Notes under the pieces: generated by a model
Database searches by the model: none
Told to the model about the DNA's origin: nothing
Seen by the model: the letters and a program-made list of their open reading frames with translations, nothing else
Origin: Thermoplasmata archaeon
GTDB lineage: Archaea; Thermoplasmatota; Thermoplasmata; Halarchaeoplasmatales; Halarchaeoplasmataceae
Assembly (NCBI GenBank): GCA_003553085.1
Contig: PUPH01000104.1
Coordinates: forward strand, 1 to 40,889
Length of the DNA stretch: 40,889 bases
Direction: 5' to 3'
Made by a program: the position numbers and the translations under genes
Shown: positions 1-40,889 of the stretch, piece after piece
Layout: each line of letters begins with the position of its first letter
How positions within the stretch are numbered: position 1 is the stretch's first letter

Positions 1-1
1 C

Positions 2-847
2 GTTGAAACAGAGTTAGCTAGTGATGTAGAACCATCGAATGTTACCCTTTTCTACAACGATACCCACGGTGTTCTGCATGAGGTGTCGGCAAACCAAAGT
101 GATGAAACGACATGGACGGCCGTGATACCTCGGCAGAACCACTCGGGAGTTCTACAGTACTGGTTCGAAGCAACCGACATAAGCGGGCTCACCGATAAAA
201 GCACAGTATCCAACATCAACATAACGAATCCATTGAACGTAGATATGCCTTCCAGTGTAGATGCTGAGGCCGACACGCCATTCGATTACACCGTCACTTT
301 AACGAACCCGGTGGGCGTGATGGAGGTCGTCATGCATTACACGACACCCAGTGGGGTTCAGCAATCCAAAGACCTCATCCTCAGAGAGGGCGATCCTGGG
401 AGCGGTATTTGGGAGTGTACATTGAACGTTGAAGAAGGGGAGATGATCTACCATCTGGAAGTCATCGATATCGATGGAGAAACAACGATTTTACCAGGAA
501 CCATAAACGTCTCGGAGAGCTCATCACTGTTCGGTGGAATGTTGTTCTACTTGATCCTGCTACTGGTGATCTGTGCTGTAGGCAGCGGTGTTTTCATACT
601 CTGGAAGAGTAGAAAAAAGGAGGAAGATGAACTTCTACCGACTCCACCTGAACCGGAAGAAACCGTTCAACAAGAGGCATCCGAGCCGATAGATCAAGAT
701 CGCTGTACGATCTGCTATGGACAACTAGCCGATCCATCTACCCGCTGTACGTGTGAAGGATGTGGGCGAGTGTATCATCCCTCCTGTTTGACACAGCTCA
801 GCGAGTGCCCCGTGTGCGGCAGAGTATACGGTGATTCATCCGCCTGA
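2..847 (+). CDS. Partial (5' truncated) secreted/surface protein: beta-sandwich-like repeats, one TM helix, C-terminal cytosolic RING/treble-clef-like zinc finger
   Basis: Frame is open upstream of the listed GTG at 83 to the window edge (VETELASDVEPSNVTLFYNDTHGVLHEVSANQ...). TM segment GGMLFYLILLLVICAVGSGVFILW, then CTICYGQLADPSTRCTCEGCGRVYHPSCLTQLSECPVCG. Confidence 0.8.
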   Translation, partial: VETELASDVEPSNVTLFYNDTHGVLHEVSANQSDETTWTAVIPRQNHSGVLQYWFEATDISGLTDKSTVSNINITNPLNVDMPSSVDAEADTPFDYTVTLTNPVGVMEVVMHYTTPSGVQQSKDLILREGDPGSGIWECTLNVEEGEMIYHLEVIDIDGETTILPGTINVSESSSLFGGMLFYLILLLVICAVGSGVFILWKSRKKEEDELLPTPPEPEETVQQEASEPIDQDRCTICYGQLADPSTRCTCEGCGRVYHPSCLTQLSECPVCGRVYGDSSA

Positions 848-2011
848 TTCGATCTCGGTCAGATCCTTTCCCTCGGCGATCAGCTTAGTTATGCATCCTT
901 GGTCATCATACACTGGACGTAGTGAGAAATCGACCACGGCTTTTCGACCATCTTTACCGATGTGTGAGGCTTTGAATCTCGCGGCGTCACCCCGGGCGGC
1001 CCCCTTTATCGCATCTTTTAGTTTGTCCCGCAGCTCTGGCGAGTGCCGCCACCACGGAGTGTTCCAAAAGAGTTCACCTTCAACTTCCGCCATGGATATA
1101 TCGACGAAATCAAGAGAACTATCGTTTGCCCGGGACAACTTACCATCCGGATCGAGGATGCCGATGAACCTATTTGGATCGTTGAATATGGATTCGAACA
1201 TCATCTTCTTTTCTTTCAGCTCGGATTCTTTCTTTTTCAGATCGGTGATATCGATCTCTTGATGTACTACCTTTTCTATCTTACCGTCTTCACCCATGAT
1301 CGGATTGGTCCTCGCGAGGAAATACTTATCTGATCCTTCGGAATAGAACTCTATCTGTTCAACTTTTTCAGTCTCCAATGTCCTCTCCATGGGACAATCA
1401 TCGATCGGCTCATCAGATCCATGGGCCACCTCGTGACAGAACCTTCCCACCAGTTCATCTTCTCCTTCACTGAAGAACTCTTCAGCGGCTTCATTAGTTC
1501 TGAGTATTCGGTGATCTGTGTCGAGCAAGAATATAGGATGTTCGATGGCGTCGAAGGTTTGCTGTAGTTCTTCGGATAACTTTCGCATCATCCTCTTGGT
1601 TCGGTGATGCTGCACCTCTTGGCCTATCGCTTGGGCGAGTACGCCGTACTGAGAACGTGGATCACCTCCCTTCTGTATGTATCTATCCGCCCCTAGGTTC
1701 AATGCCTCTATGGCCACTTCCTCTCTCCCCCTGCCCGTGAACATTATGAAAGGTATGTCACTGGTTTCACGTATATTTTTCAGGAACTCCAATCCATCCA
1801 TCGTCGGCATCTGATAATCGGATACTACCGCATCGAAATCGTCGGGTATCATCTTGAGTGCTTCCTCTGGAGAGTCAGTACTGCATATATCTAACTCATC
1901 ATCCTCCTTTTCGAGGAATATTTTTGTTTGTTCTAGGAAGGGTATCTCGTCGTCCACTATTAGAACCTTCACGGTATAACACCCAAGGTATTCATCATAG
2001 AAGTTAACCAT
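836..2011 (-). CDS. Response regulator receiver with two PAS domains, no kinase domain
   Basis: VLIVDDE...VVSDYQMPTMDGLEFL...FTGRG...QKGG receiver signature, then two PAS-like segments; ends without H-box or ATPase motifs. Confidence 0.85.
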   Translation of the reverse strand: MVNFYDEYLGCYTVKVLIVDDEIPFLEQTKIFLEKEDDELDICSTDSPEEALKMIPDDFDAVVSDYQMPTMDGLEFLKNIRETSDIPFIMFTGRGREEVAIEALNLGADRYIQKGGDPRSQYGVLAQAIGQEVQHHRTKRMMRKLSEELQQTFDAIEHPIFLLDTDHRILRTNEAAEEFFSEGEDELVGRFCHEVAHGSDEPIDDCPMERTLETEKVEQIEFYSEGSDKYFLARTNPIMGEDGKIEKVVHQEIDITDLKKKESELKEKKMMFESIFNDPNRFIGILDPDGKLSRANDSSLDFVDISMAEVEGELFWNTPWWRHSPELRDKLKDAIKGAARGDAARFKASHIGKDGRKAVVDFSLRPVYDDQGCITKLIAEGKDLTEIESGG

Positions 2012-2076
2012 AGTTAAATATGTTTTCCCAAGTTTCCAAAAAGATATTAATACATCTTATCATTACTCCTTATAAG

Positions 2077-2256
2077 ATGTGTCAAATGTTTTGTCCCAGA
2101 TGTGAGAAAGAGATGGAAAAAGTGGTTGGATTTCCCGGTTATCATTGGTGCAGGGACTGCCATATCACCAAGAAAGCGGATGAAGACGACGATTTGACGA
2201 TGGGTACGGATGATAAAATATCTGCATCCACCTGTGAAACTGCATGTAGTAGATGA
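2077..2256 (+). CDS. Small zinc-ribbon-like protein
   Basis: MCQMFCPRCEKEMEKVVGFPGYHWCRDCHITKK has two CxxC knuckles; start trimmed from 2020. Confidence 0.5.
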   Translation: MCQMFCPRCEKEMEKVVGFPGYHWCRDCHITKKADEDDDLTMGTDDKISASTCETACSR

Positions 2257-2397
2257 TCTTTTCAATAAAATACCAAAAGTCTTAATACATGCTTGCACAG
2301 TGATTTTTGAGTGTCGAGTCGTATGTCATATGAACTAGTATGCCGGAAAACAACCGCCGTACATATTCCTTTGAGCAATGGATCCGGAGGATAGTCG

Positions 2398-3210
2398 ATG
2401 TATTTCAGGGAAGTAAAAAAGAAGATAAATCTACTGGGAAGCCCTGCCGTGGGTAAAACGTCTTTGATCCTCAGATATGTGAACGACGTATTCGGTGAAA
2501 AATATCTAAAGACCATCGGTACGAGCTTTTACGCAAAAGATGTCGAAGTGGTGGGTGCAAGCGTGAAACTTATGATCCAGGACGTCATGGGTGAGAAATC
2601 ATACGAGTCCGTACATGAAGCCTCCTTTAAATGGTCCTCCGGAGCTCTCTTCGTAGCCGATGCCACCAGGAAGGAAACGTTGAACGATATTTTTTCCTAC
2701 TGGATACCGACTTACAGGAACGTCACCGGTGATAGAAATCCCATGATATTGGCGGTCAACAAGATGGACCTTGAAGATCTAGAGATCACGGAGGATTACG
2801 TACTCAAACACGCGTCCAAAGATTTTGACCATGTTTTCTTCACCTCTGCGAAGACCGGAGAGGATGTGGAAAGTGCGTTCCAAGAGCTGGCCTCAAGGGT
2901 CTTGTTCAAGACACCCAAGAAGGCCGAGAACTTGGACCATCATCTATCCAAACAGTCCCTGGACACACCCAACGACCTGCTCGGTGCGCTCTTTACTCTT
3001 TCATCCAGCTTGGATGATCTGGATTATTCCACCCTTGATAACATGTTCTCTGAAAGTGGTATCGACCGATTTTCGCTGGAAAAGAAGATATCCGAGAAGC
3101 GGGTCCTTTCCTTCGCTGACCGTTTGATGTGGTGGTGCGAACTCGAGGAATATGATGAAGGGGTAGAGCAGGTGGAGTCTCTTCTGAAAAGATACAAAGC
3201 TGGAAGATGA
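2398..3210 (+). CDS. Ras/Rab-like small GTPase with C-terminal extension
   Basis: P-loop GSPAVGKTSL, G3-like QDVMGE, G4 NKMD, G5-like TSAK; GGAGG ribosome-binding site just upstream of the ATG. Confidence 0.8.
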   Translation: MYFREVKKKINLLGSPAVGKTSLILRYVNDVFGEKYLKTIGTSFYAKDVEVVGASVKLMIQDVMGEKSYESVHEASFKWSSGALFVADATRKETLNDIFSYWIPTYRNVTGDRNPMILAVNKMDLEDLEITEDYVLKHASKDFDHVFFTSAKTGEDVESAFQELASRVLFKTPKKAENLDHHLSKQSLDTPNDLLGALFTLSSSLDDLDYSTLDNMFSESGIDRFSLEKKISEKRVLSFADRLMWWCELEEYDEGVEQVESLLKRYKAGR

Positions 3211-3310
3211 GTTCCTGCTGATAGTATATTATAGCATATGGCCATATACTCCTGGCACACAGTAAACTATTTATAGAACCTCCGTTCATCAAAGACTTGG
3301 GTAGGATAAC

Positions 3311-4951
3311 ATGAACGGAGAAAATCAGCCCATAATCGTGTTAAGTGAAGATGTTGAAAGGCAGAAGGGAAAGGACGCTCAAGAGAGTAATATCGCGGCA
3401 GCCAAGGCACTGGCGGACAGCGTTAAGGCAACCCTTGGACCCAAGGGCATGGACAAGATGCTCGTCGATGGGATGGGCGATGTGGTCATCACCAACGATG
3501 GAGTGACGATGTTGAAGGAGATGGACATCGAACATCCTGCAGCTAAGATGGTGGTCGAAGTCGCAGAGGCCCAAGACGATGAATGCGGCGACGGTACCAC
3601 CTCCGCCGTTGTTCTTGCCGGAGAATTGCTCACCAGGGCTCAGGATATGATCGATAACAACATACATCCATCCACCATAACCAGAGGATATAGGCTGGCC
3701 GCTGAGAAGGCGGGACAAAAGCTGGATGAGTTAAAAAAGGACGTTGTTCCTTCCAAGGAAGAGGTCCTGAGAAGTATCGCCATCACCGCCATGACCGGAA
3801 AGGCGGTAGACATGGACAAAGAACATCTAGCTGGATTGGCTGTAAAAGCGGTCAAGGATGTAGCCGACGAAGCCGATGATAGTTATCACATCGATGTAGA
3901 AGACATCAAAGTAGTAAAGAAGGCCGGCGCTTCCATGAAAGAGACCGAACTGGTTGACGGCGTGATATTGGACAAAGAACGGCTTCATCATAACATGCCC
4001 AAGGAAGTCACAGACGCAAGGATCGCTCTGATCGGCACACCGCTGGAACTCGAAGAAACGGAGACCAGTGCAGAGATCACCATCCAAGACACCGCACAGA
4101 TGCAGAGTTTTATAGATCAAGAAGAGGAGAGTATCAAGGAGATGGTCGGTAAGATCAAAGATGTGGGTGCCGATGTGGTGCTCTGTCAGAAAGGTATCGA
4201 TGATCTTGCCCAGCACTATTTGGCGAAGGAGGGCATACTTGCTCTGAGGAGAGTGAAGAAATCTGATATGAAAAGACTAGCCAGGGCCACTGGAGCCGAT
4301 ATCATCGCCAGCCTGAATGATATGAGCGAGGCCGATCTCGGTGAAGCAGAGAAGGTAGGAGATAGGTTCATAGCGGACAGTCATATGACGGTCATAGAGG
4401 GTGCAAAGAACGGTAAATCCGTCACACTGTTGTTGAGAGGTGGAAGTGAGCACGTAGTGGATGAACTGGAGAGAGCTTTAGAAGATGCTCTAAAAGTGAT
4501 CGCAGTGACCATGGAGGACGGATGTATAGTTCCAGGTGGAGGTGCGACAGAGATAGAGATCCTGTCTGAACTGGACGATTATGCAGGTAAGATAGATACC
4601 AGGGAACAGATGGCTGTTAAAGCCTTCTCCAAAGCCCTTAGGGCTATACCCATGGCACTGGCGGACAACGCAGGTCTCGACGGTATGGACGTGTTGATGG
4701 AGCTCAGAGCGATGCACGAAAAGGACGGCATGAAGAACCACGGGGTGAACGTTGATAACGGAGACTTCGAAGATATGATGGAGAAACGGATATACGAGCC
4801 GATGAGGGTAAAGAAACAGGCCATCAAGTCGGCATCGGAGCTAGCGGAGATGGTGCTGATGATCGACGACGTGATCGCCGCTAAAGGTGGTGGAGAGGGA
4901 GAAGCTCCTGAAGCACCACCACAAGGAGGCATGCCTCCGGGAATGATGTAA
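3311..4951 (+). CDS. thsA: Thermosome subunit (group II chaperonin)
   Basis: [51 protein letters not shown]-terminal GGMPPGMM. Confidence 0.98.
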
Positions 4952-5023
4952 AACCCCTTTCTTCTTCTATTTTTTACTCTTACAAAGCATCGGACCGGAG
5001 AATAATTTTATTAACTCCTGCCG

Positions 5024-5638
5024 ATGGGGGAACGCCGTCATACGATCCACCATCGCGGAGTCATCAACATGTTATCGGGTAAAGAAACTGAACATGCGCA
5101 GACAAGACATTATGTGCTACTCGATGTTCTGCTCATACTGTTTTGGTTCCTGCTTACGGGTTTTTTCTTCAACGCCCAACGAGCGGATTTTATCTCGTAT
5201 TATACTCTGTTCATGGGTGTCATCGCCACCAGTGCCGTTACTTACACTGCACACAATTTTGTGATACGGGGCGAACACCGGGAAAAGACATCTTTGTGGG
5301 AGTATCTAGTTTCGATGAAGAACGCGATGATATTGTTTTTGGATGTTGTCATCAGCCTTGTGATTGCCAACGCCATATTGATATATCAAACAGTCACCAT
5401 GGCCGTGGAGCCCAAGGTGGTCAAAGTAAAGGTCGACCTCACTTCGGAATCGGAGGTCACTTTGATCTCAATGATGATAACCATGATCCCAGGTACCCTG
5501 GTGCTGGATGCAGAAGAGGTGGATGGCGGCTACGAGTTGTATGTACATTATTCATATCTACGCACTGAAGATCTGGAAGCTGGTATGGAAAATACCATCA
5601 AACGGTGGGACCGCAAGATCAGGGGGTTGTTCAAATGA
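5024..5638 (+). CDS. Na+/H+ antiporter subunit E (MrpE/MbhA-like); true start may be 5069
   Basis: Hydrophobic N-terminus, VKVKVDLTSESEVTLISMMITMIPGTLVLD, first in an Mrp-order gene set. Confidence 0.85.
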   Translation: MGERRHTIHHRGVINMLSGKETEHAQTRHYVLLDVLLILFWFLLTGFFFNAQRADFISYYTLFMGVIATSAVTYTAHNFVIRGEHREKTSLWEYLVSMKNAMILFLDVVISLVIANAILIYQTVTMAVEPKVVKVKVDLTSESEVTLISMMITMIPGTLVLDAEEVDGGYELYVHYSYLRTEDLEAGMENTIKRWDRKIRGLFK

Positions 5639-5895
5639 GTTTGCTCATTGTCCTCTCCGTGATATTGATCTTTGCTGTTCTCCTATCCTCTTACAGAGTA
5701 TTCATGGGCCCCACGATCTACGATAGGCTTCTAGCTTTGAACCTAGTAGTGGTGGTTGTGTCGGTTATCTTCATACTTGTCAGCGTCGATACGGGTATGG
5801 GACATTACATGGATATCGCGGTATCCTTTATCATACTTGATTTCGTAGGGACCATAGCCTTCGCGAGATACCTAGAGGGAGGTGACTTCAGCTGA
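5635..5895 (+). CDS. Antiporter subunit F (MrpF/MbhB-like)
   Basis: RVFMGPTIYDRLLALNLVVVVVSVIF...DIAVSFIILDFVGTIAFARYL; start trimmed from 5605. Confidence 0.88.
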   Translation: MSLLIVLSVILIFAVLLSSYRVFMGPTIYDRLLALNLVVVVVSVIFILVSVDTGMGHYMDIAVSFIILDFVGTIAFARYLEGGDFS

Positions 5896-5915
5896 TAGTA
5901 CACTGGATATCGCTA

Positions 5916-6224
5916 TTGTTGATGTGTTTAGGAACGGTGATACTTTTCTTTGCTTCCATAGCCATGATCCGGTTCAAGGACACATACATGCGCCTTCATG
6001 CCAGTTCAAAAGCCACCTCAGGTGGTGCACTCGCTCTTTTACTCGGCCTCTTGATGAGGACCGGTTTTACAGAAACATCCGGAAAGATCGTTCTGGTGAT
6101 CCTGTTCTCCGTGTTGACCGCACCAGTAGTGGGTCACGCGATCGGGAGGGCTAGGTTCATAGCAGAGGGAGATAAATTCAAGATGGACATCGAGAAGTAT
6201 AAGAGGAGGGATGACCAGTGCTGA
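5916..6224 (+). CDS. Antiporter subunit G (MrpG/MbhC-like); start uncertain and could be slightly upstream
   Basis: FFASIAMIRFKDTYMRLHASSKATSGGALALLLGLL...VLTAPVVGHAIGRA. Confidence 0.88.
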   Translation: MLMCLGTVILFFASIAMIRFKDTYMRLHASSKATSGGALALLLGLLMRTGFTETSGKIVLVILFSVLTAPVVGHAIGRARFIAEGDKFKMDIEKYKRRDDQC

Positions 6225-6466
6225 CCCAACTCTTCCTTATACTTTTCCTGGGGGCCTGCATAGTGGTCATTTTAGAAAGGGATCTCGTCAGATGCCTTAT
6301 ATTCCTGGGTATGTCAGCGGTTTTCTTAGTGATACTCACATATCTTTACCGAGCCCCTGACGTGGCCCTCACCTTTGCAGTAGTCAACGCAGCGGCCACC
6401 ACCGTCCTTTTCATAGCCATATTGAAGAAAGTAGATGTGATACACTGGGGTGAAGATCTTGCGTAA
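6218..6466 (+). CDS. MbhD-like (DUF4040-type) membrane subunit
   Basis: CLIFLGMSAVFLVILTYLYRAPDVALTFAVVNAAATTVLFIAILKKV, between MrpG and MrpB genes. Confidence 0.8.
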   Translation: MLTQLFLILFLGACIVVILERDLVRCLIFLGMSAVFLVILTYLYRAPDVALTFAVVNAAATTVLFIAILKKVDVIHWGEDLA

Positions 6467-6731
6467 GGACATCTGTACATTCCTACTGGTACTCATGATC
6501 GCGTTCCTCTTAGTCCAGGGACTTGAGTTATCCTATGAGGACAAGGAGGATTCAGAGGTCGACGAATACTACAAAGAACATCAGGAGAAGACCGGGGCGG
6601 ATAACATGGTCGAGGCAATATTACTGGACTTCAGAGCCTACGACACCTTCGGTGAAGTGATGGTTCTCTATATCGCCATAGCCGGAGTGATCATACTCGG
6701 TAAGATAGTCACAGGAGATGATCAGTCATGA
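6450..6731 (+). CDS. MbhE-like membrane subunit
   Basis: Two predicted TM helices, YKEHQEKTGADNMVEAILLDFRAYDTFGEVMVLYIAIAGVIIL. Confidence 0.8.
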   Translation: MKILRKDICTFLLVLMIAFLLVQGLELSYEDKEDSEVDEYYKEHQEKTGADNMVEAILLDFRAYDTFGEVMVLYIAIAGVIILGKIVTGDDQS

Positions 6732-7126
6732 CCTCCCTGATCGTAAAAACCGCTGGACGGGCCTTGACTCCTTTCATACTCCTCTCCGGACTTTACGTAG
6801 CGAGCTTCGGGTTCCTATCACCTGGAGGTGGATTTCAAGGTGGCATATTACTCGCTTCCGGTGTGATTTTGATAATGGTGACCCATGGAAGTAAGGAAGT
6901 ACACCGGCTGGCGGAGAACATAGACTGGTTTGAAACCTTCGGGGCACTGACCTTCCTCATCGTGGGGTTAGCCGGGCTGCTTTTGGGTGGTTATCTGTTC
7001 TCAAATCTTCTACCGGACACTCCGCTTATGTGTATCGTTTTGGATATAGTGATAGCTCTGAAGGTGTTCGTAGGTATAACTGCCGTGTTCGTGTACTTCT
7101 TCGGGATGGGGGTGAAAGAGTGCTGA
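6728..7126 (+). CDS. Antiporter subunit B (MrpB/MbhF-like)
   Basis: LTPFILLSGLYVASFGFLSPGGGFQGGILLASGVIL motif. Confidence 0.92.
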   Translation: MTSLIVKTAGRALTPFILLSGLYVASFGFLSPGGGFQGGILLASGVILIMVTHGSKEVHRLAENIDWFETFGALTFLIVGLAGLLLGGYLFSNLLPDTPLMCIVLDIVIALKVFVGITAVFVYFFGMGVKEC

Positions 7127-7452
7127 ACGGTCTAAACGTCGGACTCATGACCATATTGGTAGGTCTGTATGGGATGACACGTACTAAAAATTCCATCAAG
7201 ATGATCATGTGTTTGGGTATCATGGGTAGCGGTGTCATACTTTTGTTCGTATCCGTAGGCTATATACCTGGTGCCGGCGCCCCTATAGTGGGTCATTCAG
7301 CGGAGATGGTCGATCCTTTACCTCACACGGTCATGCTCACGGCCATAGTGATCGATCTGGCAACGATGGCTCTAGGTCTGGCACTGGTGTATCATCTTTA
7401 TGAGGAATACGGCACACTGGATGTGACGGATTACTTGGTAGGAGAGGATTGA
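7120..7452 (+). CDS. Antiporter subunit C (MrpC/MbhG/NuoK-like)
   Basis: GTG start overlapping the MrpB stop; GLMTILVGLYGMTRTKNSIKMIMCLGIMGSGVILLF...DPLPHTVMLTAIVIDLATMALGLALVY. Confidence 0.92.
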   Translation: MLNGLNVGLMTILVGLYGMTRTKNSIKMIMCLGIMGSGVILLFVSVGYIPGAGAPIVGHSAEMVDPLPHTVMLTAIVIDLATMALGLALVYHLYEEYGTLDVTDYLVGED

Positions 7453-7453
7453 G

Positions 7454-9106
7454 ATGCTTTACCATGCACCCATGCTCATGGTGATAGCCCCTCTGACTGG
7501 TGCCCTGGTACTACGTATCTCCAACAGGTTCTTACCTAAACAGATATACAAGGATCTGATCACCTTCGTCAGCCTACTGATACCGGTCTTCCTTCTCTTG
7601 GTATCTTTACCCCGATTAAGAGAGGGGGCTATGGTTTACGAGATGGGAGGATGGCCCCGACCTTATGGTATCTCCCTGGTACTAGACGGTCTTTCGTCGT
7701 TGATGGTACTGATGTTAGGCACGATCACCATATGTTCCTTCGTTTATTCTTTAGAGAAAAAGGAACTGATACCAAAGCCCGACGACTACTACTTCCTGTT
7801 CCTGTTCATGACCACTGGCTTGTACGGCGTTTTCCTCACCGGAGATATCGTAAACCGTTTTGTTTTCTTCGAGATCACCATATTGACCACCTACGTACTG
7901 ATAACTTATACTGGAACGAAGTCTTCTTTGAGGGCGAGTTACTACTATCTTGTGGTCGGTAGTGTGGCTTCGGTGATGTTCCTCACGGGCATAGGACTGC
8001 TCTACTTTTTCACAGGGTTTTTGGACATGGGTGCTTTATCCGTGGCGATCCCCGGACTATCTACGAACATAAGAAACATCATCTTTGCCTTCTTCTTGGT
8101 TGCAGTAGGAGTTAAAGTGGCTATAGTCCCTTTCCATACATGGCTGCCCGATGCCCACGTTTCCGCCCCAACTCCGATGACCGCGGTACTGGCCGGTGTT
8201 ACCGTAAAGACCGGTGCCTACATACTGTTCAAACTGTTTCAGATAGGCTTCGATACGTTGTTGATAAGATATCTTATAGTGGGCCTGGGTTTGATCACCG
8301 CCCTGAGCGCCGCGTTGGTCTCCATGAAGTACTACGACATGAAGAAGATATTGGCCTGGCTGACCATAAGTCACATGGGTGTCATAACGGCGGTGGCGGC
8401 ACTTTGGAATCCCGGTGGTGTTTCCGCCGCGATCCTATACCTCATAAATCACACACTCTACAAAACACTATTATTCCTCTCAGTGGGTGCCCTGATATAC
8501 CTCTACGGTACAGCGGATATAAGGAAGCTCTCTCTAAAAAGATCCAATGTTATCCTATCGATCGCCGGGATCATAGGTTTGCTATCCATGGCCGGTTTAC
8601 CTCCTTTCAACGGCTTCTATGGAAGGTACTTCCTCTTGGAAACGACTCGACGATATCCGATATTATACGGCTCACTTGTAGGTGTGCATTTCTTGACCGC
8701 CCTCTCGGTCTTCCGTATATTCCGTTTATCCTGTTCAGAAAGTAAAACTGATGATGAACTCACAGAGAGCATCATGGTACCCCTGGTCGTTTTGTCCGGT
8801 CTATGTTTAGTAGGGGGGTTGACGACATGGGCCTTCATGAACAATATGGTAAACCCAGCAACTTTTGCATTGATGGGAGGATACTATAGAACTGGGTTCA
8901 CCTGGCACCTGGTATATCTCAACGTGATATCCGCAGAAGGTGTGATCTTGATCCTCTCTTTGTTCGGTGCCTACTTCGTCAGTGAACATACGGTGGATCT
9001 ACGGTTGGATTGGTCTGAAGGTGTGCTTTCAGAAGTATCGCTACCTGACTCTATACGCTACATAGTGATCATGATCGCCTTACTGCTGTTGTTGAATTTT
9101 CTGTAG
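7454..9106 (+). CDS. Antiporter subunit D (MrpD/MbhH/NuoN-like proton-translocating subunit)
   Basis: FEITILTTYVLITY, VKVAIVPFHTWLPDAHVSAPTPMTAVLAGVTVKTGAYILFK, SMAGLPPFNGFYGRYFLL. Confidence 0.96.
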   Translation: MLYHAPMLMVIAPLTGALVLRISNRFLPKQIYKDLITFVSLLIPVFLLLVSLPRLREGAMVYEMGGWPRPYGISLVLDGLSSLMVLMLGTITICSFVYSLEKKELIPKPDDYYFLFLFMTTGLYGVFLTGDIVNRFVFFEITILTTYVLITYTGTKSSLRASYYYLVVGSVASVMFLTGIGLLYFFTGFLDMGALSVAIPGLSTNIRNIIFAFFLVAVGVKVAIVPFHTWLPDAHVSAPTPMTAVLAGVTVKTGAYILFKLFQIGFDTLLIRYLIVGLGLITALSAALVSMKYYDMKKILAWLTISHMGVITAVAALWNPGGVSAAILYLINHTLYKTLLFLSVGALIYLYGTADIRKLSLKRSNVILSIAGIIGLLSMAGLPPFNGFYGRYFLLETTRRYPILYGSLVGVHFLTALSVFRIFRLSCSESKTDDELTESIMVPLVVLSGLCLVGGLTTWAFMNNMVNPATFALMGGYYRTGFTWHLVYLNVISAEGVILILSLFGAYFVSEHTVDLRLDWSEGVLSEVSLPDSIRYIVIMIALLLLLNFL

Positions 9107-9142
9107 TACACGGTTTCATACCGATCCTTCGTAAATATTAAG

Positions 9143-10009
9143 ATGATGAGGGATATTACGATTATAACTATGCATCTGGAAAAGGTGGAACCCGGAGATA
9201 AGGAAGAGATCAAAGCCATGTGTTCCCACATCTGGGATGGCAACGACTACGTACCCGAGGTATTCGACGAATGGGTGAAAGAAGAGGGGTTCTACAAGGC
9301 GATATCAAAGGAGAAGATAATCGGAGTATGCAAATACTCACGCCGCCCGGGAGGTATTCTGTGGCTGGAGGGTTTGAGGATACACCCGGATTACCAGGGA
9401 AAAGGATACGGAAGTGATGTGGCCGACCTGTTTCATCGGATAGTGATCAACAAGGAACATACCGCCCTAAGGTTCATGACCGACGTTACGAACAAAAAGA
9501 GCATTCATCTGGCTGAAAAGAGGGATTTCACAACACTCATAGAACTCTATCACCTTGAATTTCAGGGGAGAGGAAGGCCCGTAGACGGTGTTCGCCGGGA
9601 GACGGATCCGGAAGCAGTTAGAGATATGGTGTTCTCATCCCCGGAGTACCATGGATATGAGATGCTGTACATCAGTAACTGGGAGGCTAAGGAATTCACT
9701 GAAGAACTGCTGGAAGAGGAAGTTAAGGCGGGTAACTGCTACTGTTATGTGATGGAGGGAGAACTCCAGGGTGTTTTGTTTATCAACCATCACCAAGCCT
9801 ACGGCCGGGTAAGCATACCTTTCATGGCCGGAACCCAGGATGCTGTGGATATATTGATAAGGTACGCCATATGGTGGAGCGGGGATAAGGGCGACGGTTT
9901 TTTACTTCTCAAAACGCCATTCCAGGAGGTAAAAGATCGTGCGGAAAAAGCGGGTATGGAGTTGGCCGGCTTCAGGAAGGTAAAGGTATTTCAACTCGAG
10001 AATGAATAA
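9143..10009 (+). CDS. GNAT-family N-acetyltransferase, possibly with a second GNAT-like C-terminal domain
   Basis: WLEGLRIHPDYQGKGYGSDVADLFH acetyl-CoA binding motif. Confidence 0.88.
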   Translation: MMRDITIITMHLEKVEPGDKEEIKAMCSHIWDGNDYVPEVFDEWVKEEGFYKAISKEKIIGVCKYSRRPGGILWLEGLRIHPDYQGKGYGSDVADLFHRIVINKEHTALRFMTDVTNKKSIHLAEKRDFTTLIELYHLEFQGRGRPVDGVRRETDPEAVRDMVFSSPEYHGYEMLYISNWEAKEFTEELLEEEVKAGNCYCYVMEGELQGVLFINHHQAYGRVSIPFMAGTQDAVDILIRYAIWWSGDKGDGFLLLKTPFQEVKDRAEKAGMELAGFRKVKVFQLENE

Positions 10010-10388
10010 GCTTTATAGGCCGGTGTCAATTTTTCGTTTCATGAATGAAGAAGAACTCACCTCGGATTTTATGGATGAAAGGGAGAATCTCAACGAGGTA
10101 CTCATGAAGTACGCCGGTAAGAACATCAAACGTTTTTTCAATATAGACACGAACGCATACCGGGAAGGTGCTCTTCCCGTCAAAACGAAGGAGATGCTTG
10201 GGCTCGTGGCCTCGACGGTTTTGCGATGTGACGACTGCATCGAGTATCATCTGATAAGGTGTGAGGAGGTAGGCGTGTCCGATGAGGAATTCCAGGAAGT
10301 CATGTCCATCGCCCTGGTTGTAGGCGGATCCATAACCATACCTCACCTGAGAAGGGCCTTCGCGAAATGGGATAAAAGACGATCTTGA
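10002..10388 (+). CDS. Carboxymuconolactone decarboxylase/AhpD-like protein
   Basis: VKTKEMLGLVASTVLRCDDCIEYHLIRCEEVGVSDEEFQEVM with CxxC-x3-H. Confidence 0.88.
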   Translation: MNKLYRPVSIFRFMNEEELTSDFMDERENLNEVLMKYAGKNIKRFFNIDTNAYREGALPVKTKEMLGLVASTVLRCDDCIEYHLIRCEEVGVSDEEFQEVMSIALVVGGSITIPHLRRAFAKWDKRRS

Positions 10389-10399
10389 ATACACAGAAC

Positions 10400-10636
10400 A
10401 ACCCAAAACGGACCCTATATCGCAATGACAGGATATGGCCTGCCTGCCGCACCTGGGACATCTTTCCATATCACATCCGATGTGTTGGTAATTGTTCTCT
10501 TTGGCACCGCAGTCGCCGCATCCATAGTTGAACGTGGATTTAACCCTCTCGAGAACGGTGCCGTCCCATACTCAAAGTGGGAAAACTCAAAACCGTCAGT
10601 TTCCGACATCTCCTTTCCGCAATCGCATTTTACCAT
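10400..10636 (-). pseudogene. Frameshifted small zinc-ribbon protein gene
   Basis: Minus strand starts MVKCDCGKEMSETDGFEFSHFE, then shifts -1 near 10570 into VWDGTVLERVKSTFNYGCGDCGAKENNYQHIGCDMERCPRCGRQAISCHCD, a coherent Cys-rich sequence, with no stop at the expected end. Confidence 0.6.
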
Positions 10637-10682
10637 TGAATCACCTCTCAAAGGGTTAGGTCTTCTGACATATCTAATCCAA

Positions 10683-10718
10683 AATAGTCTATTTTGAAAT
10701 AGTCTATTCTAAAATAGA
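10683..10718. promoter_or_regulatory. Tandem palindromic AATAGTCTATT elements
   Basis: AATAGTCTATT at 10683-10693 and 10698-10708 (15-bp period) plus a partial AAAATAG at 10712-10717. Confidence 0.55.
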
Positions 10719-10753
10719 AAGGTGTGTTTGTCACGGATGCATAGAATGAACTC

Positions 10754-10921
10754 GTGAGAAGGGCGGTCTATCGTTCTCTAAAAGAAAAAAGCCGTTCCGT
10801 GAGATGGCATGAGGATTGTACCGAAAAATTCTACATCTTTTCCAGATCCGGATTCACCGACGAACTGAAGAAGATGGAAGACGTGATCCTTCACGACCTT
10901 AGCTTTCTTGCCACAGGATGA
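10754..10921 (+). pseudogene. C-terminal remnant of an archaeal AAA ATPase (DUF234-like tail)
   Basis: Translates as (V)RRAVYRSLKEKSRSVRWHEDCTEKFYIFSRSGFTDELKKMEDVILHDLSFLATG*, resembling the K.R.V.W....YY.LFSKSGFT..L tail; no ATPase core upstream. Confidence 0.5.
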
Positions 10922-10939
10922 ACCGATATCCGGGGCCGA

Positions 10940-11671
10940 TCAACAAACGGTCAATTTCCCGTTGTAATACAGTCGCCCTTTTTCGTAGGAAAATCGTATG
11001 GGACGGACTTCGACGCCCGCATCCACCGCTTCCCTGAAGGCCGCTGCGAAGTCAGGGTCCCTTTCTTCATAAGGTGAAAAACACTCTGCACTCGAACGGA
11101 AGACAAGTATCAGCAAGCCCGCCCTGTGGCCCTCTTCGACAGCATTTATCAGTTCCCGTACGTGTCTGGTTCCCCTGGTCGTAGGCGCATCCGGGAACAG
11201 TGCCCTGCCGCCCATAGCCAGTGTACATCCTTTGACCTCGACCCACAGTTCACATACTTCCGTATCATTGAAAAAATCTATCCTACTGTCACCGAGTTTC
11301 TTCTCTCCCTGCCAGCCATCCGTTATACCGAAAGGATCTATCTTCTCGTTCTCCAAAACCCAGCGAGCTATCTGGGGATGGAAACCCGAGTTGACCAGCA
11401 CCCACTCATCCTCGTATCTTGCGGCGATCAGGTCCCATGATGTTTTTCTGTTAGGGCGGGATGCCTTTGCCAATAGAACTCTATTACCGGGATACAGTAA
11501 TTCCTCCAATCTTCCCGGGTCCCTAACGTGGACTTTTGAATCCTCACCATGGATATCAACGATACCCAAGAAGCGGTTCTTCCGCTCTACGAAGGTCCCT
11601 TCAGCGTCGATGGGGATGTCCATCACCTTAACGGGTGTCACTTCATCTTCTTCAGGATTATGGCAGGACAT
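10940..11671 (-). CDS. sfsA: Sugar fermentation stimulation protein homolog
   Basis: EGTFVERKNRFLGIVDI...HVRDPGRLEELLYPGNRVLL...WVEVKGCTL...FPDAPTTRGTRHVRELI; start trimmed from 11791. Confidence 0.92.
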   Translation of the reverse strand: MSCHNPEEDEVTPVKVMDIPIDAEGTFVERKNRFLGIVDIHGEDSKVHVRDPGRLEELLYPGNRVLLAKASRPNRKTSWDLIAARYEDEWVLVNSGFHPQIARWVLENEKIDPFGITDGWQGEKKLGDSRIDFFNDTEVCELWVEVKGCTLAMGGRALFPDAPTTRGTRHVRELINAVEEGHRAGLLILVFRSSAECFSPYEERDPDFAAAFREAVDAGVEVRPIRFSYEKGRLYYNGKLTVC

Positions 11672-12081
11672 ATCCGCTTCACTCCCTCGATAGTACACAC
11701 CTTTTCTTGTACAAATTCGGAAAGCTCGGCATCGCCTTGGGTCCATACTTCCGCCATGATCATGTGGTCTCCAGTGGATTTTGCCACCCATCTTACTTCC
11801 TCGAACTCACCCAATGCTCTAACTGCGTCTAGGAAGAACTCGGGGTCAGTGTCTAAACCAAGAAGAGTGACACATCTATACCCGATCTTGGCGGGATCGA
11901 TGTCGATGGTGTAGCCCCGGATGACCCCCTCCGATTCTAAGCGCTGTACCCTCTTACGAACAGTACCTTCACTGACATCTAACTCATGAGCTATCTCTGT
12001 AAATGGTGTACGTGCATCCTTAAGCAGTATGTCGATTATCTTCCTGTCTTTTCTGTCTATTTTAGGCATATTCATCATCAA
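11638..12081 (-). CDS. Lrp/AsnC-family transcriptional regulator
   Basis: IDRKDRKIIDILLKDARTPFTEIAHELDVSEGTVRKRVQRLESEGVIRGYTIDIDPAKIGY plus RAM-like C-terminus. Confidence 0.95.
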   Translation of the reverse strand: MMMNMPKIDRKDRKIIDILLKDARTPFTEIAHELDVSEGTVRKRVQRLESEGVIRGYTIDIDPAKIGYRCVTLLGLDTDPEFFLDAVRALGEFEEVRWVAKSTGDHMIMAEVWTQGDAELSEFVQEKVCTIEGVKRICPAIILKKMK

Positions 12082-12161
12082 TTTAACGATATATGCAGCA
12101 ACTGATACGAACTTCGAACAAAAAGTTAATATACTTCGTAGTATTTAAGGATATCGTTAAA
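12082..12161. promoter_or_regulatory. Perfect 11-bp inverted repeat bracketing the divergent lrp / stress-operon promoter region
   Basis: TTTAACGATAT (12082-12092) and ATATCGTTAAA (12151-12161); TATA-like GTATTTAAGG at 12141-12150. Confidence 0.65.
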
Positions 12162-12173
12162 CAAGGTGTTTAT

Positions 12174-12311
12174 ATGGATCGGGTAAAAAACCTACAGTTA
12201 AAGACCACCGAAAAAGTAATGAAGCACGAGAGTGATAACGATAGGTGGGATGGTATAACTGATGCGGAAGTGTTACACAAATGTAAACATACTCTAAGGA
12301 GGACTGAATGA
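12174..12311 (+). CDS. Small ORF (45 aa) leading the oxidative-stress gene set
   Basis: MDRVKNLQLKTTEKVMKHESDNDRWDGITDAEVLHKCKHTLRRTE; ATG close to the predicted TSS; its end carries the AGGAGG preceding the next gene. Confidence 0.45.
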   Translation: MDRVKNLQLKTTEKVMKHESDNDRWDGITDAEVLHKCKHTLRRTE

Positions 12312-12312
12312 T

Positions 12313-12813
12313 ATGGATATAAAAAATATGGGATTCGAAGAACTGCTGGAGGGCGCTGCAAAAGCAGAAGAGAACAGCAGAGAAGTGTACGACTATCTGG
12401 CGAACAGATCAAAGAACTTTGTAGTCAGCGACAGGTTCAAGTTCCTTGCGGATGAAGAACAAAAACACGAAGATTTCATCAGACAGCTGTATAAAAAGAT
12501 AACAAAAGGAGAGGAGTTGAAGCTCGACGAGGAAACCCCCCTACCGATACCTTTCATAAAGTACGATGATGACAGCGATGAATCTGAGATAATCGAACAG
12601 GCCATGGGTGCGGAGATCGCCGCCAGGGATTTCTACAAACAGATGGCATCCAAAGCAAAAGAAGAAGGAAGGGAGGACGAAGTGGTCGAAACCATGAATT
12701 ACTTGGCAGGCATGGAGCAGAATCACTATGCCATATTAGAGTCCGAACTGGACAGGATCAAGGATTTCGAACAGTTCGACGAGTACTTCCCCGGTATGCA
12801 CATAGGACCATAG
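12313..12813 (+). CDS. Ferritin-like diiron (rubrerythrin-type) protein
   Basis: [15 protein letters not shown]...[12 protein letters not shown]...[11 protein letters not shown]...MEQNHYAIL: paired E and ExxH motifs. Confidence 0.9.
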
Positions 12814-12824
12814 GAGATGATAAG

Positions 12825-12986
12825 ATGGCAAAATGGGAATGTATTGTATGTGGATATATATACGACGAAGACAAAGGCGATGAAGAGAACGGTATAGACC
12901 CTGGAACGAAATTCGAGGATCTGCCCGATGATTGGGTGTGCCCGTTGTGCGGAGCACCGAAGGACCAGTTCGAGAAGGTCGAATGA
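12825..12986 (+). CDS. Rubredoxin
   Basis: [53 protein letters not shown] (CxxCG...CPLCG); absent from the ORF track. Confidence 0.97.
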
Positions 12987-12996
12987 AGGAGTACAT

Positions 12997-13455
12997 ATGA
13001 CTGAAGAAGTTAAGGTCGGAGATCAAGGGAAAGATTTCGTTCTTGAATCACATACGGGAGAAAAGGTCGCACTCTCGGAACACAGAGGAAAGAAAGTCCT
13101 GCTGTCGTTTCATCCCCTGGCTTGGACCAAGATATGCGGCGACCAGATGAAGTCCTTGGAGGAGAACAAAGAAAGGTTCGATGAGCTGGATGCCGTCGCA
13201 TTCGGCATAAGCGTGGATACCGTACCTTCCAAAAAAGCCTGGGCAGAGGAATTAGGTATAGAGAACACTCAACTCTTGTGTGACTTCTGGCCCCACGGCA
13301 AGATGATAAAAGACTACGGCCTTTTCAGGGATGAGGACGGTTTTTCCCAGAGAGCGAACATCATCATCGACGAAGAAGGTAAGATGATCTTCAAAAAAGT
13401 GTATCCTATAAGGGAATTACCCGACATAGAAGAGATAATTGAGGAAATGAGGTGA
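12997..13455 (+). CDS. Peroxiredoxin (AhpC/TSA family)
   Basis: VGDQGKDFVLESHTGEKVALSEHRGKKVLLSFHPLAWTKICGDQMKSLEE; start trimmed from 12928. Confidence 0.88.
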   Translation: MTEEVKVGDQGKDFVLESHTGEKVALSEHRGKKVLLSFHPLAWTKICGDQMKSLEENKERFDELDAVAFGISVDTVPSKKAWAEELGIENTQLLCDFWPHGKMIKDYGLFRDEDGFSQRANIIIDEEGKMIFKKVYPIRELPDIEEIIEEMR

Positions 13456-13460
13456 ATAAA

Positions 13461-13844
13461 ATGGAAGAGATGTACCAGAAAGATGATTGGAAGACCGAAA
13501 AGCACGTACCGGTGATAGAGATAAAGGGCGAAGCGAAGAAAGACGAACGTATCAAAGTGATGGCGTCAGTGGGAAAGGAGATCGGACATCCCAATACCAC
13601 GGAGCATCACATCGAGTGGATAGAGCTGTATTTCCATCCGGAGGGGGAAAAATATCCCTACGAGATCGGAAGGTACACGTTCAAAGCTCATGGAGCATCG
13701 GTCAAAGGTGCTGATACGAGCACGGTATACAGCGAACCGTTGATCAAGGCAGTATTCAAAACAGGAAAACCGGGAAAATTGATAGCGAATTCATACTGCA
13801 ACATCCACGGACTGTGGAGTAACGAAATAGACATAGAATTGTAA
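13461..13844 (+). CDS. Superoxide reductase (neelaredoxin-like, 1Fe)
   Basis: KHVPVIE...[19 protein letters not shown]...SYCNIHGLW. Confidence 0.95.
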
Positions 13845-13860
13845 TATAGAGGTGAAATAT

Positions 13861-14520
13861 ATGGAAGAAAAAAAGATGCCTTTGATAGGGGACAAGTTCC
13901 CTGAGATGAAGGTACAGACGACGAAAGGGACGAAGCAACTACCGAAGGAATACGAAGGTCAGTGGTTCTTACTGTTCTCACACCCGGCTGATTTTACACC
14001 GGTATGCACAACAGAATTCTACGCATTCCAGACCAGGTACGACAAGTTCAGAGAATTGGACACGGAGCTCATCGGATTGAGCGTAGATCAGGTGTTCAGT
14101 CACCTGAAATGGGAAGAGTGGATTGAGGAGAACCTGGGAGAAGAGATCGAGTTCCCGATAATCGCCGACGGTATGGGTCATGTAGCCAACCGGTTGGGAC
14201 TGATACACGGGGGCCCCGCATCTACAACGGTCAGGGCGGTGTTCATAGTTGATCCCAAATCAACTATCAGAGCGATACTTTACTATCCCGCCGAACTCGG
14301 TAGGAACATGGACGAGTTCCTGAGGATGATCAGAGGATTCCAGAAAGCCGATAAAGAAGGTGTAGCCATACCGGCTAACTGGCCTGAGAACGAACTGATC
14401 AAGGACAGGGTAATAATGCCTCCAGCAAATAGCACCGAAATGCTCAAGAAGCGCCGGAAACAGGAAGAAGACGGCGAGATCGAGTGTTACGACTGGTGGC
14501 TGTGCCATCGGAAACCCTGA
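13861..14520 (+). CDS. Peroxiredoxin (Prx6-like)
   Basis: [16 protein letters not shown]...[20 protein letters not shown]; long C-terminal domain with a late [11 protein letters not shown]. Confidence 0.96.
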
Positions 14521-14557
14521 AAACCCTCTTTCTTTTTATTTATGATGAGGTGGATAG

Positions 14558-14941
14558 ATGACAAAATTGTTACAGGTGTATCGGTGTGATGTCTGCGGTA
14601 ACGTAGTCGAGGTCCTTCATACCGGCATCGGAACCCTGGTGTGCTGCGGTCAGCCCATGGAGCTGGAGGAAGAAAAAAGAGAAGAAGAGGGTACGGAAAA
14701 ACACCTACCAGTGGTAGAGTCCACTGAAGAAGGGATAAAGATCAACGTCGGTTCCGTTCCTCATCCCATGGAAGACAAGCACCACCTAGAGTGGATCGAA
14801 GTGATAACTAGGAAGAACGAAAGGACCTATAGAACATTTTTATCACCGGGTGATACACCTGAAGTTGTGTTCCCGGTGAGCGAGAAGGACGTCCTCTTCG
14901 TTAGGACGTATTGTAATATACACGGATTATGGAAATATTAG
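14558..14941 (+). CDS. Desulfoferrodoxin-type superoxide reductase (2Fe)
   Basis: YRCDVCGNVVEVLHTGIGTLVCCGQPM N-terminal Dx domain; HPMEDKHHLEWIEV...TYCNIHGLW. Confidence 0.96.
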   Translation: MTKLLQVYRCDVCGNVVEVLHTGIGTLVCCGQPMELEEEKREEEGTEKHLPVVESTEEGIKINVGSVPHPMEDKHHLEWIEVITRKNERTYRTFLSPGDTPEVVFPVSEKDVLFVRTYCNIHGLWKY

Positions 14942-14952
14942 GAGTGATATAT

Positions 14953-15456
14953 ATGGGAAAAATGACAGATAAATCGTTAGAAGAAGCCTTCGCCGGAGAG
15001 TCTCAGGCACACATGAAATACCTGATCTTCAGCGAGGTGGCAGAGAGAGAAGGACTGGATAACATAGCCAGGCTGTTCAAAGGGATAGCCTACGCTGAGA
15101 AAGTGCATGCAACGAACCATGCGAGACAGCTGGACATGATAGGGAATACATCGGATAACCTTCAGTCAGGTATCGAAGGAGAGGACTTCGAGGTGCATGA
15201 TATGTACCCAGCCTACCATGCCATCGCACATCTTGAAGAAGATAAAGGAGCGCAGCAGTCCATCCACTATGCACTTGAAGCTGAGAAGATACATTCTAAG
15301 ATGTACAAGGACGCACAGAAAGTATCCAAAGAGGGTAAGGACATAGATCTGGACACACTTTACATATGTCCGGTATGCGGTTATACCCATGAAGGTGAGC
15401 CGCCGGAGAAATGTCCGGTATGCGGAATATCCAGCGAGCGGTTCAAGGATTTCTAA
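14953..15456 (+). CDS. Rubrerythrin with C-terminal rubredoxin-like domain
   Basis: SLEEAFAGESQAHMKYLIF...CPVCGYTHEGEPPEKCPVCG. Confidence 0.96.
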   Translation: MGKMTDKSLEEAFAGESQAHMKYLIFSEVAEREGLDNIARLFKGIAYAEKVHATNHARQLDMIGNTSDNLQSGIEGEDFEVHDMYPAYHAIAHLEEDKGAQQSIHYALEAEKIHSKMYKDAQKVSKEGKDIDLDTLYICPVCGYTHEGEPPEKCPVCGISSERFKDF

Positions 15457-15468
15457 GGGGCGTAATTC

Positions 15469-15978
15469 ATGATCTCTGAAAAGATGGCCGAAGCCATCAA
15501 CGAGCAGATAAACGCGGAGATGTACTCGGGCTATCTATACCTCTCTATGGCGGTTGATTTCGCAGAGAAGAACCTGGACGGCTTCGAGCACTGGCTGCGT
15601 CTTCAGGCTCAGGAAGAGTTGGACCATGGCATGCGTTTCCTGGATTATCTGCAGGAACGAGGCGGTCACGTTGAGCTGGAAACCATCGAGAAGCCGGAAG
15701 TGGAGTGGAAGACTCCTCTTGAGGCATTCGAGTACGTTTACCAGCACGAATGCAAGGTTACCGGTATGATAAACGATCTTGTGGACCTTGCAGAGAAGGA
15801 GAACGACCGCGCCACCATGAACATGCTGCAGTGGTTCGTGGATGAACAGGTGGAGGAAGAAGATTCTGCCGATGAGATCGTGCAGAAGCTGAAGATGGTC
15901 GGGGATAACCCCAGTGCCCTATTGATGATGAACGAGAAGATGGCACAGAGACCTGTTTCGGAAGAAAATACCGAATAA
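15469..15978 (+). CDS. ftn: Ferritin
   Basis: INEQINAEMYSGYLYLSMAVDFAEKNLDGFEHWLRLQAQEELDHGMRFLDYL...WFVDEQVEEE. Confidence 0.96.
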   Translation: MISEKMAEAINEQINAEMYSGYLYLSMAVDFAEKNLDGFEHWLRLQAQEELDHGMRFLDYLQERGGHVELETIEKPEVEWKTPLEAFEYVYQHECKVTGMINDLVDLAEKENDRATMNMLQWFVDEQVEEEDSADEIVQKLKMVGDNPSALLMMNEKMAQRPVSEENTE

Positions 15979-15996
15979 AGCGTAAACCTACAAAAT

Positions 15997-16021
15997 GAGG
16001 GGGACGAACTTTCGCCCCCTC
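15997..16021 (+). terminator. GC-rich hairpin after ferritin, candidate transcript end
   Basis: GAGGGGG-ACGAACTTTCG-CCCCCTC, 7-bp outer arms plus an inner CGA/TCG pairing. Confidence 0.6.
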
Positions 16022-16054
16022 TTCGAAACCCTTTCCTAAAATGGAGATGACGAT

Positions 16055-17743
16055 ATGGGATCTAAAGATGATGTAAAGGCTATGGATGAAGAGTTATTCA
16101 CGGTGATAATAGGTGGTCAGGCCGGACAAGGTGTGAAAAAGGCTGGTGAGGCCCTGTCTAAATTTTTCTTGGAAAAAGGTAGATATGTGTTTGAGATGGA
16201 CGACTATCAGAGCTTGATACGAGGAGGGCACAATTTTGCCTCTGTTAGCTCTTCCACGGAAGAAATATTCAGCCATCACATGAGAGCCGATGTAGTGGTG
16301 AACCTTGATAAGACCAGTTATGAGATGCACAAGAAAAATCTCACACCGGACGGACTGAACTTTTACAACTCCGATGAGATAGAAAACGGAGAGGGGATAG
16401 GACTTCCCTTGACCAGTATGAGCAAGGAGTTCCAAAGACCGCAGTTGATCATGGGTGTTACCGGTATTGCAGTACTGGCCGCAGTTGTGGGTGAAAACAA
16501 AGATTCCTTGGTCTCTTTGGTGAACAGTGTATATCCGCGCGGGAAGGAGGATAATACCGCTTTCTCAAAGTTGGTTTATGATGAAGTCTTGGATAAAGTA
16601 GGTTCCACCTTGGATCTGAAAGAGGGAGACTGCCGGAATAGGATGTTCCCGGGCAACCACGTTATAGCTCTGGGAGCGGCTTCCGCAGGGTTGGATATCT
16701 ACTTTGCATACCCCATGACTCCAGCGTCATCGATACTTCACTTTTACGCATCACATGGTGACAAGTTAGGAGTTACCGCTGTACATCCGGAGAGTGAGAT
16801 AGCCGTCGCCAATATGGCTATCGGAGCTACCATCGCAGGTGCAAGGTCCATGGTGGGAACAAGTGGTGGTGGATTCGCACTCATGGCCGAAGCCTTTTCT
16901 TTGGCGGGTATGGTCGAATCACCCGTTCTTTTCGTACTCTCATCGAGACCCGGGCCGGCCACAGGAGTTCCCACATACACCGAGCAGGGAGATCTGGGTT
17001 TTGCTTTACATCAGGGTCACGGCGACTTCCCGAGGATAGTCGCTTCACCGGGAGATATGGAGGAAGCCTTCTATCTAACAGCGGATATGCTTTCCTTGTT
17101 GTGGAAGTATCAAACTCCCGGCATTATCCTTACTGAGAAACACCTATCCGAGAGCTCGATGTGCATGGACGTCGATCCTTCCAAGGTGAGAACTGTTGAA
17201 CCACGTATGCATGAAGAGGATACGGAGTACAAAAGATATCTATCTACGGAAGACGGAGTGTCTCCACTCAAGTTCCCCCCCTCCAAAGAGGCGATAAAGT
17301 GGAACGGTGAAGAGCACGATGAATACGGTATAACCACTTCCAGATCTGAAGAGGTAGCTGCCATGCACGATAAGAGACATAAGAAGGAAGAAGTCATACT
17401 GGAAGAGTTAAAGGACCGACATACCGTCAACGTTTACGGATCGGGTGAGAACGTGATATTCACCTACGGTTCCACAACGCTCAGCGTAAGAGAGGCTCTG
17501 CGATGCTCAGGCATAGAGGCAAAAGTTGTACAACCCATATACCTGAGACCATTACCTACCTGGGAGCTAAAAAAGCATGTGGAAGGCAGGTCCATAGTCG
17601 TTGAACAGAGTGTAGCCCAGCAATTCAGCACTCTACTAGAAGATAAGATCGGATTAGAGCCCACATCGGTTATCAAACGATATGATGGGAGGCCCTTCGA
17701 TCCCATGGATCTGGCTGGAAAGATAAAGGAGGCGATAAGATGA
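16055..17743 (+). CDS. 2-oxoacid:ferredoxin oxidoreductase, fused gamma-alpha subunit
   Basis: VIIGGQAGQGVKKAGEAL (gamma), then FAYPMTPASSILHFYA...EQGDLGFALHQGHGDFPRIV (alpha). Confidence 0.93.
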   Translation: MGSKDDVKAMDEELFTVIIGGQAGQGVKKAGEALSKFFLEKGRYVFEMDDYQSLIRGGHNFASVSSSTEEIFSHHMRADVVVNLDKTSYEMHKKNLTPDGLNFYNSDEIENGEGIGLPLTSMSKEFQRPQLIMGVTGIAVLAAVVGENKDSLVSLVNSVYPRGKEDNTAFSKLVYDEVLDKVGSTLDLKEGDCRNRMFPGNHVIALGAASAGLDIYFAYPMTPASSILHFYASHGDKLGVTAVHPESEIAVANMAIGATIAGARSMVGTSGGGFALMAEAFSLAGMVESPVLFVLSSRPGPATGVPTYTEQGDLGFALHQGHGDFPRIVASPGDMEEAFYLTADMLSLLWKYQTPGIILTEKHLSESSMCMDVDPSKVRTVEPRMHEEDTEYKRYLSTEDGVSPLKFPPSKEAIKWNGEEHDEYGITTSRSEEVAAMHDKRHKKEEVILEELKDRHTVNVYGSGENVIFTYGSTTLSVREALRCSGIEAKVVQPIYLRPLPTWELKKHVEGRSIVVEQSVAQQFSTLLEDKIGLEPTSVIKRYDGRPFDPMDLAGKIKEAIR

Positions 17744-18582
17744 GCGGCGATCTGGATACCGGTGCGGAAATAACATGGTGTACCGGATGTGGAAACTTCG
17801 GGATACTGGCGGCGGTGAAGAAGGCTGTTAAAAAGTTAGAAGAGAACGGCATATCAAGGGAGGATATAGTCATATCCACCGGGATTGGATGTCACGGGAA
17901 GATATTCGACTACTTAGATCTCAGCGGGATATATTCATTACACGGTCGTGAAGTGGCCAGTGCCGAAGGTATCAAGTTAGGCAATCCTGACCTGAAGATC
18001 ATCGCATTTGGAGGTGATGGTGATTGTTACGGTGAAGGATTAGCCCATCTTCTTTTTGCAGCGAAAAGGAACATCGATATAACGGTGATAGTGCACAACA
18101 ACGGCGCGTACGCCCTGACCACGGGACAGGCCTCCCCCACCAGTCCGAAGGGGTTCAAAGGTCCCGCAACACCTGGAGGAAGTGTGGAGCCACCTATCGA
18201 ACCTCTGGGACTGTTGTTATCCGCAGGTGCCTCCTTCGTGTCCAGGGGATACGCCGGTAAGGTAAAGCATCTGTCGGATCTGATAGTTCAGGCGGTCGAA
18301 CATCCTGGATTCGCCCACATCGACGTGCTTCAGCCGAGTGTGGTTTTCACCGATTACTATGAGGAATACAACGAGTTGGTGGATGAGTTGGAAGATACTA
18401 GATCCACAAAATTCGAAGCCATGGAGCTCGCTCAGGAATCCGATAGATTACCCATCGGAGTATTTTATCGAGAAGAAAGGCCCACGTACAACGAAGAGTT
18501 GTTGGGAGAGCGAAATCCTGTAAAGGATAGGCTGAGTGATGAAAAACGGTTGAAGGAGATCCGAGCCTTTTTGGATGTGTGA
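17740..18582 (+). CDS. 2-oxoacid:ferredoxin oxidoreductase beta subunit
   Basis: ITWCTGCGNFGILAAVKKAV...STGIGCHGKIFDYL...GGDGDCYGEGLAHLLFAAKRNIDITVIVHNNGAYALTTGQASPT. Confidence 0.96.
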   Translation: MSGDLDTGAEITWCTGCGNFGILAAVKKAVKKLEENGISREDIVISTGIGCHGKIFDYLDLSGIYSLHGREVASAEGIKLGNPDLKIIAFGGDGDCYGEGLAHLLFAAKRNIDITVIVHNNGAYALTTGQASPTSPKGFKGPATPGGSVEPPIEPLGLLLSAGASFVSRGYAGKVKHLSDLIVQAVEHPGFAHIDVLQPSVVFTDYYEEYNELVDELEDTRSTKFEAMELAQESDRLPIGVFYREERPTYNEELLGERNPVKDRLSDEKRLKEIRAFLDV

Positions 18583-18591
18583 TCTTGTTGT

Positions 18592-20211
18592 TCATTCTAC
18601 CATGAATTTCCTCCTCCAGTCCTCGGCGGGTAGGATAGTTTCTTTGATGGATCTTGGATTCATCCATCTAAGTAAATTAGTCCAATAACCCGCTTTGTCA
18701 TTTGTACCTGAATGTCTAGTGCCTCCGAAGGGTTGTCTGCCGACCACTGCACCGGTTGGTTTATCATTGATGTAAAGGTTACCTGCAGAATATCTTAACA
18801 CCCTTTCAGCCAAATGTGTCACATGGCTATCTTTGGAAAATATGGATCCGGTCAATGAATAAGGAGAGGTCTGGTCACACAGCTTCAAGGTTTCTTCGTA
18901 TTCCTCTTCATCATATAGATATATGGTGACTACAGGTCCGAATATCTCTTCACTCATCATTTTTCCTCGAGGATCATCGGTTTTTACTATGGTCGGTTCG
19001 ATGAACCACCCCTTAGTTGAGTCAGATTTACCGCCGAGAACCGTAGTACAATCTTCGTTTTCTTCAGCATATTTGATGTAATCTGTGATATCATCAAAGG
19101 CCTTTTCATCTATGACCGCACCCATGTAACTTCTAAGATCATCCACCGGTCCACAAGGTATCTTCGATACCTCTCTCTTCAATGTATCTTCCAACCGACC
19201 CCACATGCTCTCAGGACAGTATACTCTAGATGATGCCGAACACTTTTGACCTTGATACCCGAAAGAACCACGGATTATGTTCAAAGCGGCGTTCTTAATA
19301 TCTGCGGATTTATGTATGAAAACAAAATCCTTACCACCGGTTTCACCGACAATCCTTGGAAAGTTACGATAGTTTTCTATATTTGAATTGATCACTTTCC
19401 AGAGATGAACTAAGGTTTCGTAGCTTCCTGTAAAATTCAGTCCCGCTAGATCAGGGTGTTTCGTGATCAGACCGGATATCTCACTGGCAAATGGTACAAA
19501 GTTTATTACTCCCTCTTCGAGTCCGGCCTCCATCAATATCTTCATTATCTCAAAATTAGAAAATGATACATTCAGAGATGGTTTCCATATCACAGTATTT
19601 CCTACTATGGCAGGTGCTGAAGGCAGATTTCCAGCTATGGAATAGAAGTTGAAGGGTGATATAGCCAAGACGAATCCTTCTAAAGGCCTCCAATCTAGCC
19701 TGTTCATCTCACCTTCTATTTGATCCGGCTGTTGTTTATATATGAAGTTCATGTAGTACGAATTCAGTCTCCAGAAATCAACCAGCTCGGCGAGATCTAT
19801 CTCGGCTTCATATGGATTTTTTGACTGATTCATCATTATCGCAGCGATATTTCTGAAACGTCTTGGGCCTGCCAATAGATCTGCGGCCTTTCTGAATACC
19901 GCCGCTCGATGATACCAATTCAGTTCGGACCAGCATCCATGTGAGTTCAGAGCTGACTCGATGGCCATATTTAGTTCATCCTTTCCGGCAAGATGCACCC
20001 TGGCTAGAACCTTATCGTGATCATGAGGACAGTGAACTTCCTTGATCTCTCCCGTTTTAATCTTTTCACCATTGATTATCAAGGGGACCTCGATCACCTC
20101 GCCTTTTATAGTATTCAATTCATTAATCAGTTCATCCCTTTCCGAAGACCCAGGTGTGTAATCGATCAACCTCTCCATCTCGTTTTTTGGTTTCTCAACA
20201 GACCATATCAT
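18592..20211 (-). CDS. 1-pyrroline-5-carboxylate dehydrogenase-like aldehyde dehydrogenase
   Basis: GLNFTGSYETLVHLWKVI...PRIVGETGGKDFVFIHKSADI...SFGYQGQKCSASSRVY...EIFGPVVTIYLYD. Confidence 0.9.
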   Translation of the reverse strand: MIWSVEKPKNEMERLIDYTPGSSERDELINELNTIKGEVIEVPLIINGEKIKTGEIKEVHCPHDHDKVLARVHLAGKDELNMAIESALNSHGCWSELNWYHRAAVFRKAADLLAGPRRFRNIAAIMMNQSKNPYEAEIDLAELVDFWRLNSYYMNFIYKQQPDQIEGEMNRLDWRPLEGFVLAISPFNFYSIAGNLPSAPAIVGNTVIWKPSLNVSFSNFEIMKILMEAGLEEGVINFVPFASEISGLITKHPDLAGLNFTGSYETLVHLWKVINSNIENYRNFPRIVGETGGKDFVFIHKSADIKNAALNIIRGSFGYQGQKCSASSRVYCPESMWGRLEDTLKREVSKIPCGPVDDLRSYMGAVIDEKAFDDITDYIKYAEENEDCTTVLGGKSDSTKGWFIEPTIVKTDDPRGKMMSEEIFGPVVTIYLYDEEEYEETLKLCDQTSPYSLTGSIFSKDSHVTHLAERVLRYSAGNLYINDKPTGAVVGRQPFGGTRHSGTNDKAGYWTNLLRWMNPRSIKETILPAEDWRRKFMVE

Positions 20212-20305
20212 ACCTATACCTCTTGTTATTATTACGATCGATTAGGTTAAAAGATTTACTAGGGAAGCACCAAAAGTATAAAATCATACGATGTTCATCA
20301 CCCTG

Positions 20306-20349
20306 TTAAGATAGGAAAACTCTCCAAAGGTATGAGAGAGGTATCTTAA
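20306..20349 (+). promoter_or_regulatory. Inverted-repeat/hairpin element upstream of iorA
   Basis: TTAAGATA (20306-20313) pairs perfectly with TATCTTAA (20342-20349); inner CTCTC can pair with GAGAG. Confidence 0.5.
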
Positions 20350-20369
20350 TAAAAAAGGGATATGATAAT

Positions 20370-22355
20370 ATGTCATTCAAAGATGTGATAGATGAAGAGG
20401 AGAGGGAGGCATACATGCTGTGTAACGAAGCAATAGTACGTGCGGCATTGGAGGCCGACGTACAGCTTGTATCCTTCTACCCGGGAGCACCGCAGACCGA
20501 GATATTAGATAATTTTGAAAGGGCGTCCAATAAGTATGATCTCAGGATCGAAGTTGCGGCGAACGAAAAGGTGGCCCTGGAGACAGTTGCCGGAGGTGCC
20601 ATGCTTGGTAAGCGTTCCCTCACATCCATGAAAAGTGTAGGTACCAACGTTGCCTCAGACGCTCTATATACTTTGGCTTACACCGGCTTGGACGGTGGAT
20701 GCCTATGTTTGATAGCCGACGACCCTCATGCTCATTCTTCCCAATCTGAGCAGGATGGTAGGTGGTTCGGTTTAACAGCATACCTACCCATGCTTGAACC
20801 CAGTACACCACGGGAGGCCATGGAGATGGTGAAAAAGGGGTTCGAACTGTCTGAAGAATTCGGAACCCTGGTTCTGATCAGGACAACGACGAGGGTGAAC
20901 CACCAGAGCGGGATCGTACCGCTGGGACCCATGGATCGGACACCGTTCGAAAAAGTTTCCTGGAAGGACATGAAACGCCCATACACCTCAGTGGGTGAAC
21001 TTGCCAGGAAAGGAAAGAAGGAGATGTTGGAGCGGATGGAAAACATACGCGAAAAGATGGCAGATAGTTCACTCAATCGTATAGAGTACTTCGACGGTAA
21101 GAAACTCATGGATGAAGGTGGAAGTGAAGAAGAATTGGGTGTGATCACCGCAGGTGTGGCCCACAGCTATACCGTGGAAGCCCTTTCTCGACTGGAATTA
21201 TCAGCTAAGATATTGAAGCTGGGCGTTATCAATCCCTTGCCAGAAGAGGTCATCAAGAAATTCTGCGAAGGATTGGACAAGGTCGTGGTCGTGGAGGAGT
21301 TATCCCCATACATAGAGGATGTTGTCCGGCGTTTGGTCAAGGATGTAGATGTTTACGGTAAGCGAACCGGTCATCTTTCAGAGGCTCTCGAGTACGATAT
21401 ACCCGCCGTGATACAAGGATTATCAGAGATAACCGGAGTGGAAGAACCATTCGATTACAAAGAGCACTGCAGGAAGATGAAAAAGTATGCGGAGATCCTT
21501 CCACAAAGATTGCCGGTGTTCTGTGCCGGATGCCCCCATCGAGCGACCTTTTGGGCTCTTCGCAGGGCGGTTGGTGATCCAGATAAAGTTTTCTTTGCAA
21601 ACGACATAGGATGTTACTCCATGATGTGCTTACCGCCGATACAGTGGAGCGATACTCTGCTCTGCATGGGTGCTTCTATGGGTGTTGCAGCCGGTGTTCA
21701 GTATGCGGCCGAGGAAAAAACCATCGCTGTTATAGGAGATTCTACTCTGTTCCATGCCGGTTTGCCAGGTGTGGTTAATTTAGTCCACAATGAAGACGAT
21801 GTCACAATATTCGTACTCGATAACGCGGTGACCGCAATGACCGGACAGCAGTCACATCCAGGGAATCCGAAAAAGGCCGGAGGGCGAGAGGGGAAGAAGG
21901 TAGATATACGCCCGGTTCTGGAAGGTATCGGTGTGGAGAAGATATATGACATATCTTCCTACGAGGTAAAGGACAACGTGGATACTATAAAGGAAGCTCT
22001 CGCTCATCAAGGGGTTTCAGCCGTGATATCCCATGGAGAATGTGCACTGTATCACTTCAGGAACTACAGACATGCCGGAGGCGAATTAGTACCGTACTTT
22101 ATAGATCTGAATAAGTGTGAAAGCGTCCATGCCTGCGTATTGAACTTCATGTGTCCCGCCATATCGGTCATGCCGGAAGAAGATGGTAAGGCAAGGATAC
22201 ATCAGGATATATGTGTAGGCTGCGGTGTGTGTTCCAAGCTCTGTCCTAAGGGAGCTATCAAATCGACTGCAACCATGTACGGTGGGGATGATAAACCGGT
22301 GCTGACCGTGGAGGATTATGAAAAGTATCAAGAGAAAAAGGAGGCGGAAAAATGA
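20370..22355 (+). CDS. iorA: Indolepyruvate:ferredoxin oxidoreductase alpha subunit
   Basis: GAPQTEILDNF, VAGGAMLGKRSLTSMKSVGTNVASDALYTL, FCAGCPHRATFWALRRAV, IGDSTLFHAGLPGVVNLVHN, C-terminal Fe-S motifs. Confidence 0.96.
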   Translation: MSFKDVIDEEEREAYMLCNEAIVRAALEADVQLVSFYPGAPQTEILDNFERASNKYDLRIEVAANEKVALETVAGGAMLGKRSLTSMKSVGTNVASDALYTLAYTGLDGGCLCLIADDPHAHSSQSEQDGRWFGLTAYLPMLEPSTPREAMEMVKKGFELSEEFGTLVLIRTTTRVNHQSGIVPLGPMDRTPFEKVSWKDMKRPYTSVGELARKGKKEMLERMENIREKMADSSLNRIEYFDGKKLMDEGGSEEELGVITAGVAHSYTVEALSRLELSAKILKLGVINPLPEEVIKKFCEGLDKVVVVEELSPYIEDVVRRLVKDVDVYGKRTGHLSEALEYDIPAVIQGLSEITGVEEPFDYKEHCRKMKKYAEILPQRLPVFCAGCPHRATFWALRRAVGDPDKVFFANDIGCYSMMCLPPIQWSDTLLCMGASMGVAAGVQYAAEEKTIAVIGDSTLFHAGLPGVVNLVHNEDDVTIFVLDNAVTAMTGQQSHPGNPKKAGGREGKKVDIRPVLEGIGVEKIYDISSYEVKDNVDTIKEALAHQGVSAVISHGECALYHFRNYRHAGGELVPYFIDLNKCESVHACVLNFMCPAISVMPEEDGKARIHQDICVGCGVCSKLCPKGAIKSTATMYGGDDKPVLTVEDYEKYQEKKEAEK

Positions 22356-22960
22356 AGGGAACTAACATAATACTGTGCGGAATCGGTGGAGAGGGCTTGG
22401 TGATGCTGTCGAACGTGATCGGAGAGGCCTGTAGGCTCGCGGGAAAGAACGTTATATCCGGAGAGATGCACGGTCTAGCCCAGCGATCCGGTTCAGTCAT
22501 AGTACACATGCGAATAGGAGAAGAGGTACTTTCACCCCTGATACCTCCCGGCGAAGCGGATATGATAGTGGCATTGGAGGCCATGGAGGCTCTTAGATAC
22601 CTGTATTATCTTAAGCCCGGCGGTGTAGTTCTGACCAACAAACGATTGGTACATCCTCCCGGAGAGACACACGATCTCGTTATGAAAAAGATAGATAAAT
22701 ACGTGGAATACGACGAAGTCGTCGAGGCGATCAAAGAGGCTGGGGCCGAATTACGAGAAGTCAACGCTCTCTCATTGGCGAAGAAAGCCGGAGAGGTAAG
22801 AGCCCAGAATGTAGTCATGGTGGGAGCTTTATGCTCCGCTCTGGAAGGTGTTATACCTAGAGATAGTCTTATCCAGGCTGTTAAAGGAACTGTGCCAGAG
22901 AAGGCCGTGGAAAGCAACGTCGAGGCATTCGAGTTGGGAGTAGACGCATACGGGGATTAA
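22352..22960 (+). CDS. iorB: Indolepyruvate:ferredoxin oxidoreductase beta subunit
   Basis: NIILCGIGGEGLVMLSNVIGEACRLAGKNVISGEMHGLAQRSGSVIVHMRIG. Confidence 0.95.
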   Translation: MKGTNIILCGIGGEGLVMLSNVIGEACRLAGKNVISGEMHGLAQRSGSVIVHMRIGEEVLSPLIPPGEADMIVALEAMEALRYLYYLKPGGVVLTNKRLVHPPGETHDLVMKKIDKYVEYDEVVEAIKEAGAELREVNALSLAKKAGEVRAQNVVMVGALCSALEGVIPRDSLIQAVKGTVPEKAVESNVEAFELGVDAYGD

Positions 22961-22963
22961 GGA

Positions 22964-23345
22964 AGCAATCGGTAGCGTAAAGAGTTTACATAGTCCTGGA
23001 AAAGATTCAGATAGACGATGATACATTTGGAGAGTTGACTACCGGTATTCAACTGGCTCCGTCGTATTTCAGCAACCAGCCTTTGAATTACATCTTCGTA
23101 CGGGATCCGGAGATGTTGCAGAAGATGAAGAACTTTATGTCCAAGGGGAACGAATGGATCTTCGGGGCGTCCATGATCGACGCTGTATTCTCCAAGATAG
23201 AAGATGATTGTATTATCGAAGACCGGAATGACCACCTTTTCGATACCAGTATGGCAGAGGCTTTCATGATACTCTAGGCGATCGAATTTGGCCTAGTTGC
23301 ACTCATCACATCGACAAATATTTGGGAGAAAACGGCAGGATAGGA
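22964..23345 (+). pseudogene. Degenerate nitroreductase paralog
   Basis: VLEKIQIDDDTFGEL...FSNQPLNYIFVRDPEMLQKMKNFMSKGNEWIFGASMIDAVFSKIEDDCIIEDRNDHLFDTSMAEAFMIL*AIEFGLVA parallels the intact 24483-25034 protein; frameshifted start, internal TAG, truncated 3' end. Confidence 0.88.
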
Positions 23346-23547
23346 AGCCGGTGGAAGAATTAGCTCATATATATGTAATTGATATACTTTAGGCAGTTTG
23401 TCAATACGAGCATTTATAATATATGGTACTCATAGTAAGCACAGAATAGAAAATATGATTAATACGTTGTTCATGAAATAGAGATTAAGAACGATATACC
23501 TTCATAGGTTAAAACATACGTTTGGAAAGGAAGATGTCAAAGATTTC

Positions 23548-24318
23548 ATGCGAGAATTCAATCCCTGGTGGAAGGGAAAATTCAGACTAGACTACAAACC
23601 GAGGGAGATCTACCACGAGATAAAGGATCTTATGTTGGACCCTCTGATCATAGCTCTGATGGGAAAGGCTGAACAGAGGAGGATAAGGATATATGTGGAG
23701 GAAAATATGGTCGAGAAAGTGATATACCGGGACCTGAGTACGATCTTCCAAACAAGAGCCACGGGGATACTGGAATCCATACTCAAGATACTGATGAGAG
23801 AACCGGGACATATGATAAATATCAAGGATCTAAGCGAAGATCTGGGAGTTTCTAGAACCACTCTCTCCAACTACTTGACCTACCTCGAAAAAAGTTTCCT
23901 GATAAAAAAACTATATAATTATTCAACAAATCAGCGGAAAACAGAGAGGAAACTTAGAAGATTCTATCCTACAGTACTCTCGAGCAGCTTACTGTTCAAA
24001 GAAGGAACTCACCCCCAGTCTCAAGTTTTCGAGTGGCTTCTGGCAAACCAACTTGAAACTGATTTCTTCTGGAGAGACGCATACAAAAACGAGGTAGATT
24101 TTGTCATGACCTCGGGTAACAAGGTCGTACCTGTCGAAGCAAAATACGGTAAGATAAAAACGAGTGGTCTGGAAAAATTCATGGATAAGTTCGATGTGAG
24201 CGAAGGCTGGATCCTGACCAATGATACTGAGAAGATCATAGAGAAGGACGGTAAAAGGATCTACGTAGAGCCCGCGTATAAATTCCTGTTAAAAGGTTCA
24301 TATCTCAAGAGGCTCTAG
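23548..24318 (+). pseudogene. Internally deleted AAA ATPase (DUF4143-like): N-terminal NPWW segment joined in frame to the wHTH/nuclease-like C-terminus
   Basis: MREFNPWWKGKFRLDYKPREIYHEIKDLMLDPLIIALMG stops where GxxxxGKT is expected and continues with KAEQRRIRIYVEENMVEKVIYRDLSTIF...LSEDLGVSRTTLSNYLTYLEKSFLI...NEVDFVMTSGNKVVPVEAKY. Confidence 0.7.
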
Positions 24319-24437
24319 AGGGTGTGATACCTATATGGTAGTCTTATCCAGGCGGTAAAAGGAACTGTGCCGGAGAAGGCCGTAGAGAGTAATGTTAAAG
24401 CCTTCGAGCTGGGTGAAAAAATTATTATTGGATAAAG
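24315..24437 (+). pseudogene. Remnant copy of the iorB 3' end
   Basis: Encodes SLIQAVKGTVPEKAVESNVKAFELG..., near-identical to the iorB tail SLIQAVKGTVPEKAVESNVEAFELG; preceded by a 1-nt length difference. Confidence 0.9.
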
Positions 24438-24482
24438 GGATTATTAGTTTACCCATCGTATTGTCGATGAGGAGTCAGTAAT

Positions 24483-25034
24483 ATGGATGTGAAAGAAGCT
24501 ATAGAAAAAAGAAGGGCATATCGAGCTCTGGAGAGGGTGGATATAGACGACGACACACTTGATGAGTTGATCCATGCGATACAATTTACTCCATCCTGTT
24601 TTAACAATCAACCGTGGAATTACGTGTTCGTACGTGACTCCGAGATACTGGAAAAGATGAAGGATGTGATGTCCAAGGGTAACGAGTGGACCTTTCGGGC
24701 GTCCATGATCGCAGCGGTATTTTCAAAAAAGGATGACGACTGTGTTGTCAAAGGTCGTGAGTATCATCTCTTCGACGCAGGGCAGGCCAACGGTTTCATG
24801 ATACTGCGAGCAACTGAGTTAGGACTGATCGCTCATCCTATCGCCGGTTTCAGTGAAAAGAAGGTTAAGGATGTATTGGGGATCCCCGACGAGTACACGG
24901 TCATCACGCTTGTCATCTTCGGCCTCCATTCGGATGAGCCGGAGAAAATATTAGAAGGGAAGACTTTGAAGACGGAGAAAGAACGGCCTGAGCGTAAGAA
25001 GGTGGAAGAGTTCGTGCACTTCGATAGATACTGA
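24483..25034 (+). CDS. Nitroreductase-family FMN oxidoreductase
   Basis: MDVKEAIEKRRAYRALERVDIDDDTLDELIHAIQFTPSCFNNQPWNYVFVRD. Confidence 0.92.
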   Translation: MDVKEAIEKRRAYRALERVDIDDDTLDELIHAIQFTPSCFNNQPWNYVFVRDSEILEKMKDVMSKGNEWTFRASMIAAVFSKKDDDCVVKGREYHLFDAGQANGFMILRATELGLIAHPIAGFSEKKVKDVLGIPDEYTVITLVIFGLHSDEPEKILEGKTLKTEKERPERKKVEEFVHFDRY

Positions 25035-25064
25035 TCCACCTGTGGTGTAGACTATTTAAGTAAC

Positions 25065-25146
25065 ACTATTGTAATCGTAGATATGCTACAAAATTATACT
25101 ATTACAATAGTAAGAAAATGAGTATTTACCACTATTACAACCGTAA
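25065..25146. promoter_or_regulatory. Three operator-like repeats at exactly 33-bp spacing upstream of the AAA ATPase
   Basis: ACTATTGTAATCGTAG (25065), ACTATTACAATAGT (25098), ACTATTACAACCGTAA (25131); TATA-like CTTTATATC at about 25148. Confidence 0.75.
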
Positions 25147-25179
25147 TCTTTATATCTAAAACAAGGACTATATCCTTTC

Positions 25180-26586
25180 ATGGTATCGAAAGATGACATC
25201 ATGGGTGAATTGGTCCGGACTAATTATTGGTGGGAAACGGGTAGTGTCAGAGCATTGGACCTAGAGGAATATCGGAGGAACATGTTTACCGATCTTGTAG
25301 ATGCTCTGGAGGACAAAGAGATATGTGGCATTATCGGTCCTAGAAGGACTGGAAAAACAACATTGATGTATCAATTGATCGATCTTTTATTGGAAAGGGG
25401 CGTGGAGCCTAAGAATATAATGCTGTTCACATTCGACAACCCATTGATGTGTGAAGACGAGGGGGTAATAGAAAAGATAGTCCATATCCACGAGGAGATC
25501 TATGGTATCACAGATAAACGTTACATTTTTTTTGATGAGATACAATATGTTAAGGACTGGAGCAGATGGATAAAGAGTATCTATGATAAAAATATGAACA
25601 TCAAATTCGTGGTATCGGGATCTTCCGGTAAACTGATTTATAAAAACACCTCTGAAAGCCTAACTGGACGGATATCTTTTTTCGAAACTGATCCTTTTTC
25701 TTTTGGAGAATATTGCTGTTATAAGGGAAGCGAAGGATTGAAAAGTTTCTTAGAGGGTCTTGATGACGGTAATTCTGATCCACTGACGGTCGATCCATAC
25801 GAACTAAATCTAAAAATTAAACATCATGAGAAGGAATTGAAGAGATTATTCAATGATTATATACTATACGGTGGGATCCCGGAAACTTTTGATAAGGAAC
25901 TATCTAAAGCTCATAAGTGGTTAAGGCAGGATTATGTGGGTCTTGTTTTCTACCGTGATCTGATTGAACTATTCGATATAAGAGATACTAGAACACTTGA
26001 AGAATTATTCTATTACATAGCTAATACTCACGGGCAGAGGGCTAATTATTCAAAAATTGGGGATATGTTAGATTGCAGGATCGAAACCGTAAAAACATAT
26101 CTGGGTTATCTCGAAATAGCGGGTTTGATCAACATCATTGAATATTATTCTAAAAGTCCTAAAAGGAGTAAAAGAGCAGAGAAAAAATTATTCGTCTTAG
26201 ATAGTGGCGTTCTTAATGCGATAAAAGGTAACGATAAAAAGATATTAACTTATAGTGCGATCGTTGGTTCTATAGTAGAAGGTATCGTCTGTTCCCATCT
26301 CGTATCTGGTAAAATAGACATACTGCCCAAAAACGTATATTATTGGCGATCGGTCTACGAAGTCGATTTTGTAGTGAAGGAAAGGGATGGTCTTATACCT
26401 ATAGAAGTTAAATACAAAAACAACGTTGGTGAAAGTGACCTGAAAGGACTGATCAGTTTTATGGAGAAACACAACATCGAAGAGGGCATAGTGATCACAA
26501 AAGAAAAGTTCGAAGAAACAATCATAGATAATAATAAGATATGGTATATCCCTGTATGGTTTTTCCTACTGAAACCATATGGCTGA
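25180..26586 (+). CDS. AAA ATPase (AAA_14/DUF4143-like archaeal ATPase)
   Basis: CGIIGPRRTGKTTLMYQLIDLLL, YIFFDEIQYVKDWSRWIKSIYD, VVSGSSGKLI, ESLTGRISFFETDPFSFGEY, C-terminal WRSVYEVDFVVKERDGLIPIEVKYK. Confidence 0.95.
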   Translation: MVSKDDIMGELVRTNYWWETGSVRALDLEEYRRNMFTDLVDALEDKEICGIIGPRRTGKTTLMYQLIDLLLERGVEPKNIMLFTFDNPLMCEDEGVIEKIVHIHEEIYGITDKRYIFFDEIQYVKDWSRWIKSIYDKNMNIKFVVSGSSGKLIYKNTSESLTGRISFFETDPFSFGEYCCYKGSEGLKSFLEGLDDGNSDPLTVDPYELNLKIKHHEKELKRLFNDYILYGGIPETFDKELSKAHKWLRQDYVGLVFYRDLIELFDIRDTRTLEELFYYIANTHGQRANYSKIGDMLDCRIETVKTYLGYLEIAGLINIIEYYSKSPKRSKRAEKKLFVLDSGVLNAIKGNDKKILTYSAIVGSIVEGIVCSHLVSGKIDILPKNVYYWRSVYEVDFVVKERDGLIPIEVKYKNNVGESDLKGLISFMEKHNIEEGIVITKEKFEETIIDNNKIWYIPVWFFLLKPYG

Positions 26587-26600
26587 TACTCGACCTAAGT

Positions 26601-27302
26601 CTATGGTTTGAGCGATACGGTTACCAGATAGCGGTTCTCAAAGACCTGTACATCTTCTATACGTGCTTTGTATTTGTCGTATAACTCCTCGTTGTCTTTC
26701 AACTCGAAGGAGAACTTGTTGAACTCAGATGGATTGTCGAATTCGAAGATTATCTGGTAGCGTCCTTCCTTTTTTTCACCAGGCAGAGAGATGATACCGG
26801 GGTGCACTCGGGATATACTGGAGAATGTTTCCCGAAAGTCCTCGATCAATCTTACAGCGTCATCCTTTTTTTCGACCTTGAAGACTTCGCTGGACTTTCT
26901 CTCCATCAACCTCTCCAACTCACGATACAGTGTGGATATTATCTCCTCGTTATCTGCCGGTTTTTCTAGATAATGGTGAACTTTGGCCTTGTTGATTGCA
27001 TCCTTAGCGGTTCTCAGGTCTGAGTAACCTGTTATCAGTATCCTCACCATATCGGGATACCTGTCTTTTATACGGGTCAAAAGCTCAATTCCGGAGATGC
27101 CGTCCATACGTTGGTCCGCGAGCACCAGATCGAAATATTCTTCTTCCAATCTGCTGAGAGCTTCTTCTCCCGATGAAAAAGAAAAAGCCTCGGCATCCAG
27201 TCTGTCAGATGTGTTGATCAAAGTTACCAGCAACTCTTGCAGGTCCCTATCGTCGTCCACCACCATCACTTTGAACGGACTATGCTCCTTTTCGTCATCC
27301 AT
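26601..27302 (-). CDS. Response regulator receiver with uncharacterised C-terminal domain
   Basis: KVMVVDDDRDLQELL...DLVLADQRMDGISGIELL...ILITGYSDLRTAKDAIN...YLEKP. Confidence 0.92.
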   Translation of the reverse strand: MDDEKEHSPFKVMVVDDDRDLQELLVTLINTSDRLDAEAFSFSSGEEALSRLEEEYFDLVLADQRMDGISGIELLTRIKDRYPDMVRILITGYSDLRTAKDAINKAKVHHYLEKPADNEEIISTLYRELERLMERKSSEVFKVEKKDDAVRLIEDFRETFSSISRVHPGIISLPGEKKEGRYQIIFEFDNPSEFNKFSFELKDNEELYDKYKARIEDVQVFENRYLVTVSLKP

Positions 27303-27432
27303 GATCTCACCCTTGAGTTTGATGATATATGAAACAGGATGTAATTAATATTATCGTATTGTTAACAACAAGTATGATATCGATAAAAAACGATTTAAAG
27401 GATTCTTACCATATATGGTTTAAGGGATAATC

Positions 27433-28335
27433 ATGGAGAAAGAATTCGATGTGATCGTAATCGGTGGAGGTCCCGCTGGGTTGTCCGCTTCCATATACAC
27501 GGCTAGAGCGGAATTTTCAACCGTTGTGCTGGACGAACCCGACAAGCTGCTTAGGAAGGCGAAAAAGATCGATAACTACTTCGGTTTTCCAAAAGGTGTT
27601 TCAGGCTCCGAGCTGCTGGATAGGGGTATAGAGCAGGCAGAAAGGTTCGGTACCGAAGTGTTCGAAGACCGTGCTCTGTTGATCAAACTGGACGGTGATA
27701 GATTCATCGTTGAAACCGCGGAAAACGAATACAAAGGCAAAGGCTTGATCATCGCACCCGGGATCCAACATAAGAAGCCTCTATTGGATGGATTGGAGGA
27801 GTACGAAGGTAAGGGTGTGAGCTACTGCGTTACATGCGACGCTCCCTTCTTCAAGGATAAAAAGGTGGGACTGATCGGTTCCGAAGACCTCGTTGTTAAA
27901 GAGGCTTTGGAGTTATTGGAGTACACCCGAGACATCAAGATATTCACCAACGGCAGTGACCTGGAAGTCAACGATAAACTCCTTGAAAAGTTAGAGGCGG
28001 AAGGGGTTCCCATGGTCAAAGAAGAGATACTCAGGGTTCTTGGCAACGATAAACTGGTCGGTCTGGAGATGGATCATGGTGAAGAGAAGATGGACGGCTT
28101 GATGGTGGCTGAAGGTACCAGCGGTTCTTTGGACTTTGCCAAAATTTTGGGCATACCCATAGAGGATAACACTCTGGTTGTAGATGAAAAACAGTTCACC
28201 GGTATGCCAAGGGTGTACGCCGCCGGAGACTGTACCGGAGGGGCTAGACAGATAAGTGCCGCCGTTGGAGAGGGTGCCACAGCTGCATTGAGTCTGATAA
28301 CCGAGTTGAGAGGGAAGAAGTACGTTGACTGGTGA
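27433..28335 (+). CDS. Thioredoxin reductase-like flavoprotein
   Basis: DVIVIGGGPAGLSASIYTARAE, SYCVTCDAPFFKDKKVGLIG, VYAAGDCTGGARQISAAVGEGATAALSLI. Confidence 0.92.
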   Translation: MEKEFDVIVIGGGPAGLSASIYTARAEFSTVVLDEPDKLLRKAKKIDNYFGFPKGVSGSELLDRGIEQAERFGTEVFEDRALLIKLDGDRFIVETAENEYKGKGLIIAPGIQHKKPLLDGLEEYEGKGVSYCVTCDAPFFKDKKVGLIGSEDLVVKEALELLEYTRDIKIFTNGSDLEVNDKLLEKLEAEGVPMVKEEILRVLGNDKLVGLEMDHGEEKMDGLMVAEGTSGSLDFAKILGIPIEDNTLVVDEKQFTGMPRVYAAGDCTGGARQISAAVGEGATAALSLITELRGKKYVDW

Positions 28336-28890
28336 TCAAAGCCCGAGTTCTTCGTCTATCTGCTGAAGGGCCTCCAAGGACAGTGTTAGAAACTCATCTT
28401 TATCCATCCCAAACTCTTCGCAGAACAGTATCTTATCTCTGTCCACGTTCCTTGCAAATGAAGGATCATCGAACTTTTTAATCACCGATTCCGGTCGCGC
28501 TTCCTCTAGTTTCCGGTTAGGCATCACCAGGGCCGTGGCTATGACCAGACCAGATGCGGCGTCGGCTGCTACCAAAGCTTTATCCATCTTACAATCAGGC
28601 TCAACACCGGTGTATTCATAATTGTGAGACTTAACCGCTTTGATGATCTCGTCACAGACTTGATCTTCCAACATCTCTGCAGAATAGAGCGCGTGTCTAG
28701 ATGGATCATCTTTGGTCTCTTCGTAGTCAACATCGTGGACCAGGCCGCATAGTTCCCACCTCTTTTGGTCACCATCGAGCTCACTGCTGATACTCTTCAT
28801 TATCTGAGCTACCGCCAGCATGTGCTTTTTCAAGTTTTCGTTCGACACTTTTCTATCCACCAAATCCAAAGCGTCTTCACGGGTCAACAT
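28336..28890 (-). CDS. HD-domain metal-dependent phosphohydrolase
   Basis: NLKKHMLAVAQIMKSI...WELCGLVHDVDYEETKDDPSRHALYSAEML...AVKSHNYEYTG. Confidence 0.9.
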   Translation of the reverse strand: MLTREDALDLVDRKVSNENLKKHMLAVAQIMKSISSELDGDQKRWELCGLVHDVDYEETKDDPSRHALYSAEMLEDQVCDEIIKAVKSHNYEYTGVEPDCKMDKALVAADAASGLVIATALVMPNRKLEEARPESVIKKFDDPSFARNVDRDKILFCEEFGMDKDEFLTLSLEALQQIDEELGL

Positions 28891-28996
28891 AGGTCATCAG
28901 ATGATAATTAGAATCACTGCTAATTAATATTTCCATCGAGGCTGACAAAAAGTTTAAAACACATACCAGTGTATTGACCAAGTCCGGTGCGATGAA

Positions 28997-31072
28997 ATGG
29001 CCGTGAAGTACAGCGAATCAGAGATCAAGGAAAATTTTAAGACCTTTTTCGAAGAAGGTTATTCCGCCGAGATCATGAAGATTGGCGATCATTATCCCGA
29101 CGAGATGTCTTTGGAAATTTCATACCAAGAGATGGTACTGCATTTCGGCGATACATTCCCTAGATACGTTCTCGATCATCCAAAATATACATTAGAGTTG
29201 GCCGAGGCCGTCATGCGGGAGATGATGGGTAGAGGGGATGAAGATTTAGACGTGAGGCTGAGGCTCAACGGCATACCTTCGCCAAGGAATAAGATCATAC
29301 GGGATCTCAGAGCTGTAGATCTGACCAAGTTCTTAGCCATAGATGGCCTGGTAAGAAAAGCCACTGAGGTCAGACCGCGGATATCTAAAGCGGTGTTTCA
29401 GTGCATGAGGTGCGGTGGTAAAACTGTTGTTGAGCAGGACTTCAGCTCACATATACTGGAGGAGCCCGTGGGATGCGGCAGTTGTGGAAAGGACGGAAAA
29501 AAAACGAAGATGATTTATCTACTGGAGGAGTCGGAATTCAAGAACTATCAGAATTTAGAGTTACAGGAAACACCGGAAGGGCTGCGCGGCGGTGAACAGC
29601 CTCAGAGACTTAAGGGATGGGTAGAAGATGATCTGGTAGGTCGTATATCTCCAGGTGACCGTATAACCATGAACGGGATACTGGATGGATATCCAAAGAC
29701 CGCCCGAGGCGGAGCCAAATCCAGAAACTTTGACATATTCATGCGTGTTAACAGCATCGAGGTGAAGGAATACGAGTACGAAGAGGTGGAGTTATCAGAG
29801 GAGGATAGGGAAGAGATAAGGAAAGCTTCGGAGGATCCTAACGTCTTCCAAAACCTGGTCAGATCCATCGCTCCCAGTATCCACGGCATGAACGAAGAGA
29901 AGATAGGACTGACGCTGCAGCTCTTCGGAGGGGTCAGGAAGAGCATGCCAGACGGGCAGAAGATAAGAGGGGATATCCATATACTCATGGTCGGTGATCC
30001 AGGTACCGCTAAATCTCAATTACTCCGCTATATTGCGAACCTTTCACCAAGAGGTATGTACACTTCGGGGAAGGGTTCTACCGGTGCTGGACTGACTGCA
30101 GCCGCAATCAAAGACGAAGTGATGGGTGAATCACGATGGATCCTAGAGGCGGGTACGCTGGTACTGGCCGACAAAGGCATAGCGGCCGTGGACGAGCTAG
30201 ATAAGATGAGAGAGGAGGATCGAAGTTCCATGCACGAAGCTATGGAACAACAGACCATATCCGTGGCGAAGGCGGGCATAAACGCAAGGCTGAACGCCCG
30301 TTGTGCACTACTCGGTGCCGCCAATCCAAGGTACGGGCGTTTTGAGGAGCACGAGAACATCTCACAGCAGATCAAATTACCGGCCCCTTTGATATCCAGG
30401 TTCGATCTGATCTTCGCCATAATGGACCGTCCGGATAAGAAGAAGGATCTCGATATCGCTCGACACATCTTGAAGGTGCATCACGCCGGTGAGGTTATCA
30501 GTAATGAAAAGGAATTTGAGGTCGAAAAGAGATTCGAGCCCAAGTTCTCCAAAGAGCTTATGCGTAAATACATAGCCCATGCCAAAGCCATCAAACCCGT
30601 CATGACGGATGAATGTATGCAGAAGTTAGAAGACTTTTTCATGGAGATCAGGGGCAGTGGGGGTGACAGCGAATCCATACCCATCACGGCGAGACAGCTC
30701 GAGTCTTTGATACGACTGGCGGAAGCTAGTGCCCGGGCACACCTAAGGGAGAAGGTGATCGCAGAAGATGCAGAGAGGGCGATAAAGGTCACCAGATATT
30801 TCCTGAACCAAGTCGCATCCACTGAGGGCGGATTCGATATAGATCTGGTTGCGTCAGATGTATCTCATTCCGAACGAACCTTGCTTAATGAAATAAGCAA
30901 GATAATCAGGAACATGGCAGAACTGCACGAAGACGGGGTTCCCGAAGAAGTCGTGTTGAAGGAAGCCGAGGAAAGGGGCAGATCCAGGACACAGGTCAAA
31001 AAGGAACTCGGACGCATGAGCAGAAACGGGACCGTATACCAACCAAGTAGCGGAAAGTATAAATTGACATGA
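28997..31072 (+). CDS. mcm: MCM replicative helicase
   Basis: C-x2-C...C-x2-C zinc motif, MVGDPGTAKSQLLRYIANLSPRGMYTSGKGSTGAGLTAA, VDELDKMREEDRSSMHEAMEQQTISVAKAGI, ISRFDLIF. Confidence 0.98.
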   Translation: MAVKYSESEIKENFKTFFEEGYSAEIMKIGDHYPDEMSLEISYQEMVLHFGDTFPRYVLDHPKYTLELAEAVMREMMGRGDEDLDVRLRLNGIPSPRNKIIRDLRAVDLTKFLAIDGLVRKATEVRPRISKAVFQCMRCGGKTVVEQDFSSHILEEPVGCGSCGKDGKKTKMIYLLEESEFKNYQNLELQETPEGLRGGEQPQRLKGWVEDDLVGRISPGDRITMNGILDGYPKTARGGAKSRNFDIFMRVNSIEVKEYEYEEVELSEEDREEIRKASEDPNVFQNLVRSIAPSIHGMNEEKIGLTLQLFGGVRKSMPDGQKIRGDIHILMVGDPGTAKSQLLRYIANLSPRGMYTSGKGSTGAGLTAAAIKDEVMGESRWILEAGTLVLADKGIAAVDELDKMREEDRSSMHEAMEQQTISVAKAGINARLNARCALLGAANPRYGRFEEHENISQQIKLPAPLISRFDLIFAIMDRPDKKKDLDIARHILKVHHAGEVISNEKEFEVEKRFEPKFSKELMRKYIAHAKAIKPVMTDECMQKLEDFFMEIRGSGGDSESIPITARQLESLIRLAEASARAHLREKVIAEDAERAIKVTRYFLNQVASTEGGFDIDLVASDVSHSERTLLNEISKIIRNMAELHEDGVPEEVVLKEAEERGRSRTQVKKELGRMSRNGTVYQPSSGKYKLT

Positions 31073-31090
31073 AACGAACTGTGTGATACA

Positions 31091-31387
31091 ATGTCTATAC
31101 ATATGAAGATATATGAACAAGGTGTCGAAACGTTACTGGCAGCATGCGATGAAAGTTTGCTAGGCCAGGTTTACACCGAAGGTGAAATTCATCTCGATGT
31201 AAAGGAATCATTCTATGGCGGAGACATCGTCAAAAATGTTTCCTTGAAAGAGAAGATGAGAGAGGCGACCATAATAAATCTGGTCGGGTCCGATTGTGTG
31301 GATGTTGCCATAGATATGGGACTCGGATCCGAAGGAGACGTAATGGAAGTACAGGGAGTCCCTCATCTTCAGATTGTACGGATGTAG
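31091..31387 (+). CDS. DUF424-family protein
   Basis: LLAACDESLLGQVYTEGEIHLDVKESFYGGDIV; between mcm and nmd3. Confidence 0.8.
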   Translation: MSIHMKIYEQGVETLLAACDESLLGQVYTEGEIHLDVKESFYGGDIVKNVSLKEKMREATIINLVGSDCVDVAIDMGLGSEGDVMEVQGVPHLQIVRM

Positions 31388-31396
31388 GATGGAACC

Positions 31397-32440
31397 ATGT
31401 TTTGTGTAGAATGTGGAAAGGAGCCCGAGGATCTGTTTGAGGGCTTATGTGAAGATTGTTTCCTCAAAGATGTTGATGTGGAACTGCCGGCTTCGGTAAG
31501 CATCGAGGTATGTACCAGCTGTGGAGCCGTACGAGAGGGTCACCGCTGGATAGAGAGGCCCGATATGAACTCGATAATGCTACAACGTATACAGGATTCA
31601 CTTCAACCAACATGGAAGGTGGACAGCTATTCTTTTCACGCAAGCTTCACCGAAGAGGATCCGAGGAACATACGTGCTGAGTTAGAGGTCGAGCTCGGAT
31701 CCCGTGGGCTGAAGAAAACAGTATTTAAAGAAACTAAAGTAATCATAAAGAACGGTCAGTGTACCACATGCAGCAGGATACACGGTCATTACTATGAAGC
31801 CATAATACAGGTCAGACCTTCCAAGAAAACCATGACAGAAGAGCAGAAACGGATCGTTAAGGAAAAGATCTACCGTGAGGTTAAGGTGAAACGAGGTGAT
31901 GAACGTTCGATCTTCATCACCAGCGAGGAGGAAAGGCACGGCGGTCTGGACTTTTACATGAGTGATAACGGCGTAAGTAAAAAATTATCAAAAGAGATAG
32001 CTGAAACATTCGGTGGAAAGATAACCGTATCAAGTAAATTGGCTGGTAGGGATGACGGTCAGAACATATATAAGGTAACTTACTCCGTTCGGATCCCCCC
32101 TTATGAACGAGGGAATTTCGTGGAATACCACGAAAAGATATACCGCATCAAGGAGATCCGGACTAGCAGCGGTCATCTGACTTTGCAGGAACTCAGGACC
32201 GGTGATAGGGTTACCCTTGATAAGAGGGATGTTGGAGAGATCGAGGTCCTTGGAAGTCAGGAGTTGATACGTGACTCCATCGTGGTCTCAGAAACAGCGG
32301 AAGAGATAAAAGTACTGGATCCCGATGATTACACGACCCTAACACTCTTAAAACCAGAAGGTTTCTCATTCGAAGGAGACAGTGTAAAGATATTCAAGTT
32401 CATGGATCGGGTGATACTTCTTCCCAAAGAAGAGGATTGA
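31397..32440 (+). CDS. nmd3: NMD3-family ribosomal protein
   Basis: FCVECGKEPEDLFEGLCEDCFL...VCTSCGAVREG...CTTCSRIHGHYYEAIIQVR. Confidence 0.93.
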   Translation: MFCVECGKEPEDLFEGLCEDCFLKDVDVELPASVSIEVCTSCGAVREGHRWIERPDMNSIMLQRIQDSLQPTWKVDSYSFHASFTEEDPRNIRAELEVELGSRGLKKTVFKETKVIIKNGQCTTCSRIHGHYYEAIIQVRPSKKTMTEEQKRIVKEKIYREVKVKRGDERSIFITSEEERHGGLDFYMSDNGVSKKLSKEIAETFGGKITVSSKLAGRDDGQNIYKVTYSVRIPPYERGNFVEYHEKIYRIKEIRTSSGHLTLQELRTGDRVTLDKRDVGEIEVLGSQELIRDSIVVSETAEEIKVLDPDDYTTLTLLKPEGFSFEGDSVKIFKFMDRVILLPKEED

Positions 32441-32480
32441 AGCTCGAAACATATTTAGATAAGGAACTTCTTGAGTTTAG

Positions 32481-33500
32481 GTGTTGTACATGAACGGAAA
32501 AAAACCTGTACTGGTCACGACATGGTTCGGCTCTTTTTTGTTGAAAGGAAAAGATGTGTTGGATGAAAGGCTGTTCCCAAAGGACCCTGGATCCATCGCT
32601 GAAAGAAGAATGGCCGTGAAAGAAGGTAAGGTGCTTCAGGAAGAGGAAGAGCTGGCATCTCAAACCGATGAAAAGATATTAGTCAACACGAAGAGATTGT
32701 CGTCTTTGGGAGAAGTAACTTCTATGGATGTCGAGCCCCCTTCTCCAAAAGATAGGTCTTACGGCATGGGGCTGCTACAGGAAGCGTTAAGGCTTGAGGG
32801 TAAAGAAGCGCTCCGAGGATCGGTGGAGAGGGATAAACATCTCGCCAAGGCCGTAGATGCCATACAGGATCTTAACGAGACCTTGAACATACTCACGGAA
32901 CGTATCGGGGACTGGTATTCTCTTCATTATCCAGAACTGGTGGATCGCGAAGATGAGATGTTAGAGTTGATCAAAAAACATGGGGACAGGGATACCATGA
33001 TGGGGATCACCGGGGAACACAATGATTCCGTGGGAAGTGAACTCGGTGAAAGGGAAAAGCTGCTACTACAAACCATGGCCGGGCAGATACTGGACATCCG
33101 GTCATATAGAGAAGAGTTACAGGAGTATGTTAAAGAAACCATGGAGGATATCGCACCGACTTTGACCGCATTGACAGGTCCCAAACTCGGCGGGGAACTG
33201 ATCGCCCATGCGGGTTCGTTAAAGAAGCTGGCCATGATGCCTTCCAGTACGATACAGGTATTGGGGGCCGAGAAGTCGCTCTTCAAACACCTTGAAAAAG
33301 GTACTCCACCACCCAAACATGGATACATACTTCAACACCCCTTCGTTCATCGCTCCGCTCCTGAAGTAAGAGGGAAGGTCGCTAGGATGTTCGCCAACAA
33401 GATCGCCATAGCCTCTAGGATAGATCAATTCGGAGGGGAGGATCGAGGCGATATCTTAAAGTCTGAGCTAAAACGACGTATAGACAAACTGGATGGATGA
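32481..33500 (+). CDS. nop5: Nop5/Nop56/58-family box C/D sRNP core protein
   Basis: LYMNGKKPVLVTTWFGSFLL...IAPTLTALTGPKLGGELIAHAGSLKKLAMMPSSTIQVLGAEKSLFKHLEKGTPPPKHGYILQHPFV. Confidence 0.97.
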   Translation: MLYMNGKKPVLVTTWFGSFLLKGKDVLDERLFPKDPGSIAERRMAVKEGKVLQEEEELASQTDEKILVNTKRLSSLGEVTSMDVEPPSPKDRSYGMGLLQEALRLEGKEALRGSVERDKHLAKAVDAIQDLNETLNILTERIGDWYSLHYPELVDREDEMLELIKKHGDRDTMMGITGEHNDSVGSELGEREKLLLQTMAGQILDIRSYREELQEYVKETMEDIAPTLTALTGPKLGGELIAHAGSLKKLAMMPSSTIQVLGAEKSLFKHLEKGTPPPKHGYILQHPFVHRSAPEVRGKVARMFANKIAIASRIDQFGGEDRGDILKSELKRRIDKLDG

Positions 33501-33506
33501 TCGCTC

Positions 33507-33941
33507 TTAGAAGGGCGAGTCCGGCATATCCAGACCTAGCGCCCTGTTCATTTCTACCCTTTTTCTGAAATATACGGGTCTTTCGTAATTTTCTGTAAGT
33601 TTCTCCTCAGGTTTTGATATCAGTTCCCAAGGCCAGATCCTAGATATATGCTCAACCCTGATGTACACCTCTTTCAGGGCTACGGCGGTCCAGTCGACGA
33701 AACCGTAGGTACCTCCTTCTTCTATACTGTGTTTTATCTCTTTTTCTCCCTCGGGAGAAACCTCTTTCCAGTCGATCTGACTGGCTGAGCCCTGGTAGAT
33801 ATTATTCAAAACTATGGTAGTTTTATCGAACTCTACCAAATTACCGGCGAATGCGGTTCCGTCATCCATCACCACTAGCAGGGTACTGCCCTGCAGTTCC
33901 TTTAACTTCTTTTCGAGCAGAGTTCCCAACATTCTTGACAC
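33507..33941 (-). CDS. LSm-domain protein with C-terminal extension
   Basis: LLEKKLKELQGSTLLVVMDDGTAFAGNLVEFDKTTIVLNNI...VYIRVEHISRIWPW. Confidence 0.75.
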   Translation of the reverse strand: MSRMLGTLLEKKLKELQGSTLLVVMDDGTAFAGNLVEFDKTTIVLNNIYQGSASQIDWKEVSPEGEKEIKHSIEEGGTYGFVDWTAVALKEVYIRVEHISRIWPWELISKPEEKLTENYERPVYFRKRVEMNRALGLDMPDSPF

Positions 33942-33979
33942 CTCATATTATTATGTACCTTAGAGTACATATAGTTTTT

Positions 33980-34447
33980 CTATCTGTCTAAGGCACTCTT
34001 TGCCGTATTTAGTATGGATTTTAATTTCCCCTCGAGTATGTTTACTTTTACCTTCAACTCGGAATTTTCTTTTTTCAATTCGTCAAAACGGTCGCGAAGC
34101 TGGGTGTTGGGGTTAGGATCCTTGTTTACCTCGCTGCACCTCTCTATTTCATCTGCGGTTAGACCTTTTAGATAATAGGCCGTCTTGACCTGAACCTCCA
34201 CAAGGTTGTCGGCCTGAACATCGTAGTATATGCAATTATTTCCGATCTGGATCATGTTTTTATGAAGCTCTAGGTCACCGGTGATGAGTAAGTCATCGTC
34301 TTTCATCATATCCACTAATTCAAAGTCGAGTATGCCTTTGTATTCATGGTCAACATCGAGAATATCTTCGGACCCATGGAATGCTTTTATCTCACTTCGC
34401 ACATGAGCGGGAAGATTCTCATCTAACACTATTCGCATGTTCTTCAA
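33980..34447 (-). CDS. PIN-like (DUF5615/Mut7-C type) protein with coiled-coil tail
   Basis: MRIVLDENLPAHVRSEIKAF...LDFELVDMMKDDDLLITGDLEL; C-terminal LKKENSELKVKVNILEGKLKSIL. Confidence 0.65.
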   Translation of the reverse strand: MKNMRIVLDENLPAHVRSEIKAFHGSEDILDVDHEYKGILDFELVDMMKDDDLLITGDLELHKNMIQIGNNCIYYDVQADNLVEVQVKTAYYLKGLTADEIERCSEVNKDPNPNTQLRDRFDELKKENSELKVKVNILEGKLKSILNTAKSALDR

Positions 34448-34537
34448 CAGTCAGGTATTCACAATAAATATTTTTGGAAGAGGTTTTGTCGGATGACCCA
34501 AACACTAATATACATTTGTTAGGGTTTTGTACAACCG

Positions 34538-35839
34538 ATGGAAAGCTGGGTGCGGTATTATAGATGCGGGGTTGTGGCGATGGCAATAGTGATCGCCATT
34601 TCGTCGTTATTTTTAGCTGCAGATATGACTCAAGGAGAGGTTATGGAAGAGGGTCAAATCATTGCTGCTGGGGGAGAGATGGACATCAACGAGTTCTACT
34701 TTCCCTACCTGAATACTGATTTTACTGACCTGTTAGAACGTCCTGAATACATCAGTTATTCTATGGATGGTGAGGTCGGATATTACAAGATATCCACGTT
34801 AACGAGTATCGATGATCAGTTCTATAGATACCGAGTAGATGCAGGAGGGGGCATGCATGCGGAGATAGAATATGATATAATCGGTGAAGTACTGGCTCAG
34901 GGTGATTACCGGGAAGGAGATGAACACATCTATGAACGAAGGCAGCTCGAAGGTAAGGGAGAATTTCACGCGACCAACGAATTGACCATCGATGCTACCT
35001 TTTTCAGAGGGAACAACACTCTGAAAGAAGTCGATATCTATTCGAGGTCTAACTACAGAGGTAAATTCAATGGGGTAAACGCATCATTCATCCATGGCTG
35101 CGGTCAAAACATCTCAATATCTTATCATGATGTAGATATCCGGATCGATGGATATAGGACACTGATCCTATACTTTGAGTTCATCGACGCTCTGGATCTG
35201 TTCAATATAGAGGGTGAGATAGGAGAGGAAGTAGTTCATGAAACTCCTGCATACATGGAAGGCATCTATGAGGGCGATTTAAATATCCGTGGGTTACCGG
35301 AAGAGGAAGAAGCGAAGATATTAGATGAGTATGATGTAGAAGATTTCCCCATACGCTGGGAAGACTTAGATACCGAACTGAAAGGGGATGATCCTGGATT
35401 CATAGAGAATCGGAGAGTCAATATAATATCCAACTTCAACTCCAGTTATCCCATGGATATGGAGCTGGCGGACGGAATGACCTACGATGTTCACCCCATG
35501 GATTTCTATCTGAGGATAGAGGGAATCGACGAGATAAGCAGTTTATATGGTAATTGGTATTACTCTCCAGACCATGGTTTAATTGTGGCTGGTGATATCG
35601 GCAGTACCCTGGTGGCGACGGAATTGGAGCAGATAACCGGTCAAGAGCTCATCAGGATGAGACCCATGGATGAAGATGTAGCCCGTGATCGGATGAAGGA
35701 TCTTCAATATATCCCTCCCATGACCATGATAGAAGCCATCCTCAGACCTCCCTATGCATACGTAGTTATGGGAGCACTCACCGCCATAGCTCTGACGATA
35801 TACATTTACAGGTACAAAAAGAGGAAGAGTAATCAGTGA
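34538..35839 (+). CDS. Secreted/membrane-anchored protein of unknown function
   Basis: N-terminal signal-like AMAIVIAISSLFLAADMTQG, C-terminal TM YAYVVMGALTAIALTIYIYRYKKRK. Confidence 0.75.
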   Translation: MESWVRYYRCGVVAMAIVIAISSLFLAADMTQGEVMEEGQIIAAGGEMDINEFYFPYLNTDFTDLLERPEYISYSMDGEVGYYKISTLTSIDDQFYRYRVDAGGGMHAEIEYDIIGEVLAQGDYREGDEHIYERRQLEGKGEFHATNELTIDATFFRGNNTLKEVDIYSRSNYRGKFNGVNASFIHGCGQNISISYHDVDIRIDGYRTLILYFEFIDALDLFNIEGEIGEEVVHETPAYMEGIYEGDLNIRGLPEEEEAKILDEYDVEDFPIRWEDLDTELKGDDPGFIENRRVNIISNFNSSYPMDMELADGMTYDVHPMDFYLRIEGIDEISSLYGNWYYSPDHGLIVAGDIGSTLVATELEQITGQELIRMRPMDEDVARDRMKDLQYIPPMTMIEAILRPPYAYVVMGALTAIALTIYIYRYKKRKSNQ

Positions 35840-35887
35840 ATACTGAAAAAATTTTTAACCGATAAAATCCTTTTACATCTTCATAAT

Positions 35888-38059
35888 ATGTCTGATAGCA
35901 CGCCAGATGGGGAAGAAGAGGGTAAAAAATTCGGCATGGTGAGTGGAGTGTTCATACCCACCTTGCTGACCATCCTTGGTGTGATCATGTTCCTTCGTTT
36001 GGGATGGGTGGTCGGAAGCGTCGGATTGGTCGGTTCGTGGGCGATAATCGGACTCGCTTTTATGATAACCACCACCACTACTCTCTCGATGTCATCGATA
36101 ATCACCAATATGAAGATAGGTCCTGGAGGGGTTTATTCTATCATCTCACGGTCTCTCGGACTTGAAGCCGGAGGGAGTATAGGGGTCCCGCTTTACATGT
36201 CTTTAGCACTCTCCATGGTGATGTATATATTCGGTTTTAGAGAGGGAATTCGCATGGTCTTTCCTCAATTTTCCTCTCTGCTGATCGACCTGGTTGTTTT
36301 CGGCATACTTTTCATCATAGTTTTACTCAGCACCAATGTAGCTTTCAAGATACAGTACGTGATCTTGGCCGTACTCGTAGTTTCTATAATCGCTGTGCTT
36401 TTAGGAGGACAAACCCAAGAAGTGTCCTACGAATTTACTACGGGGGGACGTAATGGATCCTTTTGGATAGTCTTCGCCGTTTTCTTCCCCGCCGCAACCG
36501 GGATCATAGCCGGTGCGAACATGTCTGGAGAGTTAAAAGAGCCGAAAAAGGCGATCCCCTTCGGCACTTTGGCTGCCATCGCAGTAAGTTTTGTCATCTA
36601 TATGGTCCTTGCCTACTGGCTCGCCCGGTCGGCATCTCCCGATGAACTGGTGACCAATCTCATGGTGATGATCGAACGGTCTTATTACGCGCCACTCGTC
36701 TTAGCCGGTCTTCTGGCAGCAACCTTCTCGTCCGCCCTGAACTCCATAGTCGGAGCCTCTAGGATACTCCAGGCCATGGGCGAACACAATATTTTACCAG
36801 GAAGTGATTGGTACTCAAAGAAGGCAGCAACGGGAGAACCCAGGAACGCGATACTGATAACAGGGGTGATCGTAGTTCTAGGTCTATTCCTTAGAGACCT
36901 GAATACCGTCGCTCCTTTGATCACCATGTTTTTTCTTCTAGCTTACGCTATCATCAATGTGATAATCCTGATCGAGCACCAGCTCGAATTGGTCAGCTTC
37001 AGGCCACTTTTAAAGATCCCCTTAGCGGTACCCCTTTTGGGTACCTTCGGTTGTTTCTTAGCCATGTTCATAATCAACCCGGCCTTCAGTTTTGTAGCGG
37101 TGGTAGTAGTTGGTCTATTTTACTATGTCCTTATACACAGACATCTAGAGTCTAAGTCCCGCTATGGTGATGTTAGAAGCAGCCTTTTCGTTGCTTTGGC
37201 TGAATGGGCTGCAAAAAAATCCAATGACCTGCCAAGAGCTCAGAAGAGGGCATGGGTACCGAATATTTTAGTACCCACAAAAAACCCCACCGAGATAAGA
37301 GGTATCTCGAGCTTTTTGAGAGATATCGCATATCCACGAGGGTCAGTGAGCATGGTCGGAGTAGGTATGGAAAAGAGGAACGTACGTATAGAGAACCAAT
37401 TCAAAGATATCTCCAAGACCTTCAAAGAGAATGGTATATATTACGATTGGACCATAATCGAAGGAAAAGACTTCGAAACAGGTGCAAAGAACAGTATGCA
37501 GACTTTGAAGAGATCTCTATTCAGCCCAAATATCGCATTTTTCAGGATGCCTGATATCGTAAACGGGGAAAACGACCTAAAAGAAGTGATGAAAAGTGCT
37601 ACTGAAAATCGGTTAGTGGTGATACTCTTCGCTGATCATCCAACAGCCGGGCTTGGTCAAGAGAAGAGGATCAATCTCTGGCTGCCCAAAAGATGTCTGG
37701 GCTGGGCACCTCCCGAAAAACCTCCGAATTGCAATCTAGCACTGTTAATTGCCTACAAATTAAAGGTGAACTGGCGTGCTGAATTGAATATCCTTGTACC
37801 TACCGAGGATGAAGATATCGTTGAAAACGAAAAGAAGAACATCCATGGATTGCTAGAAGCCGCGAGGATACCCGTTGACAATTTAGAAGTTAAACCTCTT
37901 TCAGCGGAAGAATGGATCGACCAGGCTCCTCAAGCCGACGTGAATATTTTCAGTCTTCACTCCAAACCCGATTTTGACATGATAAGGGATAGGGTTCATA
38001 AGGCTGAATCCACCTGCATATACTGCAGAGACTCCGCAGTAGAAAGTGTGTTAGCTTAA
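35888..38059 (+). CDS. APC-superfamily, SLC12 (cation-chloride cotransporter)-like permease with C-terminal cytosolic domain
   Basis: GVFIPTLLTILGVIMFLRLGWVVGSVGLVGSWAIIGLAFMITTTTTLSMSSIITNMKIGPGGVYSIISRSLG; large soluble C-terminus. Confidence 0.88.
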   Translation: MSDSTPDGEEEGKKFGMVSGVFIPTLLTILGVIMFLRLGWVVGSVGLVGSWAIIGLAFMITTTTTLSMSSIITNMKIGPGGVYSIISRSLGLEAGGSIGVPLYMSLALSMVMYIFGFREGIRMVFPQFSSLLIDLVVFGILFIIVLLSTNVAFKIQYVILAVLVVSIIAVLLGGQTQEVSYEFTTGGRNGSFWIVFAVFFPAATGIIAGANMSGELKEPKKAIPFGTLAAIAVSFVIYMVLAYWLARSASPDELVTNLMVMIERSYYAPLVLAGLLAATFSSALNSIVGASRILQAMGEHNILPGSDWYSKKAATGEPRNAILITGVIVVLGLFLRDLNTVAPLITMFFLLAYAIINVIILIEHQLELVSFRPLLKIPLAVPLLGTFGCFLAMFIINPAFSFVAVVVVGLFYYVLIHRHLESKSRYGDVRSSLFVALAEWAAKKSNDLPRAQKRAWVPNILVPTKNPTEIRGISSFLRDIAYPRGSVSMVGVGMEKRNVRIENQFKDISKTFKENGIYYDWTIIEGKDFETGAKNSMQTLKRSLFSPNIAFFRMPDIVNGENDLKEVMKSATENRLVVILFADHPTAGLGQEKRINLWLPKRCLGWAPPEKPPNCNLALLIAYKLKVNWRAELNILVPTEDEDIVENEKKNIHGLLEAARIPVDNLEVKPLSAEEWIDQAPQADVNIFSLHSKPDFDMIRDRVHKAESTCIYCRDSAVESVLA

Positions 38060-38200
38060 CTCGCTATGATCCACATCATAAATAAGGTCCGCTTCTGATA
38101 TCATATTCCGTATGTAGAACCAATGATGGGTACAACCACCCAAGACGAGGAAGGAAAAATGATTTATACATCCTCTCTAATTTAGATGGAGTGATAAAAG

Positions 38201-38368
38201 ATGGTAGTTAAGGTAGATGAAGATGCATGCATAGCCTGCGGGTTGTGTGTAGAGGCATGTCCGGTGGATGCTATTACGGTTGGAGATGTGGCAGAGGTAG
38301 ATGCTTCCAAGTGTGAAGACATCGGTGACTGTGTTGCCGTCTGCCCGGTGGATGCCCTCTCTCTATAG
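38201..38368 (+). CDS. Small ferredoxin, copy 1 (one cluster motif lacks a Cys)
   Basis: MVVKVDEDACIACGLCVEACPVDAITVGDVAEVDASKCEDIGDCVAVCPVDALSL. Confidence 0.93.
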   Translation: MVVKVDEDACIACGLCVEACPVDAITVGDVAEVDASKCEDIGDCVAVCPVDALSL

Positions 38369-38418
38369 CGGATGCATAAATTCTTTATAGCACTGTAGCA
38401 TCACAACTTCGTGATATC

Positions 38419-38586
38419 ATGGTAGTAAATGTAGATGAAGATGCATGCATAGCATGTGGACAGTGTGAACCTGAATGCCCTGTAGACGCCATAGCGATGG
38501 AAGATGTCGCAGTCGTAGATGAAGATACATGTATAGACTGCGGTAACTGCATCGAAGTGTGTCCTGTGGACGCTCTCAGTCTATAG
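38419..38586 (+). CDS. Small 2[4Fe-4S] ferredoxin, copy 2
   Basis: MVVNVDEDACIACGQCEPECPVDAIAMEDVAVVDEDTCIDCGNCIEVCPVDALSL. Confidence 0.95.
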   Translation: MVVNVDEDACIACGQCEPECPVDAIAMEDVAVVDEDTCIDCGNCIEVCPVDALSL

Positions 38587-38603
38587 GCCAAACCTTTTTC
38601 TTT

Positions 38604-39236
38604 TTACCTTTTTGAAAAGTAATCGGAAATGTTGCTCTGATTCCCTTTTTTCCTAGATCTTTCTATGGATATTCCACTCTGTTTCAACATGTTCTCGGAG
38701 AGAGGATCTTTGTACTCGCTATCGTAGATTATCCTTTGTACTTCAGCATTTATCAACATCTTGGTGCAAACCACACAGGGATAAGTGGTACAGTACAACG
38801 TACTTCCCCTGATCGAAACGCCGGAGACCGCTGCCTGGATAACGGCGTTCTGTTCCGCGTGGACGGCTCTGCAGAGTTCATGGCGGTATCCCGAAGGAGT
38901 AACATCCCCTTTTTTAGGGAAGAAATTGATCTTCTCCACCGCCTCCTCCTTCTTATCGATGCCGTATTTATCGGAGAATTCCTCGATGAATATATCTAGA
39001 TATGGTGGGTGGATCTCACCCTGTCTGATGCAGCCCCCGAGCTCTTCGCAGTGAGAAAGACCCTTGGGTGCACCATTGTATCCCGTGCTGAGGACCATCT
39101 TGTCCTTTACAAGTACCGCACCTACCTTCCTTCTAAGGCAGGTGGAACGCTCCGCTACTAATTCAGCCATTGCCATGAAATACTCGTCGACGCTTGGTCG
39201 GTTCATCAACGCCCAAACATCGAGCTCGTTTATCAT
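38604..39236 (-). CDS. dCMP/cytidine deaminase family protein
   Basis: [31 protein letters not shown]...[15 protein letters not shown]...[15 protein letters not shown]. Confidence 0.93.
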
Positions 39237-39333
39237 CTTTTCGTCATTTGATGATGAAAAAGCACCGGTAATTTATACGAACCTTTATAAATGGTGAATC
39301 GATAGGCAGTGCTGTAGATAGATCAAATGGTAA

Positions 39334-39355
39334 CGAGAAATTGATAGATTTCTCG
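39334..39355 (+). promoter_or_regulatory. Hairpin/inverted repeat in the TBP gene leader
   Basis: CGAGAAAT-TGATAG-ATTTCTCG, perfect 8-bp arms; TATA-like TTTATAAA at about 39284. Confidence 0.6.
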
Positions 39356-39385
39356 AATAAAAGTCCCTAATAGGTGGGTATAAAA

Positions 39386-39943
39386 ATGACGGATATAAAT
39401 GTAGAAAACGTAGTGGCATCGGCCACTCTTGGAGAGTCGTTCGATTTGGACGAAGTGCATGAGATACTCGAGGGTTCGGAATATGATCCAGAAAAGTTCA
39501 GAGGAGTTATTTATCGGGTGAGAGACCGAGGATTGAAGACCTCTGTTCTAATATTTAGGAGCGGCAAGATGGTATGTACCGGTGCAACAAAAGTTGAGGA
39601 GATAGATAGGACAGTCGCTTATTTAAAAGAGGTCCTTTCGAAGGAAGATCAAGCGGTATTAGATGAACCCGAAGTAACGGTTCAAAATATCGTGGCTACC
39701 ACCGACCTAGGTCACCCTCTCAATCTGAACTCGGTGGCCATCTCTTTAGGTTTGGAAAGGATCGAATATGAGCCAGAACAGTTCCCTGGACTCGTGTTCA
39801 GGATGGACGAACCCAGGTTGGTAATGCTGTTCTTTGGCTCAGGAAAAGTCGTCTGTACTGGCGGTAAAAGGATCGAAGATATCCAGAGAGGTATAGAAAA
39901 GATATCTCTTGAACTGGTACAGACAGGGTTTTTACCCAAGTAA
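39386..39943 (+). CDS. tbp: TATA-box binding protein
   Basis: Two-fold repeat: VENVVASATLGESFDL...FRSGKMVCTGATKVEEIDRTV and VQNIVATTDLGHPLNL...FGSGKVVCTGGKRIEDIQRGI. Confidence 0.98.
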   Translation: MTDINVENVVASATLGESFDLDEVHEILEGSEYDPEKFRGVIYRVRDRGLKTSVLIFRSGKMVCTGATKVEEIDRTVAYLKEVLSKEDQAVLDEPEVTVQNIVATTDLGHPLNLNSVAISLGLERIEYEPEQFPGLVFRMDEPRLVMLFFGSGKVVCTGGKRIEDIQRGIEKISLELVQTGFLPK

Positions 39944-39971
39944 AGCAGTATAGTCTAACTGTTGAACGACC

Positions 39972-40889
39972 ATGGACGACCTGAAAGGAGAGCTCATAGG
40001 TTTTGGCAAAGAGATCGCCATCGCCCTTATCATATTAGGAATCATCCTTGGTTCTCTATATGCCTACAGCGGTAGATGGCCCCCTATGGTGGTCGTCGAG
40101 TCGTCCAGTATGAGCCATTCTCCAGAAAGTCAGATCGGGATAATAGATACCGGAGACATCGTACTGGTCAGAGAGAGGGAAAGGACGGACATCAAAACGT
40201 ATGTGGAGGGTAGGGTAAGCGATCACGAGAAGTATGGGCAGTACGGCGACGTGATCATTTATCGTCCCATGGGGGATCCGGATACCACACCGATAATCCA
40301 CCGAGCGGTCATACTTTTAGAGTTGAACGAGACCGACGGTGATCATTCATTCGACGCTCCCTCCCTGAGACATCTAGAGTACGGTGTAGATTGGGAAACC
40401 TCTCAGGGCGAGAGATGGTTGAATCTAACGGGTACCATCACCATATTTGATTATGGCTTCCGGGATATCGATCTGGAGATAAATCTTAGACCATTGCTGG
40501 AAAATGAGGAACGTAGGAATTCCGGCTATATAACGATGGGTGATAAAAACCAGAATTATGACCAAGCGAGTAGGATATGCCCGTCTCCCGTGATGGATGA
40601 ATGGATCATCGGAAAGGCTAGGGGTCAACTTCCTTGGTTCGGTATCCTGAAATTGATGTATATGAGGAATACTGGTGAGGTACCTACCAACAGCTGGTAT
40701 AACCTGGGCATATCCATAACTATCTTAGTGGTAGGTCCCTTCGTGGTAGAAGAACTGTATAGAAGGTGGAAGAAAAAGGATGACGATGGAGAGGATGCTG
40801 ATTTAGAGGATGCTGATGTAGTTAGGAATGATGATTTAGAGGAGTATGATGGTGTAGAGGATGCTGATTTAGAGGATGCTGATTTAGAG
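39972..40889 (+). CDS. Archaeal S26-family signal peptidase I-like protein, 3' truncated by window end
   Basis: MDDLKGELIGFGKEIAIALIILGIILGSLYAYSGRWPPMVVVESSSMSHS...IDTGDIVLV...TPIIHRAV...YITMGDKNQNYD; open to the window end, so absent from the ORF track. Confidence 0.88.
   Translation, partial: MDDLKGELIGFGKEIAIALIILGIILGSLYAYSGRWPPMVVVESSSMSHSPESQIGIIDTGDIVLVRERERTDIKTYVEGRVSDHEKYGQYGDVIIYRPMGDPDTTPIIHRAVILLELNETDGDHSFDAPSLRHLEYGVDWETSQGERWLNLTGTITIFDYGFRDIDLEINLRPLLENEERRNSGYITMGDKNQNYDQASRICPSPVMDEWIIGKARGQLPWFGILKLMYMRNTGEVPTNSWYNLGISITILVVGPFVVEELYRRWKKKDDDGEDADLEDADVVRNDDLEEYDGVEDADLEDADLE
40791..40889 (+). repeat. Imperfect 15-nt coding repeats (GAGGATGCTGATTTA) encoding acidic EDADL units
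   Basis: GAGGATGCTGATTTAGAGGATGCTGATGTA...GAGGATGCTGATTTAGAGGATGCTGATTTAGAG. Confidence 0.85.

Follow-up and report, generated by a model that had tools for sequence, protein, structure and literature searches.

In the window (the whole stretch of 40,889 nucleotides analysed here), three similar sequences, ACTATTGTAATCGTAG at 25065, ACTATTACAATAGT at 25098 and ACTATTACAACCGTAA at 25131, follow one another at a start-to-start spacing of exactly 33 bp. They lie ahead of the TATA box that serves an intact gene of the AAA_14/DUF4143 type (25180..26586, forward strand). On the forward strand, site 1 (ACTATTGTAATCGT, 25065..25078), site 2 (ACTATTACAATAGT, 25098..25111) and site 3 (ACTATTACAACCGT, 25131..25144) are centred at -81, -48 and -15, respectively, from the centre of the TATA box (TTTATATC, 25149-25156), which itself lies 27.5 bp upstream of the ATG, a distance from which a leaderless transcript is expected on sequence alone. 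Site 2 is a palindrome with perfect 6+6 arms flanking a central AC, and site 3 extends into the expected BRE. Within the 145-bp intergenic region (29% GC), the triple-repeat score reached 37/45 at lag 33, a value that none of 5000 Markov shuffles equalled (shuffle maximum 33), and no other tile came near it when the whole window was scored. Neither Rfam models nor a tRNA search matched anything in the window. The three-site array is real and beyond chance.

The original prediction had described three repeats in 33-bp steps, a near-perfect palindrome in the middle copy and a last copy abutting a TATA-like element. Positions and spacing were confirmed, the arms of the middle palindrome proved perfect, and the third claim is nearly exact, as TTTATATC starts a few bases past site 3. 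A related fourth copy, proposed at 25051 (ACTATTTAAGTAAC), is not supported and was dropped: the letters are present, but they are out of register, do not match the consensus, and have lost their ACT in a 93%-identical ortholog (G004). The suggested scan for the motif elsewhere showed that the array is the sole location of the 15-mer consensus, with 0-1 mismatches, in the assembly from which the window comes (1.8 Mb, 84% complete).

The product of the gene has 468 aa and exceeds the Pfam cut-offs for both AAA_14 and DUF4143. The PADLOC profile PDC-S01 covers residues 31-465 (E 4.7e-75), that is nearly the whole protein, whereas no PHROGs or NCBIfam profile matched it. The Walker motifs are intact (G53, G58-K59-T60, D119-E120), and K59 is found in 126 of 127 relatives. 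The AlphaFold2 model (mean pLDDT 87.7) comprises a P-loop ATPase domain with Walker A and a DE Walker B (residues about 36-195; 25285..25764), a confident winged helix (residues about 270-322; 25987..26145) with a recognition helix at about 301-313, which is the proposed operator reader, and a fold resembling PD-(D/E)XK nucleases (residues about 359-440; 26254..26499), all encoded on the forward strand. Where the domains begin and end, and which parts are called winged helix and nuclease, is our reading of the order of secondary structure elements and of the Pfam hits. E367, D396, E409 and K411 occupy the expected helix and strands of the model; the protein is therefore predicted to carry a PD-(D/E)XK nuclease-like fold with its active-site residues, cleavage itself being inferred. 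The solved structures nearest in fold are SSO1545, STAND proteins and Orc1/Cdc6 in complex with origin DNA. Among 127 family proteins, position 409 is E in 61 and Q in 54, and position 411 is K in 60 and C, T or S in 59; 32-34 bp arrays occur in both nuclease-motif groups (QxC/T/S, 20/42; ExK, 21/36). One study describes PDC-S01 as a fusion of an ATPase with a PD-(D/E)XK domain, ranks it fourth in frequency among prokaryotic defences, with enrichment in archaea, and states that experimental validation is pending for most such candidates (PMC12988326). The gene is, by inference, a predicted antiviral gene of a group that has apparently never been validated by experiment and whose mode of action is unknown. 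The defence-like element of the original prediction is supported to that extent.

A second family member lies nearby, outside the array (23548..24318, forward strand). This paralog has lost the ATPase domain by an in-frame deletion (residues about 46-212) and retains its N-terminus, an HTH_11 match, the winged helix and the nuclease-like part; an intact 441-aa homolog (L054) is present in the sister genome G005. It could represent either decay or a repressor-only remnant.

Orthologs of 93-99% identity retain all three sites. In two orthologs from another genus (G001 and G002, 67-68% identity), site 2, site 3 and the TATA box are retained and the spacers have diverged, site 1 being restricted to the window's own genus. 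Across five orthologs 11 nt of site 2 are invariant, and site 3 is invariant except for its first base in G002. The next gene upstream encodes a nitroreductase in the window's genus; in G002 it is kynureninase-like and in G001 of the ferredoxin type. Since the neighbours differ while the sites stay, the array must be assigned to the ATPase gene. Across the 16 genomes of the family, exact sites were found at the window orthologs and as one palindrome at a paralog in G009, other near matches being at the level of a reversed-pattern control. This 35%-identical paralog (L043) carries the window's middle palindrome, ACTATTGTAATAGT, beside its start (G009:C8:24145-24160), which may reflect a shared address or convergence.

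We then compared the upstream regions of homologs, whose layout is strikingly similar and whose sequence is not. One hundred genomes of the archaeal class were searched and 80 further loci were fetched; all lags between 16 and 89 bp were scored in the region from -220 to +40, homologs were grouped at 60% protein identity into 90 clusters, and ties were counted as 32-34 bp. The best upstream self-match fell at 32-34 bp in 50 of the 90 clusters, compared to 13 of 244 control genes drawn from these genomes (Fisher p 8e-23). Markov shuffling of the sequences upstream of the ATPase genes gave 11%. At least 12 of 15 matches at lag 33 were reached by 28.9% of the ATPase clusters versus 0.8% of the control genes. 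The excess persisted when clustering was done at 40% (about 15/27), and confident arrays were found in 12 of 17 GTDB families. A lesser peak was present at 42 bp. Palindromes were detected at p<0.05 in 14 of 48 arrays, where 2-3 are expected. It should be noted that this simple lag test finds no repeat at 32-34 bp in about 45% of the clusters, some of which carry repeats at 42 or 23 bp or single palindromes, that start codons were inferred, that the genomes are mostly MAGs and that the clusters are partly non-independent. The original prediction had named a lack of similar arrays at other ATPase genes as grounds for refutation; on the contrary, these results show that arrays with 32-34 bp phasing are a family-wide trait of AAA_14/DUF4143 genes and not a local oddity. 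Its suggested extension to DUF234 genes failed: ATPase_2/DUF234-type STAND ATPase genes of the same class have 33-bp arrays in only 3 of 27 loci, which is background, and the extension was rejected.

The repeated sequence, often palindromic, differs between paralogs. The second paralog of the window's own genome (contig C47) is preceded by a pair, GTTTrACAGTATGATAwCA, 33 bp apart, and this motif is absent elsewhere in that genome when up to two mismatches are allowed. In G042, a genome in one contig, the gene is preceded by three nearly identical palindromes spaced 42 bp apart, which occur nowhere else. Each of the three motifs tested genome-wide (window, C47 and G042) was thus found only before its own gene. 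When motif similarity was compared with protein and domain identity, it tracked protein similarity above 40% identity; below 40% no relation was seen and no single domain stood out. Assigning specificity to the winged helix by such a correlation was rejected, as the correlation is not winged-helix specific.

The arrays are also locked to the core promoter. In 22 of the 30 confident arrays with a good TATA box, one site is centred between -26 and -14 from the TATA centre, and its partner stands about 33 bp away, on the upstream side in 11 and on the downstream side in the other 11 (counts read off the table of the 30 arrays). Array sites accordingly stand near -50, -17 or +16 relative to the TATA box, and in the window as in the family the repeated sites overlap their own core promoter. 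TATA-adjacent sites would overlap the BRE and +16 sites would fall between the TATA box and the expected start. This geometry, known from sequence alone, is operator-like, and repression would fit it best.

Beyond the class, arrays of 32-33 bp precede plasmid-borne homologs in Haloferax, Haladaptatus, Methanosphaera and Methanomethylovorans, and arrays of 32-34 bp precede plasmid-borne homologs of the bacteria Persicobacter and Aliarcobacter. In the same plasmid-borne set, repeats of 22-23 bp were found in Collinsella and in the alphaproteobacteria Agrobacterium, Qingshengfaniella and Rhizobium; at these loci (L218, L220, L223 and L197) the repeats are direct or palindromic and separated by two turns, not 33 bp. 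The same lag test detected no array at several loci from haloarchaea, Thermococcus and other bacteria, and this set is small and without a matched control. Searches of viral contigs gave no conserved stretch with A1 and no relative with a Haloferax query. Haloarchaeal plasmid members (L195, L227, L228 and L229) lie beside genes for Cas3'', Piwi/Argonaute, or VWA and helicase proteins, which is a defence-island setting. An independent hint comes from Thermus, where TT_P0211 (AAA_14, DUF4143) was up 6.6-fold in the plasmid-bearing wild type, a rise not seen without Argonaute, and belongs to a 12-gene list of which many members adjoin CRISPR loci (PMC4406477). Since pTT27 has a single detectable family member, TT_P0211 is probably the gene of our locus L199. 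The induction requires Argonaute and could be indirect.

Taken together, the family-wide 32-34 bp excess, the private motifs, the promoter lock, the conservation in orthologs, the similar arrays beyond the class and the winged helix support a model in which the array serves its own ATPase gene as a cooperative operator. Each palindromic site would hold two winged-helix domains of the ATPase-nuclease, and the spacing of about three turns would place adjacent pairs on nearly the same face of the DNA, where their ATPase parts could touch. Site 3 stands against the TATA box and over the TFB recognition element, so that its occupancy would block TBP/TFB and the protein would repress its own promoter. 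An operator sequence proper to each family member would avoid cross-regulation among paralogs in one cell. Loss of occupancy, for example through invader DNA or an altered ATP state that draws the protein off, would induce the gene. We consider self-binding, phased-dimer autorepression the best explanation and a likely one, in the absence of binding or expression data. The array, its phasing, the promoter lock, the private motifs, their conservation and the domain make-up are shown; binding by the gene's own product, repression rather than activation, and induction by invaders are inferred. The same-face phasing and winged-helix autoregulation that had originally been predicted are supported to the same degree, binding remaining an inference.

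The alternative closest to this model is that the product binds its array and activates the promoter, recruiting TFB or polymerase upstream of the TATA box. Half of the promoter-locked arrays have both sites upstream of TATA (about -50 and -17), at positions open to archaeal activators, and for such arrays activation is also possible, which calls for caution on self-repression. However, the other half have a site at +16, between TATA and start, which is a repressor position, and a costly nuclease-like defence gene is, by inference, more often kept down; activation appears unlikely. It is likewise unlikely that the array is bound by some other regulator, whether linked or unlinked, through which the ATPase gene would be controlled. 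Binding by the ATPase has not been shown and the relation between motif and protein does not point to the winged helix, which leaves room for such a factor. Yet the motifs of paralogs differ and were genome-unique in the three tested cases, so that one dedicated regulator per copy would be required; the annotated plasmid loci have no recurrent neighbouring regulator, and the array stays with the gene although the neighbours change.

The sites could also be iterons or element ends, serving initiation, partition or mobility and read by an Orc1/Cdc6-like AAA+ protein. The Orc1/Cdc6-origin DNA complexes among the closest folds and the plasmid-borne copies speak for this, as does a second pair of the same motif, 33 bp apart, just past the stop codon at L035 (1405-1470). 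That pair precedes a metallo-beta-lactamase-fold gene in the same direction. Against this view, the sites keep a fixed position relative to TATA, the surroundings of the window array are chromosomal and metabolic and, among 41 confident arrays, a clear same-spaced 3' pair exists only at L035, and we regard it as very unlikely. Finally, chance repeats in AT-rich DNA could be invoked for an intergenic region of such low GC content, but the failure of all shuffles to match the array, its conservation in orthologs and a family 33-bp peak absent from controls all but exclude them.

A bolder reading of the autorepression model would make PDC-S01 a sensor, repressor and effector in one polypeptide, silent on its own array; we hold this to be conceivable but not yet probable. 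We are equally reserved about its second part, in which invasion, through competing DNA or ATP state, would free the nuclease and induce the gene, each paralog having a private address. In any case, the operator code provides a concrete biochemical handle on PDC-S01, with many genes each carrying its own predicted binding site. DNA binding, oligomer state and induction are directly testable in many members, and many protein-operator pairs could reveal a recognition rule for the winged helix.

No description of this architecture was found in the literature searched, most subscription journals and preprints being outside its scope. PDC-S01 as defined in PADLOC is the same sequence family, with ATPase and PD-(D/E)XK fold in one protein, but the passages on it that were consulted mention neither an operator architecture nor a DNA-binding role, and its candidacy rests on genomic association. 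BrxR, one of the BrxR/WYL-type regulators of defence islands, is a winged-helix protein that recognizes inverted repeats close to the promoter of its own gene and keeps defence genes repressed (PMC9122601). By contrast with the present family, BrxR is a separate regulator without ATPase or nuclease, and its two repeats lie 5 bp apart instead of forming palindromes spaced by three turns. Type II antitoxins, AbiEi and the controller (C) proteins of restriction systems autoregulate cooperatively via repeated palindromic operators; in these systems repression falls to a distinct small protein, whereas here regulator and presumed effector would be one polypeptide. Archaeal Orc1/Cdc6 proteins recognize ORB elements, repeated sites near their own gene. 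They are AAA+ proteins with a winged helix and a related fold, but lack a nuclease-like domain, and the array described here is promoter-locked and paralog-specific. What distinguishes the present family from these systems is that one AAA+ nuclease-like protein would serve as regulator and presumed effector, on an operator whose promoter-locked, three-turn layout is conserved and whose sequence is not.
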